64,000 nt of DNA from Streptomyces sp. DvalAA-43 (lineage in GTDB: Bacteria > Actinomycetota > Actinomycetes > Streptomycetales > Streptomycetaceae), in assembly GCF_900091725.1 (NCBI RefSeq), contig NZ_FMBW01000052.1, positions 62,001 to 126,000 on the forward strand, read 5' to 3'. Both the position numbers and the translations under genes were made by a program. This document shows, piece after piece, positions 1 through 64,000 of the stretch. The notes below the pieces were generated by a model. It saw nothing but the letters and a program-made list of their open reading frames with translations, was not told the DNA's origin and did not search any database. Positions within the stretch are counted from its first letter, which is position 1; each line of letters opens with the position of its first letter.

Positions 1-961
1 CGTACCCGTGGCCCACCGGCTGCTGGAGCCCCGCCTTCTGGTCCGCCGTCGAGCGGTAGTCCACGGCGCCCTGGGTCATCCGCATGTACGCCTCCTCCAG
101 CGAGGCCTGGTGCGGCGAGAGCTCCCACAGCCGGACGTCCGCCTCGTGTGCCACATCGCTGATCCTCGGCAGCGGCAGCCCGGTGATCCGCAGCGCCCCG
201 TCCGGCTCGGACATGACCTGTCCGCCCGCCTCGGTGAGCGAGGCGGTCAGCTTCTCGCGCCGCTCCGGGACGCCCTCGGCGACCCGGACCCGGGCGAAGT
301 CGGCGGAGTTGGCCGAGATGAAGTCCTTGACGTTCATGTCGGCGAGCAGCTGCCCCCGGCCGATCACGATCAGATGCTCGGCGGTCAGCGCCATCTCGCT
401 CATCAGATGGCTGGAGACGAAGACCGTACGGCCCTCGGACGCCAGCATCTTCATCAGATTGCGGACCCAGAGGATGCCCTCGGGGTCCAGACCGTTGACC
501 GGTTCGTCGAAGAGCAGCACCTGGGGGTCGCCGAGCAGCGCCGCCGCGATCCCGAGCCGCTGGCCCATGCCCAGCGAGAAGCCCTTGGACCGCTGCCGCG
601 CGACGTCCTGGAGACCGACGACCCCGAGCACCTCGTCGACCCGGGCGGCCGGGATGCCGGCGAGCTGGGCGAGCGAGAGGAGGTGATTACGGGCGCTGCG
701 CCCGCCGTGCACCGCCTTCGCGTCCAGCAGCGCACCCACCTGGCGCGGCGCGTTCGGCAGACTGCGGAAGGGATGGCCGCCGATCGTCACATGACCGGAG
801 GTCGGCTGGTCCAGGCCCAGGATCATGCGCATGGTGGTGGACTTGCCCGACCCGTTGGGACCCAGGAACCCGGTGACGGTGCCCGGCCGCACCTGGAACG
901 AAAGGTTGTACACGGCCGTCTTCGCGCCGTAGCGCTTTGTCAGGCCGACTGCCTCGATCAT
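1..961 (-). CDS. ABC transporter ATP-binding protein (C-terminus cut by window edge)
   Basis: This is the ATPase subunit of an ABC-2 type (DrrA-like) exporter, and 320 codons lie in the window. The protein starts MIEAVGLTKRYG and has Walker A GPNGSGKST near residues 34-42, then an ABC signature and a Walker B followed by EP. The family is usually 300-330 aa, so little is missing beyond the left edge. The frame is open to base 2 and ends in VDYRSTADQKAG-like low-complexity sequence. It is paralogous to the ATPase at 1949-2950 and is separated from the permease by about 200 bp, so it may pair with the same permease or act independently. The substrate is not predictable from sequence. Confidence 0.9.
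   Translation of the reverse strand, partial: MIEAVGLTKRYGAKTAVYNLSFQVRPGTVTGFLGPNGSGKSTTMRMILGLDQPTSGHVTIGGHPFRSLPNAPRQVGALLDAKAVHGGRSARNHLLSLAQLAGIPAARVDEVLGVVGLQDVARQRSKGFSLGMGQRLGIAAALLGDPQVLLFDEPVNGLDPEGILWVRNLMKMLASEGRTVFVSSHLMSEMALTAEHLIVIGRGQLLADMNVKDFISANSADFARVRVAEGVPERREKLTASLTEAGGQVMSEPDGALRITGLPLPRISDVAHEADVRLWELSPHQASLEEAYMRMTQGAVDYRSTADQKAGLQQPVGHGY
472..571. repeat. 100-bp identical segment shared by the two ATPase genes (copy 1)
   Basis: Bases 472-571 are identical to 2461-2560. The segment encodes the ABC signature to Walker B part of the two ATPases. The surrounding parts of the genes are clearly diverged, so the block looks homogenised rather than merely conserved. Confidence 0.85.
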
Positions 962-1163
962 GCTTCAGCCCCATCGACTCACATCTGTCGTCGGGGTCGG
1001 ACCGAGTGGCCGCACACCCCCGTAAGAGTTAGGAGGATATCCAGACCTTTACGGTTCCGGCCAAGCCGTTGCGGGGCGCGCCGCCCCCGGGTGGAGCGGA
1101 CGGGAAGCTTCCGCGCGGGCCGGGCGCGCCGCCGGACGGCCGCGCGCCCCTTGCCCTGCGCCG

Positions 1164-1943
1164 TCACGCGTCCCGCTTCTTGAGGACCAGATAGCCGCCG
1201 AGCAGTGCGGCCGCCACCCAGGCGAGCAGGATGCCCAGCCCTCCCCATGGCCCGTACGGAGCAGTGCCGCTGTTCATGGCGTCGGGGACCACCTGCATGA
1301 TCTTGGACCCGGCCTGGTCGGGGAAGTAGCGGGCGACCTTCTTCGCCCCCGGGACCGCCGACAGGATCTGGGAGACCAGGAAGAAGAACGGCATCAGGAT
1401 GCCCAGCGACAGCATGGAGCTGCGCAGCATCGTCGCCGCGCCCATGGAGAAGATCCCGATCAGCCCCATGTAGATGCCACCGCCGACGACCGCGCGCAGA
1501 ACATGCTCCGCGCCGATGTCCGTACGGTGGTCGCCGAGCAGGGCCTGGCCGAGGAAGAACGCGACGAAGCTGGTCACGATGCCGACCACCAGGGCCAGCA
1601 CACCGGCCACCGCGACCTTGCTGAACAGGAACGAACCGCGCTGGGGCACGGCGGCCAGCGAGGTGCGGATCATGCCGGAGCTGTACTCCGTACCGACCAC
1701 CAGCACCCCGAAGACGACCATGGCCAGCTGACCGAGGACCATGCCGGAGAAGCTGATGAAGGTCGGGTCGAAGGTGGCGCGCTGCGCCGGCGGGAGGTCG
1801 TCGAACTGGGAGTTCATCAGGGCGCAGAGCGCCGCGCCCATCGCGACGGTGACGACGAACGCGGAGATCAGCGTCCAGACGGTCGAGGAGACCGTACGGA
1901 TCTTGGTCCACTCGGAGGTCAGGACCGCGGGTACGGATGCCAT
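1164..1943 (-). CDS. ABC-2 type transporter permease
   Basis: This integral membrane protein of 259 aa is the membrane partner of the flanking ATPases. It begins MASVPAVLTSEWTKIRTV, and the EWTK-R motif is typical of the cytoplasmic N-terminus of ABC-2 permeases. About six hydrophobic segments follow, near residues 21-42, 63-82, 100-126, 145-166, 170-188 and 232-252. The ATG at 1943 has GGAGG about 10 nt upstream. A GTG at 1952, which overlaps the stop of the upstream ATPase, is an alternative start. Near-overlap with the 1949-2950 gene implies translational coupling and one exporter. The substrate is unknown. Confidence 0.9.
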   Translation of the reverse strand: MASVPAVLTSEWTKIRTVSSTVWTLISAFVVTVAMGAALCALMNSQFDDLPPAQRATFDPTFISFSGMVLGQLAMVVFGVLVVGTEYSSGMIRTSLAAVPQRGSFLFSKVAVAGVLALVVGIVTSFVAFFLGQALLGDHRTDIGAEHVLRAVVGGGIYMGLIGIFSMGAATMLRSSMLSLGILMPFFFLVSQILSAVPGAKKVARYFPDQAGSKIMQVVPDAMNSGTAPYGPWGGLGILLAWVAAALLGGYLVLKKRDA

Positions 1944-1948
1944 CGTCG

Positions 1949-2950
1949 TCACACCTCCCGGCCGGTGCCGGCCGGGCCGCCCCCGGTCCGCTCGTTCCAC
2001 TGGTCGCCCCACTGCGGGCCCGCGGGCGGCGGCGCCGCGACGTGGTCCGAGTGCGCGTGGTACTCCACGGAGTCCGCCGTCATCTGCATGAACGCATCCT
2101 CCAGGGAGGCCCGCTGGGCACTGAGCTCGTGCAGCACGATCTGGTGCTGCGCGGCCAGCTCGCCCAGTGCCTCGGTCGTGGCGCCGTCGATCTCCAGGAT
2201 GCCGCCGCCCGTCTCGACCACGATCAGGCCCGCCTCGTGCAGCACATCACGCAGCCGCTCCTGCTGCGGCGAGCGCAGCCGTACGTAGCTGCGGGAGTTC
2301 TGGTGGATGAAATCGGCCATCGACATGTCGGCGAGCAGCCTGCCCTGGCCGATCACGATCAAATGGTCGGCGGTGAGGGCCATTTCGCTCATCAGATGGC
2401 TGGAGACGAAGATCGTCCGGCCTTCCGCGGCGAGCGCCTTCATCAGATTGCGGATCCAGTGGATGCCCTCGGGGTCCAGACCGTTGACCGGTTCGTCGAA
2501 GAGCAGCACCTGGGGGTCGCCGAGCAGCGCCGCCGCGATCCCGAGCCGCTGGCCCATGCCGAGCGAGAAGCCCTTCGACTTCTTCTTCGCCACCGCGGTC
2601 AGACCGACGGTGTCCAGCACCTCCGCGACCCGGCTCTCCGGGATGCGGTTGCTCTGCGCGAGACAGAGCAGATTGTTGTACGCGCTGCGTCCGCCGTGCA
2701 TCGACTTGGCGTCCAGCAGCGCCCCGATGTGCTTGAGGGGCTCGTCCAGATCGCGGTAGTGCTTGCCGTCGATGCGCACCGAACCGCTGGTCGGGTTGTC
2801 GAGATCGAGCATCATCCGCATCGTCGTGGACTTGCCCGCCCCGTTGGGCCCCAGAAAACCCGTCACCATCCCGGGCCTGACCCGGCAGGAGAGCCGGTCG
2901 ACGGCAACCTTGTTGCCGAAGCGCTTGGTAAGACCATCGAGCTCGATCAT
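1949..2950 (-). CDS. ABC transporter ATP-binding protein
   Basis: This 333-aa ATPase couples ATP hydrolysis to the permease encoded immediately downstream. Walker A GPNGAGKST is at residues 34-42, the signature is FSLGMGQRLGIA, and Walker B VLLFDEPVNGLDP follows. The C-terminal 30 residues are a Pro/Gly-rich tail outside the ATPase fold. The start ATG at 2950 gives MIELDGLTKRFG, the same N-terminus as the paralogue at 1-961. Drug or antimicrobial-peptide export is the usual role of this family, but nothing in the sequence fixes the substrate. Confidence 0.92.
   Translation of the reverse strand: MIELDGLTKRFGNKVAVDRLSCRVRPGMVTGFLGPNGAGKSTTMRMMLDLDNPTSGSVRIDGKHYRDLDEPLKHIGALLDAKSMHGGRSAYNNLLCLAQSNRIPESRVAEVLDTVGLTAVAKKKSKGFSLGMGQRLGIAAALLGDPQVLLFDEPVNGLDPEGIHWIRNLMKALAAEGRTIFVSSHLMSEMALTADHLIVIGQGRLLADMSMADFIHQNSRSYVRLRSPQQERLRDVLHEAGLIVVETGGGILEIDGATTEALGELAAQHQIVLHELSAQRASLEDAFMQMTADSVEYHAHSDHVAAPPPAGPQWGDQWNERTGGGPAGTGREV
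2461..2560. repeat. 100-bp identical segment shared by the two ATPase genes (copy 2)
   Basis: This is identical to 472-571. The first mismatch on the right is base 2561 against 572. Confidence 0.85.
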
Positions 2951-3035
2951 GCGTTCACGCTAGAACGGCCGCGCGCCCGGCGCCACCACAAGGGCGGCAC
3001 CGGGCGCGCAAGGGGTACGGCTGGGGTACCCGGGA

Positions 3036-3974
3036 TCAGCGGCCCTGCTGGGCCGGGACACCACGGGTGACCGGCTCGTCGTCGGCCGGGGTGCCGGCGG
3101 CGGCGACCGCGGCACCGGTCAGCGTGGCCAGCATCTCGCGGACGTTGGTCAGCTGGGCGTTGATCGAGTCGCGGCGGTTGGTGAGCGCCGCCAGCTCGCG
3201 CTCCGATTCGCTGCGGATCCGGTCGGCCTTGGCGTTCGCGTCGGCCACGATGTCCTCGGACTGGCGCTGCGCGGTCTCCACCGTCTGGCGGGCCCGGCGC
3301 TCGGCGTCCGTGCGGAGCTTCTCGGCCTCCAGGCGGAGCTGCTCGGCGCGGTGCTCGATCTCGGCGAGACGCTTCTCGGCCTTGGCCTGACGGGACGCGA
3401 GGTCGCGCTCCGACTGGTCGCGGCGCTTGGCCAGGTTGGTCTCGAAGTCCGCGGCGGCCTGGGCGGCCTTGGCGCGGGTCTCCTCGAAGAGGGCGTCGGC
3501 CTCCTCACGCTTCTGCGCGGCGTCCTTCTGCGCCTCGGTCCGCAGCGAGCCGGCCTCACCCTTGGCCTTCTCGACGATCCGGACGCCCTCGTCCTCGGCC
3601 TTCGCCTTGCGCTCGGCGGCGAAGGACTCGGCGTCGTTGCGCACCTGCTGGGCGGCGGACTCGGCAAGCTCACGGTGCTGCTCGGCGGCGCGACGGGCCT
3701 CCTCGCGCAGGTCCTTCGCCTCCTCCTCGGCCAGACGGAGGATCTTCTCGACGCGGGCGCCGAGACCGGCGTACGACGGCTCCGCGTCGCTCACCTGGGC
3801 CTGTGCGTTCTGCGTTTCGAGGTGGAGCTCCTCGATGCGCTTTTCCAGGGACGTGATGCGGGTCAGGGCACTATCACGGTCGGCGACGAGCTTGGTAATG
3901 CGGTCATCCACCTGACCGCGGTCGTATCCACGTCGCACGAGCTCGAAGCCGAAGGGGGAGGAAGGGTCGCTCAT
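3036..3974 (-). CDS. filP: FilP, intermediate-filament-like coiled-coil protein
   Basis: This 312-aa cytoskeletal protein forms filaments at hyphal tips with Scy and DivIVA in Streptomyces. The N-terminus MSDPSSPFGFELVRRGYDRGQVDDRI is a DivIVA-like motif. It is followed by nearly uninterrupted Ala/Glu/Arg/Lys-rich coiled coil to about residue 285 and a short tail. Older annotations call it cellulose-binding protein (AbpS). Its neighbour scy, read in the same direction, is the other member of the 51-residue-repeat coiled-coil class. The start ATG at 3974 is preceded by AGGAACCCC. The identification rests on recognising both the N-terminus and the pairing. Confidence 0.93.
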   Translation of the reverse strand: MSDPSSPFGFELVRRGYDRGQVDDRITKLVADRDSALTRITSLEKRIEELHLETQNAQAQVSDAEPSYAGLGARVEKILRLAEEEAKDLREEARRAAEQHRELAESAAQQVRNDAESFAAERKAKAEDEGVRIVEKAKGEAGSLRTEAQKDAAQKREEADALFEETRAKAAQAAADFETNLAKRRDQSERDLASRQAKAEKRLAEIEHRAEQLRLEAEKLRTDAERRARQTVETAQRQSEDIVADANAKADRIRSESERELAALTNRRDSINAQLTNVREMLATLTGAAVAAAGTPADDEPVTRGVPAQQGR

Positions 3975-4082
3975 GGGGTTCCTGTCGAATGAGACCGGTG
4001 AGGTGTTAGAGGGAATCCTAGGGGCCTTGGCGGCGTGTCATCGAGCGGATGCCCTTTTGATCTGGAGAATGACACCTCTTTC

Positions 4083-4116
4083 GAGTGGCTGACCCCCGCA
4101 ACTCTTGCCACTCGGA
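4083..4116 (-). terminator. Possible hairpin between scy and filP
   Basis: CGAGTGGC and GCCACTCG form an 8-bp stem around an 18-nt loop just downstream of the scy stop codon. There is no U-run and the loop is long, so this may be a weak terminator or an RNA stability element. Confidence 0.35.
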
Positions 4117-4158
4117 GGGTGGAACGTTCCTGTCGAAGCACGGGACCTGGCAACGCGA

Positions 4159-7100
4159 CTACCCCTCGGACGACTTGCCACTCGATCGAGTGCCTGCCGC
4201 CGCCCCGGCCTTGACGCCGCCGGAGGAGCTGCCCGAGCCCTTGCCGCCGCCGCCCGGCGTCTCGAAGGACTCCAAGGCCTCCAACACGTCCTGGACACGG
4301 GAGATCTCGGTGTTGATGTCCGCGCGCCGACGTACCAGCAGATCGAGCTCGCGCTTGCCCTCCTCGACCGTGTGCTTGGCCTCGGCCTCGGCGTCGGCCC
4401 GCAGCTTCTCGGCCTCGCGGACCAGGGTGGCCTTCTTCTGCTCGGCCTCCTTGAGCAGCGACTCGGCCCGCTTCACCGCGGCGATCCGGACCTTGCTCGC
4501 CTCCGAATTGGCGTCCGCCAGCAGCTCCTTGGCCTTGGCCGCCGCCTCCTCGCGCTGCTCCGTCGCCGCCTTCATCAGGTTGTCGACGCGCTCGCCCGCC
4601 GTCTTCATCTGCTCGGAGGTCTCCCGCCGGGCCCGGTCGTGCAGCTCCTCGATCTCGCTCTCGATCCGGGCCCGCAGCTCCTCGGCCCGCTCCCGGATCG
4701 CCGTGGCGTCCCGGCGCGCGCCGACCAGCAGCTCGTCCGCGTCCGTACGGGCCCGCTCCACCAGGGAGTTGCCCTCGACGGTTGCCTCGGAGGTGATCCG
4801 CACGGCCTCCTTGCGGGCCACGCCGACCATCGTGTCGGCCTGCTCCTCGGCCTCGGTGGCGGAGCGCAGCGCCTCCTCCTGGGCCTTGTTGACGAGCTGA
4901 TCGGCCTGCTCGGCGGCGTCGGCCCGCCGCTTCGCCGCGGCCTCCCGCGCCTCGTCGAGCAGCCGGTCCGCCTCCTGGCGGGCCTCCGCGCGCATCTGCT
5001 CGGCCGCCGACTCCGCGTCGGCGCGCACCCGCTCCGCCTCCTCGCGGGTACGGGCCGCGTGCTCCTGCGCCGAGCCGACGGTGGCCGCCGCCTCCGCCCG
5101 CAGCCGCTCGGCCTCGTCCGCGGCCTCGCCCGACAGCCGGGCCGCCTGCTGCTTCGCCTCGTCGACCAGCGACGCGGCCTGCTGCGTCGCCTCCTCGACG
5201 AGCGCGGTGGCCCGCTGCGCCGACTCCGTACCGATCCGCTCGGCCTCGCTCGTCGCCTCGCCGACCAGCCGGTCGGCCTGGGTCGCGGCGTCGGAACGCA
5301 TCCGGTTGGCGTCCTCGCGGGCCTCGGCGCGGCTGCGCGCCGCGTCCTGCTCGGCCGAGGCCAGCGCGTCGGAGGCCTCGGTACGCATCCGCTGGCTGTA
5401 CTCGGCGGTGTCCGACCGCAGCCGCTCCGACTCGGCGATCGCGTCGGCGACGGTCCGCTCGGCCATCGCCTTCGCGGCCTCGGACTCCTCCTGCGCCTCC
5501 CGGCGGGTCCGGGAGGCGTCCTCGCCGGCCCGCTCCCGCTCGGCGTGCGCGTCGGCGCGGACCCGGTCCGCCTCCTCCTGCGCCTCGGACTTCGTCCGCT
5601 CCGCGACATGCTCGGCGGTCGAACGCAGCCCGGCGATCTCGGCCTCGGCCTGCTCCTGCAGCCCGCTGACCGCATCCCGTACCTGCTGGGCGGTCTGCTC
5701 GGCCGCGGAGACCAGCTCGGTCGCCCGGCCGTCCGCCTCCTCGACCAGCCGCTGGGCCTCGGCCTGCGCCTGCTCGACCCGCTTGCGGGCGGAGGCGAGC
5801 AGCTCCTCGCTCTGCTCGCGGGCCCGCTCCCGCTCCTGGTTCGCCTCGGTGCGCGCCGCGTCCAGGGTCTCCTCGGACTCCCGGCGGCGCCGGTTCGCCT
5901 CCTCCTGGGCGGCGGCCAGCGCCTCGGCGGCCTCCGTGCCCACCCGCTCCGCGGCGGCGGCGGCCTCGGACCGCACCCGGTCGGCGCTCTCCTGAGCCTC
6001 GGACTTGAGCCGCTCGGCCTCGGCGGCGGCCTCCGAGCGCAGCCGTACGGCGACGGACTCGCCCTCCGCGCGCGCCTGCGACGCATCCGCCGCGGCCTCG
6101 TCACGCAGCCGCTCGGCCTCGGTCTCCGCCTGCTCGCGCAGCGTCCGGATCCGCTCGGCGGCCTCCGTCCGCAGCCGCTCGGACTCCTCGTTCGTCTCGC
6201 GCCGGATGCGCTCCGCCTCGGCGCGCGCCTCCGTGAGCGCCTGCTCGGCGCCGGTGACCCTGGTCTCCGCCTCGGTGTGCAGCCGGGCCAGCTCCTCGGC
6301 CGCCTCCGCCTGCCGGGCCGCGACCGCGCGCTCGGTCTCCTCGCGCAGCTCCGCCGCCGCCTGTTCGGCGGCGGTGGTGGTCGAGGCTGCCTGCTCCTCG
6401 GCGTCGGCACGCAGCTGCTCGGCCTCGGCGTGGGCTCGCTCCAGGGCCTCCTCGGCCTGCTTGCGCAGCGAGGCGGAGCGCTCGGCCGCCTCGGTGCGGA
6501 CCCGCTCGCTCTCGGTGCTCGCGGTGGAGCGCAGCTCCTCCGCGTCCGCCTTCGCCTTGGCCAGCAGCTCCTCGGCGGTCCTCGCGCCCTCCTCGATCTG
6601 CTGGACCGCCTCGCGGCGGGCCTCGCCTCGGATCCGCTCGCCCTCGGCGACCGCCTCGGAGCGCAGCTGCTCGGCCTCGCCGCGCAGCCTGCGCGCCTCC
6701 TCCTGGAGCTCGACCGTCTTGGCCCGGTACTCCTTGGTGTCGTCCTTGGCCGCGCCCTTGAGCTGATCGGCCTGTTCGGCGGCCTCGCCGCGCAGCCGTT
6801 CCGCCTCGGCCTCCGCCTCGCGGCGGATCCGGTCGGCCTCCTCGCTTGCCGCCCGGGTGGTGGACCGCGCGTCCTCGGACGCCTTGGTCAGCACCTCCTC
6901 GGCGCTCCGGGCGGCCTTGGCGAGCTGGGCCGCGGCGTCCTCGGCGGCGGCCGTGCGGGCCTTCTCGGACGCCTCGGACTTCAGCCGGTCCGCCTCGGCG
7001 CGGGCGTCGGCGAGCGCCTGCTCGGCCTCCGCCTTGAGGGACTCGGCGTCCTTGGTCGCCTCGCCGACCAGCCGGGCGATCTCCGACTTGGCCGTACGGG

Positions 7101-8019
7101 TGCGCTGCTCGTTCTGCGACTCGGCGGCGGCCAGCCGCTTGACCGCGGCCTCCTTCGCCTCGGCGGTGACCTTCTCGGCCTCCAGCCGGGCCTCGCGCAG
7201 CTGGGTCTCGGCCTCCTGGATGCGCTGCTCGGCGGCCCGGTTCAGCTCGGTGGTCCGCTGCCGGGTCTGCTCGGTCTCGGCCGTCGTGGACGTACGGAGC
7301 TGCTCGGCGTGGCTGGTGGCCTCCCGTGCCTGGCCGGCGGCGGCGTCCAGCAGCCGCTCGGCGTCCTTGCGGGCGCGCAGCAGGATCGCCTCGGCCTCGC
7401 TCCGGGCCGACTCCGCCTCGGAACCGAGCCGCTGCCGGGTCTCCTCCGCCAGCCGGTTCGCCTCGGCGCGCGCGGCCGCCAGGGACTGCTCGGCCTCGGC
7501 CCGCGACTCCTCCAGCAGCCGACGGGCCTGGGACTCCGTCCTGGCCCTGAGCTGCTCGGCCCAGGCGACGTTCTCGTTGACGTGGGACTCGACGGTCTGG
7601 CGGCGCTCCGCCAGCTCCTGGTCGAGCCGCTGGCGCCGCTGCACCGCCTCGTTGTGCAACTCGGCCTGGAGCCGGGCCTGGTGCTCGGCGTGCTCCTGAA
7701 GGATCCGCTGCGTCTGCGCGCGGGCCTCGCGGAGCTCCCGCTCGGCGTCGGTCCGCAGCTGTTCCGCCTGGATCTGGGCGTTACGGAGCAACTGCTCGGC
7801 CTGGTAGCCGATGTCCGCGCTGTCGTACGCGGGACGGGTCGCGAGATTGCGCCGAGCCTCGTGCAGCTTGGCGCGCAAGACCTCGACCTGGTAACCGAGG
7901 TCCTCGGCGTGCTGGACGGCCTTCTCCCGGTCGGTCTTCAGCCGGTCCATCTCGGCTTCGAACCGCGAGAGATGGTCGTCGTCAGCTCGGTGGCTCTCCT
8001 GGCGTTCGTAGCCCCGCAC
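4159..8019 (-). CDS. scy: Scy, polar coiled-coil scaffold of hyphal tips
   Basis: This 1286-aa, almost wholly coiled-coil protein organises the polarisome that drives apical growth, interacting with DivIVA and FilP. The N-terminus MRGYERQESHRADDDHLSRF precedes a conventional heptad region. From about residue 150 a long array of Ala/Glu/Arg-rich blocks with recurring AE-ADRLR-EA patterns matches the 51-residue repeat class described for Scy and FilP. The C-terminus is Gly/Ser-rich (GGGGKGSGSSSGG). S. coelicolor Scy is about 1326 aa as I recall, so this copy is slightly shorter, as expected if repeat units vary. Codon use is typical of the genome. The opposite strand is open across the gene, an artefact of composition. 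Confidence 0.95.
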   Translation of the reverse strand: MRGYERQESHRADDDHLSRFEAEMDRLKTDREKAVQHAEDLGYQVEVLRAKLHEARRNLATRPAYDSADIGYQAEQLLRNAQIQAEQLRTDAERELREARAQTQRILQEHAEHQARLQAELHNEAVQRRQRLDQELAERRQTVESHVNENVAWAEQLRARTESQARRLLEESRAEAEQSLAAARAEANRLAEETRQRLGSEAESARSEAEAILLRARKDAERLLDAAAGQAREATSHAEQLRTSTTAETEQTRQRTTELNRAAEQRIQEAETQLREARLEAEKVTAEAKEAAVKRLAAAESQNEQRTRTAKSEIARLVGEATKDAESLKAEAEQALADARAEADRLKSEASEKARTAAAEDAAAQLAKAARSAEEVLTKASEDARSTTRAASEEADRIRREAEAEAERLRGEAAEQADQLKGAAKDDTKEYRAKTVELQEEARRLRGEAEQLRSEAVAEGERIRGEARREAVQQIEEGARTAEELLAKAKADAEELRSTASTESERVRTEAAERSASLRKQAEEALERAHAEAEQLRADAEEQAASTTTAAEQAAAELREETERAVAARQAEAAEELARLHTEAETRVTGAEQALTEARAEAERIRRETNEESERLRTEAAERIRTLREQAETEAERLRDEAAADASQARAEGESVAVRLRSEAAAEAERLKSEAQESADRVRSEAAAAAERVGTEAAEALAAAQEEANRRRRESEETLDAARTEANQERERAREQSEELLASARKRVEQAQAEAQRLVEEADGRATELVSAAEQTAQQVRDAVSGLQEQAEAEIAGLRSTAEHVAERTKSEAQEEADRVRADAHAERERAGEDASRTRREAQEESEAAKAMAERTVADAIAESERLRSDTAEYSQRMRTEASDALASAEQDAARSRAEAREDANRMRSDAATQADRLVGEATSEAERIGTESAQRATALVEEATQQAASLVDEAKQQAARLSGEAADEAERLRAEAAATVGSAQEHAARTREEAERVRADAESAAEQMRAEARQEADRLLDEAREAAAKRRADAAEQADQLVNKAQEEALRSATEAEEQADTMVGVARKEAVRITSEATVEGNSLVERARTDADELLVGARRDATAIRERAEELRARIESEIEELHDRARRETSEQMKTAGERVDNLMKAATEQREEAAAKAKELLADANSEASKVRIAAVKRAESLLKEAEQKKATLVREAEKLRADAEAEAKHTVEEGKRELDLLVRRRADINTEISRVQDVLEALESFETPGGGGKGSGSSSGGVKAGAAAGTRSSGKSSEG

Positions 8020-8223
8020 TGCGCGGTCCCATCCTTCCCCGAGCTCTCAACGTTGTTCGAGCAGGGGAGACCCCAACCCTGGTCGCAACTCTCCAACGAG
8101 TACCGTTCACCGGTGAACGGTCCCCCCGGGGAATGGTGACAGATCAACGGCTGAGGACGCGGCGCGGCCCCGACCCGGCCCCGGCCCGGAACAGCCCACT
8201 CTACCGGGCCAGGTATCCGGAGG

Positions 8224-8652
8224 TCAGTGCTCCGCTGCGGACGTGACCAGTTCGGTGAGGACTCCATGGCAGTCCTTGGGGTGCAGAAAGGTGATCCGGG
8301 ACCCCATCGAACCGGTCCTGGGCTCCTCGTACAGCACCCTGACGCCCTTCTCCCGGATGTCCGCGGAATCGGCGTCGACGTCCGCCGTGCCGAAGGCGAT
8401 GTGGTGGACACCCTCGCCGTTCTTCGCCAGCCACTTGCCCACGGCCGAGTCCTCCCGGGTGGGCTCCAGGAGCTGGAGGTAGGAGGCGCCGCCGTCGGAC
8501 GTATCGTTGATCTTGAGCATGGCCTCCCGTACGCCCTGCTCCTCGTTGATCTCGGAATGGAAGACCTCGAACCCGTAGGTCGAGCGGTAGAACTCGACCG
8601 TCCGGTCGAGGTCGAAACAGGCGATCCCGATGTGATCGATTCGCGTCAGCAT
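8224..8652 (-). CDS. mce: Methylmalonyl-CoA epimerase
   Basis: This 142-aa enzyme of the glyoxalase/vicinal-oxygen-chelate fold interconverts (2R)- and (2S)-methylmalonyl-CoA, linking propionyl-CoA and succinyl-CoA metabolism and supplying polyketide extender units. The expected metal ligands are visible: His in MLTRIDHIGIA, Gln in SYLQLLEP, His in GEGVHHIAFG and Glu in VLTELV. The ATG at 8652 puts the conserved LTRIDHIG directly at the N-terminus, and an ATG 21 bp upstream would only add unconserved residues. It is divergent from the thiolase gene, and meaB and icmA lie nearby, which supports an acyl-CoA role. Confidence 0.95.
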   Translation of the reverse strand: MLTRIDHIGIACFDLDRTVEFYRSTYGFEVFHSEINEEQGVREAMLKINDTSDGGASYLQLLEPTREDSAVGKWLAKNGEGVHHIAFGTADVDADSADIREKGVRVLYEEPRTGSMGSRITFLHPKDCHGVLTELVTSAAEH

Positions 8653-8786
8653 GGAACCAGTGCAGCGCCACACGGATGGTTACGCAACGTGCGCGCCGTC
8701 ACACCCGCTGCCGGATGACGGGCGAGGTACCGCTCAGTACATTCAAGTAAACCCTCGTTCACTCCTCATCCCAAGGGGCGCCCCTC

Positions 8787-9989
8787 ATGTCTGGAACGAC
8801 CGGTACCACCTCAGTGATCGTCGCGGGCGCGCGTACGCCCATGGGCCGCCTCCTCGGCTCGCTGAAGAGCTTCTCCGGGGCCGACCTCGGCGGCATCGCC
8901 ATCAAGGCCGCGCTGGACCGGGCCGGCATCGGCGGCGACCAGGTCGACTACGTGATCATGGGTCAGGTGCTCCAGGCCGGCGCGGGCCAGATCCCGGCCC
9001 GCCAGGCCGCGGTCAAGGCGGGCATCCCGATGAACGTGCCCGCGCTCACCGTGAACAAGGTGTGCCTGTCCGGGCTCGACGCGATCGCCCTGGCCGACCA
9101 GCTGATCCGCGCCGGTGAGTTCGACGTCGTCGTCGCCGGTGGCCAGGAGTCCATGACCAACGCCCCGCACCTGCTCCCGAAGTCCCGCGAGGGCCACAAG
9201 TACGGTGCGATCGAGATGCTCGACTCCATGGCGTACGACGGTCTGACCGACGCCTACGAGAACATCCCGATGGGCGAGTCCACCGAGAAGCACAACGCCC
9301 GTCTCGGGCTGAGCCGCGCCGACCAGGACGAGATCGGCGCCCTTTCGCACCAGCGCGCCGCCGCCGCCCAGAAGAACGGCGTCTTCGAGGCCGAGATCAC
9401 CCCGGTCGAGATCCCGCAGCGCAAGGGCGACCCGGTCCTCTTCGCCAAGGACGAGGGCATCCGCCCGGAGACGACCGCGGAGTCCCTCGGACGGCTGCGC
9501 CCCGCGTTCGCCAAGGACGGCACGATCACCGCCGGTACCTCCTCGCAGATCTCCGACGGCGCCGCCGCGGTCGTCGTCATGAGCAAGGCCAAGGCCGAGG
9601 AGCTGGGCCTGGACTGGATCGCCGAGATCGGCGCACACGGCAATGTGGCGGGCCCGGACAACTCGCTCCAGTCGCAGCCGTCCAACGCCATCAAGCACGC
9701 TCTCAAGAAGGAGGGCCTGGAGGTGGCGGACCTCGACCTGATCGAGATCAACGAGGCCTTCGCCGCGGTCGCCGTCCAGTCGATGAAGGACCTCGGCGTC
9801 ACTCCGGAGAAGGTGAACGTCAACGGCGGCGCCATCGCGCTCGGCCACCCGATCGGGATGTCCGGCGCCCGGGTGGTGCTGCACCTGGCGCTGGAGCTGA
9901 AGCGGCGCGGCGGCGGCACCGGCGCGGCGGCGCTGTGCGGCGGCGGCGGTCAGGGCGACGCGCTGATCATCCGCGTCCCCGGCAAGTAG
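8787..9989 (+). CDS. Acetyl-CoA C-acetyltransferase (thiolase)
   Basis: This 400-aa class II thiolase condenses two acetyl-CoA or cleaves acetoacetyl-CoA. It shows the usual signatures in order: [16 protein letters not shown] at the N-terminus, the nucleophilic Cys in [11 protein letters not shown], the His of NEAFAA, and the C-terminal Cys in GGGGQGDA (CGGGG) after [22 protein letters not shown] precedes the ATG. It is followed 57 bp later by meaB and is divergent from mce, so the three form an acyl-CoA metabolism cluster. Confidence 0.95.
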
Positions 9990-10046
9990 GTCCCCGCAAG
10001 CAGTACGCGGTACACGTAGAGCACGCGGCGAGTGAACGGAGCGGTG

Positions 10047-11006
10047 ATGGTGGACGTCCCCACCCTGGTCGAGCAGGCACGTGCGGGCCGGCCTCGGGCG
10101 GTGGCCCGGCTCATCTCCCTGGTGGAGGGGGCGTCGCCGCAGCTGCGCGAGGTGATGGCGGCGCTGGCGCCGCTGACCGGCAACGCGTACGTCGTCGGCC
10201 TCACCGGCTCGCCCGGTGTCGGCAAGTCGACATCGACGTCGGCGCTGGTCACGGCGTACCGGCGGGCCGGGAAGCGGGTCGGCGTGCTGGCCGTCGACCC
10301 GTCCTCGCCGTTCTCCGGCGGGGCGCTCCTCGGCGACCGGGTCCGGATGTCGGAGCACGCCTCCGACCCGGGCGTCTACATCCGCTCCATGGCCACCCGC
10401 GGTCATCTGGGCGGCCTCGCCTGGTCGGCACCGCAGGCGATCCGGGTGCTGGACGCGGCGGGCTGCGAGGTGATCCTGGTGGAGACGGTCGGTGTCGGCC
10501 AGTCGGAGGTGGAGATCGCCTCCCAGGCCGACACCTCCGTCGTGCTGCTGGCACCCGGCATGGGTGACGGCATCCAGGCGGCGAAGGCCGGGATCCTGGA
10601 GATCGGCGATGTGTACGTCGTCAACAAGGCCGACCGGGACGGTGCGGACGCCACCGCCCGCGAGCTCAACCACATGCTGGGCCTCGGCGAGGCGCGCGGC
10701 CCCGGCGACTGGCGCCCGCCGATCGTGAAGACGGTCGCCGCCCGGGGCGAGGGCATCGACGAGGTGGTCGAGGCCCTGGAGAAGCACCGGGCGTGGATGG
10801 AGGAGCACGGGGTGCTCGCCGAGCGGCGCGCGGCCCGCGCGGCCCGCGAGGTCGAGACCATCGCCGTCACCCGGCTGCGCGAGCGCATCGGCGACCTGCA
10901 CGGCGACCGCCACCTCGGCGCGCTCGCCGAACGCATCGTCGCGGGCGGCCTCGACCCGTACGCGGCGGCGGACGAGCTGGTGGCGGGACTCACCGGCGAG
11001 GGCTGA
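10047..11006 (+). CDS. meaB: MeaB-type GTPase, chaperone of acyl-CoA mutases
   Basis: This 319-aa G3E-family P-loop GTPase protects and reloads B12-dependent acyl-CoA mutases. It has Walker A GSPGVGKST, the switch sequence DPSSPFSGGALLGDR, Walker B ETVGVGQSE, and the base-specificity motif NKAD. The ATG at 10047 has GGAG at 10038-10041 with 5-nt spacing. A GTG at 10032 in the same frame would add five residues and has no comparable ribosome site. It lies downstream of the thiolase and about 10 kb from icmA, whose product is a likely client. This is the standard gene order for the genus. Confidence 0.93.
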   Translation: MVDVPTLVEQARAGRPRAVARLISLVEGASPQLREVMAALAPLTGNAYVVGLTGSPGVGKSTSTSALVTAYRRAGKRVGVLAVDPSSPFSGGALLGDRVRMSEHASDPGVYIRSMATRGHLGGLAWSAPQAIRVLDAAGCEVILVETVGVGQSEVEIASQADTSVVLLAPGMGDGIQAAKAGILEIGDVYVVNKADRDGADATARELNHMLGLGEARGPGDWRPPIVKTVAARGEGIDEVVEALEKHRAWMEEHGVLAERRAARAAREVETIAVTRLRERIGDLHGDRHLGALAERIVAGGLDPYAAADELVAGLTGEG

Positions 11007-11087
11007 CCCGAGGGGCGACCGGGCGGGGCCGGGGGCGGCGTGCGGGCCGCCTTCCGGCCCCGCTCCGTCTGCGCGCCCCGAGCGAGC

Positions 11088-11118
11088 CCTCCCGGCCGGG
11101 TCCGGCCGGGCCGGGAGG
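11088..11118. terminator. Bidirectional terminator between meaB and the PepSY gene
   Basis: CCTCCCGGCC and GGCCGGGAGG form a perfect 10-bp stem between two convergent genes. It is GC-rich without a clear U-tract, as is common in Streptomyces. Confidence 0.6.
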
Positions 11119-11150
11119 ACCCGGGGACCCGGCCCGATCCGGGCGGGCCC

Positions 11151-11756
11151 CTAGTCGTCGTCCCCGTCGCGGTCGTCGTCGTGGTCGTCGTCCGACCGGT
11201 CCACCGTCACCTTGCCCGTGCTCGCGTCGACGTTCAGCTCGTGCTTCTTGCCGTCCTTGCCCCGTACGTCGACCTCCCAGTGCGCCGCCCCGCCGCTCCG
11301 GCCGTCGTGGTCGTCCAGGTCGATCGACGTCACGGTCCCGGGGTACGCCTTCAGCGCGGCGTCGACCGCCGCGTCCGGCGACACCCGGACCGACCGGGGA
11401 GCGTGCCGGTCGCGGTCGTCGTCGTCATCGTCGGAGACGTGCTTGCCGAGCACCTTGCCGTTGCCCGGGTCCACCGTCACGTCGTGCCGGGCCTTGTCGG
11501 AGCCGTACACATCGAGCTCCCAGACCAGCCCGCCGTCCTCGTCGTCCAGCTCGGCCTCGGTGACCGTGCCGGGGACGGCCCGGACGGCGGCGGCGACCGC
11601 CTCCTTCACATCGACCCGGGCGGTGCCGCCGTCCGCCACACTGCTCCGGCTCCCGCGGTCGTGGCCGTCGTCGTCCGCGAAGGCGACTGCTGTGGCGGCT
11701 CCGCCGCCGACGAGCACGGCGGCGGTGACGGCGGCGATGACGATCTTGCGCTTCAT
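11151..11756 (-). CDS. Secreted protein with two PepSY domains
   Basis: This 201-aa exported protein begins with a signal peptide (MKRKIVIAAVTAAVLVGGGAATAVAFA). Two PepSY-type repeats follow, at roughly residues 45-105 (VDVKEAVAAAV to NGKVLG) and 115-190 (VSPDAAVDAAL to TGKVTV). The linker and the C-terminal tail are runs of Asp with His/Arg, such as VSDDDDDDRDRH and a DDDHDDDRDGDDD end. PepSY domains are associated with peptidase inhibition or sensing at the cell surface, but no enzymatic function is implied here. It is transcribed divergently from a two-component system whose sensor also has an Asp-rich external loop, so it is a plausible target or partner of that system. Confidence 0.85.
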   Translation of the reverse strand: MKRKIVIAAVTAAVLVGGGAATAVAFADDDGHDRGSRSSVADGGTARVDVKEAVAAAVRAVPGTVTEAELDDEDGGLVWELDVYGSDKARHDVTVDPGNGKVLGKHVSDDDDDDRDRHAPRSVRVSPDAAVDAALKAYPGTVTSIDLDDHDGRSGGAAHWEVDVRGKDGKKHELNVDASTGKVTVDRSDDDHDDDRDGDDD

Positions 11757-11815
11757 GAGGGTTCCTCCCCGTTCGGGTGGCCGGTTTCGACGAGGACCAC
11801 AGTGCCCGGGAGATG

Positions 11816-11853
11816 CTGAACGCAGCCTGAAGCCACCTGAAGCCGTCTTCAGG
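11816..11853. promoter_or_regulatory. Repeated CTGAA operator between PepSY gene and response regulator
   Basis: CTGAA occurs at 11816, 11827 and 11837, that is, with 11- and 10-bp spacing, about one helical turn. The last copy forms an inverted repeat with CTTCAGG at 11847-11853 (CCTGAAG/CTTCAGG). Direct repeats at helical spacing are the usual form of OmpR/PhoB-type operators, and the site lies in the divergent promoter region. Confidence 0.6.
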
Positions 11854-11875
11854 TTCGGTTTGCGACCCTGTGCGT

Positions 11876-12538
11876 ATGCGCCTGTTGATCGTGGAGGACG
11901 AGAAGCGGCTCGCGACGGCCCTGGCCGCGGGGCTCACCGCCGAGGGCTTCGCCGTGGACGTGGTGCACGACGGCCTCGAAGGGCTGCACCGGGCCGCCGA
12001 GGGGGCGTACGACCTCCTCGTGCTCGACATCATGCTGCCCGGGATGAACGGCTACCGCGTCTGCGCCGCCCTGCGCGCCGCCGGACACGAGACGCCCATC
12101 CTGATGCTGACGGCGAAGGACGGCGAGTACGACGAGGCGGAGGGCCTGGACACCGGGGCCGACGACTACCTGACCAAGCCGTTCTCGTACGTCGTGCTGG
12201 TGGCCAGGATCAGGGCGCTGCTGCGGCGCCGAGGGGGCGGCTCCGGCTCCCCGGTGGTCACCGTCGGCGCCCTGCGGATGGACACCGCGGCCCGCCGCGT
12301 CCACCTCGGCGAGGTGGAGATCACCCTCACGGCCAAGGAGTTCGCGGTGCTGGAACAGCTCGCGCTGCGGGCCGGCCAGGTGGTGAGCAAGGCGGACGTC
12401 CTCGAACACGTCTGGGACTTCGCCTACGACGGCGACCCGAACATCGTCGAGGTGTACGTGAGCGCGCTGCGGCGCAAGCTCGGTGCGGCCGCCATCCGTA
12501 CGGTGCGTGGCGCCGGGTACCGGCTGGAGGCGCTGTGA
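11876..12538 (+). CDS. OmpR/PhoB-family response regulator
   Basis: This 220-aa DNA-binding response regulator has a receiver domain (residues 1-115) with acidic residues E7/D8, phospho-acceptor D51 in LVLDIMLPG, and K101 in LTKPF. A winged-helix domain follows at about 125-218, ending VRTVRGAGYRLEAL. The start is ATG 11876 (MRLLIVEDEK); an in-frame GTG at 11870 is possible. No convincing ribosome site is visible, so the message may be leaderless. The stop overlaps the sensor kinase start (GTGA), so the two are translated together. The operator-like repeats just upstream suggest autoregulation. Confidence 0.93.
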   Translation: MRLLIVEDEKRLATALAAGLTAEGFAVDVVHDGLEGLHRAAEGAYDLLVLDIMLPGMNGYRVCAALRAAGHETPILMLTAKDGEYDEAEGLDTGADDYLTKPFSYVVLVARIRALLRRRGGGSGSPVVTVGALRMDTAARRVHLGEVEITLTAKEFAVLEQLALRAGQVVSKADVLEHVWDFAYDGDPNIVEVYVSALRRKLGAAAIRTVRGAGYRLEAL

Positions 12539-14004
12539 GGTCGGTCCGGGCCAGGGCCGCGCTCGGTGCCACCGTGGTGGTCGCCCTCGCGCTGACCGCC
12601 GCCGGGCTCGCCGTGCTCCTCGTCCTGCGCGCCAACCTCACCGACCAGGCGGGGCTCCAGGCCGAGGTGGTGGCCCGGGAGGTGGCCGGACAGCTGGCCC
12701 TCGACGTGCCGTACGACCGGCTGGAGATGCGCGACGAGGAGGACCACCCGGTCCAGGTGACCGACGAGGACGGGCGGGTGGTCGCCGTCTCCAAGGACCT
12801 CCGGGCGATCTCCGGTACCGGCACGGACCGGGTCACGCCGGACCCGCCACCGGCCGCCGGCGGCTCCGCCGATGGCGATGACGATGACGACGACAACGGA
12901 ACGGACAACGACGACAGCGGTTCCGGCACCCCCGGCCGCGGCGAAGTCGACTCCGACGAACCGCACTTCGGCAACGGCACCGCCACCGTCGACGGCGACA
13001 CGGCCGACTACCGCTTCGCGTCCGTCCGGGCGACTACCTCCACCGGAGTGACCCTGACCGTCCACGCGGGCGCCCCGCTGGCCGCCGAGCAGGAGGCCGT
13101 GGGCACCGTGCGCGGCGCGATGCTGATCGGGCTGCCTGCGCTGCTCCTCGTCGTCGCCGGGGTGACCTGGCTGGTGACCCGGCGGGCGCTGCGCCCGGTC
13201 GAGGGCATCCGGCGCGAGATGGCCGCGATCACCGCGTCCGAGGACCTGAGCCGACGGGTGCCGGAGCCCGGCTCGCGCGACGAGATCGCCCGGCTGGCCC
13301 GTACGACCAACGAGACGCTCACCGCTCTGGAGGCCTCCGTCGAGCGGCAGCGGCGCTTCGTCGCCGACGCCTCGCACGAACTGCGCAGCCCGATCGCCTC
13401 CCTGCGCACCCAGCTGGAGGTGGGGGCGGCCCATCCGGAGCTGCTGGACGTGCCGGGCGCGGTCGCCGACACCGTACGGCTCCAGGCGCTGGCGGCCGAT
13501 CTCCTGCTGCTGGCCAGGCTGGACGCGGGGGAGCGGCCGGGCCGTACGGCGCTGGACCTGGGCGCGCTGGTGCGCGAGGAGGTCTCGCAGCGCACCGGCG
13601 ACCGGATCGCGGTGACGGTGTCCGTGCCGGCCTCCGGGCCGGATGCCGGGCGGTTCGAAGTGGCCGGGTCGCGTGGGCAGTTGGCGCGGGTGCTCGGCAA
13701 TCTGCTGGACAACGCGGAGCGTCATGCGCGCAGTGCGGTGACCGTCTCGGTGCGTGCGGCGGAGGGGGGTGGCGTGGCCGTCGCCGTCACCGACGACGGG
13801 GCGGGTGTGCCGCCCGAGGAGCGCGAGCGGATCTTTGAACGCTTCGTACGGCTCGATGACGCCCGTGCCCGGGACGACGGCGGCGCGGGCCTGGGCCTGG
13901 CCATCGCCCGGGATGTCGCCGCCCGGCACGGAGGCCGGCTGACGGTCGAGGCTGCGCGGGAGGGCGGCGCCCGGTTCGTGCTCTGGCTGCCCGGGGCCGG
14001 CTGA
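12535..14004 (+). CDS. Sensor histidine kinase with acidic extracytoplasmic loop
   Basis: This 489-aa membrane kinase is the partner of the upstream regulator. TM1 is at about residues 9-32, the external sensor region at about 33-192, TM2 at about 194-215, HAMP at about 216-268, the H-box FVADASHELRSP with H281, then N-box NLLDNAERHA and the G1/G2 boxes DDGAGVPPEE and GAGLGLAIA. The external loop contains an Asp-rich tract at about residues 114-127 (DGDDDDDDNGTDNDD), unusual for this family and reminiscent of the PepSY protein next door. The GTG start at 12535 overlaps the regulator stop by 4 bp. The signal is unknown, though a cation or cationic peptide is conceivable. Confidence 0.93.
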   Translation: MRSVRARAALGATVVVALALTAAGLAVLLVLRANLTDQAGLQAEVVAREVAGQLALDVPYDRLEMRDEEDHPVQVTDEDGRVVAVSKDLRAISGTGTDRVTPDPPPAAGGSADGDDDDDDNGTDNDDSGSGTPGRGEVDSDEPHFGNGTATVDGDTADYRFASVRATTSTGVTLTVHAGAPLAAEQEAVGTVRGAMLIGLPALLLVVAGVTWLVTRRALRPVEGIRREMAAITASEDLSRRVPEPGSRDEIARLARTTNETLTALEASVERQRRFVADASHELRSPIASLRTQLEVGAAHPELLDVPGAVADTVRLQALAADLLLLARLDAGERPGRTALDLGALVREEVSQRTGDRIAVTVSVPASGPDAGRFEVAGSRGQLARVLGNLLDNAERHARSAVTVSVRAAEGGGVAVAVTDDGAGVPPEERERIFERFVRLDDARARDDGGAGLGLAIARDVAARHGGRLTVEAAREGGARFVLWLPGAG

Positions 14005-14114
14005 ACGCGGCCCGTCCGGAGCCGGCTGAACGTCAACCGTCCGGGGCTGCTGATCCCCGCCCGCCCGGGGTGAGAGGACGGCGCCGGGGATTCCGGCCGC
14101 CGTCCCGCCGTGGG

Positions 14115-14591
14115 TCAGACCTTGCCGCGTCGTCCCCGGAGGTGATCGGCGACCGGGTTCAGCGCCGCTTGCAGGTTCGCCAGCGCCTCCGGCGTCAGCA
14201 GGTCCATGAAGTGCTTGCGGACCGACGCCACGTGGTGCGGCGCCACCTTGCGCATCGTCGTCGCGCCCTCGTCGGTGAGGACCGCGTACAGACCGCGCCG
14301 GTCGGACTCGCAGTTCTCCCTGCGGACCAGGCCGGCGCTCTCCATGCGGGTGATCTGGTGCGAGAGCCTGCTCTTGGACTGGAGCGTCGCGGCGGCGAGG
14401 TCGCTCATCCGCATCCGCTGGTCGTCCGACTCCGAGAGGTTGACCAGGATCTCGTAGTCGTTGTTGGTCAGGCCGAACGGCTGGAGATCCTTCTCCAGCT
14501 GGTGCATCAGCAGCCTGCTGACGTCCAGGTGGGTGCGCCAGGCGCACTGCTCCGCGTCGTTCAGCCAGCGGGTGGCCGTCTCGGTCTCCAT
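14115..14591 (-). CDS. MarR-family transcriptional regulator
   Basis: This 158-aa winged-helix regulator carries the core pattern NDYEILVNLSES, MSDLAAATLQSKSRLSHQITRMESAGLV, RRENCESDRRGLYAVLTDEG, at about residues 45-120. One Cys (C101 region, RRENCESD) sits in the wing, where some MarR proteins sense oxidants. The message appears leaderless or nearly so: a TAGAAT -10-like hexamer ends only 6 nt before the ATG. The adjacent upstream genes are AIM24-family proteins in the same orientation, with about 125 bp between, so its target is not obvious apart from itself. Confidence 0.9.
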   Translation of the reverse strand: METETATRWLNDAEQCAWRTHLDVSRLLMHQLEKDLQPFGLTNNDYEILVNLSESDDQRMRMSDLAAATLQSKSRLSHQITRMESAGLVRRENCESDRRGLYAVLTDEGATTMRKVAPHHVASVRKHFMDLLTPEALANLQAALNPVADHLRGRRGKV

Positions 14592-14617
14592 ATATGGATT
14601 CTACCTAAGAAGTTGAA
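14588..14617. promoter_or_regulatory. Promoter/operator of the MarR gene
   Basis: The start codon lies inside the palindrome CCATATATGG (14588-14597). Directly upstream is an imperfect inverted repeat with arms TTCTACCT and AGTTGAA (14599-14617). It overlaps the -10-like TAGAAT on the minus strand, an arrangement suited to autorepression. Confidence 0.5.
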
Positions 14618-14716
14618 AGCTGGACGAAGTGGGGGAGTCTGACGGTCGGCACCCGTCCGGAGGCGGGTCCGGGGGCGGGGTGCGGACGGTCGACGTCACA
14701 CTCCGCAGACTACCGT

Positions 14717-15481
14717 TCACAACCCGAAGCGGCGCTGGAGGTCCCCGAGCTGGCCGGGCATACGGGGTGAGGCGCCAGGTTGACCCGCGCCGCCCGGCAC
14801 CCCGGCCTGCCCCGGCACCGCGCCCGTCGGCTGTTCGGCCATCAGGATCTCGGTCGACTGGAGCAGCACCGTGCCCGCCCCGACGAACTCGAACTGGTGC
14901 TCCTCGCCCGAGGTGCCCCCGATGCCGGTCAGCGACCGCAGCCCGCCCAGTACGCCGGTCATGTAGCCGTGGTCGTAGTGGTGGCACGGCGAGGGGCAGT
15001 CCGCCCAGCCCACCAGGGCCTGCGGGTCGACCCGGAGCGGCGGCTCCATGAAGACCACCGGGCCGTTGGAGGCGGCCACGAACTTCCCCGTGCCGATCAG
15101 CGTGAGGAAACCCGGCACGATCGACTGCTTGAGTGCCAGCGAGGGCTGGTAGGCGAGGAGATTGCCCGACCGGATCGTCAGATTCCCCTCGTCCAGGTCG
15201 TACGAGTTCACGTCGAAGGCCCGGTCCGCGAGCAGCATCTTGCCGCTGCCCTCGGCCACCACCCAGTCGCTCGCGTGCAGCGGCGAGTGGAAGCTCGTAC
15301 GGATCAGCCGCTCGAAGCGGCCGTGCCCGAGGCCGTTGAAATCGATCCGCCCGTAATAGGCGATCATCTTGCCCTTCTGCAGGAACCACTGGCTCCCCTT
15401 GAGCTCCACGCAGAAGGTGTACGCGTTGACGTTGTCGTCCGACGGCAGCGTCATCGGGTCGAAGACCACGGGCGTGCTCAC
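14717..15481 (-). CDS. AIM24-family protein (third of three)
   Basis: This 254-aa protein of the AIM24/TerD-independent beta-helical family (yeast AIM24 is a mitochondrial biogenesis factor) has no established bacterial biochemical function. It begins MSTPVVFDPMTLPSDDNVNAY from a GTG at 15481 that overlaps the stop of the upstream paralogue by 4 bp. Gly-rich repeats such as GSGKMLLADRAFDVN and GTGKFVAASNGPVVFM mark the fold, and the C-terminus (after about residue 220) is Pro/Gly-rich. It belongs to an overlapping three-gene operon read toward the MarR gene. No signal peptide is visible, so it is likely cytoplasmic. Confidence 0.85.
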   Translation of the reverse strand: MSTPVVFDPMTLPSDDNVNAYTFCVELKGSQWFLQKGKMIAYYGRIDFNGLGHGRFERLIRTSFHSPLHASDWVVAEGSGKMLLADRAFDVNSYDLDEGNLTIRSGNLLAYQPSLALKQSIVPGFLTLIGTGKFVAASNGPVVFMEPPLRVDPQALVGWADCPSPCHHYDHGYMTGVLGGLRSLTGIGGTSGEEHQFEFVGAGTVLLQSTEILMAEQPTGAVPGQAGVPGGAGQPGASPRMPGQLGDLQRRFGL

Positions 15482-16128
15482 AGCTTCTCCTCCGAGGCCT
15501 GGACGTACACCGCGCCACTGCCGCTCAGCTCCAGCTGGAACGCCTCGCCGGAGCCCCGCCCCACCATGTCGCGCCAGCCGAGCGCGGTCGAGAGCTTGTT
15601 CCGTACGTCGCCGTGGTGCGCGACATACGCCTGCGGGTCCACATGCACGGCGCGGCCGGGAGCGATCGGCAGCTCGATCACCCCGCCGTGGGCCATCACC
15701 GCGACCGCGCCGTGGCCCTTGAGCGTGGTGGTGAACAGGCCCTGCCCGGTCACCTGGCCGCGCACCATGCCCATCACGCCGCCCTGCGAGCCCATGAACA
15801 TCGTGCCCTGCTGGAGCGTCCCGTCGAAGGCGAGCAGCCGGTCGGCCTCCACGTACAGGGTGTCACCGGCGAGATTGATCACCTGGATGTGATGGCCGCC
15901 GTGGCCGAACATCACCGTGCCGCTGCCCTCGACCGTCATCAGCGGGGTCGCCTCATTGGCCACCCGCCGCCCGATCATCGACATCACACCGCCCTGGCCG
16001 CCCTGGATGTTCGGCGTGAACGACACCTCGCCGCGGTAGGCGAGCATCGCGCCCCGCTGGCTGAACATCTTCTGGCCGGGGACCACCGTCGCCTCGACCA
16101 TCTTCGAGTTGATCTCACGGAACGGCAT
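15478..16128 (-). CDS. AIM24-family protein (second of three)
   Basis: This 216-aa paralogue of its two neighbours begins MPFREINSKMVEATVVPGQKMF at an ATG that overlaps the preceding stop (ATGA). The family signature GQGLFTTTLKGHGAVAVMAHGG is at about residues 125-147, and the C-terminal region GRGSGEAFQLELSGSGAVYVQASE is also found in the first paralogue (GEGSGESFQIRFEGEGVVYVQPSE). The function is unknown. Strict overlap with both neighbours implies fixed stoichiometry, possibly a hetero-oligomer. Confidence 0.87.
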   Translation of the reverse strand: MPFREINSKMVEATVVPGQKMFSQRGAMLAYRGEVSFTPNIQGGQGGVMSMIGRRVANEATPLMTVEGSGTVMFGHGGHHIQVINLAGDTLYVEADRLLAFDGTLQQGTMFMGSQGGVMGMVRGQVTGQGLFTTTLKGHGAVAVMAHGGVIELPIAPGRAVHVDPQAYVAHHGDVRNKLSTALGWRDMVGRGSGEAFQLELSGSGAVYVQASEEKL

Positions 16129-16766
16129 CAGACATCGCCCCCGAGGGTGTTCCGCTCGCTCGGCTGGACGTAGACCACGCCCTCGCCCTCGAACCGGATC
16201 TGGAAGGACTCCCCGGAACCCTCGCCGATCAGCGTCCGGAAGTTCACCCCGGACTGGAAGTGCTGCTGGAGGCTGCCCTGGTGGGCGATGTAGGCGCCGG
16301 GGTCGACGAAGAGCGGGTACTGGGCCGAGACCCGCAGTGCCACCGCCGAGCCGTCCGACATGATCGCCACCTGGCCGGTGCCCTCGACGGTGGTGGTGAA
16401 CAGGCCGTTGCCGCTCGCCCCGCCGCGCAGGCCGGTGAAGGTGGTGCCGGTGCGCAGCCCGGCGTCGGTGCACAGCAGGTTGCTCGCCTCGACGTAGAGC
16501 TTGTCGCCGCGCAGCGAGACGAGGTTGATCTCGCTCGCCCGGTCCGCGAAGTAACAGGTGCCCTGGCCGGTCACCTCCATCACGGACATCTGCTCGCCGG
16601 TCAGCCGCCGGGTCACCATGCCGCGCAGCCCGTCACCGCCGCCGGTCATCTTCTTGAACGTCATCCGGCCGTCGTACGCGACCATCGAGCCGTTCTTCGC
16701 CTTGACGGCGTCACCGGCCAGGTCGACGGCGAGCGTTCTGCTGCCTTGGAGTCGGAACATTGCCAC
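16128..16766 (-). CDS. AIM24-family protein (first of three)
   Basis: This 212-aa protein leads the AIM24 operon. It begins MAMFRLQGSRTLAVDLAGDAV; a second Met two codons in is an equally possible start. It contains GNGLFTTTVEGTGQVAIMSDGS at about residues 117-138 and ends in the paralogue-conserved EGVVYVQPSERNTLGGDV. There are no membrane segments. The divergent neighbour across a 240-bp repeat-rich promoter region is a DUF3817 membrane protein. Confidence 0.87.
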   Translation of the reverse strand: MAMFRLQGSRTLAVDLAGDAVKAKNGSMVAYDGRMTFKKMTGGGDGLRGMVTRRLTGEQMSVMEVTGQGTCYFADRASEINLVSLRGDKLYVEASNLLCTDAGLRTGTTFTGLRGGASGNGLFTTTVEGTGQVAIMSDGSAVALRVSAQYPLFVDPGAYIAHQGSLQQHFQSGVNFRTLIGEGSGESFQIRFEGEGVVYVQPSERNTLGGDV

Positions 16767-16840
16767 GGAGCGACGTTAGCGGCAGACCCCCGGCCGGGAC
16801 AGGGCCCGAAGGAGGATCCCTCGCCCCGAAAGGTCCCTGA

Positions 16841-16894
16841 TACGCATCCGGTACCTGATGCGTACGCAACCGGGACGTATGACCCGTTGCGTAC
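16841..16894. promoter_or_regulatory. Nested inverted repeats in divergent AIM24/DUF3817 promoter region
   Basis: Two inverted repeats lie side by side. The first has arms TACGCATC (16841-16848) and GATGCGTA (16857-16864). The second has GTACGCAAC (16862-16870) and GTTGCGTAC (16886-16894). They share the sequence GCGTACG, so the sites may bind one regulator twice or be alternative sites. Confidence 0.45.
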
Positions 16895-17006
16895 GGTCCC
16901 CGCTATCCGGCCCCCGGCGCCGGGGGCCGTCCGTGCCGATGTCACAATGGGGGCGCTTGTGCTCGTATTCACAAGCTGTCACCGTCCTCCCACCGAAGGT
17001 GCCCCC

Positions 17007-17357
17007 GTGGACATCAAGACCGCTACCGCCCTGCACCGGCTGCGCCTCATCTCGATTCCCGAGGCGCTCTCCTTCCCGGCGCTGATCATCTTCGGATCGG
17101 TCCTCAGCCGGGTCTCCGACATCGACTTCCTGATGATGCCGCTCGGCATCCTGCACGGCGTGCTGTTCGTGATCTACGCCGTCCTGCTGCTCGATGTCTG
17201 GGCGAAGACCAAGTGGCCGCTGAAGCGCGTCGCGCTGTTCTTCCTGCTCGCGCTGCTGCCGTTCGGCGGGCTGTACGGCGACAAGCTGCTCAAGCGCTAC
17301 GAGGCCGACGGCGTCATCGCCGCCCGCGCTCGCCGCGAAGGTGTGGTCAGCGCATGA
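17007..17357 (+). CDS. DUF3817 integral membrane protein
   Basis: This 116-aa membrane protein has three hydrophobic segments, at about residues 18-38, 47-68 and 75-92. The family core is the [26 protein letters not shown] stretch (about 50-75), with charged loops after it. The GTG at 17007 follows GAAGG and opens [13 protein letters not shown]; an ATG at 16947 is in frame but adds unconserved sequence. It overlaps the next gene by 4 bp (ATGA). The function is unknown. A second family member lies at 20752-21084. Confidence 0.85.
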
Positions 17358-17647
17358 TCGTCGCGTTCTCGGTCAGCCCGCTGGGTGTCGGTGAGGACGT
17401 CGGCGAGTATGTCGCCGACGCCGTCCGGGTCGTCCGCGAGTCCGGCCTGCCCAACCGCACCGATGCCATGTTCACCTCCATCGAGGGCGAGTGGGACGAG
17501 GTCATGGACGTCGTCAAGCGCGCGGTCGCGGCCGTCGAGGCGCGCGCCGGACGTGTCTCCCTCGTGCTGAAGGCCGATATCCGCCCGGGTGTCACCGACG
17601 GCCTGACCTCCAAGGTCGAGACGGTGGAGCGGTACCTGGCCGGCTGA
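17354..17647 (+). CDS. MTH1187/YkoF-type thiamine-binding protein (DUF77)
   Basis: This 97-aa ferredoxin-like protein begins [24 protein letters not shown] and contains the family sequence [28 protein letters not shown]. Members with structures bind thiamine or HMP-like ligands, and the family is often annotated as thiamine-binding. It is coupled by ATGA overlap to the DUF3817 gene. It is followed by a strong convergent terminator. The physiological role is unproven. Confidence 0.87.
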
Positions 17648-17672
17648 GCCGGTCCGCCCACTACCCGACGAA

Positions 17673-17702
17673 GAGCCCCTGGCCCCACCCGGCCGGGGGC
17701 TC
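17673..17702. terminator. Bidirectional terminator
   Basis: GAGCCCCTGGCC and GGCCGGGGGCTC form a 12-bp stem (one mismatch) with a 6-nt loop, between the convergent thiamine-binding-type gene and the ArsR-like regulator gene. Confidence 0.75.
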
Positions 17703-17705
17703 GTC

Positions 17706-18704
17706 TCATTCCTGCCCGCCATGCTCCGGCACCGCCAGCGCGATCCCGAGCGGCGTCCGTTCGTACAGCACCTGGTGCCCGTACCGGCGCGACGTCAGCA
17801 ACCCCGCCGCGCGCAGCACCGACAGATGCTCCGACACGGAGGACACCGCGAGGCCCAGCCGGTGCGCGAGCGCGCTCGGGCCGGCCGGTTCGTCGAGCGC
17901 GCACAGGACATCGGCCCGGCCACGCCCCAGCAGCCGGGCGAGCGCCTGCGGGGTGCGGTCGGCGGGTTCGGTCCACAGCCCGCCGATGCCGCGCGCCGGA
18001 TAGACGACCGCGGGCTGCCACGGCGGTTCGAAGCCGCTGACCGTGTCCGGCCAGCAGAAGACGCTGGGGATCAGGACCAGCCCCTGCCCGCCGAGCACCC
18101 GGCTGTGCCTGCCGTGCGTCCCGACGATGGTGAGGGTCGATCCCGACCAGCTCAGCTGGGGGCTCAGCTCGCCCAGCAGCCGCTCGAAACCGATCGCGGC
18201 GAGCCGCCGCGAGTGGTAGGCGATGTCCGCCTCCAGCAGGGCGCGCAGCCGGGGCCAGTGCGGTTCGACCAGCACCCGCCAGGCCTGTTCCAGCAGGTCG
18301 GCCAGGTCCCGGACGGTCCGGGCGGGATCGGCGAGCAGCGCCCGCCCGGTGGGGGAGTGCAGCAGCTCCGGACGGTTCGCCAGCGTCAGCGCGATGTCCC
18401 GGCGGGCGACCTCCGGATCGACGGACCGCACCCCCGCGATCTCCTCCTCGAAGGTGGGGACCGGGCCGGTCGGCGGCGGGCTGAAGAAGTCGGGGTTGTG
18501 CCCGCGCCGTGCCATCAGCAGCCACAGCGGTTCGAGGTCGAGGCCGTCGGCCGCGTCGCGGATCAGCCGGAGCCACGGCAGGTGGTACCCGTGCCGCTCC
18601 GGCCGGGCCAGGACGCGCACGGCCGCCTGGGTCTCGCCGAGCGGCGAGAGCGTGAACCGGCAGCGGACCAGATCGCTCTCGTCCAGGTACAGATGGGACG
18701 GCAA
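17706..18704 (-). CDS. ArsR-like winged-helix regulator with N-terminal DUF5937
   Basis: This 332-aa regulator has a DUF5937-type N-terminal region (about residues 1-240). A C-terminal ArsR-like helix-turn-helix follows at about 250-315 (LGRGRADVLCALDEPAGPSALAHRLGLAVSSVSEHLSVLRAAGLL). The start is an unusual TTG at 18704, supported by GGAAGGG 7 nt upstream and by the absence of a nearby ATG or GTG in frame. It is divergent from an MFS exporter with a perfect inverted repeat between them, the classic repressor/efflux arrangement. Confidence 0.9.
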   Translation of the reverse strand: MPSHLYLDESDLVRCRFTLSPLGETQAAVRVLARPERHGYHLPWLRLIRDAADGLDLEPLWLLMARRGHNPDFFSPPPTGPVPTFEEEIAGVRSVDPEVARRDIALTLANRPELLHSPTGRALLADPARTVRDLADLLEQAWRVLVEPHWPRLRALLEADIAYHSRRLAAIGFERLLGELSPQLSWSGSTLTIVGTHGRHSRVLGGQGLVLIPSVFCWPDTVSGFEPPWQPAVVYPARGIGGLWTEPADRTPQALARLLGRGRADVLCALDEPAGPSALAHRLGLAVSSVSEHLSVLRAAGLLTSRRYGHQVLYERTPLGIALAVPEHGGQE

Positions 18705-18723
18705 GGGCGGACCCTTCCTGCTG

Positions 18724-18745
18724 ACTTTCGGCGTGGGCCGAAAGT
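18724..18745. promoter_or_regulatory. Operator between the ArsR-like regulator and the MFS exporter
   Basis: Perfect 9-bp arms ACTTTCGGC and GCCGAAAGT are separated by GTGG. The site is 20 bp from the regulator's start and 37 bp from the exporter's start, so binding could block both promoters. Confidence 0.75.
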
Positions 18746-18781
18746 CTACGGAGAGCCGCCGCCGCCCCGCAGGCTGCGACC

Positions 18782-20146
18782 ATGCCCTCAGAGACCGGGA
18801 CTCCCGCGGATCTTCCCGCCGACGCGACCGCCGACTCGACCGATGACGCGCCCGACGACGTGCTTCCTTCCGTCACGCCCCCGCCCGCTCCCGCCCCCGG
18901 CGGCTACCGCGCGGTCTTCGCCGTGCGGGAGTTCCGGGCGGTCTTCGCCGCGCATCTGCTCTCGCTGCTCGGCGTCGTCGTCAGCGAACTCGCGCTCACC
19001 GTGCTCGTCTACGACCTCACCGACTCGCCGCTGCTCAGTGCCCTCACCTTCGCGCTCGGCCTGCTGCCGTACCTCGTCGGCGGCACCCTCCTCGCCGGGG
19101 TCGCCGACCGCTACCCGGCCCGCCGGGTGCTGGTCACCTGCGACCTGGTCTGCGCCGGCTGCGTCGCCGTGATGGTGCTGCCGGGCACCCCGGTCGCCGG
19201 ACTCCTCGTGCTGCGCTGCCTCGTCGCCGCCGTCTCGCCCGTCTTCACCGGGACCAGGACGGCCGCGCTCGCCGACATCCTCGGCGAGGGCGACCTGTAC
19301 GTGCTGGGGCGCTCCCTGCTGCGGATCGTCTCGCAGAGCGCCCTGCTGGCCGGCTTCGGCGTGGGCGGGCTGCTGCTCGCCGTGGTCTCGCCGCGCGGCG
19401 CGATCACGATCACCGTCGCCACCTTCCTCTGCTCGGCCGCTCTGCTCCGCCTCGGCACCCGCGACCGGCCCGCCCGCCTCGGCGCCGGACGCGACGGCAG
19501 CCTGCTCCGGGAGTCGTTGTCCGGGGCCCGGCTGGTCCTCGGCCACCGCCGGATCCGCGCGCTGCTGCTGCTCTTCTGGCTGCCCCCGGCGTTCGTCGTC
19601 GCCCCGGAGGCGCTCGCCGCCCCGTACGCCGACGAGATCGGTGTGGGCAGTGCCGCGCTGGGGCTGCTGATGTGCGCGATGCCGGTCGGCCACATCGCCG
19701 CCGAGCTGTACGCGGGCGCCGCGCTCGGCCCCCGGGTCCGCTCCCTGATCGTGCTGCCGTTCGCCGCGGCCGGACTGCTGCCCCTCGCGCTGTACGGGCT
19801 CCGTCCCGGCGCGGTGCTGACCGCCGTCGCGCTGGTGCTGGCCGGTGCGGCGTCGGCGTACGTCATCGGCCTCGACCAGTGGTTCGTCGACGCCGTCCCC
19901 GACGAACTGCGCGGCCGGGCCATGACCCTGCTCACCGCCGGACTGATGACGCTCCAGGGCGTCGGCATGGCCCTGGCCGGTCTGGCCGCCGAGTTCTTCC
20001 CCGTGCACCAGGTGGTCGCCGGGGCCGGTGTCCTCGGCACCCTCTGTCTGCTGCCGCTCGTCGCCGAGGTCCGCAGAACCACACCCGCCCCAGGTATTCG
20101 GACCGAAGTTCGAGACGGGGCTGACCAGCATATGACCAGTGGGTAA
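18782..20146 (+). CDS. MFS transporter
   Basis: This 454-aa exporter has a 40-residue acidic/Pro-rich cytoplasmic N-terminus. About twelve hydrophobic segments follow from residue 52 onward. The MFS loop 2-3 motif is seen as GVADRYPARRVLV, and the central loop as LGTRDRPARLGAGRDG. It resembles the DHA/MFS-1 type drug exporters that accompany ArsR/DUF5937 repressors. The stop overlaps the region just before the MarR gene, so the two may be cotranscribed. The substrate is unknown. Confidence 0.9.
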   Translation: MPSETGTPADLPADATADSTDDAPDDVLPSVTPPPAPAPGGYRAVFAVREFRAVFAAHLLSLLGVVVSELALTVLVYDLTDSPLLSALTFALGLLPYLVGGTLLAGVADRYPARRVLVTCDLVCAGCVAVMVLPGTPVAGLLVLRCLVAAVSPVFTGTRTAALADILGEGDLYVLGRSLLRIVSQSALLAGFGVGGLLLAVVSPRGAITITVATFLCSAALLRLGTRDRPARLGAGRDGSLLRESLSGARLVLGHRRIRALLLLFWLPPAFVVAPEALAAPYADEIGVGSAALGLLMCAMPVGHIAAELYAGAALGPRVRSLIVLPFAAAGLLPLALYGLRPGAVLTAVALVLAGAASAYVIGLDQWFVDAVPDELRGRAMTLLTAGLMTLQGVGMALAGLAAEFFPVHQVVAGAGVLGTLCLLPLVAEVRRTTPAPGIRTEVRDGADQHMTSG

Positions 20147-20156
20147 GGTCGGTGCC

Positions 20157-20666
20157 GTGCCGAAGCCGCTCAGTCTCCCCTTCGACCCCATCGCCCGCGC
20201 CGACGAACTCTGGCAGCAGCGCTGGGGCCCCGTGCCCTCGATGGGGGCGATCACCTCGATCATGCGCGCCCAGCAGATCCTGCTGGCCGAGGTCGACGCG
20301 GTCGTCAAACCGTACGGACTGACCTTCGCGCGCTACGAGGCGCTGGTGCTGCTCACCTTCTCCAAGGCCGGTGAGCTGCCGATGTCCAAGATCGGTGAGC
20401 GGCTCATGGTCCACCCCACCTCCGTCACCAACACCGTGGACCGGCTGGTGCGCTCCGGCCTGGTCGCCAAGCGCCCCAACCCCAACGACGGCCGCGGCAC
20501 CCTCGCCTCCATCACCGACAAGGGCCGCGAGGTCGTCGAGGCGGCGACCGAGGACCTGGTGGCCATGGAGTTCGGGCTCGGCGCGTACGACGCCGAGGAG
20601 TGCGCGGAGATCTTCGCCATGCTGCGCCCGCTGCGGATCGCCGCGCAGGATTTCGACGAGGCGTAG
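20157..20666 (+). CDS. MarR-family transcriptional regulator
   Basis: This regulator of about 169 aa begins at GTG 20157 (PKPLSLPFDPIARADELW). A GTG at 20139 that overlaps the MFS stop would add six residues. The MarR core is at about residues 35-140: GLTFARYEALVLLTFSKAGELPMSKIGERL, SVTNTVDRLVRSGLV, KRPNPNDGRGTLASITDKG. It lies 10 bp past the MFS gene and 85 bp before a DUF3817 gene. The target is not evident from the sequence. Confidence 0.9.
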   Translation: MPKPLSLPFDPIARADELWQQRWGPVPSMGAITSIMRAQQILLAEVDAVVKPYGLTFARYEALVLLTFSKAGELPMSKIGERLMVHPTSVTNTVDRLVRSGLVAKRPNPNDGRGTLASITDKGREVVEAATEDLVAMEFGLGAYDAEECAEIFAMLRPLRIAAQDFDEA

Positions 20667-20751
20667 CGGAGGGGGCGCGGGGTGTAGAACGGCGTTTCGA
20701 GAGCCCGGCCCGCTGCAAGATCGCCCCGGTCGGCCGGTTACGCTCGATGCC

Positions 20752-21084
20752 ATGAAACGCAGTGTGCTGACCCGGTACCGGGTGATGGCCTACGTCACCG
20801 CCGTCATGTTGCTGGTGCTCTGCACCTGCATGGTCTTCAAGTACGGCTTCGACAAGGGCGAGGATCTGACGCTCGTCGTCTCCCAGGTCCACGGTGTGCT
20901 CTACATCATCTACCTGATCTTCGCCTTCGACCTCGGCTCCAAGGCGAAGTGGCCGATGGGCAAGCTGCTCTGGGTGCTGGTCTCCGGCACCATCCCGACG
21001 GCCGCGTTCTTCGTCGAGCGCAAGGTCGTCCGCGAGGTCGAGCCGCTGATCGTCGACGGTTCCCCCGCGACCGCCAAGGCCTGA
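20752..21084 (+). CDS. DUF3817 integral membrane protein
   Basis: This 110-aa membrane protein has hydrophobic segments at about residues 8-30, 42-62 and 70-92 and the family core HGVLYIIYLIFAFDLGSKAKWPMGKL. It is clearly related to the product of 17007-17357 (shared HGVL-IY and KWP). It precedes icmA by about 105 bp but is separated from it by a palindromic operator, so it is probably not cotranscribed. The function is unknown. Confidence 0.85.
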   Translation: MKRSVLTRYRVMAYVTAVMLLVLCTCMVFKYGFDKGEDLTLVVSQVHGVLYIIYLIFAFDLGSKAKWPMGKLLWVLVSGTIPTAAFFVERKVVREVEPLIVDGSPATAKA

Positions 21085-21156
21085 ACCGGCCGGACCCCGG
21101 TCCGCACCCCCCCCGAAACCGCCCCGCGCCGAAGCGCCGGGCGGTTTGCCATCGAC

Positions 21157-21180
21157 ATTTACTAGGACGTCCTAGTAAAT
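21157..21180. promoter_or_regulatory. Perfect 24-bp palindrome upstream of icmA
   Basis: The arms ATTTACTAGGAC and GTCCTAGTAAAT abut with no spacer and end 8 bp before the icmA start, directly against the ribosome site (GAAGG). Perfect symmetry and AT-rich ends in a GC-rich background mark it as an operator. The position suits a repressor that blocks the promoter or translation start. Confidence 0.8.
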
Positions 21181-21188
21181 TTGAAGGC

Positions 21189-22889
21189 ATGGACGCTGAC
21201 GCGATCGAGGAAGGCCGCCGCCGCTGGCAGGCCCGTTACGACAAGGCCCGCAAGCGTGACGCGGACTTCACCACACTCTCCGGGGACCCGGTGGAGCCCG
21301 CGTACGGTCCCCGTCCGGGTGACACGTACGAGGGATTCGAGCGGATCGGCTGGCCCGGTGAGTACCCCTTCACCCGGGGGCTCTACCCCACCGGCTACCG
21401 AGGCCGGACCTGGACCATCCGCCAGTTCGCCGGCTTCGGCAACGCCGAGCAGACCAACGAGCGCTACAAGATGATCCTCGCCGCGGGCGGCGGCGGGCTC
21501 AGCGTCGCCTTCGACATGCCGACGCTGATGGGCCGCGACTCCGACGACCCCCGTTCACTCGGGGAGGTCGGGCACTGCGGCGTGGCCATCGACTCCGCCG
21601 CCGACATGGAGGTCCTCTTCAAGGACATCCCGCTCGGCGACGTCACGACGTCCATGACGATCAGCGGACCCGCCGTCCCGGTCTTCTGCATGTACCTGGT
21701 CGCCGCCGAGCGCCAGGGCATCGACCCGGGCGTGCTCAACGGCACGCTCCAGACCGACATCTTCAAGGAGTACATCGCGCAGAAGGAGTGGCTCTTCCAG
21801 CCCGAACCCCATCTGCGCCTCATCGGCGACCTGATGGAGCACTGCGCCCGCGACATCCCCGCCTACAAGCCGCTCTCCGTCTCCGGCTACCACATCCGCG
21901 AGGCCGGGGCGACGGCCGCGCAGGAGCTCGCGTACACCCTCGCCGACGGTTTCGGCTACGTGGAGCTCGGCCTCTCCCGCGGTCTCGATGTCGACACCTT
22001 CGCGCCCGGCCTCTCCTTCTTCTTCGACGCGCACCTCGACTTCTTCGAGGAGATCGCCAAGTTCCGCGCGGCCCGCCGGATCTGGGCCCGCTGGATGAAG
22101 GAGACCTACGGCGCGAAGACCGACAAGGCGCAGTGGCTCCGCTTCCACACCCAGACCGCCGGGGTCTCGCTCACCGCCCAGCAGCCGTACAACAACGTCG
22201 TGAGGACGGCCGTGGAGGCGCTCTCCGCGGTCCTCGGCGGCACCAACTCGCTGCACACCAACGCGCTCGACGAGACCCTCGCGCTCCCCTCCGAGCAGGC
22301 CGCCGAGATCGCCCTGCGCACCCAGCAGGTGCTGATGGAGGAGACCGGCGTCGCCAATGTGGCCGATCCGCTGGGCGGTTCCTGGTACGTGGAGCAGCTC
22401 ACCGACCGGATCGAGGCCGACGCCGAGAAGATCTTCGAGCAGATCAAGGAGCGCGGCACCCGGGCCCACCCGGACGGGCAGCACCCCATCGGGCCGATCA
22501 CCTCCGGCATCCTGCGCGGCATCGAGGACGGCTGGTTCACCGGCGAGATCGCCGAGTCCGCCTTCCGCTACCAGCAGTCCCTGGAGAAGGGCGACAAGCG
22601 GGTCGTCGGCGTCAACGTCCACCACGGCTCGGTCACCGGCGACCTGGAGATCCTGCGGGTCAGCCACGAGGTCGAGCGCGAGCAGGTCCGGGTGCTCGGC
22701 GGCCGGAAGGACGCCCGGGACGACGCCCGGGTGAAGTCGGCGCTGGACGCGATGCTGGCCGCCGCCCGCGACGGCTCCAACATGATCGCGCCGATGCTCG
22801 ACGCGGTCCGGGCCGAGGCGACGCTCGGTGAGATCTGCGGGGTCCTGCGCGACGAATGGGGCACCTACACGGAGCCGCCCGGCTTCTGA
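21189..22889 (+). CDS. icmA: Isobutyryl-CoA mutase large subunit
   Basis: This 566-aa subunit of B12-dependent isobutyryl-CoA mutase interconverts isobutyryl-CoA and n-butyryl-CoA, connecting valine breakdown to butyryl/ethylmalonyl units. It contains only the TIM-barrel substrate domain; the B12-binding small subunit (icmB) is not in the window. The substrate-specificity residues agree with ICM rather than methylmalonyl-CoA mutase: F80 in TIRQFAGFG (Tyr in MCM) and Q198 in IAQKE. Length matches the known 566-aa IcmA. The ATG at 21189 has GAAGG just upstream. meaB, 10 kb upstream, would serve as its chaperone. The stop is 9 bp from the convergent TetR gene's end. Confidence 0.95.
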   Translation: MDADAIEEGRRRWQARYDKARKRDADFTTLSGDPVEPAYGPRPGDTYEGFERIGWPGEYPFTRGLYPTGYRGRTWTIRQFAGFGNAEQTNERYKMILAAGGGGLSVAFDMPTLMGRDSDDPRSLGEVGHCGVAIDSAADMEVLFKDIPLGDVTTSMTISGPAVPVFCMYLVAAERQGIDPGVLNGTLQTDIFKEYIAQKEWLFQPEPHLRLIGDLMEHCARDIPAYKPLSVSGYHIREAGATAAQELAYTLADGFGYVELGLSRGLDVDTFAPGLSFFFDAHLDFFEEIAKFRAARRIWARWMKETYGAKTDKAQWLRFHTQTAGVSLTAQQPYNNVVRTAVEALSAVLGGTNSLHTNALDETLALPSEQAAEIALRTQQVLMEETGVANVADPLGGSWYVEQLTDRIEADAEKIFEQIKERGTRAHPDGQHPIGPITSGILRGIEDGWFTGEIAESAFRYQQSLEKGDKRVVGVNVHHGSVTGDLEILRVSHEVEREQVRVLGGRKDARDDARVKSALDAMLAAARDGSNMIAPMLDAVRAEATLGEICGVLRDEWGTYTEPPGF

Positions 22890-22898
22890 GCGACGGCC

Positions 22899-23528
22899 CT
22901 ACGCGGAGGCCGCCGCCCCCAGCCCCGCGAGCAGCAGCACGGTGAAGCGCCGGGCCCAGTCCGCGTCGACGGACTCGGCGCTCACCAGGACCCGGTGCAC
23001 GACCGCGCCGGCGATCACGTCGAAGATCAGGTCGGCGGTGGTGGACGCCGTGCCCTCGTCCGGCTCGACGGGCAGTTCCCCGCGCTCCTGGGCCCGCCGG
23101 CGGCCCTGGAGCACCAGCCGTTTCTGCCGGTCCACGATCGAGTCGCGGATCCGGGTCCGCAGCGCCTCGTCGCGCGTCGACTCCGCGACCACCGCCATCA
23201 GCGCCGTCCGGGTCTCCGGCCGCTCCAGCAGCGCGGCGAACTGGAGCACCACCGCCTGCACATCGGCCGACAGACTGCCCAGATCGGGCAGCTCCAGTTC
23301 GTCGAAGAGGACCGCGACGGCGTCCACGACCAGCTCGTTCTTGCCCGCCCAGCGCCGGTACAGGGTCGTCTTGGCGACCCCGGCCCGCGTCGCCACATCG
23401 CCCATGGTCAGCTTCGACCAGCCGAGATCGACCAGGGACGCCCTGGTCGCCTCCAGGATCGCCTCGTCGGCAGCGGCGCTGCGCGGGCGTCCCGTTCGAG
23501 GGGGGCGGGGGTGGCTGCGGCTCAGCAT
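22899..23528 (-). CDS. TetR-family transcriptional regulator
   Basis: This 209-aa repressor has its N-terminal HTH at about residues 20-68 (ILEATRASLVDLGWSKLTMGDVATRAGVAKTTLYRRWAGKNEL). The C-terminal ligand domain includes VVAESTRDEALRTRIRDSIVDRQK. It carries a Pro/Arg-rich start (MLSRSHPRPPRTGRPRS). It is convergent with icmA and has an inverted repeat in its own promoter, so autoregulation is likely. Control of icmA is possible but the two palindromes differ. Confidence 0.92.
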   Translation of the reverse strand: MLSRSHPRPPRTGRPRSAAADEAILEATRASLVDLGWSKLTMGDVATRAGVAKTTLYRRWAGKNELVVDAVAVLFDELELPDLGSLSADVQAVVLQFAALLERPETRTALMAVVAESTRDEALRTRIRDSIVDRQKRLVLQGRRRAQERGELPVEPDEGTASTTADLIFDVIAGAVVHRVLVSAESVDADWARRFTVLLLAGLGAAASA

Positions 23529-23539
23529 GCGGCGACCAT

Positions 23540-23566
23540 ACCGGTCAGTAAGTAGAACGGACCGGT
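23540..23566. promoter_or_regulatory. Operator candidate upstream of the TetR gene
   Basis: ACCGGTC (23540-23546) and GACCGGT (23560-23566) are perfect inverted arms 13 bp apart and 12 bp upstream of the TetR start codon. This fits autorepression. Confidence 0.55.
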
Positions 23567-23623
23567 TCCGATCACCGTGAGACAGATCACCGGTCGCACC
23601 TGTGCGCGAGGGGTGCCCGCCAG

Positions 23624-23646
23624 TTACGCTACGGGTCGTAGCGTAA
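23624..23646. promoter_or_regulatory. Inverted repeat in the TetR/thioredoxin-TPR intergenic region
   Basis: Nine-base arms TTACGCTAC and GTAGCGTAA flank GGGTC. The 317-bp gap 23529-23845 also holds the TetR operator and a hairpin with arms ACGACGGC/GCCGTCGT and loop TCT (23649-23667). No further open frame with good codon use was seen there. Confidence 0.6.
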
Positions 23647-23845
23647 GGACGACGGCTCTGCCGTCGTGACGCCGCGACCGATTGACAGCCACAGGCACCG
23701 GGTGGGGACCCGGCGCCGAAACGGGTCTTTCAGGGGCCCTCGGACCGTGTCTGTCCGTGCACCCCGCACACCGGCGGGGGCAGCGGACGGGCGCGGTTCT
23801 CCCATCGCTTTCCGGATCGGTGCGCCAAGGGGGGAGGATGTACGC

Positions 23846-24814
23846 ATGCAGCCTAGGAACATGTCCATGAGCGGCGTCGTCGACCTCGCCGCGGTGAAGG
23901 CGGCCGGCGAGGCCAAGGTGAAGGCGGAGCAGGCCCGTGCCGAGGCCGCCCGGCAGGGTGGCGTCGGTGCCGTGTCGCCGTCCGCCCTGGTGATCGATGT
24001 CGATGAGGCAGGCTTCGAGAACGATGTCCTGCAGCGTTCCGCCGAGGTCCCGGTCGTCATCGACTTCTGGGCCGAGTGGTGCGAGCCGTGCAAGCAGCTG
24101 GGTCCGCTCCTGGAGCGCCTGGCCCATGAGTACAACGGCCGCTTCGTGCTGGCCAAGGTCGATGTCGACGCCAACCAGATGCTGATGCAGCAGTTCGGCA
24201 TCCAGGGCATTCCGGCGGTCTTCGCCGTCGTCGCCGGACAGGCCCTCCCGCTCTTCCAGGGCGCCGCGCCCGAGGCCCAGATCCGCCAGACGCTGGACCA
24301 GCTGATCCAGGTCGGCGAGGAGCGGTTCGGGCTCACCGGGATCGTGGTCGACCAGGACGCCGCCGAGAGCGCCGCTCCGGCCGAGGAGCCCGCGGGGCCG
24401 TACGACGCCCTGCTCGCCTCGGCCGTACAGGCCCTGGACGCCGACGACTTCGCCGGTGCCGTCCAGGCGTACAAGAACGTCCTGTCCGACGACCCCGCCA
24501 ACGTGGAGGCCAAGCTCGGCCTGGCCCAGGCCGAACTGCTCTCCCGCGTCAAGGAGTTGGACGCGCAGCAGGTCCGCGCGGACGCCGCGGCGAATCCGGC
24601 CGATGTCACGGCGCAGCTCGCCGCCGCCGATCTGGATCTGGTCGGCGGTCATGTCGAGGACGCCTTCGGCCGGCTCGTCGAGACGGTGCGGCGCACCTTC
24701 GGTGACGACCGGGACACGGCGAGGGTGCGGCTGCTGGAGCTGTTCGAGGTGATCGGCCCCGATGACCCGCGGGTCGGCGCCGCGCGCACGGCGCTGGCAC
24801 GGGTCTTGTTCTGA
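23846..24814 (+). CDS. Thioredoxin-TPR protein (CnoX/YbbN-like co-chaperone)
   Basis: This 322-aa protein has an Ala/Glu/Lys-rich N-terminal helix (residues 10-38). A thioredoxin domain follows at about 50-160 with the active site WCEPC (C79, C82), where classical thioredoxin has WCGPC. A C-terminal TPR region lies at about 190-320 (YDALLASAVQALDADDFAGAVQAYKNVLSDDPANVEAKLGLAQAEL). This layout is that of CnoX/YbbN, which protects substrates and passes them to chaperones. The ATG at 23846 has GGGGAGG 8 nt upstream. It is followed by a strong terminator. Confidence 0.9.
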   Translation: MQPRNMSMSGVVDLAAVKAAGEAKVKAEQARAEAARQGGVGAVSPSALVIDVDEAGFENDVLQRSAEVPVVIDFWAEWCEPCKQLGPLLERLAHEYNGRFVLAKVDVDANQMLMQQFGIQGIPAVFAVVAGQALPLFQGAAPEAQIRQTLDQLIQVGEERFGLTGIVVDQDAAESAAPAEEPAGPYDALLASAVQALDADDFAGAVQAYKNVLSDDPANVEAKLGLAQAELLSRVKELDAQQVRADAAANPADVTAQLAAADLDLVGGHVEDAFGRLVETVRRTFGDDRDTARVRLLELFEVIGPDDPRVGAARTALARVLF

Positions 24815-24820
24815 TCTGAC

Positions 24821-24859
24821 AAACGGCCGCGATGCCCTTCCGGGGATCGCGGCCGTTTT
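24821..24859 (+). terminator. Intrinsic terminator of the thioredoxin-TPR gene
   Basis: AAACGGCCGCGAT and ATCGCGGCCGTTT form a 13-bp stem around a 12-nt loop, followed by TTTTC. It starts 7 bp after the stop codon. Confidence 0.88.
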
Positions 24860-24879
24860 CGTGAAGAACGATAAGAGAA

Positions 24880-24914
24880 GCCTCTGCTTTACCAAATCTT
24901 GATAAAGCAGAGGC
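24880..24914. other. AT-rich 12-bp perfect hairpin of unknown role
   Basis: GCCTCTGCTTTA and TAAAGCAGAGGC pair perfectly around an 11-nt loop. It has no U-tract and follows the terminator by 20 bp. It is much less GC-rich than anything nearby. It could be a second terminator, an sRNA terminator-like stem or a protein site. Confidence 0.5.
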
Positions 24915-24916
24915 CT

Positions 24917-24931
24917 GTTACTCGCAGTAAA
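24917..24931. promoter_or_regulatory. GTTACT..AGTAA inverted repeat, copy 1
   Basis: GTTACT-CGC-AGTAAA is an imperfect version of the site at 25045-25062, located about 480 bp upstream of the DUF6230 gene. Confidence 0.4.
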
Positions 24932-25044
24932 TCGCGCTCCGGAATCTGTCCGGATTGACGCATGGATCCACCCTTTCGTCCTTCGGCTCGGCGCCACCCT
25001 GTGTGGCCGGGCGGTACCAGCCGGTCGCGCATCGGTTATCGGGC

Positions 25045-25062
25045 CGTTACTAGCGAGTAACG
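25045..25062. promoter_or_regulatory. CGTTACT..AGTAACG inverted repeat, copy 2
   Basis: Seven-base perfect arms surround AGCG. It is probably an operator for the DUF6230 operon, lying about 350 bp before its start. Confidence 0.55.
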
Positions 25063-25411
25063 AACCCCCTTGTGTCACGGGCGGGAATGCACCACGATCG
25101 GCCACGCTCGGTCCAATAACGTCAGCCCGGCGGCCAGTCGGCGCGGCGGCCCTGTTGGGTCCCCACCGAGTGGGCCGGCGGCAGTGGCGCCGGTTCCGGA
25201 CAGGGGGGTTCCTGTCGTCCGGCAGGGCCTGTCCGAACAGGTTGCGCGCATGCGTGGCCAGTGGTTGTCGCTCGGGGGTGATCGCCGGTGATTCGGACGC
25301 GGTTCATGCCTCCGTCGCGGGCGCTCTCCTTGCCGAGGACGTAGCACTTCTCCCATCCCAGGACGGGCCCAGGCCCGGACCGGAGATGTACGTCCGAGAA
25401 GGAGGAAAATT
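25063..25411 (+). other. Long non-coding leader upstream of the DUF6230 operon
   Basis: No convincing gene is seen in these 349 bp. Several self-complementary segments occur, notably CCGGACAGG near 25195 that can pair with CCTGTCGTCCGG just after it or with later CCTGTCCG. The region ends in a near-perfect Shine-Dalgarno (AGAAGGAGG). A structured 5' untranslated region is possible, but no known riboswitch class was recognised. Confidence 0.35.
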
Positions 25412-26065
25412 ATGAGTTCCCAGGTTCGTGGCGGCACCAGATGGAAGCGTTTCGCTCTGGTCATGGTGCCGAGTGTCGTCGCGACCGCGGCGGTGGGTGT
25501 CGGTCTCGCGCAGGGCGCCCTCGCGGCGTCGTTCAGCGTGTCCGGCCAGAGCTTCAAGGTGAGTGCGGACAAGCTCGTCGGCCACAACTTCGTGCAGTAC
25601 GGCAGTGTGGCCACCGGTACGAACCCCGAGGGCAAGAACGGGGCGCACGCGGTAGCCGTGTCCGGCTTCAGTGACGCCAAGATCACCAACATGTGCCAGT
25701 CGGTGGTCACGCCGAACCTTCCGTTCGGCCTCGGCACCGTCACGCTGGTGCTGAACGCGGGTACGAACCCGAAGAAGCCCGTCAAGGCGACCAATCTGTA
25801 CCTGGACGTCTCCGAGCTCGACGCGGATGCCCAGTTCAAGAACATCGACATCGGTGTTGCCGCGGGTTCCCTCAAGGACCCGAACAACCCTGATTCGATC
25901 GGCATCCAGCCCCGCACCCAGGCCAACCCGGACGGCTTCTCGCAGCGTGCCGAGGAAGCCAAGCTGACCGGTGTGAAGCAGACGGCGTGGGCCACCACCG
26001 CCGGTACCTTCAAGCTCAGCAACCTGAGCCTGCGGCTGAAGTCGGGCACCAAGGAGTGCTACTAG
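25412..26065 (+). CDS. DUF6230 family exported protein
   Basis: This 217-aa protein has an N-terminal twin-charged segment and a hydrophobic helix (about residues 10-38, WKRFALVMVPSVVATAAVGVGLAQGALAA), a signal peptide or membrane anchor. A beta-rich extracellular domain follows with two Cys (in ITNMCQSVV and the C-terminal KECY). The family was formerly mislabelled cholesterol esterase; no catalytic serine motif is visible. It has a very strong ribosome site. It leads a three-gene operon with a DUF6114 membrane protein and a second exported protein, and all three are of unknown function. Confidence 0.87.
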   Translation: MSSQVRGGTRWKRFALVMVPSVVATAAVGVGLAQGALAASFSVSGQSFKVSADKLVGHNFVQYGSVATGTNPEGKNGAHAVAVSGFSDAKITNMCQSVVTPNLPFGLGTVTLVLNAGTNPKKPVKATNLYLDVSELDADAQFKNIDIGVAAGSLKDPNNPDSIGIQPRTQANPDGFSQRAEEAKLTGVKQTAWATTAGTFKLSNLSLRLKSGTKECY

Positions 26066-26158
26066 CACTCGCCCGGGTGGCCGGAGCGCCCTCGGGATCT
26101 CCGGCCGCCCACCTTGTCCCTTCTCACAGCAGTACCGGTTCCAGGGAGCTGTTTTCCA

Positions 26159-26724
26159 TGAGCCCCGAGTCCACAGGGCAGAACGAGCACTACCTCCGCG
26201 TCTTCTGGCGGGGATTCCGCACCTGGCGGGGTAACCGGCCGTTCTGGGCGGGCCTGTTCACCATGGTGGGTGGTCTACCCATCGCGTATTTCCCGTACGC
26301 CAACATGCACCTCGGCAACGTCACGCTGGCGATGTCCACGACCGCCGGCGCGGGGTCGCTGATCATCGGGATCCTGCTGATCACGCTGGGCCTGACGATG
26401 TGGTTCCACCACATCGTCAGAGTGTTCGCCGGAGTCGCCGCGATTCTGCTGGCGCTGATCTCCATACCGGTCGCCAACATCGGCGGATTCCTGATCGGCT
26501 TCCTCTGCGCCCTGCTCGGTGGCGCGCTCTCCATCTCCTGGGCCCCGGGCGAGCCGAAGCCCGACCCCGGACCGGCCGGTGCGGCGGGGGAGAAGTCCGA
26601 GGGGACCGGCCCCGGGACGCAGGAGCCCGGACCCGGGTTCCACGGCACGGCGGCGGTGCCACAGCAGCCGGAGCAGTACGACACGACAGTCGAGGTCGAC
26701 GGCGGGAGGCATCGTGCGGGGTGA
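26159..26724 (+). CDS. DUF6114 family integral membrane protein
   Basis: This 188-aa protein begins MSPESTGQNEHYLRVFWRGFRTWRGNRPFW. About four hydrophobic segments follow, at residues 29-48, 54-72, 76-98 and 100-124, and then a cytoplasmic or external Pro/Gly-rich tail. The FW-RP-W start is the family mark. It sits 93 bp after the DUF6230 gene and overlaps the next gene by 11 bp, so the three products probably assemble together at the membrane. The function is unknown. Confidence 0.87.
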
Positions 26725-28018
26725 CGAGAGGCAACTGGACCCGGCCCGGGAGGACTCCGGGACGAGAAACGGACCGCGTCACGCGGCCCCCAGGAAGTCG
26801 TTGCTGACGAAGCTGCACATTCCGGCGGGCAAGGCGTTCGCCCTCGCCGCGATGCCGACGGCCGTCCTCGTGGGCATGGGGCTCACCCCCAAGCTCGCGC
26901 TGGCCGACGACAGTTCGGACATCCCCTTCGCGCCCGGCCCCTGTGTGACCCGCTCCGACGAGCCGAGCGAGGAACCCTCGCCGTCCGCGTCGAAGTCGTC
27001 GTCCCCGACCCCGTCCGCCACTGCCACCGGCTCCGGCGATCAGGACGACACGGCGACCCCGAAGCCCTCGACGACCCCGTCCGCGAGCGACAAGGCCGAG
27101 CCGAGGACGAAGGCCGCGGGGGCCGACGCCCCCGCCGCCGCGCCGAGCGCCTCGCCCACTCCCACGAAGACGAGGAACCCGCTCGACCCGCTGGGTGTCG
27201 GCGACGCGCTCAGGGACCTCTTCGACGGACCGGACAAGGAGACGGCGAGCCCGTCCCCGAGCGCGAGCACGGCGTCCCCGAAGCCGTCACGGACCGACAC
27301 CGCGAAGAAGTCCGACGAGAAGTCCGACGAGAAGTCCGACGAGAAGTCCGACGAGAAGCCCGTCGAGAAGTCCGCGGACGCCGCGAAGGAGACGGCCGAC
27401 AAGACGGCCGACGCCATCCGCGAAGCCGCGGGCCGGGCGGGCAGGACGGTCGAGGAGCTCGACGACAGCGCCAAGGGACTCGACGCCAAGAAGGACGAGG
27501 ACATCCCGGACGGCGCCAAGGAGCGCTTCCCCTGTCCGACCCCCGACCCCGAGGCGCTGGCCGCGGCCGATCTGGAGACCGGCGTCCCGCTGCTCCCGAC
27601 CGACCCGTGGATCCTGGAGAGCTCGATGCTCACCCTCAACGGGCTCGACTACAAGGGCATCGTCGAGGTGAAGACGTACAACGGCACCGTCAAGAAGGTG
27701 CTGAAGTTCACCGCCAGCTCCATCGACATCGACAACCTCCATCAGAAGACGGTCGGTCCGGCCGGTACGACGGCCCATGTCGAGGCGCGGAAGGGATCCA
27801 AGTCCACCATCCGCGACGGCACGGTGACCATGTACACGGAAGAGCTGAAGGGCAATCTCTTCGGCCTCATCCCGGTCACGTTCAGCCCGCGGACCCCGCC
27901 TCCGCTGAACGTACCCTTCGCCTTCTTCACCAAGGTCAAGGTGACCCAGGCCGGCCAGTTCGGCGGCACGCTCACGGTCCCCGGACTGCACAACTACTTC
28001 ACCGGCGGCAACAGCTAG
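26714..28018 (+). CDS. Exported protein with low-complexity stalk and DUF6230-like C-terminal domain
   Basis: This 434-aa protein starts at GTG 26714 with GGGAGG 4 nt upstream, inside the previous gene. A hydrophobic segment at about residues 38-62 (KAFALAAMPTAVLVGMGLTPKLALA) is followed by a long Ser/Pro/Thr/Lys stalk (about 70-260) that contains four exact KSDE repeats. A folded C-terminal domain comes last (about 295-434, PWILESSMLTLNGLDYKGIVEV to LHNYFTGGNS). Two Cys lie at the edges of the stalk. The architecture suggests a surface-anchored domain on a flexible spacer. No catalytic motif is recognised. It ends before a bidirectional terminator. Confidence 0.8.
   Translation: MRGDERQLDPAREDSGTRNGPRHAAPRKSLLTKLHIPAGKAFALAAMPTAVLVGMGLTPKLALADDSSDIPFAPGPCVTRSDEPSEEPSPSASKSSSPTPSATATGSGDQDDTATPKPSTTPSASDKAEPRTKAAGADAPAAAPSASPTPTKTRNPLDPLGVGDALRDLFDGPDKETASPSPSASTASPKPSRTDTAKKSDEKSDEKSDEKSDEKPVEKSADAAKETADKTADAIREAAGRAGRTVEELDDSAKGLDAKKDEDIPDGAKERFPCPTPDPEALAAADLETGVPLLPTDPWILESSMLTLNGLDYKGIVEVKTYNGTVKKVLKFTASSIDIDNLHQKTVGPAGTTAHVEARKGSKSTIRDGTVTMYTEELKGNLFGLIPVTFSPRTPPPLNVPFAFFTKVKVTQAGQFGGTLTVPGLHNYFTGGNS
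27308..27355 (+). repeat. Four exact 12-bp tandem repeats (KSDE) in the stalk
   Basis: The unit AAGTCCGACGAG occurs four times in a row, in frame, encoding KSDE each time, followed by a degenerate KPVE unit. Identical codons in every copy point to recent slippage. Confidence 0.9.
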
Positions 28019-28041
28019 AGCCTGTCCGGGAGCCGCACAGC

Positions 28042-28080
28042 ACCGTGGGCCGCACTCCTCGAAGGAGTGCGGCCCACGGT
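28042..28080. terminator. Strong bidirectional terminator
   Basis: Perfect 18-bp arms (ACCGTGGGCCGCACTCCT and its complement) with a 3-nt loop lie between the DUF6230 operon and the convergent pyruvate kinase gene. Confidence 0.92.
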
Positions 28081-28103
28081 CGTGTCCACGGGTGCCAAAG
28101 GCG

Positions 28104-29534
28104 TCAGTCGCGCGCGCCGCCGCCGACGTGGTGCACCCGGACCATGTTGGTCGTGCCCGGGACACCGGGGGGCGAGCCGGCCGTGATGACCATGGTGTCG
28201 CCCTCGTTGTAGCGGCCCAGCTTCAGCAGCTCGCCGTCGACCAGGTCGACCATCGCGTCCGTGGTGTCCACGTGCGGCACGACATGGGCCTCGACGCCCC
28301 AGCTCAGCGCGAGCTGGTTGCGGGTGGACTCGTCCGTGGTGAAGGCCAGGATCGGCTGCGCCGCGCGGTAGCGGGAGAGCCGGCGGGCCGTGTCACCGGA
28401 CTTGGTGAAGGCGACCAGCGCCTTGCCGTTCAGGAAGTCCGCGATCTCGCAGGCCGCACGGGCCACCGAACCGCCCTGGGTACGCGGCTTCTTGCCCGGC
28501 ACCAGCGGCTGGAGGCCCTTGGAGAGCAGCTCCTCCTCGGCGGCGACGACGATCTTCGACATCGTCTTGACCGTCTCGATCGGGTACGCGCCCACGCTGG
28601 ACTCGGCCGACAGCATGACCGCGTCCGCGCCGTCCAGGATCGCGTTGGCGACGTCGGACGCCTCGGCGCGGGTCGGCCGCGAGTTGGTGATCATCGACTC
28701 CATCATCTGGGTCGCGACGATCACCGGCTTGGCGTTCCGCCGGCAGAGCTCCACCAGGCGCTTCTGCACCATCGGGACCTTCTCCAGCGGGTACTCGACG
28801 GCCAGGTCGCCACGGGCGACCATCACACCGTCGAACGCCATGACGACGCCCTCCATGTGCTCGACGGCCTGCGGCTTCTCGACCTTGGCGATGACGGGGA
28901 CCCGGCGGCCCTCCTCGTCCATCACCTTGTGGACGTCCTTGACGTCCTCGGCGTCCCGCACGAAGGAGAGCGCCACCAGGTCGCAGCCCATCCGCAGGGC
29001 GAACCGCAGGTCGTCCACGTCCTTCTCGGACAGGGCGGGAACGTTGACCGCCGCGCCGGGCAGGTTGATGCCCTTGTGGTCGGAGATGACACCGCCCTCG
29101 ATGACGATGGTCTTCACCCGGGGACCCTCGACCGCGACGACCTTCAGCTCGACGTTGCCGTCGTTGATCAGGATCGGGTCGCCCTTGGCGACGTCGCCGG
29201 GCAGACCCTTGTAGGTCGTGCCGCAGATCGACTTGTCGCCCGGGACGTCCTCGGCGGTGATGGTGAACTCGTCCCCGCGGACCAGCTCGACGGGGCCCTC
29301 GGCGAACTTCGCCAGGCGGATCTTGGGGCCCTGGAGGTCGGCGAGTACGCCGATCGCACGGCCGGTCTCGGCGGCGGCCTTGCGGACCCGGTCGTAACGA
29401 CCCTGGTGCTCCTCGTGGCTGCCGTGACTGAAGTTGAAGCGGGCCACGCTCATGCCGGCCTCGATCAGAGCGACGAGCTGCTCGTGGGAGTCGACGGCGG
29501 GACCGAGTGTGCAGACGATTTTGGAACGGCGCAT
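28104..29534 (-). CDS. pyk: Pyruvate kinase
   Basis: This 476-aa glycolytic enzyme makes pyruvate and ATP from phosphoenolpyruvate and ADP. Substrate-site sequences are present: MRRSKIVCTLGPAVDS at the start, ARFNFSHGSHEEH, the Lys motif VIAKVEKPQAVEHMEGVV, and MVARGDLAVEYPLEKVP. The C-terminal allosteric domain ends TNMVRVHHVGGGARD. Start is ATG 29534. It lies downstream of ackA and pta in the same orientation, with 74 bp between pyk and ackA, and pfkA is divergent further up. The group places the two glycolytic control enzymes beside acetate overflow. Confidence 0.96.
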   Translation of the reverse strand: MRRSKIVCTLGPAVDSHEQLVALIEAGMSVARFNFSHGSHEEHQGRYDRVRKAAAETGRAIGVLADLQGPKIRLAKFAEGPVELVRGDEFTITAEDVPGDKSICGTTYKGLPGDVAKGDPILINDGNVELKVVAVEGPRVKTIVIEGGVISDHKGINLPGAAVNVPALSEKDVDDLRFALRMGCDLVALSFVRDAEDVKDVHKVMDEEGRRVPVIAKVEKPQAVEHMEGVVMAFDGVMVARGDLAVEYPLEKVPMVQKRLVELCRRNAKPVIVATQMMESMITNSRPTRAEASDVANAILDGADAVMLSAESSVGAYPIETVKTMSKIVVAAEEELLSKGLQPLVPGKKPRTQGGSVARAACEIADFLNGKALVAFTKSGDTARRLSRYRAAQPILAFTTDESTRNQLALSWGVEAHVVPHVDTTDAMVDLVDGELLKLGRYNEGDTMVITAGSPPGVPGTTNMVRVHHVGGGARD

Positions 29535-29608
29535 GAGGCGGATCCTATCGGTTTGTTTCGCTACGGAATATTCCGTCTGGTGGAAGGTACAAAGGGGCGC
29601 GGGGGCGC

Positions 29609-30880
29609 TCAGTTGTGGGCCTGTACGACGGGGCCGCGGTCCCGTCCGACGAGCGCGAAGGTCTGGTCGGCGATCTCCAGCTCCTCGTCCGTCGGCACCA
29701 CGGCGACCGCCACCCGCGCGTAGTTCGGCGAGATCAGCCGGGGCTCGTCGGACCGTACGGCGTTCAGGTCCGCGTCCACCGCCAGGCCGAGCTCTTCGAG
29801 TCCGGCGACGGCAGCCTCCCGCACCGGTGCGGAGTTCTCCCCGACCCCCGCCGTGAACACCACGGCGTCCACCCGGCCGAGGACCGCCGAATAGGCGCCG
29901 ATGTACTTCTTCAGCCGGTGCACATAGATGTCGAACGCCAGCGCCGCACGCGCGTCGCCCTCGTCGATCCGGCGCCGGATCTCCCGCATGTCGTTGTCGC
30001 CGCAGAGACCGACCAGCCCGCTCTTCTTGTTGAGCAGCGCGTCGATCTCGTCCGCCGACATCCCCGCGACGCGCATGAGGTGGAAGGTGACGGCCGGATC
30101 GACGTCCCCGGAGCGGGTGCCCATCACCAGCCCCTCCAGCGGGGTCAGCCCCATCGAGGTCTCCACGCACCGGCCACCGGCCACCGCCGACGCCGAGGCG
30201 CCGTTGCCCAGGTGCAGCACGATGACATTGACCTCCTCGGGGGTGCGTCCCAGCAGCTCGGCGGCCTTGCGGGAGACGTACGCGTGCGAGGTGCCGTGGA
30301 ATCCGTAGCGCCGGATGCGGTGCGCGTCGGCGGTCTCGGTGTCGATCGCGTACCGCGCCGCGTACTCCGGCATCGTCGTGTGGAAGGCGGTGTCGAAGAC
30401 CGCCACCTGCGGCAGGTCCGGACGCAGGGCGCGGGCGGTACGGATGCCGGTGATGTTCGCCGGATTGTGCAGCGGGGCCACCGGGACCAGGCGCTCGATC
30501 TCCTTCAGCACCTCGTCGTCGATCACCACGGGCTCGGTGAAGCGCAGCCCGCCGTGCACCACCCGGTGGCCGATCGCCGCGAGCTGCGGGGAGTCCAGGC
30601 CGAGGCCGTCGGCCGCCAGCTCCTGTGCCGCCGCCTTCAGCGCCGCCTCGTGGTCGGCGATCGGGCCGGTCCGCTCGCGCCGTTCGGCGCCCCCGCCGAC
30701 CAGCGGGGTGTGCACCAGGCGGGAGGTCTTCTCGCCGATCCGCTCGACCAGGCCCACCGCGAGCCGGGTGCGGTCGCTCATGTCCAGCAGCTGGTACTTC
30801 ACGGACGAGGAGCCGGAGTTGAGGACCAGCACGCGGTACGCGCCCGCCGCGGCGGAGTCCTCGGTGGTCGGGATGGTCAT
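29609..30880 (-). CDS. ackA: Acetate kinase
   Basis: This 423-aa kinase interconverts acetyl phosphate and acetate with ATP. Signature 1 VLVLNSGSSSVKYQLLD follows an 18-residue N-terminal extension, signature 2 region AVFDTAFHTTMPEYAARYAI contains the catalytic Asp, and HLGNGASASAV is the phosphate-binding loop. The ATG at 30880 comes 4 bp after the pta stop, so pta-ackA form an operon. The protein is somewhat longer than the roughly 400 aa of enterobacterial enzymes because of the N-terminal extension. Confidence 0.96.
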   Translation of the reverse strand: MTIPTTEDSAAAGAYRVLVLNSGSSSVKYQLLDMSDRTRLAVGLVERIGEKTSRLVHTPLVGGGAERRERTGPIADHEAALKAAAQELAADGLGLDSPQLAAIGHRVVHGGLRFTEPVVIDDEVLKEIERLVPVAPLHNPANITGIRTARALRPDLPQVAVFDTAFHTTMPEYAARYAIDTETADAHRIRRYGFHGTSHAYVSRKAAELLGRTPEEVNVIVLHLGNGASASAVAGGRCVETSMGLTPLEGLVMGTRSGDVDPAVTFHLMRVAGMSADEIDALLNKKSGLVGLCGDNDMREIRRRIDEGDARAALAFDIYVHRLKKYIGAYSAVLGRVDAVVFTAGVGENSAPVREAAVAGLEELGLAVDADLNAVRSDEPRLISPNYARVAVAVVPTDEELEIADQTFALVGRDRGPVVQAHN

Positions 30881-30884
30881 CCGT

Positions 30885-32957
30885 TCACTCCTTGCCCTGC
30901 GCCTGGATCGCCGTGATGGCCACGGTATTGACGATGTCCTGGACGAGCGCGCCGCGGGACAGGTCGTTGACGGGCTTCCGCAGCCCCTGGAGGACCGGTC
31001 CGACGGCCACCGCTCCCGCCGAGCGCTGCACGGCCTTGTAGGTGTTGTTGCCGGTGTTCAGGTCCGGGAAGATCAGCACCGTCGCCCGGCCCGCCACCTC
31101 GGACCCGGGCAGCTTCGTCGCGGCGACGCTCGGCTCCACCGCGGCGTCGTACTGGATCGGGCCCTCGACGCTGAGGTCCGGCCTGCTCGCCCGGACCAGG
31201 TCCGTCGCCTCGCGCACCTTGTCGACGTCGGCGCCCGAACCGGAGGTGCCCGTCGAGTACGACAGCATCGCGATCCGCGGCTCCACGCCGAAGCGGGCGG
31301 CGGTGGCGGCCGACTGCACGGCGATGTCGGCGAGCTGTTCCGCGTCCGGGTCCGGATTGACCGCGCAGTCGCCGTACACCAGCACCTTGTCGGCGAGGCA
31401 CATGAAGAAGACGGAGGAGACGATCGAGGCGCCCGGCTCCGTCTTGATGATCTCGAACGCCGGGCGGACCGTCGCCGCGGTGGAGTGCACGGCTCCGGAG
31501 ACCATGCCGTCCGCGAGCCCCTCCTGGACCATCAGGGTGCCGAAGTAGTTGACGTCCGCGACGACGTCGTACGCCAGTTCCGCCGTGACCCCGCGGTGGG
31601 CCCGCAGCTGCGCGTAGCGCTCGGCGAAGGTCTGGCGCAGCTCGGAGGTCTGCGGGTCGATGAGCCGGGTGTCGGCGAGGTCGATGCCGAGGTCGGCGGC
31701 CTTCTTGCGGATGGTGTCGGGGTCGCCGAGCAGGGTGAGGTCGCAGACGTCGCGGCGCATCAGTACGTCGGTGGCGCGCAGCACCCGTTCCTCGGTGCCC
31801 TCCGGCAGGACGACCCGGCGCCGGTCCGCGCGGGCCTGCTCCAGCAGCTCGTGTTCGAACATCATGGGGGTGATCCGGCCGCTGCGGGCCACCGAGATCC
31901 GCTCCAGCAGGGCGCCGGTGTCCACATGGCGCTCGAAGAGGCCCAGCGCGGTCTCCGCCTTGCGGGGGGTCGCGGCGTTCAGCTTGCCCTCCAGGGCGAA
32001 GAGCCGGGCCGCGGTGGGGAAGGATCCGTCGGCCACCGACACGACCGGGGTGCCCGGTGCGAGTCGCGCGGCCAGCCTGAGTATCTCTTCGCCGGGGTGC
32101 TCGTCCAGGGTCAGCAGCACCCCCGCGATGGGCGGGGTCCCGGCGCTGTGCGCGGCCAGCGAGCCGACCACCAGGTCCGCCCGGTCCCCCGGAGTGACCA
32201 CCAGGCAGCCCGGCGTCAGCGCGTTCAGCATGTTCGGCAGCATCGCACCGCCGAAGACGAAGTCCAGGGCGTCCCTCGCCAGCCCGGAGTCGTCGCCGAG
32301 CAGCACCGTGCCGCCGAGCGCCGCGGTGATCTGGGCGACGGTCGGCGCGGAGAGCGCCGCGTCGTCGGGCAGGACCGAACAGGGGACGGGCAGCGTGGCC
32401 GTCAGCCGCTCCGCGATGCCGTCACGGTCCTCGGCCGCCACCCGGTTCACGATCACCGCGACGACGTCGCAGCCCAGTCCGGCGTAGGCGCGGTAGGCGT
32501 TGCGGGTCTCGGCCCGTACCGACTCCGCGGTCTGGCCCTTGCCGCCGACCACCGTGATCACCGAGGCGCCGAACTCATTGGCCAGGCGTGCGTTGAGCGC
32601 CAGCTCGTCGGGCAGCTGGGTGGCGGCGAAGTCGGTGCCGAGCACCAGCACCACCTCGTACCTCTGGGCCACCTGGTGGAACCGGTCGACGAGCAGGGAG
32701 ACCAGCTCGTCGGTGCCCCGTTCCGCCTGGAGCGCGGCCGCCTCGGGGTAGTCCAGCCCGTAGGCCGACTCGGGGTCCTGGGAGAGGCGGTAGCGGGAGC
32801 GCAGCAGCTCGAAGAGCCGATCGGGCCCGTCATGGACGAGCGGGCGGAACACCCCGACCCGGTCCACCTGACGCGTCAGGAGCTCCATGACTCCCAGATC
32901 GACGACCTGCCGGCCGTCTCCCCGGTCGATCCCGGTCACGTACACGCTGCGCGTCAC
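30885..32957 (-). CDS. pta: Phosphate acetyltransferase
   Basis: This 690-aa long-form Pta converts acetyl-CoA and phosphate to acetyl phosphate. An N-terminal P-loop-like BioD/DRTGG regulatory half (VTRSVYVTGIDRGDGRQV to about residue 370) precedes the catalytic PTA/PTB half (FEHELLEQARADRRRVVLPEGTEERVL onward). The GTG at 32957 has GGGAGA about 6 nt upstream and opens directly at the conserved TRSVYVTG; a GTG 18 bp further up is less likely. It is followed by ackA with a 4-bp gap and is divergent from pfkA. Confidence 0.95.
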   Translation of the reverse strand: MTRSVYVTGIDRGDGRQVVDLGVMELLTRQVDRVGVFRPLVHDGPDRLFELLRSRYRLSQDPESAYGLDYPEAAALQAERGTDELVSLLVDRFHQVAQRYEVVLVLGTDFAATQLPDELALNARLANEFGASVITVVGGKGQTAESVRAETRNAYRAYAGLGCDVVAVIVNRVAAEDRDGIAERLTATLPVPCSVLPDDAALSAPTVAQITAALGGTVLLGDDSGLARDALDFVFGGAMLPNMLNALTPGCLVVTPGDRADLVVGSLAAHSAGTPPIAGVLLTLDEHPGEEILRLAARLAPGTPVVSVADGSFPTAARLFALEGKLNAATPRKAETALGLFERHVDTGALLERISVARSGRITPMMFEHELLEQARADRRRVVLPEGTEERVLRATDVLMRRDVCDLTLLGDPDTIRKKAADLGIDLADTRLIDPQTSELRQTFAERYAQLRAHRGVTAELAYDVVADVNYFGTLMVQEGLADGMVSGAVHSTAATVRPAFEIIKTEPGASIVSSVFFMCLADKVLVYGDCAVNPDPDAEQLADIAVQSAATAARFGVEPRIAMLSYSTGTSGSGADVDKVREATDLVRASRPDLSVEGPIQYDAAVEPSVAATKLPGSEVAGRATVLIFPDLNTGNNTYKAVQRSAGAVAVGPVLQGLRKPVNDLSRGALVQDIVNTVAITAIQAQGKE

Positions 32958-33255
32958 GCGTGCTCTCCCGTCCACTTGCGGTTTGGGATGGTATTGCCAA
33001 GTTGACGATACCCGCGGGGGCCGAGGCGCCGCCCGCCGGGCGGAGCACCCCGTCCCGGGGGCCGCGAGGCCGTCCCGGGCCCCGTGTCAGACCCTTCCCC
33101 GCACCCCGGGGAAGGGCCCGCGCGGTCGCCCCGGAGAGACGGGGGAGCGCGGGGCCCGGACCCGGCGTGGGACAATCGTCGTGGCTCACGGTACGGGGGG
33201 CTTCTGTGGACATCCCCCGGAATGCACGGCACTAGCGAGCAGGAGACACAGCACG
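32958..33255. promoter_or_regulatory. Divergent pta/pfkA promoter region
   Basis: No gene is seen in these 298 bp. The pta-proximal 60 bp are locally AT-rich (GGTATTGCCAAGTTGACGAT). A GACAAT -10-like hexamer lies near 33170 on the plus strand, about 80 bp before pfkA. Ribosome site GGAG precedes the pfkA ATG. Confidence 0.4.
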
Positions 33256-34281
33256 ATGCGCATCGGAATTCTCACCGCAGGCGGCGACTGCCCAGGCCTG
33301 AACGCAGTGATCCGGTCGGTCGTGCACCGCGCCGTGGTGGGGCACGGCGATGAAGTCATCGGCTTCGAGGACGGGTTCAAGGGACTCCTCGACGGCCACT
33401 TCCGCCCCCTCGACCTCAACGCGGTCAGCGGCATCCTCGCCCGCGGCGGCACCATTCTCGGTTCGGCCCGGCTGGAGCGCGACCGGCTGCGCGAGGCCGC
33501 CGAGAACTGCGCCGAGCTGAGCCGCCGTTACGGCATGGACGCCCTCATCCCGATCGGAGGCGAAGGCACCCTCACCGCCGCCCGGATGCTGTCGGACGCC
33601 GGGATGCCCGTGGTCGGCGTCCCCAAGACCATCGACAACGACATCTCCGCCACCGACCGGACCTTCGGCTTCGACACCGCGGTGGGCGTCGCCACCGACG
33701 CCATAGACCGTCTCAAGACCACCGCCGAGTCGCATCAGCGGGTCATGGTCGTCGAGGTGATGGGCAGGCACGCGGGCTGGATCGCGCTGGAGTCCGGAAT
33801 GGCGGGCGGCGCGCACGGCATCTGCCTCCCCGAGCGCCGCTTCCAGGTCGACGACCTGGTGAAGATGGTCGAGGAGCGCTTCGCGCGCGGCAAGAAGTTC
33901 GCGGTCATCTGCGTGGCCGAGGGCGCGCACCCGGCCGAGGGCTCCATGCCGTACGCCAAGGGCGAGATCGACCAGTACGGCCACGAGCGCTTCCAGGGCA
34001 TCGGCAACCGGCTGGCCATCGAGCTGGAGACCCGGCTCGGCAAGGAGGCCCGGCCGGTCATTCTCGGGCATGTGCAGCGGGGCGGCACGCCGACCGCGTA
34101 CGACCGGGTGCTCGCCACCCGCTTCGGCTGGCACGCGGTCGAGGCGGCGCACCGGGGCGACTTCGGCCGGATGACGGCGCTGCGGGGCACGGACATCGAG
34201 ATGGTTCCGCTCGCCGACGCGATCACGCGGCTCAAGACCGTTCCCAAAAACCGGATGGACGAGGCCGAGTCGGTCTTCTGA
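33256..34281 (+). CDS. pfkA: 6-phosphofructokinase
   Basis: This 341-aa enzyme phosphorylates fructose 6-phosphate. It shows GILTAGGDCPGLNAVI, the nucleotide loop PIGGEGTLTAA, the catalytic PKTIDNDISATDRTFGFDTA and MGRHAGWIALESG. At the positions that separate donors, it has Gly in GGEGT (ATP-type) together with Lys in PKTIDND (usual in PPi enzymes). This mixed pattern is known from actinobacterial group III ATP-PFKs, so ATP use is expected. It is divergent from pta. Confidence 0.95.
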   Translation: MRIGILTAGGDCPGLNAVIRSVVHRAVVGHGDEVIGFEDGFKGLLDGHFRPLDLNAVSGILARGGTILGSARLERDRLREAAENCAELSRRYGMDALIPIGGEGTLTAARMLSDAGMPVVGVPKTIDNDISATDRTFGFDTAVGVATDAIDRLKTTAESHQRVMVVEVMGRHAGWIALESGMAGGAHGICLPERRFQVDDLVKMVEERFARGKKFAVICVAEGAHPAEGSMPYAKGEIDQYGHERFQGIGNRLAIELETRLGKEARPVILGHVQRGGTPTAYDRVLATRFGWHAVEAAHRGDFGRMTALRGTDIEMVPLADAITRLKTVPKNRMDEAESVF

Positions 34282-34289
34282 CGCCGACC

Positions 34290-34307
34290 GGGCCGGTCTT
34301 CCGGCCC
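34290..34307. terminator. Hairpin between convergent pfkA and XRE genes
   Basis: GGGCCGG and CCGGCCC form a 7-bp stem around TCTT, 9 bp after the pfkA stop. Confidence 0.55.
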
Positions 34308-34342
34308 CGGCCCCGACCGGGTGCCGGACGGGGCTGGGCGGC

Positions 34343-35152
34343 TCACCCGTCCGGCCCCGGCACCCCCGCCGTCCGCCAGAACCGTTCCAGGATCCGCGCC
34401 AGGAACTCCCGGCCCGCGTCGCCGGTCGCCCCGGCCCGCTCCGTACCCGTGCTGCTCCAGCTCAGCGTCGACACCATCAGCGACTGGTAGTCGGCGTGCA
34501 GCTGTTCCAGTACGTCCTGGAGGAACCCGCGCTCCAGCGGCACCAGCTTCGCCACCGCCCGCAGCTGGGCCTGCCAGCGGGTGGTCACCGCGCCGCGCAG
34601 CAGCTCCGCGAGCTCCTCGTCCCGGCCGGACACCGTCACGAACCCGGCGGCCGTCAGCCCCAGCACCTCGGTGAGCGCAGCGGACTGGCGTTCATTGCCG
34701 CGCCAGCGCCCCGACTCCTCCATCCGCAGATACGCGGAGACGGTCAGTCCCAGCAGCTGCGCCAGCTCCGCAACGGCCAGCTGCCTGGCCACCCGGTGTT
34801 CCCTCAGGGTGCGCGCGGCGGTGAGGAGTTCACCCGGTGAGCACCACAACACCCCTGCCAGCGCCGTGAGTTCGTACTCGCTCGGCGCGGCGATCCCGCG
34901 CTCCCAGGCGACCACCGTCTCGGTGCTGATCCGGAGCCCGTACTGGGCCCCGAGACCGTAGGCGACATGGCCGGGAAGCATCCCCAGGGCCTCGCGCAGT
35001 CGGCGCGCGGCGGGGGCGTTGAACGGCGGGGAGGGGTACACGGCCCCACCGTAGGATTCGAGGAACGGAATGACTACGGTGTGTTCCGCCGATATCCACA
35101 GCTCGTAGGAACGTCCTAGAACGGGTGGGTTCGGAATCGACGGGTGAGGCAT
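34343..35152 (-). CDS. XRE-like helix-turn-helix protein
   Basis: This 269-aa protein carries two consecutive HTH-like segments. The first is at about residues 45-112 (ARRLREALGMLPGHVAYGLGAQYGLRISTETVVAWERG, APSEYELTALAGVL) and the second at about 118-170 (LAVAELAQLLGLTVSAYLRMEESGRWRGNERQSAALTEVLGL). An all-helical C-terminal region of unknown role follows. It is convergent with pfkA, and the two-component regulator gene upstream runs in the same direction with a 54-bp gap. Its target is unknown. Confidence 0.85.
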   Translation of the reverse strand: MPHPSIPNPPVLGRSYELWISAEHTVVIPFLESYGGAVYPSPPFNAPAARRLREALGMLPGHVAYGLGAQYGLRISTETVVAWERGIAAPSEYELTALAGVLWCSPGELLTAARTLREHRVARQLAVAELAQLLGLTVSAYLRMEESGRWRGNERQSAALTEVLGLTAAGFVTVSGRDEELAELLRGAVTTRWQAQLRAVAKLVPLERGFLQDVLEQLHADYQSLMVSTLSWSSTGTERAGATGDAGREFLARILERFWRTAGVPGPDG

Positions 35153-35206
35153 GAGCCGTCCGGTGAGGCACGAGCCGTCAGGCGGGGCCGGAGTCGACGG
35201 GTGGGG

Positions 35207-35881
35207 TCAGAGTTTCTCGGACACCCACCGGTAGTACAGCTCCGGGCGCCCGATCTGCCCGTACTGCGGACTGCGCACCGCGCGTCCCACCGTCACCAGA
35301 TGCTCCAGATAGCGGCGGGCGGTGATCCGCGAGATGCCCAGCTCCTCCCCGGCCGCCGACGCCGTCACCCCGTCCGGGGCGGCCCGCAGGGTGCGGGTGA
35401 CGGCCTCCAGCGTCGGACCGCTCAGCCCCTTCGGCAGCCGGGCCGGCTGCGGGGCGCGCAGGGCGCCGAGCGCCCGGTCCACCTCGTCCTGGCCGCTCGC
35501 CTCACCGGCCGCCGCGCGGAACTCCGCATAGCGCACGAGCCGGTCGCGCAGGGTGGCGAAGGTGAACGGCTTCAGCACGTACTGCACCACACCGAGCGAC
35601 ACCCCCTCCCGGACCACCGCCAGATCGCGCGCCGAGGTCACCGCGATGACATCCGCCGAGTGCCCGGCCGCGCGCAGCGAGCGCAGCAGATGCAGCCCGT
35701 GCCCGTCGGGCAGGTACAGATCCAGGAGCAGCAGATCGACCTGGGTGCGGTCCAGCGCCCGCACCGCCTCCGCACGCGAACGCGCGACGGCCGCCACCGC
35801 GAATCCGGGGACCCGGCCCACGTAGAGCCGATGGGCGTCCGCGGCGACGGGATCATCCTCGACGACCAGTACCTGGATCAC
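35207..35881 (-). CDS. CitB/DcuR-family response regulator
   Basis: This 224-aa regulator has a receiver domain (residues 1-125) with D54 in LLLDLYLPDG and K104 in YVLKPF. A C-terminal HTH follows at about 160-215 (DGVTASAAGEELGISRITARRYLEHLVTVGRAV). The GTG start at 35881 overlaps the kinase stop by 4 bp. The family controls C4-dicarboxylate or citrate use, and the divergent gene across the kinase is a dicarboxylate symporter, the likely target. Confidence 0.92.
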   Translation of the reverse strand: MIQVLVVEDDPVAADAHRLYVGRVPGFAVAAVARSRAEAVRALDRTQVDLLLLDLYLPDGHGLHLLRSLRAAGHSADVIAVTSARDLAVVREGVSLGVVQYVLKPFTFATLRDRLVRYAEFRAAAGEASGQDEVDRALGALRAPQPARLPKGLSGPTLEAVTRTLRAAPDGVTASAAGEELGISRITARRYLEHLVTVGRAVRSPQYGQIGRPELYYRWVSEKL

Positions 35882-37569
35882 GCCGTGGCCTCCTTCGTGG
35901 TGTGTGCCGGGCGGCCGGCGACCGCCAGCGGCAGCCGTACCGTGAACCGGGCGCCGCCGTCCGGGCCGCCGTCCAGCGTGACCGTCCCGCCGTTGCGGCG
36001 CACCGCCTGCTGGACGAGCGCCAGGCCGATGCCCCGGCCGGTGCCGTGCGTCGACCAGCCGCGGTCGAACACCTCGGCGGCGTCCCGCGGATCGATCCCG
36101 GCCCCCGTGTCGGCGACCCGCAGCAGCAGTTCGCCCTCCCCGGCGAGCGCGGTGACGGTGACCCGGGCGCGGGCGGACCGGCCGCCGCCCGTGCTCCGCT
36201 GGGCGGGCACGGCCCCGGGGTCCGGCCCGCCGGTCGCCGCCTCCGAGGCCGCGTCCACCGCGTTGTCGATCAGATTGCCGAGGATCGTCACCAGGTCCCG
36301 CTGCGGCAGCGTGGTGGGCAGGGCCCCGTCGTCGATCAGGCTGTCGTCCGCGAGCACCAGCTCCACCCCCCGTTCGTTCGCCTGCGCCGCCTTGCCGAGC
36401 AGCAGGGCGGCCAGTACCGGTTCGGCGACCGCGTCCACCACCCGGTCCGTGAGGGCCTGGGCCAGCTCCAACTCGGCGGTGGCGAAGCCCACCGCCTCCT
36501 CGGCCCGGCCCAGCTCGATCAGCGAGACGACGGTGTGCAGCCGGTTCGCCGCCTCGTGCGCCTGCGAGCGCAGCGCCTGGGTGAACCCCCGCTCGGAGTC
36601 CAACTCGCCGGACAGCGCCTGGAGTTCCGTGTGATCGCGCAGGGTCACGACCGTGCCGCGCTGCTCCCCGCCCACCACCGGACGGGTGTTGACCACGATC
36701 ACCCGGTCCGCCGTCAGATGCAGCTCGTCGACCCGCTCCTCGGAGGCGAGCAGCGCTCCCGTCAGCGGCGCCGGAAGATCCAGTTCGGCGACCCTGCGCC
36801 CGACCGCGCCCGGCCCCAGGCCGAGCAGCTCCCGGCCCGCGTCGTTGATCAGCGCGATCCGCCGCCGCCCGTCGAGCATCAGGAGCCCCTCGCGCACCGC
36901 GTGCAGCGTGGCCTGGTGGTAGTCGTGCAGCCGGCTCAGCTCGGCGGCGTTCATGCCGTGGGTGTGCCGCCGCAGCCGGGCGTTGATCACATACGTGCCG
37001 ATGCCGCCGAGCGCGAGCGCCCCGCCTGCCGCCAGCCCCAGCGCCCCGAGCTGCGCCCGCACCTGCGAGGAGACCCGCTCGACCGTGATGCCCGCACTGA
37101 CCAGACCGGTGATCCGGCCGCCGTCCCGGATCGGGGTGACGACCCGGATCGAGGGGCCGAGCGTGCCGGTGTACGTCTCGGAGAACGTCTCGCCGCGCAG
37201 CGCCCGCGCGGTGTGCCCGAGGAACTCCTCGCCGATCCGCTGGGAGTCCGGGTGCGTCCAGCGGACCCGCTGCGGGGACATGATCGTCACGAAGGCGATC
37301 CCGGTGTCCCTGCGGACCTTCTCCGCGTACGGCTGGAGCACGGCGGACGGGTCCGGGGTGCGGATCGCCTCCCGTACGGACGGCGAGTCGGCGATCGCCA
37401 GCGCGGCCGCCCTGACCTGCCGGGCCGCGGTCTCCTTCGCCTGCTCGCTGCCGGAGGCGTAGGCGAAGAACGCGCACCCCGCGACCACCGCCGCCACCAG
37501 CACCACCTGCATGGCGAAGAGCTGACCGGCCAGGCTGCGCGGGCGGGTCCGGGGGCGGGGGAGACGCAT
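35878..37569 (-). CDS. CitA/DcuS-family sensor histidine kinase
   Basis: This 563-aa kinase has TM1 (about residues 18-40), a periplasmic PDC/Cache-type sensor domain (about 41-170), TM2 (about 174-197), a cytoplasmic PAS domain (about 215-315), the dimerisation helix RSQAHEAANRLHTVVSLIELG with H338, and an ATPase domain with NLIDNAVDAA and DTGAGIDP. This is the layout of carboxylate-sensing CitA/DcuS. Start is ATG 37569. It is divergent from the symporter gene, with 172 bp between. Confidence 0.93.
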   Translation of the reverse strand: MRLPRPRTRPRSLAGQLFAMQVVLVAAVVAGCAFFAYASGSEQAKETAARQVRAAALAIADSPSVREAIRTPDPSAVLQPYAEKVRRDTGIAFVTIMSPQRVRWTHPDSQRIGEEFLGHTARALRGETFSETYTGTLGPSIRVVTPIRDGGRITGLVSAGITVERVSSQVRAQLGALGLAAGGALALGGIGTYVINARLRRHTHGMNAAELSRLHDYHQATLHAVREGLLMLDGRRRIALINDAGRELLGLGPGAVGRRVAELDLPAPLTGALLASEERVDELHLTADRVIVVNTRPVVGGEQRGTVVTLRDHTELQALSGELDSERGFTQALRSQAHEAANRLHTVVSLIELGRAEEAVGFATAELELAQALTDRVVDAVAEPVLAALLLGKAAQANERGVELVLADDSLIDDGALPTTLPQRDLVTILGNLIDNAVDAASEAATGGPDPGAVPAQRSTGGGRSARARVTVTALAGEGELLLRVADTGAGIDPRDAAEVFDRGWSTHGTGRGIGLALVQQAVRRNGGTVTLDGGPDGGARFTVRLPLAVAGRPAHTTKEATA

Positions 37570-37741
37570 GGGCCCAGTCTGCCTGGCCGAAAACACATGA
37601 ACGAAATGCACGTAACGGTGACCGGCGTCACAGGGAGCGAGATATTCGCCAAGGGTTTTTTCGTCCGACGGCTCCGATCCGCCGGACAGCCCTTGCGCCC
37701 CCAGGGACGGGGAGCGACCCGGACGAGCCGAGGAGTACCCC

Positions 37742-39100
37742 GTGGGAGTGGCAGTCGCCAAGCGGGACCGCACGCACTATCTGTATCTGGCCGTGATCGC
37801 GGCGGTGGCGCTCGGCATTCTCGTGGGCTTCGCCGCCCCGGGCTTCGCCGTCGAGCTCAAGCCGATCGGCACCGGCTTCGTGAACCTGATCAAGATGATG
37901 ATCTCGCCCATCATCTTCTGCACGATCGTGCTGGGCGTCGGATCGGTGCGCAAGGCCGCCAAGGTCGGCGCGGTCGGCGGTCTCGCCCTCGGCTACTTCC
38001 TGGTGATGTCGACCGTCGCGCTCGCCATCGGCCTGCTCGTCGGCAACCTCCTGGAGCCCGGCCAGGGCCTCCACCTCACCGAGGCCGTGCGCGCCGCGGG
38101 CGAGAAGCAGGCGGCCGGGGCGAGCGAGTCCACCGCCGACTTCCTGCTCGGCATCATCCCGACGACGATCGTCTCCGCCTTCACCCAGGGCGAGGTGCTC
38201 CAGACCCTGCTCATCGCCCTGCTCGCGGGCTTCGCACTCCAGGCCATGGGCACGGCGGGCGAACCGGTGCTGCGCGGCATCGGCCACATCCAGCGCCTCG
38301 TCTTCCGGATCCTCGCCATGATCATGTGGGCGGCCCCGGTCGGAGCGTTCGGCGCGATGGCGGCGGTGGTCGGCGAGACCGGCGTCGACGCGCTGAAGTC
38401 CCTGGCGATCATCATGATCGGCTTCTACCTCACCTGCGCGATCTTCGTCTTCGTGGTGCTCGGCACCATCCTGCGGCTGGTCGCCGGGGTCAATCTGATC
38501 GCCCTGCTGAAGTACCTGGGCCGTGAGTTCCTGCTGATCCTCTCCACCTCCTCCTCCGAGTCCGCGCTGCCGCGGCTCATCGCGAAGATGGAGCACCTCG
38601 GGGTCAGCCGCCCGGTCGTCGGCATCACCGTGCCGACCGGCTACTCCTTCAACCTCGACGGCACCGCGATCTACCTCACGATGTCCTCGCTCTTCATCGC
38701 CAACGCGATGGGCGACCCGCTGAGCGCCGGTGAGCAGGTCTCGCTGCTGCTCTTCATGATCGTCGCCTCGAAGGGCGCCGCCGGGGTCACCGGCGCGGGC
38801 CTGGCCACCCTCGCGGGCGGCCTCCAGTCGCACCGCCCCGGACTGGTCGACGGCGTCGGCCTGATCGTCGGCATCGACCGCTTCATGAGCGAGGCCCGCG
38901 CCATGACCAACTTCGCGGGCAACGCGGTGGCCACCGTCCTGGTCGGCACCTGGACCAAGGAGATCGACAAGGAGCGGGTGGACAAGGTCCTCTCGGGCGC
39001 GCTCCCGTGGACCGAGCAGATGCTCAACCAGGACGCCGAGGGCGCGGACGTCCCGGAGCCGCGCGACGGCGACGGGAAGCCCGTCCTGACGAAGGCGTAG
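37742..39100 (+). CDS. dctA: Dicarboxylate/proton-sodium symporter (DctA type)
   Basis: This 452-aa DAACS-family uptake carrier has about eight membrane helices and the family signatures SSSESALPRL (hairpin loop 1), GYSFNLDGTAIYLTMSS (NMDGT-like metal site) and SKGAAGVTGAG (hairpin loop 2). The substrates are probably C4-dicarboxylates such as succinate, fumarate and malate. The GTG start at 37742 follows GAGGAGT. Control by the divergent CitA/CitB-like pair is inferred from position. A terminator follows at 39116. Confidence 0.93.
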   Translation: MGVAVAKRDRTHYLYLAVIAAVALGILVGFAAPGFAVELKPIGTGFVNLIKMMISPIIFCTIVLGVGSVRKAAKVGAVGGLALGYFLVMSTVALAIGLLVGNLLEPGQGLHLTEAVRAAGEKQAAGASESTADFLLGIIPTTIVSAFTQGEVLQTLLIALLAGFALQAMGTAGEPVLRGIGHIQRLVFRILAMIMWAAPVGAFGAMAAVVGETGVDALKSLAIIMIGFYLTCAIFVFVVLGTILRLVAGVNLIALLKYLGREFLLILSTSSSESALPRLIAKMEHLGVSRPVVGITVPTGYSFNLDGTAIYLTMSSLFIANAMGDPLSAGEQVSLLLFMIVASKGAAGVTGAGLATLAGGLQSHRPGLVDGVGLIVGIDRFMSEARAMTNFAGNAVATVLVGTWTKEIDKERVDKVLSGALPWTEQMLNQDAEGADVPEPRDGDGKPVLTKA

Positions 39101-39115
39101 ACGTACCGGGAACAC

Positions 39116-39153
39116 CGCTGAGGGGCCGTCGCGGAAGCGGCGGCCCCTCAGCG
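39116..39153 (+). terminator. Terminator of dctA
   Basis: CGCTGAGGGGCCG and CGGCCCCTCAGCG form a perfect 13-bp stem 15 bp after the stop codon. Confidence 0.85.
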
Positions 39154-39157
39154 CTTG

Positions 39158-39177
39158 CCTTGACGTCCGCGTCAAGG
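39158..39177. promoter_or_regulatory. MerR-type operator in the merR-trx promoter
   Basis: CCTTGACG and CGTCAAGG are perfect arms around TCCG. The left arm contains a -35-like TTGACG, so the dyad lies between -35 and -10, the standard MerR geometry. It ends 15 bp before the merR start. Confidence 0.8.
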
Positions 39178-39192
39178 TCTACCGTCGAAGAC

Positions 39193-39597
39193 ATGCGAAT
39201 CGGGGAGCTGGCCGAACAGGCCGGGACGACCACGCGGACTCTGCGGTACTACGAGTCACGCGGGCTGCTGCCCGCGCGGCGGGCCGACAACGGCTACCGC
39301 GCGTACGACGAGGACGATCTGCGGCTCGTCCAGCAGATCCGGACCCTTCAGGACTTCGGGTTCGAGCTGGAGGAGACCCGGCCGTTCGTCGAGTGCCTGC
39401 GCGCCGGTCACCCGGCCGGTGACGCCTGCCCCGCCTCGCTCGTCGTATACCGGCGCAAGCTCGACGAGCTCGACTCGCTCATCGAGCAGCTCCGGGCGGT
39501 CCGCGCCCAGGTGGGCGCGGAGCTCGCCAGGGCCGAACTGGAGGCCGGGGCGGCGCTGCCCGGCGGTCCGGAACCACGTTGTGAACTGGGAGGATGA
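39193..39597 (+). CDS. MerR-family transcriptional regulator
   Basis: This 134-aa regulator starts MRIGELAEQAGTTTRTLRYYESRGLL (HTH, residues 1-70). A coiled-coil helix follows, then a short C-terminus with three Cys (ECLRAGHPAGDACPA and the terminal PRCELGG). Cys residues in this place are used by ZntR/SoxR-like members to sense metals or thiol stress, but the spacing here does not match a known metal site. It is followed after 3 bp by a thioredoxin gene, with a MerR dyad in the shared promoter, so it probably controls that thioredoxin. Confidence 0.93.
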   Translation: MRIGELAEQAGTTTRTLRYYESRGLLPARRADNGYRAYDEDDLRLVQQIRTLQDFGFELEETRPFVECLRAGHPAGDACPASLVVYRRKLDELDSLIEQLRAVRAQVGAELARAELEAGAALPGGPEPRCELGG

Positions 39598-39600
39598 CAG

Positions 39601-39942
39601 ATGATTCATGCAGAGGGTGTGGCCGAGGTCACCGACGCCACCTTCGACACGGAGGTGCTCGCGGCACAAGGCCCCGTCCTGGTCGAGTTCACCGCCGACT
39701 GGTGCGGCCCGTGCCGCCAGCTCGCCCCCGTGCTCAGCGCCGTCGCCACCGAGCTGGCCGGGCGCATGGAGGTCGTCCAGCTGGACATCGACACCAACCC
39801 GGCCATCGCCAGCCGGTACGCGGTGCTCTCGGCGCCGACCCTGATGGTCTTCCGCTCCGGCGAGCCCGTGAAGTCGATGGTCGGCGCCCGCCCCAAGCGC
39901 CGCCTGCTCCAGGAACTGGAGGACGTCTTCGCGACGGTGTGA
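39601..39942 (+). CDS. Thioredoxin
   Basis: This 113-aa thioredoxin begins MIHAEGVAEVTDATFDTEVL and has the classical active site FTADWCGPCRQLAP at about residues 32-45 and the cis-Pro loop SAPTLMVF at about 78-85. GGGAGG in the end of merR serves as its ribosome site. With the MerR regulator it forms a two-gene operon that probably answers disulfide or electrophile stress. Confidence 0.95.
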   Translation: MIHAEGVAEVTDATFDTEVLAAQGPVLVEFTADWCGPCRQLAPVLSAVATELAGRMEVVQLDIDTNPAIASRYAVLSAPTLMVFRSGEPVKSMVGARPKRRLLQELEDVFATV

Positions 39943-40080
39943 GGCGGGGCGCCGCCCCACGGTGTCCTGCCTCCGGTCCGCCGATCGGACGGGGAACGTG
40001 GCCGATCGGCAGACGCGGCGGCGTGGTCGGTGCGCCTAGCGTCGTCCGGACCAGGCCACCACGCTTTGAGAGGAACGCCG

Positions 40081-41328
40081 ATGGGGCAGCGAGGGACGAC
40101 CGGAGCGGCCGACGGCACGGCCGTGACCGGGGCGACCAAGGAGTTCGAGCCGGACGTCATGGACCTGTTCGTGAAGACGCTGCGCCGTGCGGTCGGGCGG
40201 GAGTTGTCGTCCGTGGGGACGGACACACTGCTGGCGGAGCTCGTGTCGGGGGACACGGACGCCGGTGAGACGATCGCCCCGGGCATACGGAAGGCCGGTT
40301 CGCTCAGCGGATCGATCGCCGGCCGGGCGGGCCGGGGCTGGGCGAGCGACGACGAAGCACCCGGTGCGCCGACCGGCGCCGGTGCGGAAGCCGGTCCGGA
40401 CGCTGCCGACGCGCGAGAGGTGGACGCCGCCTGGCGTGAGGCACGGTGGCGCCTCGGACTGGGCTCGCGCGGACCGGCCGCGGACAGCGGCTCGGCGCTG
40501 CCCGGGATGAGCGGGGCGATGCGGGCGTGCCTGCTGCTCGCGCTCCGGTCGGCCCGCGCCGAGGGGACGGTCTCCGCGCGCTGCCGCCATGTGGCCCGCG
40601 CCCTGCTGGAGCTGCCGGACACCCGGGCGCGGGAAGCCCTGCTGCTGCAACGGCTGGACATCGCTGCCGCGTCGAGCGCGCTCGACCGACTGGACGCGCG
40701 CGCCGCGGCGGAGACCGAAGGGCCGGAATCCCGCGGCGTCACCCTTCTCCGCCGGGCCGGAACGCTGGGCAGGAGCGGCAACATCCTCTCCCGCGCCCTG
40801 ACTTCATGGACCTCCGGGAGCAGCGTGAACGGCTCACCGGTTCTGTTCGCGGTGTCCGTCGAGGCCACGCGGCAGGCGGTACGGTGCGGGCGCGCCGCGG
40901 TCGAACCGGTGGATCTTCTGCTGGGGACGCCGGCGCTGGACCGGGCACTGTTCGTCTCCGGCCGCTCGCTGCCCGCGAGTCTGGCGGAGGCCAACTCCGC
41001 CGCAGCCCTGATGCGCCGACACGGCCTACGGCAGGACTCCCTGGTCTCAGCGGCGTCGGCGTCGGCGGGCCCGTACGCCGCCGCGCCCGACAGCGGCGGC
41101 GTACGGCCGTCCGCCGCCGCCGAGCGGACCATGGCGAGGGCCCGGCTGACCGCCGCCGAGCAGGGATCGCCCACGGTCGGCACGGTCCACCTGCTGTCCG
41201 CGCTGCTCGACGAGACGGCGACGGACGCGGACGCCGGGGCCGGTGGCCAGGTCGTCGCGCTGCTCACCGAGGCCGGGGTGGACGTGGCCGCGCTGCGGGC
41301 GGAGCCGAGCCTCCGGCCGGGCGCATGA
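40081..41328 (+). CDS. Clp N-terminal-repeat protein lacking an ATPase domain
   Basis: This 415-aa protein contains four degenerate Clp-N-like helical repeats, at about residues 22-75, 143-205, 252-312 and 345-408. The clearest is the last (AAERTMARARLTAAEQGSPTVGTVHLLSALLDE). There is no Walker motif, no AAA+ domain and no protease motif. It has no signal peptide. It precedes a histidine kinase/NarL regulator pair by 76 bp in the same direction. Clp-N domains bind adaptors and substrates, so a substrate-binding or anti-chaperone role is imaginable, but nothing establishes it. Confidence 0.75.
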   Translation: MGQRGTTGAADGTAVTGATKEFEPDVMDLFVKTLRRAVGRELSSVGTDTLLAELVSGDTDAGETIAPGIRKAGSLSGSIAGRAGRGWASDDEAPGAPTGAGAEAGPDAADAREVDAAWREARWRLGLGSRGPAADSGSALPGMSGAMRACLLLALRSARAEGTVSARCRHVARALLELPDTRAREALLLQRLDIAAASSALDRLDARAAAETEGPESRGVTLLRRAGTLGRSGNILSRALTSWTSGSSVNGSPVLFAVSVEATRQAVRCGRAAVEPVDLLLGTPALDRALFVSGRSLPASLAEANSAAALMRRHGLRQDSLVSAASASAGPYAAAPDSGGVRPSAAAERTMARARLTAAEQGSPTVGTVHLLSALLDETATDADAGAGGQVVALLTEAGVDVAALRAEPSLRPGA

Positions 41329-41404
41329 CACCCGGGCCCGCCGGACGGCGCCCCCCTCGGCTACCGTTCCTCCCGGCACACCCGGAGGCGGGGCGGGGAA
41401 GATC

Positions 41405-42910
41405 ATGAGTCAGGCGCCCGAGCGCACACGGCTGTCGAGCCCGGCCCGACGACCGGGGCGCGGACCGGCCGGTGTGCCGCGGTGGTTGCACCGCGAGGCG
41501 GTGGAGTGCTGGTCCGCGGTGCGTGCCGCCGAGCGCCGTACGGTCGTCACCGAGGGGCTGCTCTGCGCCCTGGTGGCGGCCATCGGTCTGCTGCCGCTGC
41601 CGCTGGTGCCCCCGGACCGGCTCGTACCGGCCGTCGTGGAGGCGCTGTGGGCGGCGATGCTCGTCCCCGCACGGCGCGCCCGGCCGGGCGCCGCGGTCCT
41701 GGGTTCCGCCGTGCTGGTCGTGGGGGACAACGTGTGGACCCTGGCGGTGGCGCCGCTCATCGTGCTGTCCGCCACCCGCCGCATCGCACCGGCACGGCGC
41801 GTGTGGCAGCTCGTCGGGGTGGCCTGTGCCGTCGTCGGTGTCCTGGCCCTCGCCCGTGGCGCGCTGGTCCGGACCGAGGCCCTGCTGCCGGAGCTGGCCG
41901 GGAACGCGGTCTCGTGCGTGCTGCTCCTTCTCCTTCCGGCCCTGTCCGGCACCCTGTTGGGGCGGCGGCGCCCCCTGGTCAGCCTGTTGCGGGAACGCAA
42001 CGCCTACCTGGAGCAGGCCCGCGCGCTCACCGCCGCGACGGCCCGGCTGGAGGAACGCACCCGGATCGCGGGGGAGATGCACGACCTCCTGGGACACCGG
42101 CTGAGCCTGATCTCGGTGCACGCCGGGGCGCTCGAACTCGGTGCCGCGCGCCAGGCACCCGCCCTCGCCGGGCAGGCCGAACTGCTCCGTGCGACAGCGG
42201 GCACCGCCATGGAGGAACTGCGCGAGATCCTCGGCGTCCTGCGGCACGAGGACAGCCCCCGCGCGGCGGACGGAACCGGGGAGGAGACGGGTACGCGCGC
42301 GGACATCGCCGCCCTCGTGGAGGAGTCCCGGCGGACCGGCGGCAGCGTCGGGCTGGACTGGTCCGTGCCCGACACGGCCGAGATGGATCCGCGTACGCGT
42401 CAGGCGATCCACCGAGTGGTCCGCGAAGGACTGACGAACGTACTGAAACACGCGTCCGGTGCGCCCACCGGGGTGGTGGTGCGAAGCACGGACCGGGGCG
42501 TCGACGTGTCCGTGACCAACGAGGCGCCCCCTGCGTCCGGCCGCTCCCACGGGGGTAGCCGCAGCGGGCTGGCCGGCTGCCAGGAACGGGTCTCGCTGCT
42601 CGGCGGCACGTTCCGCGCGGGTCCCCTGACGAACGGTGGATTCCGTGTGACGGCCTGGCTCCCCACGCAAGGGAACGACCCCCTGGGATCCGCCGCGTCG
42701 CAGGAGGCCCTCGCCGGACCGGCTCCGGACGCGGCCCGCGTCCCACCCCACGGCACCGGACAGAGAGGAGCGCGCGCTCCGCTGCCGGACGAGATCCTGA
42801 CCTGGCCGCGCGTCCTGGGATCGGGCTGCCTCGCCCTCCTGGTGACCCTGCCCACGACCGTCTTCCTCGCCGTACTGCTGGTCTACCAGGTCCTGAGTGC
42901 CGTCCCGTAA
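41405..42910 (+). CDS. NarL-type sensor histidine kinase with extra C-terminal membrane segment
   Basis: This 501-aa kinase has several N-terminal hydrophobic segments (about residues 50-185). The HisKA_3 motif ARLEERTRIAGEMHDLLGHRLSL carries H226, and an HATPase_c domain follows to about 420 (REGLTNVLKHASG, SGLAGCQERV). Unusually, another hydrophobic helix follows at about 470-498 (LGSGCLALLVTLPTTVFLAVLLVYQVL), tethering the catalytic end to the membrane. Start is ATG 41405. It is followed after 51 bp by its response regulator. Confidence 0.92.
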   Translation: MSQAPERTRLSSPARRPGRGPAGVPRWLHREAVECWSAVRAAERRTVVTEGLLCALVAAIGLLPLPLVPPDRLVPAVVEALWAAMLVPARRARPGAAVLGSAVLVVGDNVWTLAVAPLIVLSATRRIAPARRVWQLVGVACAVVGVLALARGALVRTEALLPELAGNAVSCVLLLLLPALSGTLLGRRRPLVSLLRERNAYLEQARALTAATARLEERTRIAGEMHDLLGHRLSLISVHAGALELGAARQAPALAGQAELLRATAGTAMEELREILGVLRHEDSPRAADGTGEETGTRADIAALVEESRRTGGSVGLDWSVPDTAEMDPRTRQAIHRVVREGLTNVLKHASGAPTGVVVRSTDRGVDVSVTNEAPPASGRSHGGSRSGLAGCQERVSLLGGTFRAGPLTNGGFRVTAWLPTQGNDPLGSAASQEALAGPAPDAARVPPHGTGQRGARAPLPDEILTWPRVLGSGCLALLVTLPTTVFLAVLLVYQVLSAVP

Positions 42911-42961
42911 CCCCTGGCGGGCGCACGACGACCGCGATGGCACCTCGCCTAGGATGGGCCG

Positions 42962-43615
42962 ATGATCCGAGCCCTGGTCGCCGACGACGAGGCGCTGATG
43001 CGCACGGGAATCCGGCTGATCCTGGAGAACGCCGACGACATCGACGTGGTCGCCGAGGCGGGCAACGGCCGTGAGGCCGCCGAGGCATGCCGCGCCCAGG
43101 ACATCGATGTCGCCCTGCTCGACATCAAGATGCCGGGAGGGGACGGCATCGCCGCCGCCGAGGACATCGCGCGCCTCTCGCCCCGCACCTCCGTCGTGAT
43201 GCTGACCGCGTTCGGCGAGGAAGCGAGCGTGACGCGCGCCCTGCGGGCCGGTGCCGGCGGATTCCTCCTCAAGGACACCGGCCCCGCCGAACTGATCCAC
43301 GCGGTACGACTCGCGGCCCGGGGCGAACCGGTACTGGCCCCCCGGATCACCCGGCGGCTGCTGGAACGGCACGTGACGTCCGGCCGGGACACCGAGGCCG
43401 CGCTGCGCCGGACCGAAGAGCTGACCCCGGCCGAACGGGACGTCCTGCGGCTGCTGGGAACGGGCCTGTCCAACGCGGAGATCGCCGATCGGCTGTATCT
43501 GAGCGCCGGCACGGTCAAGGCGCACATCAGCCGGATCCTCACCCGCACCGGCTGCGCCAACCGCGTACAGGCCGCGGTCCTCGCCCACGACGCCGGCCTG
43601 CTCACCGGTCGTTGA
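42962..43615 (+). CDS. NarL/LuxR-family response regulator
   Basis: This 217-aa regulator has a receiver domain with D54 in ALLDIKMPGG and K104 in FLLKDTG. The C-terminal LuxR-type HTH is at about residues 150-210 (LTPAERDVLRLLGTGLSNAEIADRLYLSAGTVKAHISRIL). It is the cognate regulator of the upstream kinase and convergent with glgB, 27 bp away. The target genes are unknown. Confidence 0.94.
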   Translation: MIRALVADDEALMRTGIRLILENADDIDVVAEAGNGREAAEACRAQDIDVALLDIKMPGGDGIAAAEDIARLSPRTSVVMLTAFGEEASVTRALRAGAGGFLLKDTGPAELIHAVRLAARGEPVLAPRITRRLLERHVTSGRDTEAALRRTEELTPAERDVLRLLGTGLSNAEIADRLYLSAGTVKAHISRILTRTGCANRVQAAVLAHDAGLLTGR

Positions 43616-43642
43616 GCCGTTCTCCGCGGCCCCGCGCCCCGC

Positions 43643-46069
43643 TCAGACCGGCCGGAACCAGACCGTCGCCAGCGGCGGCAGCGTCAGCAGCAGGCTGCCG
43701 GGCCTGCCGTGCGCGGCCACCGGCTGCGGCTTCAGCGGATCGGGATGGCCCACACCGCTGCCCCCGTACCGCTCGGCGTCGGTGTTGAGGACCTCCGCCC
43801 AGGCGACCCGGTCCCCGAGCGGTTTCGGCACCCCCACCCGGTAGTCGTGCCGCACCACCGGGGAGAAGTTGCTGACGGCCAGCAGCGGCGCGCCGTGCGC
43901 GTCGTAGCGCAGGAAGGCGAAGACATTGTCCTCGGCCGCGCCGCCGTCCACCCAGTCGAAGCCCTCGGGGACGGTGTCGCGCTGCCAGAGCGCGGGGGTC
44001 TCGGCGTACACCGCGTTCAGCTCGGCGACCAGGGTGCGCACGCCCCGGTGATCGCTCTCCGCCGCGTACGAGGGATCGAGCAGCCACCAGTCAGGGCCGT
44101 GCCCCTCCGACCACTCCGCCCCCTGGGCGAACTCCTGTCCCATGAAGAGGAGTTGCTTGCCCGGATGGGCCCACATGAACCCGAGGTAGGCCCGGTGGTT
44201 GGCGCGCTGCTGCCACCAGTCGCCGGGCATCTTGGAGACCAGCGACCGCTTGCCGTGCACCACCTCGTCGTGTGAGATCGGCAGGACGTAGTTCTCGCTG
44301 TACGCGTACACCATCGAGAAGGTCATCTCGTTGTGGTGGTACTTGCGGTGCACCGGCTCCTTCGACACGTACTCCAGGGAGTCGTGCATCCAGCCCATGT
44401 TCCACTTCAGCCCGAAGCCGAGGCCCCCGAAGCCGCCGGGGCCGACATGGTGGGTGGCGCGGGTGACCCCGTCCCAGGCGGTGGACTCCTCGGCGATGGT
44501 CACCACGCCCGGATTGCGGCGGTAGACGGTGGCGTTCATCTCCTGGAGGAAGGCGACGGCGTCCAGATTCTCCCGTCCGCCGTGCTCGTTCGGGGACCAC
44601 TCGCCCTCCTCGCGCGAGTAGTCGAGATAGAGCATCGAGGCGACGGCGTCGACCCGCAGCCCGTCGATGTGGAACTCCTCGCACCAGTAAGTGGCGTTGG
44701 CCACCAGGAAGTTGCGCACCTCGGTACGCCCGAAGTCGAACTCCAGCGTGCCCCAGTCCGGATGCGCCGCCCGCGACGGATCGGAGTGCTCGTACAGCGG
44801 CCGGCCGTCGAACTCCGCCAGTGCCCAGTCGTCGCGCGGGAAGTGTGCGGGCACCCAGTCGACGATCACCCCGATCCCGGCCCGGTGCAGGCAATCGACG
44901 AGGAAACGGAAGTCGTCGGGTGTCCCCATGCGTGACGTGGGGGCGTAGAAACCGGTGACCTGATACCCCCAGGAACCGCCGAAGGGGTGCTCCGAGACCG
45001 GCATCAGCTCCACATGGGTGAACCCGAGATCCCTTACATAGGAGGGGAGTTGGTCGGCCAGCTGTCGGTAGGTGAGCCCCGGGCGCCAGGACGGCAGATG
45101 CACCTCGTACACCGACAGCGGCGCCTCGTGCACCGGGACGTCCCCGCGGTGAGCCATCCACTCCTGGTCCCGCCACTCGTGGTGCGAGGCCGTCACGATC
45201 GAGGCGTTGGCGGGTGGCACCTCGGTGTACCGGGCCATCGGGTCGGCGCGCAGCGTGTGCGAGCCGTCCGGGCGGCAGACATCGAACTTGTACAGCGCGC
45301 CCTCCCCGATCCCGGGCAGGAAGAGTTCCCACACCCCGGAGGAGCCGAGCGAACGCATCGGGAAGCCGGTGCCGTCCCAGTAGTTGAAGTCCCCGGCGAC
45401 CCGCACCCCGCGGGCGTCCGGGGCCCAGACGGTGAACCGGGTGCCCGCCACTCCCTGGTGCTCCATGGGCTGCGCGCCGAGGGCGGTCCACAGCTCCTCG
45501 TGCCGTCCCTCGCCGATCAGATGCAGATCGAGATCGCCGAGCGCGGGCAGGAAGCGGTACGGGTCCTCCACCTCGGACTCGGTGTCCCGGTAGGAGACCA
45601 GCAGCCGGTACTCCGGCGGCGCGGGCATCGGCAGCAGCCCGGAGAAGAAGCCGTCGCCGTCGTCGTGCAGCCGCGTCCGCACCCCCTCGGCGAGCACGGT
45701 CACCGACCGGGCGTACGGGCGCAGCACCCGGAGGGTCACACCGCCCCGGACCGGGTGGGCGCCGAGGAGGTCGTGCGGGGCGTGGTGTTCACCGGCGAGC
45801 AGCCGGCCCCGGTCGGCGTCGTCGAGCGGGGGCGCCTGCCGTACGCCCTGGCCGGCGGCGCTCCGGCGGGGGCGCGGGGACGGGGCGCCGGTCCGCTTGG
45901 CCGCCGGTTTCCTCCGTCCGGTCGGGGCGGCCGGTTCCGGCGACGGCGCCGCCACCGCCTCGGCCGGTTCCGGTGGCGTGGAGGCCGTCGAGGCCCCGGG
46001 TGCCGGTGGCGGGGTCCGGGGGGCCTCGGTGGGGGCGGGTGTGCGGCGGGACGGCTTGCGGGCGGTCAC
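43643..46069 (-). CDS. glgB: 1,4-alpha-glucan branching enzyme
   Basis: This 808-aa GH13 enzyme introduces alpha-1,6 branches into the linear glucan made by GlgE. A Pro/Ala/Arg-rich disordered extension (residues 1 to about 85) precedes the N-terminal carbohydrate-binding modules. The barrel has catalytic Asp in [17 protein letters not shown], Glu in [10 protein letters not shown] and the Asp in [12 protein letters not shown]. The GTG start at 46069 has GGAGG 8 nt upstream. It is last in the glgE-treS-pep2-glgB row, 73 bp after pep2. Confidence 0.95.
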
Positions 46070-46142
46070 GGGGACGGCCTCCTCGGAGGGGGTTGAGGGG
46101 GAGCGAAGGGAGGGCGGGGGTGGGGCGGTACGTGCCGGGCCG

Positions 46143-47543
46143 TCAGTCGTCGGCGGCGGCCAGGCGGTGGATCGCGGCCATCGGGACCGGGAGCCAGTCG
46201 GGCCGGTGCCGTGCCTCGTACAGCACCTCGTACACCGCCTTGTCGGTCTCATGGGCGCGCAGCAGCTCCGGTTCGCTGCGCGGGTCGACGCCCGCGGCCT
46301 CGGCGTACCCCTCGCAGTAGGCGGTCCGGCAGCGGGCCGCCCAGTCGGCGTTCCACGGGCGGTGCGAGCGGGCCGCGTAGTCGAAGGAGCGGAGCATTCC
46401 GGCGACATCGCGCACCGGGAGCTGCGGCCGACGGCGTTCGGGCAGGGGCCGGGCCGGTTCGCCCTCGAAGTCGATCAGTGACCAGAAACCGTCGGCCGCG
46501 CGCAGCGTCTGGCCGAGATGGAGATCGCCGTGTACCCGCTGGGCCGCCCAGTCGCGTCCCCGGTGTCCCAGCGCGGCCACCGCGTCGAAGGCGGTACGCA
46601 GCCCGGGGACGTACGGCACGAGCTCCGGCACCGCCTCGGCGGCGGCCTCCAGCCGGCGCAGCATCGAGGCGGCGAGGCGCTCGGTCTGGGCGCTTCGCAG
46701 GGCGGGCGTCGGCAGCGCGGCGGCGAGCGCGGTGTGGACCTCGGCGGTGGCCCGGCCCAGGGCGTGGGCCTCGGCGGTGAAGTCCAGGCCCCCGGCCAGG
46801 GCGCGCAGGGCGAGCCGCCAGCCGTCCTCGGCGCCGCTCAGGAACGGCTGGAGCACACCGAGGGTGAGCGGCCGGGGGGTGGTGGCCTCGAACCAGGCGA
46901 CCGGGGCGGGCACCCGGCCGCAGCCCTCCCGCGCGAGCGCCAGCGGCAGCTCCAGATCGGGGTTGGTGCCGGGGAAGATCCGGCGGAAGATCTTGAGGAT
47001 GTAGGCGTTGCCGTAGACGAGCGAGGTGTTGGACTGCTCGGTGTCGAGCAGCCGCGGTGCGAGTTCCGCGGCGATGGTCCGGCCGCCCCGGCCGAAGCGC
47101 AGGGCGCCGAGGGTGCCGGGGGTACGGAATCGTTCCAGCAGGAGCCCGGCCAGGTGCGGGTCGTGCAGCCCCTCGTAGACGGTGCGGCCGGCGAGCGGCC
47201 CTTCGGTCACCCGGCCGATGAGCGCGGGCGCCAGCCGGGGCGGCAGCACGGCCCGTACGCCGAGCAGCAGCTGGTAGCAGTCGTCCGGCGACTGCGCGGG
47301 CGTGGCCGGCTGGTGCGCCCGGACCAGCAGATGGAGCAGTCCGGTGCCGGTTCCCGCGGCGACGGAACCGGTGCCCACCGGCAGTATCTCGGTCGCCGAC
47401 ACCAGCGAGAACGCGGTGACGGGCCGCCCCTTGCCCGCGAACCACCGCTGCCGGGGCAGCCATTCGTGCAGCAGGGGGGCGAGAGACGGGAGCAGAGCTG
47501 TGCTGTCGGTCAGGGCGACCCGAGTGGATGCAGCCTCCGACAT
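46143..47543 (-). CDS. pep2: Maltokinase
   Basis: This 466-aa aminoglycoside-phosphotransferase-like kinase makes maltose 1-phosphate from maltose and ATP, feeding GlgE. The N-terminal cap [19 protein letters not shown] is typical of Pep2/Mak. The catalytic loop is [17 protein letters not shown], and the metal motif [17 protein letters not shown] follows. Start is ATG 47543 with GGAAAGG upstream. In some actinobacteria the gene is fused to treS; here the two are separate with a 228-bp gap. Confidence 0.94.
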
Positions 47544-47771
47544 GGCATCGCGTCCTTTCCCCGGGCACACCACAGGATGCGAAGAGTGTCCCGGATTGCG
47601 GCAATAGCTGTCCGGCTGTGCGGGACGTGTCGGGTCAGGATGGTCCGTACGGACTCGACTCGATGGGATCGAAACGCCAGAGGGGGCCCGGAAGGGGCCG
47701 TACGTGTGCGGTGTGGAGGAAGGTGCCCCGTGCGGGGCGGCGGAAACCGCCCCGCGGTGGGTGGTGCGCGG

Positions 47772-49478
47772 TCAGCTCGGTGGCGCGTCCTTGCGCATCC
47801 GGAACCAGTAGAAGCCGTGCCCCGCGAGGGTCAGCAGGTAGGGCCACTGGCCGACGGAGGGGAAGCGCACCCCGCCGATCAGCTCCACCGGATGGCGCCC
47901 GGCGAACGACCGCAGATCGAGTTCCGTCGGCTGCGCGAACCGCGAGAAGTTGTGCACGCACAGCACGAGATCGTCGCCGTGCTCACGGGTGAAGGCGAGC
48001 ACGGCCGGGTTGGACGACGGCAGCTCGTTGTACGAGCCGAGGCCGAAGGCGGGGTTCTGCTTGCGGATCTCGATCATCCGCCGCGTCCAGTGCAGCAGCG
48101 ACGACGGGGACGCCATCGACGCCTCGACATTGGTGACCTGGTAGCCGTAGACCGGATCCATGATCGTGGGGAGGTAGAGCCGCCCCGGGTCGCTGGAGGA
48201 GAACCCGGCGTTCCGGTCGGGCGTCCACTGCATCGGGGTGCGTACGGCGTCCCGGTCACCGAGCCAGATGTTGTCGCCCATCCCGATCTCGTCCCCGTAG
48301 TACAGGATCGGGGAGCCGGGCAGGGACAGCAGCAGCGCGGTGAACAGCTCGATCTGGTTGCGGTCGTTGTCCAGCAGCGGTGCGAGCCGCCGCCGGATGC
48401 CGATGTTGGCCCGCATCCGCGGATCCTTGGCGTACTCCGCGTACATGTAGTCCCGCTCTTCGTCCGTGACCATTTCGAGGGTGAGCTCGTCGTGGTTGCG
48501 CAGGAAGATGCCCCACTGGCAGTTCTGCGGGATCGCCGGAGTCTTGGCCAGGATCTCGGAGACCGGGTAGCGGCTCTCGCGCCGCACGGCCATGAAGATC
48601 CGCGGCATCACGGGGAAGTGGAACGCCATGTGGCACTCGTCGCCGCCCGCCTGGTAGTCGCCGAAGTAGTCGACGACGTCCTCCGGCCACTGGTTGGCCT
48701 CGGCGAGCAGCACGGTGTCCGGGTAGTGCGCGTCGATCTCCTTGCGGACCCGCTTGAGGAAGTCGTGCGTCTCCGGGAGGTTCTCGCAGTTGGTGCCCTC
48801 GCGCTGGTAGAGGTACGGCACGGCGTCCACCCGGAAGCCGTCGATGCCGAGGTCCAGCCAGAAGCGGAGCGCGGAGATGATCTCCTCCTGCACCGCCGGG
48901 TTCTCGTAGTTGAGATCGGGCTGGTGGGAGAAGAACCGGTGCCAGTAGTACTGCTTGCGCACCGGGTCGAAGGTCCAGTTGGACGTCTCCGTGTCCACGA
49001 AGATGATCCGGGCGTCCGGGAACTGCTTGTCGTCGTCGGCCCAGACGTAGTAGTCGCCGTACGGTCCCTCCGGGTCCGTGCGGGACTGCTGGAACCAGTC
49101 GTGCTGATCGCTCGTGTGGTTCATGACGAAGTCGATGATCACGCGCATCCCGCGCTGGTGCGCGGCGTCGACGAACTCCACGAAGTCGGCCAGATCACCG
49201 AACTCCGGCAGCACGGCGGTGTAGTCGGAGACGTCGTAACCGCCGTCGCGCAGCGGTGACTTGAAGAACGGCGGCAGCCAGAGGCAGTCGACGCCCAGCC
49301 ACTGCAGATAGTCCAGTTTGGCGGTGATGCCCTTGAGGTCGCCGATGCCGTCGCCGTTGGAGTCCTGGAAGGACCTGACGAGGACCTCGTAGAAGACGGC
49401 GCGCTTGAACCAGTCGGGATCGCGGTCCTTGGCCGGGGTGTCCTCGAAGGTGTCGTGGACGGGCTCATTGACGATCAT
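47772..49478 (-). CDS. treS: Trehalose synthase (maltose alpha-D-glucosyltransferase)
   Basis: This 568-aa GH13 enzyme interconverts trehalose and maltose. The barrel motifs are present: [28 protein letters not shown] (nucleophile Asp), [17 protein letters not shown] (acid/base Glu) and [13 protein letters not shown]. Its maltose is the substrate of Pep2. The start ATG overlaps the glgE stop (ATGA), so glgE and treS are coupled. In mycobacteria TreS and Pep2 form a complex, and the same is plausible here. Confidence 0.95.
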
Positions 49479-51628
49479 GGTGTGGGTGACCCTCCGGTCG
49501 GCGGGGACGGTCGCAGGACGACGATGTGCGCGGGCGTGACGCCCGGCTCTAGGCGCACATAGAAGGTCCTGCCCCAGTGATAGGTGTCGCCGGTGAGCTC
49601 GTCGCGCACCGGCATGCGCTCGTGCCGGTCGAGGCCGAGTCGCGGCATGTCCAACGAGACCGTGGCCTCGTGGGTGTGGTGCGGGTCGAGGTTGACGACC
49701 ACCAGAACGATGTTCGAACCCGAACGCTTGCTGTACGCGATCAACGCGTCGTCGTCGGTGGAGTGGAAGTGCACGTCACGCAGCTGCTGCAGAGCGGGGT
49801 TGCGGCGCCTGACGCGGTTGAGCGCGGTGATGAGCGGGGCCAGTGAACGGCCCTCGCGCTCCGCCGACTCCCAGTCCCTGGGGCGGATCTCGTACTTCTC
49901 CGAGTCGAGGTACTCCTCACTGCCGGGCCGGACCGGGGTGTTCTCGCACAGCTCGTAGCCCGCGTACACACCCCAGGAGGGGGAGAGCGTCGCGGCGAGG
50001 ACGGCCCGCGTCTCGAAGGCCGGGCGGCCTCCGTCCTGGAGATAGCCGGACAGGATGTCCGGCGTGTTCACGAAGAAATTGGGCCGCATGTAGGAAGCGG
50101 TGTCGCCCGACAACTCCGTGACATATTCGGTGATTTCCTGCCGGGTGTTGCGCCAGGTGAAATACGTGTAGGACTGCTGGAATCCGATGGCGGCGAGTGT
50201 CTTCATCATCGCCGGCCGGGTGAATGCCTCGGCCAGGAAGATCACATCGGGATCGGTCCGGTTGATGTCCGTGATCACCCGCTCCCAGAAGATCACCGGT
50301 TTGGTGTGCGGATTGTCGACGCGGAAGATCCGGATCCCGTGGTCCATCCAGAACCGCAGAATACGCACGGTCTCGGCGACCAGTCCGTCCAGATCCTTGT
50401 CGAAGGCGATCGGGTAGATGTCCTGGTATTTCTTCGGGGGATTCTCGGCATAGGCGATCGTGCCGTCCGCGCGATGGTGGAACCACTCCGGGTGTTTCTC
50501 CACCCAGGGATGGTCGGGAGAGCACTGGAGCGCGAAATCGAGTGCGATCTCCATGCGCAGTTTCCGGGCCGCCGCGACGAAATGATCGAAGTCGTCGAGG
50601 GTGCCGAGATCGGGATGGACGGCGTCGTGGCCGCCCTCGGGCGAGCCGATCGCCCAGGGCACCCCCACGTCGTGGGGGGCGGGGGAGAGCGAGTTGTTGG
50701 GGCCCTTGCGGTGGGTGGTGCCGATGGGGTGGACGGGCGGGAGGTAGACCACGTCGAAGCCCATCGCGGCGACCGCGGGCAGCCGCTCGGCCGCCGTGCG
50801 GAAGGTGCCGCCGACGACCCTCGCCGGCTTCCGGGCCCTGCCCTTCTGCGCCCGCCTCGCCGGTTCGACCCGGGCGCCCTCCGAGCGCGGGAACAGCTCG
50901 TACCAGGAGCCGAACAGGGCCCGCCGCCGCTCGACCACCAGCGGCAGCGGCGGGGACGCGCTGACCAGTTCGCGCAGCGGATGACGGGCGAGCGCGGCCT
51001 CCGCCTCGGGGGTGAGGGCCGCGGCCAGCCGCGCGGCGGCCGGGCGGGAGGCGTCGCGCAGCGCGTCGACGGCGGCCAGCACCGCCTCCCGCCCGTCCCG
51101 CTTCGGTACGCCCTCGGCGGCCCGCTCGTACAGCTCGGCACCCTCCGCCAGCACCAGCGCGGTGTCGATCCCCGCCGGAATCTTGATCCGGGCGTGCTGC
51201 CGCCAGGTGGTGACCGGATCGCTCCAGCCCTCGACCGTGTACGTCCAGCGGCCCTCGGAGTCCGGGGTGACGTCGGCGCCCCAGCGGTCGGTGCCGGGGG
51301 CGAGCTCGCGCATCGGAGTCCACGGGCCGGGCCGCCCGCTCGGGTCCGCCAGGACGACATTGGCGGCGACGGCCTCGTGCCCCTCGCGGAAGACGGTCGC
51401 GGTGACCTGGAAGGTCTCACCGGCGACGGCCTTGGCGGGCCTCCTGCCGCAGTCGACGAGAGGGCGGACGTCGAGGACGGGAATGCGACCGATCATGGAA
51501 TCACCTGGGGACTGGGGTTCGGGCCGAACCGGGCGCGGCACAGTGGCGGAGGGCGAAAAGCGCACACCGCTACCGATGGGGTCCGTCCTTTCTAGCTGCT
51601 CCGTCGACGACTGATGGGGTCTGGGCAT
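49475..51628 (-). CDS. glgE: Alpha-1,4-glucan:maltose-1-phosphate maltosyltransferase
   Basis: This 717-aa GH13_3 enzyme extends alpha-glucan with maltosyl units from maltose 1-phosphate. Key sequences are [19 protein letters not shown] (nucleophile Asp) and [14 protein letters not shown] (Glu), with [15 protein letters not shown] and ELCENTP. The ATG at 51628 has AGGAGCGGCC just upstream. An internal ATG at 51496 ([12 protein letters not shown], with AGGTGATT) would give 673 aa, close to the S. coelicolor enzyme length as I remember it; either or both may be used. It is divergent from glgP and leads the operon that ends with glgB. Confidence 0.95.
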
Positions 51629-51646
51629 GGCCGCTCCTGTCCGCAT

Positions 51647-51859
51647 TCACTCGAATGGCAGTCGAATGAGCTGAGCACGGGTATGTTGCGCGGATGTGAA
51701 CCGGATGAACTCCACGCCCGCGGATGTCTCGAATTCGTGCTGCATTCGGGCGGCATTCATCTGGTGCCCGGCGCGCACTCGGGCTGTGTACCGAAGGGGC
51801 TCCGCCGCGATTCCGGTGGGCCGATCCGGTGATTCTGTCAACTGCTCGGTCGTATTCAT
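51647..51859 (-). CDS. Possible small protein upstream of glgE
   Basis: An open frame of 70 codons starts MNTTEQLTESPDRPTGIAAE and ends 18 bp before the preferred glgE start. Third-position GC is only about 70%, well below neighbouring genes, and the ribosome site is weak. It could be a genuine short regulatory or leader peptide, or a chance frame in a leader region. No family was recognised. Confidence 0.3.
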   Translation of the reverse strand: MNTTEQLTESPDRPTGIAAEPLRYTARVRAGHQMNAARMQHEFETSAGVEFIRFTSAQHTRAQLIRLPFE

Positions 51860-52130
51860 GACGACCTGTTCGCACCGGGTTCCGACCCGTGTGCGCGGGC
51901 TCGTCGGCGGCCTTTCGGACGCCACTGGGCAGCTTTCCCCTTGGTGCGGAGCGCCACAAGACCGGACGGGGGAGGGGAATCGGCCATTACCTGTGTGGTC
52001 CATGGGCCCGGAGGGGCCGTGCGGTAATCCGGTTACGCATGGGGCGGGGCCCGCCGCCGACGGCGACGGAGCGCCGCGCACCGCGGTGCGTCCCCTCGGA
52101 TCCGTACACCCCCCTGTAAAGGTGGAACAC
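51860..52130. promoter_or_regulatory. Divergent glgE/glgP promoter region
   Basis: No convincing gene is seen. The region is mildly less GC-rich than average. AAAGGTGG precedes the glgP GTG by about 6 nt. No clear operator was recognised. Confidence 0.4.
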
Positions 52131-54734
52131 GTGAAGGCCATTCGTCGGTTCACCGTGCGCCCCGTCCTCCCCGAACCCCTCCGACCGCTCAGCGACCTCG
52201 CCCACAATCTGCGCTGGTCCTGGCACACCGAGACCCGTGAGCTGTTCCAGGCCGTCGACCCGGAGGTCCGGCGGACGGCGGATTGCGATCCCGTGCGGCT
52301 GCTCGGTGCCGTGTCCGCCGGACGCCTCGCCGAGCTGGCCCGGGACCAGCGGTTCCTGCACCGTCTGGCCGAGGTCTCCCAGGACCTCCGGGACTATCTG
52401 GACGGACCCAGGTGGTACCAGGAACAGCAGGCGCGGGGAGCCGAACTCCCCTCCGCCGTCGCCTACTTCTCGCCCGAGTTCGGCGTGACCGCCGCCCTTC
52501 CCCAGTACTCCGGGGGGCTCGGCATCCTCGCCGGTGACCATCTCAAGGCCGCCAGCGATCTCGGCGTCCCCCTCGTCGGGGTCGGCCTGCTCTACCGGCA
52601 CGGCTACTTCCGCCAGAGCCTTTCGCGCGACGGCTGGCAGCAGGAGCACTACCCGGTGCTCGACCCCAACGAGCTCCCCCTCGACCTGCTTCGCGAGGCC
52701 GACGGCACCCCGAGCAGGGTGGTGCTGGCGCTCCCCGGCGGACGCTCGTTGCACGCCCACATCTGGCAGGCCCGGGTCGGCCGCGTACCGCTGCTGATGC
52801 TCGACTCCGACGTGGAGGAGAACGCGCCGGGCGAACGCGAGGTGACCGACCGGCTGTACGGCGGCGGCAGCGAGCACCGGTTCCTCCAGGAGATGCTCCT
52901 CGGCATCGGCGGCGTACGGGCGGTACGGACGTACTGCCGCCTCACCGGACACCCGGACCCCGAGGTGTTCCACACCAACGAGGGGCACGCCGGCTTCCTC
53001 GGACTCGAACGCATCCGGGAACTCTCCGGCACCGGACTCGACTTCGACTCCGCGATGGAGTCCGTACGGGCCGGCACGGTCTTCACCACCCACACCCCCG
53101 TGCCCGCCGGGATCGACCGCTTCGACCGGGAGCTCGTCGCCCGGCACTTCGGCGACGACGGCGAACTCCCGGGCGTGTCCGCCGAACGCATCCTGCAACT
53201 GGGCACGGAGACCTACCCCGGCGGCGAGCCCGGACTCTTCAACATGGCGGTGATGGGACTGCGGCTCGCCCAGCGGGCCAACGGGGTCTCCACCCTCCAC
53301 GGCTCGGTCAGCCGCGAGATGTTCGCCGGGCTGTGGCCGGGCTTCGACGCGGCCGAGGTGCCGATCACCTCGGTGACCAACGGGGTCCACGCCCCCACCT
53401 GGGTCGCGCCCGAGGTCCTCGCGCTGCGCGACCGCTACGGCGCCACACCCGGACGCTGGGACTCCGCCGCCGAGGTCCCGGACCGGGAGCTGTGGGAGCT
53501 GCGCGGCACCCTGCGCGGGCAGCTGGTCACCGAGGTGCGCGAGCGGCTGCACGCCTCCTGGCGCGCCCGGGGCGCCGAGCCGGCCGAGCTCGGCTGGATC
53601 GACGGCGTGCTCGACCCGGACGTGCTGACGATCGGCTTCGCCCGGCGCGTCCCCTCGTACAAGCGGCTGACGCTGATGCTGCGCGACCGCGACCGGCTGC
53701 GGGAGCTGCTGCTCCACCCGACCCGCCCGGTCCAGATCGTCGTCGCGGGCAAGGCCCACCCCGCCGACGACGGCGGGAAGCGCCTGGTGCAGGAACTGGT
53801 GCGGTTCTCCGACGATCCCCGGGTGCGCCACCGCATCGTGTTCCTGCCGGACTACGGGATGGCCATGGCGCGGAAGCTCTACCCGGGCTGCGACGTATGG
53901 CTGAACAACCCGCTGCGCCCGCTGGAGGCCTGCGGTACGAGCGGGATGAAGGCCGCGCTCAACGGCTGCCTCAACCTCTCGGTGCTCGACGGCTGGTGGG
54001 ACGAGTGGTTCGAGCCGGACTTCGGCTGGGCGATCCCGACCGCCGACGGTCTGGCCCTGGACGAGGACCGCCGGGACGACCTGGAGGCGGCCGCCCTCTA
54101 CGAGCTGATCGAGGACCGGATCGCGCCGCGCTTCTACGACCGGGGCGCCGAGGGGCTGCCGGAGCGCTGGACCGAGATGGTCCGCCGCACCCTGGGCACG
54201 CTCGGTCCCAAGGTGCTGGCCGGGCGGATGGTGTGCGAGTACGTGGAGCGGCTGTACGCGCCCGCCGCGCTCGCCCGGCGTGCGCTGGATCCCGGGACGG
54301 CGCGCGGGCTCGCCGACTGGAAGGCCAGGATCCGTGCCGCCTGGCCGCGGGTGGCCGTCGACCATGTGGAGGCCGTGGCGCTCACGGCGGCGGACGGCTC
54401 GGCCGAGCTGGGGGCGGCGCCGACGCTCCGGGTCAGGGTCGGCCTCGGGGCGCTGGAGCCGGGCGATGTGGAGGTGCAGGCGGTGGCCGGCCGGGTGGAC
54501 GCCGCCGACGGGATCTCGGACGCCCAGGTCTTCCCGCTGAAACCGGCGGGCGGCCAGGACCTGGAGGGCCGCTGGCTCTACGAGGGTCCGCTCGTCCTCG
54601 ACCGCACCGGGCCGTACGGCTACACGGTGCGGGTGCTTCCGGCCCATCCGCTGCTGGCGTCCGGGGCGGAACTCGGCCTGGTGGCGCTGCCCGCGGAGGC
54701 GGCGGGGGACGGCGCGGGCGTGCTGATGCGCTGA
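52131..54734 (+). CDS. glgP: Alpha-glucan phosphorylase
   Basis: This 867-aa GT35 enzyme releases glucose 1-phosphate from alpha-glucan, the degradative counterpart of the divergent glgE operon. The N-terminus VKAIRRFTVRPVLPEPLRPLSDLAHNLRWSWHTETR is that of the short actinobacterial/archaeal-type glycogen phosphorylases. HTNEGHAGFLGLERI, EACGTSGMKAALNG (PLP and phosphate region) and DGWWDEWF are conserved. The GTG start is supported by AAAGGTGG. A C-terminal beta domain (after about residue 740) follows the catalytic core. Confidence 0.94.
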   Translation: MKAIRRFTVRPVLPEPLRPLSDLAHNLRWSWHTETRELFQAVDPEVRRTADCDPVRLLGAVSAGRLAELARDQRFLHRLAEVSQDLRDYLDGPRWYQEQQARGAELPSAVAYFSPEFGVTAALPQYSGGLGILAGDHLKAASDLGVPLVGVGLLYRHGYFRQSLSRDGWQQEHYPVLDPNELPLDLLREADGTPSRVVLALPGGRSLHAHIWQARVGRVPLLMLDSDVEENAPGEREVTDRLYGGGSEHRFLQEMLLGIGGVRAVRTYCRLTGHPDPEVFHTNEGHAGFLGLERIRELSGTGLDFDSAMESVRAGTVFTTHTPVPAGIDRFDRELVARHFGDDGELPGVSAERILQLGTETYPGGEPGLFNMAVMGLRLAQRANGVSTLHGSVSREMFAGLWPGFDAAEVPITSVTNGVHAPTWVAPEVLALRDRYGATPGRWDSAAEVPDRELWELRGTLRGQLVTEVRERLHASWRARGAEPAELGWIDGVLDPDVLTIGFARRVPSYKRLTLMLRDRDRLRELLLHPTRPVQIVVAGKAHPADDGGKRLVQELVRFSDDPRVRHRIVFLPDYGMAMARKLYPGCDVWLNNPLRPLEACGTSGMKAALNGCLNLSVLDGWWDEWFEPDFGWAIPTADGLALDEDRRDDLEAAALYELIEDRIAPRFYDRGAEGLPERWTEMVRRTLGTLGPKVLAGRMVCEYVERLYAPAALARRALDPGTARGLADWKARIRAAWPRVAVDHVEAVALTAADGSAELGAAPTLRVRVGLGALEPGDVEVQAVAGRVDAADGISDAQVFPLKPAGGQDLEGRWLYEGPLVLDRTGPYGYTVRVLPAHPLLASGAELGLVALPAEAAGDGAGVLMR

Positions 54735-54762
54735 GGGGCCGCCCGGTGGGCTCCGACACGGA

Positions 54763-54798
54763 ACCGCCCGGCAGGGGCGTGAGCTCCTGCCGGGCGGT
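54763..54798. terminator. Bidirectional terminator between glgP and the metalloprotease gene
   Basis: ACCGCCCGGCAGG and CCTGCCGGGCGGT form a perfect 13-bp stem with a 10-nt loop. Confidence 0.88.
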
Positions 54799-54826
54799 GG
54801 TCACCGGTTCATGACCGGTGGGGGGT

Positions 54827-56860
54827 TCAGAAGGTGAGCTTGAAGCTGTTGATCTTGCCCGTGTCACCCGAGTACACGTCCTGGACCTTGAGCTTCCAGG
54901 TGCCGTTGGCCGTCTCGGAGGAGGCGTTGACGGTGTACGTGCCGCGCACGTCGTCCGCCGGGTCGCCCGCCGAGGAGTTCTTCAGCCGGTACGAGGTGCC
55001 GCTCGGGCCGACCAGGTCGACGACCAGGTCACCGCGGTAGGTGTGGGTGATGTCCACGTCGACCTTGAGGGTGCTGGGCGCGTTGCCGGTGACACCGGTG
55101 ACGTTGACCGAGCTGGTGACGGCCGAGCCGTGGTCCGGAATGGCGACGCCGGTGGTGTTCTCGAAGACCTTGCCACCCGGGTCGGTGCCGCCGCCGGGCC
55201 GCGCGCCGACGTTGATGCCGGCCCAGGCGTCCGCGACGGACTTGTACTCGGCGCTGGTCGTGCCGTACAGCTCACCGGCCGCGGCGAGGGTCCCGGTGCG
55301 GGCCGACGCGTAGTTGGTGGTGGAGGTGAACTTGGTGGTGAGCGCCTTGAACCAGATCAGCGCGGCCTTGTCCCGGCCGATGCCGGTCACCGGCAGACCG
55401 TCGGAGGTCGGCGAGTTGTAGGAGACGCCGTTGATGACCTTGGCGCCGCTGCCCTCGGAGAGCAGGTAGAAGAAGTGGTTCGCCGGGCCCGAGGAGTAGT
55501 GGACGTCGACGTTGCCGATGCCGGAGTACCAGGAGTCCTTGGACGCGCCGTCCTTGCTCGGCTTGTCCTGGTAACGCAGCGGGGTGCCGTCACCGTTGAT
55601 GTTGATCTTCTCGCCGATGAGGTAGTCGCCCGGGTCGCTGGCGGTGTTGGAGTAGAACTCGACCGCGGTGGCGAAGATGTCGCTGGTCGCCTCGTTGAGG
55701 CCACCGGACTCCCCGCTGTAGACCAGGTTGGCGGTGGCCGAGGTGACACCGTGCGTCATCTCGTGCGCGGCCACGTCGAGGGCGGTCAGCGGGTTCGCGT
55801 TGCCGCTGCCGTCCCCGTAGGTCATGCAGAAGCAGCTGTCGTCCCAGAAGGCGTTGACGTAGCTGTTGCCGTAGTGGACGCGGGAGTACGCGCCGACGCC
55901 GTCGCCCCGGATACCGGTGCGGCCGTGCACGTTCTTGTAGTAGTCCCAGGTCTCGGCCGCGCCGTAGTGGGCGTCCGCGGCCGCCGTCTCGGCGTTCGAC
56001 GGGCTGCCGTTGCCCCACACGTCGGTGGAGTTGGTGAACAGCGTCCCGGTGCCGGAGCTGCCGTGGTTCAGGTTGTACGTCTTGTGGTTGCCGCGGCCCG
56101 TGTCCGTCAGCGTGTACGACGGGGCGGTGCCGAGGGTCACCTGGCCGCTGTACTCCGTGTTGCCGACGCCGTTCTCGATGCCCTGCCACTCGTACAGCTT
56201 GGCGCCGGTGGTGGCGTCGGTGATGACGTGCAGCTGGTTCGGGGTGCCGTCCTCCTGGAAGCCGCCGACGACGGTCTCGTAGGCGAGCTGCGGCTTGCCC
56301 TGCGCCATCCAGACGACCTTGCGGGGCGCCCGGTCGGCCTCGGTCTTCTTGGATCCGTCGGCCTTGGCGAGGCCGAGTGCCTGCTTCTCGGCCTTGGCGG
56401 GCGCGACGTCCGCCTTCAGGTCCACGGTCTTCAGCTGCGCGCTGGAGACCTTGGAGGCCTTGGTGACGCTCTGCGTGGTGCCGGCCTTGGTCTCCTGGAC
56501 GACCAGGTCGCCACCGAGCACCGGGAGCCCGGCGAAGGTGCGCTCGTAACGCGTGTGCGTGGTGCCGTCGTTGTCCTGGATGACGTCCTTGACGACAAGC
56601 TTCTCCTGCGAGCCGAGACCGAGGTCCTTGGCCGTCGCCGCCTTGCCGGCGTCGGCCTGGCGGATCAGCTCCGCGCGCTGGGACGGAGAGAGCTGCTTGG
56701 CCAGGGCACCGTGGTCGGCGCCGGCCGTCGCCGCGTTCGCCGCGGTGGCGCTGCTGGGGGTGGCAGTGGCCGATCCGGTCTGGACGCCGACGGCGAGGAG
56801 GGCTGCTGCGGCTATCAGAGCGCCGGTCGCGGTGGCACGACGGCTGGGCGTGGATCTCAC
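54827..56860 (-). CDS. Secreted M4 (thermolysin-like) metalloprotease with P-domain
   Basis: This 677-aa pre-pro-protease has a signal peptide (residues 1 to about 34), an FTP/PepSY propeptide (about 55-220), and an M4 catalytic domain (about 230-550). The zinc motif HEMTH is at 366-370 and the third ligand E390 in GGLNEATSD; the proton-donor His lies in HYSSGPANHFFYLLSEG. A C-terminal proprotein-convertase P-domain follows (about 570-677), often used for substrate or matrix binding. Start is ATG 56860. Export and self-processing are expected. Confidence 0.95.
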   Translation of the reverse strand: MRSTPSRRATATGALIAAAALLAVGVQTGSATATPSSATAANAATAGADHGALAKQLSPSQRAELIRQADAGKAATAKDLGLGSQEKLVVKDVIQDNDGTTHTRYERTFAGLPVLGGDLVVQETKAGTTQSVTKASKVSSAQLKTVDLKADVAPAKAEKQALGLAKADGSKKTEADRAPRKVVWMAQGKPQLAYETVVGGFQEDGTPNQLHVITDATTGAKLYEWQGIENGVGNTEYSGQVTLGTAPSYTLTDTGRGNHKTYNLNHGSSGTGTLFTNSTDVWGNGSPSNAETAAADAHYGAAETWDYYKNVHGRTGIRGDGVGAYSRVHYGNSYVNAFWDDSCFCMTYGDGSGNANPLTALDVAAHEMTHGVTSATANLVYSGESGGLNEATSDIFATAVEFYSNTASDPGDYLIGEKININGDGTPLRYQDKPSKDGASKDSWYSGIGNVDVHYSSGPANHFFYLLSEGSGAKVINGVSYNSPTSDGLPVTGIGRDKAALIWFKALTTKFTSTTNYASARTGTLAAAGELYGTTSAEYKSVADAWAGINVGARPGGGTDPGGKVFENTTGVAIPDHGSAVTSSVNVTGVTGNAPSTLKVDVDITHTYRGDLVVDLVGPSGTSYRLKNSSAGDPADDVRGTYTVNASSETANGTWKLKVQDVYSGDTGKINSFKLTF

Positions 56861-57416
56861 GCGGACTCCTTCTGCGAGGGGGGTACCGGCGGCCCGGTGA
56901 GCCGTCCGGGGTGTGCAAGGAAGTGCGCAGAACGGGGTGAAGAGTGTCAGCAGGAGGCCGTCCCTGTCAGGAGCGCGTCAACAACTTGGCCGGAACTCGT
57001 CCGTTGCCGGAAAGGTCATGTTCGTTAAGCGGACGTTTCACGGATCATCACCGTGATGTTGTAAGGCGTCGTCCGCGCCCGGAATCCGAGGAGAGTACCG
57101 AGGCAGGGCTCCAAGCCTTCGTGTTCGAACAGCGGTCGGGGGAGCGGGTGTTCGGTACTGGCCGAGATGGCGTCGGGATGTGGCTGATTTCCTACCGTTG
57201 GCTTCCGTGCCGACCGTGGTTGTCCGCGCCGCGTCCGCCCGGCCGGAGACGTGCCGGGGTGCCGGGCCGTGCCGTCCCCGCCACGAGCAACGCCCGCCGG
57301 GACCGCCGTCCACGGCGGTCCCGGCGGGCGCGAGTGCGTCGGCCTGGTTCAACTCCCTTACTGCCTGCGGGAATCAACACTCTTCTTGGCTTCGGGGCCA
57401 GGCAGGGCCCCGGGCG
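56861..57416. other. 556-bp intergenic region upstream of the metalloprotease gene
   Basis: This region holds the metalloprotease promoter side, an adh terminator (57291-57330), and a near-palindrome CATCAC-C-GTGATG at 57046-57058 that could be an operator. AT content rises at 57000-57070. Short open frames in it lack coding-like codon use. Confidence 0.5.
57291..57330 (-). terminator. Terminator of the alcohol dehydrogenase gene
   Basis: Perfect 18-bp arms (CGCCCGCCGGGACCGCCG and its complement) surround TCCA, about 90 bp after the adh stop. Confidence 0.85.
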
Positions 57417-58448
57417 TCAGCCGGTGGTGAGCACCATCCGGAAGCGGGCCGCGCCGGACATCATCTTCTGGTACGCGGCCTCGGCGTCGTCCAGCGGTAC
57501 GGGCTCGGTCATCGGGCGGATCCCGTGCAGGGCGCTGAACGCCAGGGCGTCCTCCACGTCCTGCGCGGTGCCGGACGGGTGACCCCGGACGACCTTGCCC
57601 GACATCAGCAACTGGTTCGGGCTGATGCCCAGCGGCTCCGGGTCCGCGCCGATGACCACCAGTTCGCCGCGCGGTGCCAGCCCCTCCACGGTCGCCGTGA
57701 TGGCCGCGGAGTTGGCGGCGGTGGCCAGGACGACCCGGGCGCCGCCCAGGGCCTGGAGCGCGTCCGACACGGTGGTGCCCGCGGTGCTGTCGATGTAGTG
57801 GTGCGCGCCGAGCTCCCTCGCGAAGTCGGCCTTGGCCGCGCCCCGGGCGATCGCCACCGTCTCGAAGCCCATCGCGGCCGCGTACTGCACCCCCAGGTGG
57901 CCGAGGCCGCCGATGCCCAGCACGGCGACCAGATCCCCGGGCCGGGCGGCGCTGCGCCGCAGTCCGTTGTACGTGGTCACCCCCGCACAGCCGATCGGCG
58001 CCGCGTCGACCGCGTCCATCGTGTCGGGGATCCGGGCCAGGGCGTCCGCCGGGACGGTCACGCTCTCGGCGTAGCCGCCGTCGTACGCCCACCCGGGCAC
58101 CTTCAGGTTCACGCAGACCACGAAGTCGCCCCGCCGGCATGGTGTGCAGTGGCCGCAGCTGCCGCCGAACCAGCCCACCGCCACCCGGTCGCCCACCTGC
58201 CAGGTGTCCTGTGTGCCGTCACCCAGCTCGGCGATCCGGCCCGCGATCTCGTGCCCCGGGACCACCGGGAACCGTACGCCCGGCACCATGGCGTCCACGA
58301 AGAGCGCGTCGCTGTGGCAGATCCCGCAGGCGTCCACGGCCACCCGGATGTGCCCCGGGCCCGGCCGCGCCACCGCGCGCTCGACGATCTCGAAGGGGCC
58401 GCCCGCTGCGGCGGTCTGCGCGGCGCGGTAGACGCTGGGGACGCTCAT
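57417..58448 (-). CDS. Zinc-dependent alcohol dehydrogenase
   Basis: This 343-aa medium-chain dehydrogenase has catalytic zinc ligands in VDACGICHSDALF and the GHEIAG glutamate/His motif. The structural zinc site is CGHCTPCRRGDFVVC (four Cys). The nucleotide fold is GIGGLGHLGVQYAAAMG. The absence of an acidic residue at the usual NAD-specific place leaves coenzyme use open (NADPH is frequent in this subgroup). The ATG at 58448 has GGAGAG 6 nt upstream. It stands alone. The substrate is not predictable beyond alcohol/aldehyde. Confidence 0.92.
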   Translation of the reverse strand: MSVPSVYRAAQTAAAGGPFEIVERAVARPGPGHIRVAVDACGICHSDALFVDAMVPGVRFPVVPGHEIAGRIAELGDGTQDTWQVGDRVAVGWFGGSCGHCTPCRRGDFVVCVNLKVPGWAYDGGYAESVTVPADALARIPDTMDAVDAAPIGCAGVTTYNGLRRSAARPGDLVAVLGIGGLGHLGVQYAAAMGFETVAIARGAAKADFARELGAHHYIDSTAGTTVSDALQALGGARVVLATAANSAAITATVEGLAPRGELVVIGADPEPLGISPNQLLMSGKVVRGHPSGTAQDVEDALAFSALHGIRPMTEPVPLDDAEAAYQKMMSGAARFRMVLTTG

Positions 58449-58555
58449 CTGGATCTCTCCGGGGTACGGGTACGGACGGCCCCCCGGACCAGCAGACCAG
58501 CTCCGCCCCGGTCGCGCGCGCCGGGTGGAGCGGACGGGGGGTGGGCGGCACCGGC

Positions 58556-58915
58556 TCAGGTGGCGGGTACCGATTCGGTCCGTACGGAGAGCGTGTACGT
58601 GCAGTCCGTGTCCGGGAGGACGACGAGCAGCTCGGCACCGCGCTTGAGGTGGGCGTGGGCGGCGCGCTGGCTCGCGCGGTCCTCGTACCAGGCGAGGAGT
58701 TCCGCAGGGTGGCCGAGGCGCGGGTCGAGGCCGAGCCGGTCCACGATCCACAGCGCCTGCCCGCCGAGCCACCGCAGGGCGAGGACGGGGGAGATGGTCC
58801 GGAAGGTGCCCAGGACGTACCGCGCCGTTCCGTCGGCGCCGCACACGAGCCCTTCCGCGACCGCCTCGCACAGGTAACCCGCCTGCTCGGGCGCCCCGTT
58901 GGCCTCGCCGGTCAC
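58556..58915 (-). CDS. Hypothetical protein
   Basis: This 119-aa protein starts MTGEANGAPEQAGYLCEAVAEGLV and overlaps the upstream small gene by 4 bp (ATGA). It has mixed alpha/beta character, no membrane segment and three Cys. No family was recognised. The neighbourhood (XRE regulator, DUF397 genes) is the usual home for poorly characterised Streptomyces developmental-type proteins. Confidence 0.6.
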   Translation of the reverse strand: MTGEANGAPEQAGYLCEAVAEGLVCGADGTARYVLGTFRTISPVLALRWLGGQALWIVDRLGLDPRLGHPAELLAWYEDRASQRAAHAHLKRGAELLVVLPDTDCTYTLSVRTESVPAT

Positions 58916-59172
58916 AGGATCCGCCCCGCGCTACGGGCGTTGCACCGCGCGTTCTCGGCCCGCAACCGCTCTATGGGACTCGGCTCCCGCACGTTCCCGG
59001 GCTCGACGTCCCACTCCGCGCCCCCGCAGACCGGCCGCAAGGACCAGTACGGGCCGGCCGTGCCCCGGTACTCCCCCACCTGGTCGCGACGGCTGGTGTC
59101 CACCAACAGCGTTCCTCGGTCGGGTACTTGCGGGGTGCGCTGCTCGTTCGGTGGGCTGTCTTCGACGGACAT
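58912..59172 (-). CDS. Small hypothetical protein
   Basis: This 86-aa protein contains GEYRGTAGPYWSLRPVCGGAEWDVEP, a pattern that recurs in small proteins encoded next to Streptomyces XRE/DUF397 genes. It has no signal peptide. It is divergent from the XRE regulator across a 107-bp region with a palindrome, so it may be controlled by it. The function is unknown. Confidence 0.65.
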   Translation of the reverse strand: MSVEDSPPNEQRTPQVPDRGTLLVDTSRRDQVGEYRGTAGPYWSLRPVCGGAEWDVEPGNVREPSPIERLRAENARCNARSAGRIL

Positions 59173-59240
59173 GGGCCGCTCCTCTCCGTAACGGTTCCGC
59201 TACCAAGGGGGATCAGAGTGGCTTAGAGTCGGGGGGTCTT

Positions 59241-59256
59241 CAACTTGCACAAGTTG
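59241..59256. promoter_or_regulatory. Operator candidate upstream of the XRE regulator
   Basis: CAACTTG and CAAGTTG are perfect arms around CA, 24 bp before the TTG start, in the divergent promoter region. A likely autoregulatory site for the XRE protein. Confidence 0.65.
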
Positions 59257-59279
59257 TTTGGGTAATTAGGTGGTAGCCG

Positions 59280-60107
59280 TTGAATCGCAAAGAGTTAGAC
59301 CCCGAAGAATCGCCGAGTGCGCAGTTCGGGCAACGCCTGCGCACGCTGAGGGATGAACGAGGTTGGACGCAGGATGAGCTGGCCGCGCGTATCGGATGCT
59401 CGGGAACGCATATTTCGGCCGTGGAAACTGGCCGCCGCTCTCCAACTCGCCGCTTTGCTTCAAATGTTGACAGGGTATTCGGCACGGGGGACAGGTTCGA
59501 GCGCCAGAGTCTGGCTGTGCGGCAAACCGCCCTCATTGAAGGGTTCCCGGAGTACGTCGCGCACGAAGCGCGAGCGTCGGAGATCAGGCTGTACGAGGTG
59601 GGTGTCATCCCTGGCCTGCTCCAGACGCCGGAGTATGCGGCGGCGCTCGAAGCAGACGCAGTGCGGCGGGAAGCGATCACTCCCGAGCAAGCCGACGAGC
59701 GCGTCGGACTGGTGGCAAGGCGCCAAGCCTCCTTTGTGCGGTCGCCATCGCCGTTGATCCTCGCGGTACTTGACGAAGGATGTATTCGCCGCCCGATGGG
59801 ATCTCCCGCTGTCATGGACGCACAGTTCGCGCGCTTGCTTGAGTTTGCCGAGATGCCGAACACCGTCTTGCAGATCGCGCCGTTCGTCATGGGGGAGCGG
59901 AGGCCGTTCAGCCTGCCCATCACCGTGCTCACGATGCCGGACCGCTCGCTGATGTCCTATGCCGAGTCCACTCACCGGGGTCATCTCGAACGGGAAAGTA
60001 CGTTCGTGCTGCCGATACTGACGGCCTACCATCAGCTACAGGCCGAGGCCCTCTCCCAGGCGGCATCCGTGGCCATGATCGAACAGGTACGAAAGGGCAC
60101 CCCGTGA
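59280..60107 (+). CDS. XRE-family regulator with DUF5753 domain (TTA codon at position 6)
   Basis: This 275-aa regulator has an HTH at about residues 15-70 (FGQRLRTLRDERGWTQDELAARIGCSGTHISAVETGRR). A DUF5753 ligand/partner domain follows at about 90-265. The start is TTG 59280 with AGGTGG upstream. Codon 6 is TTA (59295-59297), rare in Streptomyces and read by the developmentally regulated bldA tRNA, so translation is probably late or conditional. It overlaps a DUF397 gene (GTGA), the usual WhiJ-like pairing. Third-position GC is lower than in core genes. Confidence 0.93.
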   Translation: MNRKELDPEESPSAQFGQRLRTLRDERGWTQDELAARIGCSGTHISAVETGRRSPTRRFASNVDRVFGTGDRFERQSLAVRQTALIEGFPEYVAHEARASEIRLYEVGVIPGLLQTPEYAAALEADAVRREAITPEQADERVGLVARRQASFVRSPSPLILAVLDEGCIRRPMGSPAVMDAQFARLLEFAEMPNTVLQIAPFVMGERRPFSLPITVLTMPDRSLMSYAESTHRGHLERESTFVLPILTAYHQLQAEALSQAASVAMIEQVRKGTP

Positions 60108-60313
60108 CTCCCGAATCCCCCCGTTGGTTCACGTCCTCCTACAGCGGCAACGGCGGCCAGTGCATCGAGGTCGCTGACAACCTCGTCGGCTCTCTCGGCG
60201 TGGTCCCCGTCCGTGACTCGAAGAACCCGGGCGGCCCGGTGCTGCGCGCCTCCGCCGCGTCGTTCGCTTCCTTCGTGGCGGGCGTCAAGGCCGGAGAGTT
60301 CGGCGCCGTCTGA
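60104..60313 (+). CDS. DUF397 protein, copy 1
   Basis: This 69-aa protein contains the family core WFTSSYSGNGGQCIEVAD and VRDSKNPGGPVLR. DUF397 proteins act with the adjacent XRE/DUF5753 regulators, perhaps as antagonists. The GTG start overlaps the regulator stop by 4 bp. It is 99% identical in its last 158 bp to copy 2 and is followed by a terminator. Confidence 0.92.
   Translation: MTPESPRWFTSSYSGNGGQCIEVADNLVGSLGVVPVRDSKNPGGPVLRASAASFASFVAGVKAGEFGAV
60149..60306 (+). repeat. 158-bp direct repeat, copy 1
   Basis: This matches 60548-60705 with one mismatch (base 60268 against 60667). Weaker similarity extends left to about 60089. Offset is 399 bp. Confidence 0.95.
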
Positions 60314-60352
60314 CCGTCAGGTTCACCGAGCACTGATCCCGGACGCAACGAG

Positions 60353-60397
60353 AGCCCCGCCACGCCCCTGGTGAACCGCCATGGGCATGGCGGGGCT
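60353..60397 (+). terminator. Terminator after DUF397 copy 1
   Basis: AGCCCCGCCA and TGGCGGGGCT pair, with inner GCCC/GGGC, followed by TCG. Confidence 0.7.
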
Positions 60398-60502
60398 TCG
60401 GTCGTTGACAGGCTGTCGCTGTTTTGCTGCGTTGGTACGGGGGCATCTGGGACGCGATACGCACTTCCTGCTTCCCTGCTGGCGGCAACGAAAGGGCATC
60501 CC

Positions 60503-60712
60503 GTGACGGCCGAGTCCCCCTGTTGGTTCAAGTCCTCATTCAGCGAGAACGGCGGCCAGTGCATCGAGGTCGCTGACAACCTCGTCGGCTCTCTCGGCGT
60601 GGTCCCCGTCCGTGACTCGAAGAACCCGGGCGGCCCGGTGCTGCGCGCCTCCGCCGCGTCGTTCGCCTCCTTCGTGGCGGGCGTCAAGGCCGGAGAGTTC
60701 GGCGCGTACTGA
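60503..60712 (+). CDS. DUF397 protein, copy 2
   Basis: This 69-aa paralogue of copy 1 differs mainly in the first 20 residues (TAESPCWFKSSFSENGG against TPESPRWFTSSYSGNGG); the rest is identical up to the final residue. The GTG at 60503 follows a ribosome-site region (GAAAGGG) duplicated from the end of the XRE gene. It has no XRE partner of its own directly upstream and its own terminator downstream. Confidence 0.9.
   Translation: MTAESPCWFKSSFSENGGQCIEVADNLVGSLGVVPVRDSKNPGGPVLRASAASFASFVAGVKAGEFGAY
60548..60705 (+). repeat. 158-bp direct repeat, copy 2
   Basis: This is the partner of 60149-60306. Confidence 0.95.
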
Positions 60713-60729
60713 TCCCGGACGCGAGATAG

Positions 60730-60774
60730 GCCCCGCCGCGACCACGGAAGCCGTGGGGATCGTGGCGGGGCTTT
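60730..60774 (+). terminator. Terminator after DUF397 copy 2
   Basis: A long stem starts GCCCCGCC/GGCGGGGC, continues GCGA/TCGT (with a G-T pair) and CCACGG/CCGTGG, and is followed by TTT. Confidence 0.85.
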
Positions 60775-60819
60775 CGTCATGGGTGCGGGCTGCTGCCGCA
60801 GCAGAGGGTGCCGCGCCGG

Positions 60820-61161
60820 TCAGCGCGGGACGTCCGCCGGGGCTGTGTGCGCTCGAAGGTCAGCCAGCTTCCTTCGGTACAACGGACCGGACACGTATGC
60901 CGCCCGTGCCTCGCTGGGGGCGGCCTGCTCGATGACGTGGTGTGCCGCGGCTTTCAAGTGAGCCGCCCATGCCGGCACGTGCTGCTGGGCGCTCCGCCCG
61001 CATTCCTGGGGTTCACCAGGAAGGCACAGCGGCAGCGTCGGGCCGATCTTGTTCGCCGCGTGGCGGACGTGACCGGCAATCGCGGTCCACTCGTCCTCGG
61101 TCCGTTGCACTGCGCTTGCCTCGGTGTCCCACTGACCGAAGTCGTCCCCGTGATCGTCCAT
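60820..61161 (-). CDS. Hypothetical protein
   Basis: This 113-aa protein starts MDDHGDDFGQWDTEASAVQRTEDEW with GGAG 8 nt upstream of its ATG. It is rich in Ala and His in the second half (HVPAWAAHLKAAAHHVIEQA), mainly helical, with two Cys and no membrane segment. No family was recognised. Its downstream end is close to the DUF397 copy-2 terminator. Confidence 0.55.
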   Translation of the reverse strand: MDDHGDDFGQWDTEASAVQRTEDEWTAIAGHVRHAANKIGPTLPLCLPGEPQECGRSAQQHVPAWAAHLKAAAHHVIEQAAPSEARAAYVSGPLYRRKLADLRAHTAPADVPR

Positions 61162-61382
61162 TTGTGTGCTCCTGGTGATCTCGGCGTGCTCAACGGGTGC
61201 ACCGATCGTATCCGCGCCGGCGCTGCCGTCCGTTCCTTCGGGTCGCAGTGGTCCACCGAGGGAACGCAAGGCCACACATCGCCGGTCGGGCCGACGGGCG
61301 CTTCTCGTGGGCACAGTGCCCGCACGGATTCCCGATGGCCGGGGCGGCGCTCCCCGCCCGACCGAACGCCGTCCGGGGCCCC

Positions 61383-62087
61383 TCACCTCAGGAGGCCGCG
61401 CCAGCGGTCGGCCGACTCCATCATGTCCAGGCAGACCCGCTCCAGGAATGCCCCCGCCTTGGCCATCCGCTGCCCCACGGGGCTGTCCGGCCCGGACGCC
61501 TCCGACATGGCCATCGCGGACCGTGCCGTTTCGAGTGTCTGCCGCGTGCTGAGCACGACGGACTGGTACCAGGCCTCGTCGTCGATCACGTAGACGTCGC
61601 GAGGCCGTTGCGGATCGCGCTCCCGCCGGACGTAGCCGTGCTGGACGAGGTAGTTCACGGCCAGGGAGACGGAGGCGGGGCTGACCTTCAGTCTTCGGGT
61701 CAGCTCGGCCGCGGTGCGCCTGCCCTCCTCGGACAGCAGCAGGTCCATGTGGACGCGTGCCGTCATCCTCGGCAGCCCCGCCCGGACCGCCGCCTCGATG
61801 ATCTCCTCTTCCGCTCTGTCACCCGATGGCCCGGCCGCGCGCTGGGGTGCCGGTGTGCCGCGCCGCGCTCGTAGGTTCGTCGCCCGGTGCGCCAGCTGGG
61901 GCTGGTAGCCGCCGGGGCCGCCGTTGCGTCCGACCTCCCGGCTGATCGTCGAGGTCGGCCGGTCGAGCCGTCTCGCGATCTCGGAGTAGGAGAGGCCATC
62001 GGCGATTCCGGCCGCGATGCGCTGGCGGTCCTGCTGGGTCAACCGGTCTCCTGGCATGTCGTCAGTATTGCTTTCGCCGTCATTCAT
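61383..62087 (-). CDS. Regulator with IS30-like HTH and MarR-like second domain
   Basis: This protein of about 234 aa has an N-terminal HTH_38 resembling the DNA-binding domain of IS30 transposases (LTQQDRQRIAAGIADGLSYSEIARRLDRPTSTISREVGRNGG). A second winged-helix segment follows (TARVHMDLLLSEEGRRTAAELTRRLKVSPASVSLAVNYLVQHGYVRRERDP), then a helical C-terminus. It has no catalytic DDE region, so it is a regulator and not a transposase. ATG 62087 is chosen; ATG 62105 is in frame. It is divergent from the P450 gene and probably controls it. Confidence 0.85.
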   Translation of the reverse strand: MNDGESNTDDMPGDRLTQQDRQRIAAGIADGLSYSEIARRLDRPTSTISREVGRNGGPGGYQPQLAHRATNLRARRGTPAPQRAAGPSGDRAEEEIIEAAVRAGLPRMTARVHMDLLLSEEGRRTAAELTRRLKVSPASVSLAVNYLVQHGYVRRERDPQRPRDVYVIDDEAWYQSVVLSTRQTLETARSAMAMSEASGPDSPVGQRMAKAGAFLERVCLDMMESADRWRGLLR

Positions 62088-62125
62088 TGCAACGCGATAT
62101 TGCATTCGACCGCATCGTCATTGCA
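62086..62125. promoter_or_regulatory. Three ATTGCA repeats in the regulator/P450 promoter
   Basis: ATTGCA occurs at 62086, 62099 and 62120, the first overlapping the preferred start of the regulator. This is a candidate operator in an unusually AT-rich 150-bp region. Confidence 0.5.
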
Positions 62126-62167
62126 TCAATTTATGGCCTCTGGCCTGGGAGGATGTGTTTCTGTCGA

Positions 62168-62197
62168 TTGACAGGGATTCTGGATGCAACGTAGCTT
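62168..62197 (+). promoter_or_regulatory. Sigma-70-like promoter for the P450 gene
   Basis: TTGACA at 62168-62173, an 18-bp spacer and TAGCTT at 62192-62197, about 45 bp before the P450 start. Confidence 0.6.
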
Positions 62198-62241
62198 TCG
62201 AGCATCGTCAAACGCGTACTATCGCGAGATCGGGAATGATC

Positions 62242-63447
62242 ATGGGTGAATTACTGCACACCGTCACGACGATGCCGACGGCCCGTCAGGCCGGCTGTCC
62301 CTTCGACCCGCCGGCGGAACTGCTCGACGCCCGACGGCACGGCCCCATCAGCCACTACACCTTCCCCGGCGGAGAACCCGGCTGGCTGATCACCGGATAC
62401 GACCTGGTCAGGTCGGTCCTGGCCGATTCGCGGTTCAGCTCGCGCAAGGAGCTCATGCTCCACCCGACCATCGACTACGGAGACATGAAGGCGCCCCCGG
62501 CGCCGCCCGGAGAGTTCCTTCTCATGGACGAGCCCCGGCACAGCCGCTATCGAAAGCCGCTGATGGGCAAGTTCACCGTACGGCGGATGCGGCTGCTCAC
62601 CGAGCGCATCGCACAGATCGCCACCGACCACCTGGACGCCATGGAGGAGGCCGGGCCGCCGGTGGACCTGGTGACCGCGTTCGCCAAGCCCATCCCCGCC
62701 ATCGTGATCTGTGAACTGCTGGGAGTGCCGTACCAGGACCGGGAGTCCTTCCAGGAGCAGGTCGACTCGTTCATGAACGGGGAAACGAGCGACGAGGATC
62801 TGATCGCGGCCTATACCGCGACCCAGAACTACCTCGCGGAGCTGGTGGCCGCCAAGCGCGCGAACCCCACCGACGACGTGCTCAGCGACCTCACCGACAG
62901 CGACCTGACCGACGAGGAACTGAGGGGGATGGCCCTGCTCCTGCTGGCGGCCGGGCTCGACACCACCGCGAACATGCTGTCCCTCGGCACCTTCGCGCTG
63001 CTGTGCAACCCCGAGCAACTGGCCGCGCTGCGCGCCGATCCCGCACTCGCCGACCGGGCCGTGGAGGAACTGCTGCGGTACCTCGGTGTCGCCAAGACGT
63101 TCATGCGGACGGCGCTGGAGGACGTCGAGGTGGGCGGCCGGACCATCGAGGCCGGATCGCGGGTGATCCTGTCGTACAACACCGCCAACCGCGACCCCGA
63201 GCGCTTCACCGATCCCCACGTGCTCGACCTCCAACGGCAGGAGGGCGGGCACCTGGCCTTCGGCCACGGCATCCATCAGTGCCTGGGGCAGCAGCTGGCC
63301 CGGGTGGAGATGAAGGTCGCGTTTCCCGCGCTGTTCGACCGCTTTCCCACGCTGCGCCTGGCCGTACCGCCCGAAGAGGTCGCCCTGCGCCCGGAGACCG
63401 CGGACATCTACGGGGTGAAGAGCCTCCCGGTCACCTGGGAGGCCTGA
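62242..63447 (+). CDS. Cytochrome P450 (TTA codon at position 4)
   Basis: This 401-aa class I bacterial P450 has the I-helix AGLDTT at residues 237-242, ExxR in EELLRY (E276, R279), and the heme loop FGHGIHQCLG with Cys 347. Codon 4 is TTA (62251-62253), implying bldA dependence. An in-frame ATG at 62236 is an alternative start. It needs ferredoxin and reductase from elsewhere. The divergent regulator and the downstream short-chain dehydrogenase suggest a small oxidative pathway, and the substrate is unknown. Confidence 0.93.
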   Translation: MGELLHTVTTMPTARQAGCPFDPPAELLDARRHGPISHYTFPGGEPGWLITGYDLVRSVLADSRFSSRKELMLHPTIDYGDMKAPPAPPGEFLLMDEPRHSRYRKPLMGKFTVRRMRLLTERIAQIATDHLDAMEEAGPPVDLVTAFAKPIPAIVICELLGVPYQDRESFQEQVDSFMNGETSDEDLIAAYTATQNYLAELVAAKRANPTDDVLSDLTDSDLTDEELRGMALLLLAAGLDTTANMLSLGTFALLCNPEQLAALRADPALADRAVEELLRYLGVAKTFMRTALEDVEVGGRTIEAGSRVILSYNTANRDPERFTDPHVLDLQRQEGGHLAFGHGIHQCLGQQLARVEMKVAFPALFDRFPTLRLAVPPEEVALRPETADIYGVKSLPVTWEA

Positions 63448-63750
63448 GTGATGGGGGGCAACGGGTGGGTGGCGGCGGCCCTTGGACGGCAAGGCCAAGG
63501 GAACGAATGACGGGGAATGAAGCAGGTGGATCCGGGGTGAGTCGGCGCACCAGGCAAGGGGGGCTCTGCCAGTACCTGTATCACCAGGGTCTCCCAGACG
63601 TGCAAAGCGCCTGTCAACCTGGTTGAGTCGAAAGTGCCGACCACGCTCCGTGGAAACGCGCTGCGGCTTTACCCCCATCAGTTCAATTCAGCTGCCCCGA
63701 ATGCGCGACCGTGTCGGCGCATTCTTCCACGGCAGAAAGGGCGGAGGCCA
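63448..63750. other. Intergenic region between P450 and dehydrogenase genes
   Basis: No supported gene is seen in these 303 bp. Its right half (63600-63720) is AT-richer, consistent with a separate promoter for the dehydrogenase. GGAGG precedes the next start. Confidence 0.4.
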
Positions 63751-64000
63751 ATGGCGGGCAACCAATTCACCACTCACACAGAACTTTTCGATCTGAGTGG
63801 GAAGTGCGCCCTTGTCACTGGTGGCACCAGGGGCATTGGGATGATGATGGCGCGCGGCCTTCTCCAGGCGGGCGCCCGCGTCGTCATCAGCTCACGCAAG
63901 GCAGACGCGTGCGAGGAGGCACAGCATCTACTGTCCGAATTCGGCGACGTTCGAGCGATCCCCGCCGACCTGTCCAGGCACGACGAGTGTCAGCGCCTCG
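63751..64000 (+). CDS. Short-chain dehydrogenase/reductase (C-terminus beyond window)
   Basis: 83 codons of an SDR family oxidoreductase are present. MAGNQFTTHTELFDLSGKCA leads to the nucleotide loop TGGTRGIG and then SSRKADACEEAQHLLSEFG with the Arg that favours NADPH. It resembles 3-oxoacyl-ACP reductase-like SDRs. GGAGG lies 4 nt before the ATG. Codon use is less GC-biased at third positions than in core genes, suggesting acquisition by transfer. The catalytic Ser-Tyr-Lys lie outside the window. Confidence 0.88.
   Translation, partial: MAGNQFTTHTELFDLSGKCALVTGGTRGIGMMMARGLLQAGARVVISSRKADACEEAQHLLSEFGDVRAIPADLSRHDECQRL

Follow-up and report, generated by a model that had tools for sequence, protein, structure and literature searches.

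A conserved DUF6230-DUF6114 operon with a che1-bearing, structured leader in Streptomyces, possibly a lipid-responsive module of the cell surface

RESULTS

Three conserved genes for envelope-directed proteins

In the window, by which we mean the whole 64-kb stretch of DNA analyzed, three genes on the forward strand, here called P1, P2, and P3, are flanked by a thioredoxin-TPR gene and by a pyruvate kinase gene that runs toward them (Table 1). The original prediction described these as three translationally linked genes; P2 and P3 overlap by 11 bp, but P1 and P2 are 92 bp apart, so not all three are linked in this way. The genes themselves are real and strongly conserved. A search with P1 returned 229 relatives, and in the best 80 of the 229, which we kept as comparison loci, both P1 and P2 were present in 80/80 and the P3 domain in 79/80, the only exception being a locus cut at a contig end (L032). 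Within 5-kb flanks of the same best 80 loci, thioredoxin-TPR and TetR genes were found in all 80 and pyruvate kinase, by our own ORF extraction, in 63. The TetR-family gene (TetR_C_11; 22899-23528, reverse strand) adjoins the thioredoxin-TPR gene in each of the 80. Judged from its sequence, the perfect 16-bp inverted repeat behind P3 is a possible shared terminator of P3 and the pyruvate kinase gene; it was unreported by a terminator scan that demands a T-run, and a promoter scan, which is not telling for Streptomyces, found none.

Table 1. Positions of the operon genes and associated features in the window
Feature	Position	Strand	Basis or detail
Palindrome 1, TTACTCGCAGTAA, candidate operator	24918-24930	.	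Conservation across 80 loci
Palindrome 2, TTACTAGCGAGTAA, candidate operator	25047-25060	.	Conservation across 80 loci
che1 RNA motif (Rfam RF02935), 5' leader	25197-25287	+	cmscan 102.4 bits, E 3.8e-16
Predicted hairpin, 3' arm holding the ribosome-binding site	25321-25409	+	Conservation, folding
Ribosome-binding site AAGGAGG of P1	25399-25405	+	Sequence
P1, exported beta protein, DUF6230, SCO5420-type "cholesterol esterase"	25412-26065	+	217 aa
P2, small membrane protein, DUF6114	26158-26724	+	188 aa
P3, signal segment, Cys-bracketed low-complexity region, and C-terminal beta domain	26714-28018	+	434 aa, GTG start
P3 low-complexity region, Cys77 to Cys274	26942-27535	+	Cys count in orthologues
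P3 C-terminal domain	27500-28015	+	AlphaFold2 mean pLDDT 91.3, mainly beta
Perfect 16-bp inverted repeat with a 5-base loop, interval from P3 to the pyruvate kinase gene	28043-28079	.	

P1 is a secreted beta protein, P2 lies in the membrane, and P3 has a beta domain probably related to P1

P1, an exported protein, matches the whole DUF6230 profile (PF19741, 1-145 of 145) at 191.9 bits (gathering cut-off, 27.5; E 8.6e-57) and has a mainly beta model with a mean pLDDT of 80.2, in which residues 1-42 fall below 50. P2 likewise matches the whole DUF6114 profile (PF19609, 1-106 of 106) at 113.9 bits (gathering cut-off, 27.9; E 6.7e-33). The four-helix membrane protein anticipated for P2 is borne out by three clear hydrophobic helices, while the first helix is weaker. 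P3 had no match to Pfam up to an E value of 1, and its NCBIfam matches were at chance level. An hhalign comparison with the DUF6230 alignment (E 2.2e-4, probability 44.7) was colinear along the entire P3 C-terminal domain, and the P1 and P3 domain models agree in the order of predicted strands toward the C-terminus, suggesting that this domain is probably a distant DUF6230 relative. The expectation of two exported beta-rich proteins thus agrees with confident, mainly beta models for P1 and the P3 C-terminal domain.

P3 was also expected to place a folded domain on a long disordered stalk, and the domain is modeled with confidence. The proposed stalk (approximately residues 67-278, 212 aa, rich in A/S/P/D/T/K/E) has Cys77 and Cys274 at its ends, and exactly two Cys residues precede the domain in 61/62 orthologues, with one Cys in the remaining one; these 62 are the orthologues in which our own pattern placed a signal peptide. 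With a Cys residue at each end, the low-complexity region may be closed by a disulphide into a loop instead of extending as a stalk. The P3 C-terminus, which ends in TVPGLHNYFTGGNS, has no LPXTG motif, hydrophobic stretch, or basic tail, so that P3 lacks the C-terminal signal of a sortase-anchored surface protein.

In one related locus (L143), DUF6114 and the P3 domain are encoded in a single 512-aa open frame, and among 20 further DUF6230 loci of our own picking, seven (L198-L204) have one open frame of 650-857 aa with both domains, preceded by a second DUF6230 gene upstream. These frames were counted from the first possible start, and their N-terminal ends are uncertain. A ninth locus (L155) joins P2 and P3 by eye, with a weak match to the P3 profile (E 0.019). 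The joined frames predict a complex of the pair, and it is possible that the joined product is cut by signal peptidase after translation.

Searches with the P1 model among solved and viral structures and with the P3 domain among solved structures gave nothing at E ≤ 0.001, and the best VIA Z scores were 2.5 for P1 and 2.2 for the P3 domain, with no clear match to a solved fold. In sequence searches, P1 had no match in the PDB and P3 one at chance level (E 0.91), and PHROGs gave none. Such missing matches do not show that P1 or the P3 domain has a new fold.

DUF6230 and DUF6114 are linked across the phylum

Of 396 genomes sampled from the phylum, 22 carry DUF6230 and 26 carry DUF6114. DUF6114 stands directly downstream on the same strand at 35/36 DUF6230 places, one of these pairs (in G352) being a fragment on both sides, and the linkage is seen in five families belonging to the window's class and in two that do not. 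Conversely, DUF6230 precedes 35/40 DUF6114 places; of the other five, two lie in genomes of the outside family f18 (L150 and L151), where a more sensitive profile found the partner, and three are matches below the cut-off. Together with the 79/80 loci that keep all three genes, these counts bear out the conserved linkage proposed for the trio. Within the window's own family, DUF6230 occurs in 148/150 sampled genomes and 16/17 genera, which makes a core role at the cell surface probable for the operon.

Several further copies were also observed. The window's own genome holds a second DUF6230-DUF6114 pair with neither P3 nor che1 (L159, 7209-8455, contig C12), which adjoins a leucine carboxyl methyltransferase-family gene. 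Extra copies in L155 (5323-12178) and L154 (6748-10652) lie beside MPAB/Lcp (rubber oxygenase family) genes, and in L154 a further neighbor encodes squalene/phytoene synthase and prenyltransferase domains in one protein. Since 0/20 further loci had an MPAB/Lcp gene, we dropped the idea that such oxygenases are generally linked to the pair. L142 (6137-9881) carries a tandem DUF6230-DUF6114-DUF6230-DUF6114 array followed by a 326-aa exported protein with no Pfam match, and a third DUF6230 place is also listed there.

Two conserved palindromes stand upstream of che1

The two candidate operators have the forms TTACT-N3-AGTAA and TTACT-N4-AGTAA, with some variation. The pair is kept in 74 of the best 80 loci, spaced by 129 bp in 73 and 128 bp in one, while the other six keep one palindrome by the pattern used. 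Mean identity to the window is 0.924 and 0.916 at the palindromes compared to 0.62 between them, and the exact pattern occurs at only five places in the whole genome, two of which are before P1. The other three (G000:C11:343957, C43:97349, and C86:250591; L162, L163, and L166) have neighbors that could reveal other targets of the regulator. In a different locus set of 52 rows, a looser pattern was present at least once in 29/29 rows with a che1-like tail, which include loci from other genera of the window's family, compared to 1/23 rows without such a tail; three of these 23 come from one locus, and one has almost no upstream sequence.

Two candidate regulatory schemes were set aside: autoregulation by the neighboring TetR gene, because both matching palindromes of the window stand before P1 only, and a general fatty-acid regulon, because there are only five places genome-wide. 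Beside palindrome 1, after the thioredoxin-TPR gene, we also observed a perfect 12-bp inverted repeat (GCCTCTGCTTTA ... TAAAGCAGAGGC, 24880-24914), the center of which is kept across the 80 loci while the outer arms vary.

The leader combines che1 with a more conserved ribosome-site hairpin

The 91-nt che1 motif, which later work credits to Weinberg et al. 2017, scores well above the Rfam gathering score of 54.1 and occurs once per genome in 12 of the 396 phylum genomes. Between che1 and P1 lies a predicted hairpin that is more conserved than the gene behind it: over the 80 loci, identity to the window is 0.967 and 0.988 in its arms (25325-25359 and 25382-25406), compared to 0.803, 0.844, and 0.641 at the first, second, and third codon positions of P1. 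The strong ribosome site and the long, structured upstream region that had been noted are both confirmed, and the region is also conserved.

In single folds, AAGGAGG is predicted to pair with CUCCUU at 25326-25331, while the consensus pairs it in a shifted, neighboring register. Since 17 of the 20 consensus pairs never vary and none is changed on both sides (alignment of 45 sequences picked out of 93 distinct), covariation neither supports nor opposes the pairing and was dropped as evidence. The apical part varies in sequence yet keeps its stem, with 87 distinct loops having a mean z of -2.1 against mononucleotide shuffles and 90% falling below -1. The 5' arm is unique in its own genome at up to three mismatches. 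Pairing of the ribosome site is predicted at 0.71-0.99 per base in a fold from 25290 and only partly in longer folds (0.12-0.85 from 25150 and 0.02-0.93 from 25060). A leader switch that hides the ribosome site is a prediction, with the site only partly closed in the longer folds. High or controlled expression had been proposed for this operon; since the ribosome site lies inside the predicted hairpin, the leader favors control over simply high expression.

For S. clavuligerus, one report suggests that the intergenic region with che1 may code for a protein of 145 residues (PMC11678152). In our leader-frame test, which covered 77 loci after 4 of 81 that have no landmarks were left out, the ATG of the invariant ATGTACGTCC (25386-25395) shares the frame of P1 in 42 and lies in another frame in 35. 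Downstream of the che1 hairpins, the frame of ATGTACGTCC stays open in 19/77 loci, while 26/77 have no open frame, and a conserved leader peptide is unlikely.

P1 corresponds to SCO5420 by position and leader, and its sequence does not secure the esterase label

The operon had been thought to have no recognized pathway, which does not hold for P1. The order of P1, two genes, and pyruvate kinase in the window and related loci has the same spacing as SCO5420 to pyk2 (SCO5423) in Streptomyces coelicolor, and one study calls SCO5420 a cholesterol esterase and reports that Tween raised it almost 37-fold (PMC7494193). In a re-annotation of S. lividans, che1 precedes SLIV_11405, listed under cholesterol metabolism, and is among the elements validated by RNA-seq (PMC8079986). 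By its position and che1 leader, P1 is taken to be the SCO5420 gene.

The enzyme claim is said to come from Xiang et al. 2006 and 2007, on a cholesterol esterase of Streptomyces. In an alignment of 66 P1 orthologues, including the window, at least 62% identical, no His column is invariant. The one column in which His forms a majority reaches 80%, and at both places where the window has His, the residue is missing from the ten most divergent sequences. We also looked for a GXSXG motif in P1 and found none, while S40, S44, K49, S84, C95, S97, and D132 are among the invariant residues. Since P1 has neither a conserved His nor GXSXG, its sequence makes a classical lipase/esterase with a Ser-His-Asp mechanism unlikely, and we rejected that reading; P1 may still be an enzyme with some non-classical mechanism. 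The cholesterol-esterase claim is not secured by sequence since no catalytic triad is conserved.

Other reports match P1 by label alone: the "cholesterol esterase" C9Z6Y6 in the S. scabiei secretome (PMC4098958); SACTE_4612 of SirexAA-E, a "putative cholesterol esterase" that xylose raised 1.51-fold and xylobiose 2.04-fold (PMC12772271); and S. venezuelae Sven_0933, which is nitrogen-responsive and has no S. coelicolor homologue (PMC3087709). If the xylose- and nitrogen-responsive genes correspond to P1, its response may not be specific to lipids. In S. albulus, a DUF6230 gene is placed among moderate promoters (PMC12835213). Our literature search returned nothing on SCO5421, SCO5422, or DUF6114, and the Streptomyces RNA papers searched for SCO5420 do not treat the gene in any passage found.

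A DUF6230-like domain occurs on murein hydrolases outside the class

In the seven loci of f18, a family outside the window's class that looks like Rubrobacteraceae, the pair adjoins a gene for a protein with SLT and M23 domains (by Pfam in L147 and L146, by similarity in the others). An alignment of the N-terminal domain of this protein, built from six of these loci, matches DUF6230 by hhalign (E 4.6e-9, probability 96) over P1 residues 9-137, while the P3 domain has no match to it (E 0.11). In three loci (L147, L149, and L151), a protein with an LPDTG/LPNTG-type tail, identified by eye, is encoded in between. Within about 4 kb of the pair, six of the seven loci also have a 3-hydroxyacyl-CoA dehydrogenase/enoyl-CoA hydratase gene (by Pfam on L147, with similar N-termini in the others), and these six have a TetR gene near the pair; in the stretch of L151 inspected, the dehydrogenase/hydratase gene is absent. 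The f18 neighborhood supports both a cell-wall and a lipid reading of the pair.

DISCUSSION

As the original prediction held, the three genes form a unit that is directed to the envelope and shows signs of control over its expression; the unit is also conserved. Tentatively, we favor a lipid-responsive cell-surface module that pairs a secreted beta protein with a membrane partner bearing a related domain, a reading we consider quite possible though somewhat short of probable. P1, whose family is reported to hydrolyse hydrophobic esters, would bind esters such as sterol esters or Tween, P2 would form a four-helix membrane platform, and P3 would present its own beta domain, distantly related to P1, on the outside next to P2. 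We propose that the two beta domains take up hydrophobic molecules at the surface and either process them or pass them on, with contact between the three proteins, the substrate, and the direction of any transfer all being putative. A presumed regulator binding the two palindromes would be the first level of expression control, and the leader RNA, in which che1 and the hairpin would hide or expose the P1 ribosome site, the second.

We favor a lipid-responsive module because of the SCO5420 position, the Tween induction, and che1 preceding SLIV_11405 under cholesterol metabolism; because of the DUF6230-DUF6114 linkage, the joined P2-P3 frames, and the colinearity of P3 with P1; and because of the dehydrogenase/hydratase and TetR neighbors in f18 and the signal-like and membrane segments. 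Several points stand against it: neither model has a clear lipid-binding fold match, no active site is recognizable, the hhalign probability between P3 and P1 is only 45, and genes labeled cholesterol esterase respond to xylose/xylobiose and nitrogen. The DUF6230-like domain on the f18 murein hydrolases is a further such point and, as an N-terminal domain of SLT and M23 proteins, favors a module for wall remodeling, in which DUF6230-type domains would bind the wall or a wall-linked polymer, DUF6114 would anchor them, and esterase activity would be incidental. The LPDTG/LPNTG-type tail proteins beside the pair in three loci (by eye) and the lack of a catalytic triad in P1 agree with this, and presence in 148/150 genomes of the family is easier to reconcile with a core role in the envelope than with a nutrient met only now and then. 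On the other hand, the strong Tween induction and the published enzyme family speak against such a module, the Streptomyces operon has no hydrolase gene, and the alignment with the wall-hydrolase domain is confined to P1 residues 9-137, while the P3 domain has no match to it (E 0.11); we regard a wall module as rather unlikely, though the SLT-M23 proteins lend it real weight.

A plain secreted esterase, in which P1 has an unrecognized active site and P2 and P3 are accessories for export or retention, is less likely than either a lipid-responsive or a wall module and in itself doubtful: literature titles, the Tween induction, and, by label match alone, C9Z6Y6 in an S. scabiei secretome speak for it (PMC4098958), but P1 has no conserved His, DUF6114 accompanies even divergent DUF6230 copies, and P3 carries its own, probably related domain that is joined to P2 in other loci.

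A lipid-responsive module could also take a bolder form, which we think improbable: an actinobacterial surface machine for hydrophobic molecules, with a fold unseen among solved structures, built on a DUF6114 base with two DUF6230-type beta domains and governed by a leader-RNA switch. If this were true, one DUF6230 domain would be secreted and one tethered, and che1 with the hairpin would be a translational switch. The operon offers a direct test of whether the "cholesterol esterase" annotations of this DUF6230 family describe an enzyme. The P1 family and che1 are already known, and in the literature covered we found no description of the three-gene unit, the joined frames, the relation of P3 or of murein hydrolases to DUF6230, or the ribosome-site hairpin.

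Three known systems resemble parts of this operon. The SCO5420-type cholesterol esterase shares its gene position, che1 leader, and exported protein; in the passages covered, it is published as a single protein, whereas the operon described here is a three-gene unit known from sequence, in which no catalytic triad was found. The che1 RNA (RF02935) is the same motif upstream of the same gene, and the leader differs in its more conserved ribosome-site hairpin, which lies outside the Rfam model and is not described in the che1 passages covered. Finally, P1 and P2 are clear members of the Pfam families DUF6230 (PF19741) and DUF6114 (PF19609), to which Pfam gives no function; the present analysis adds their linkage, the joined frames, and the relations with P3 and the SLT-M23 proteins.
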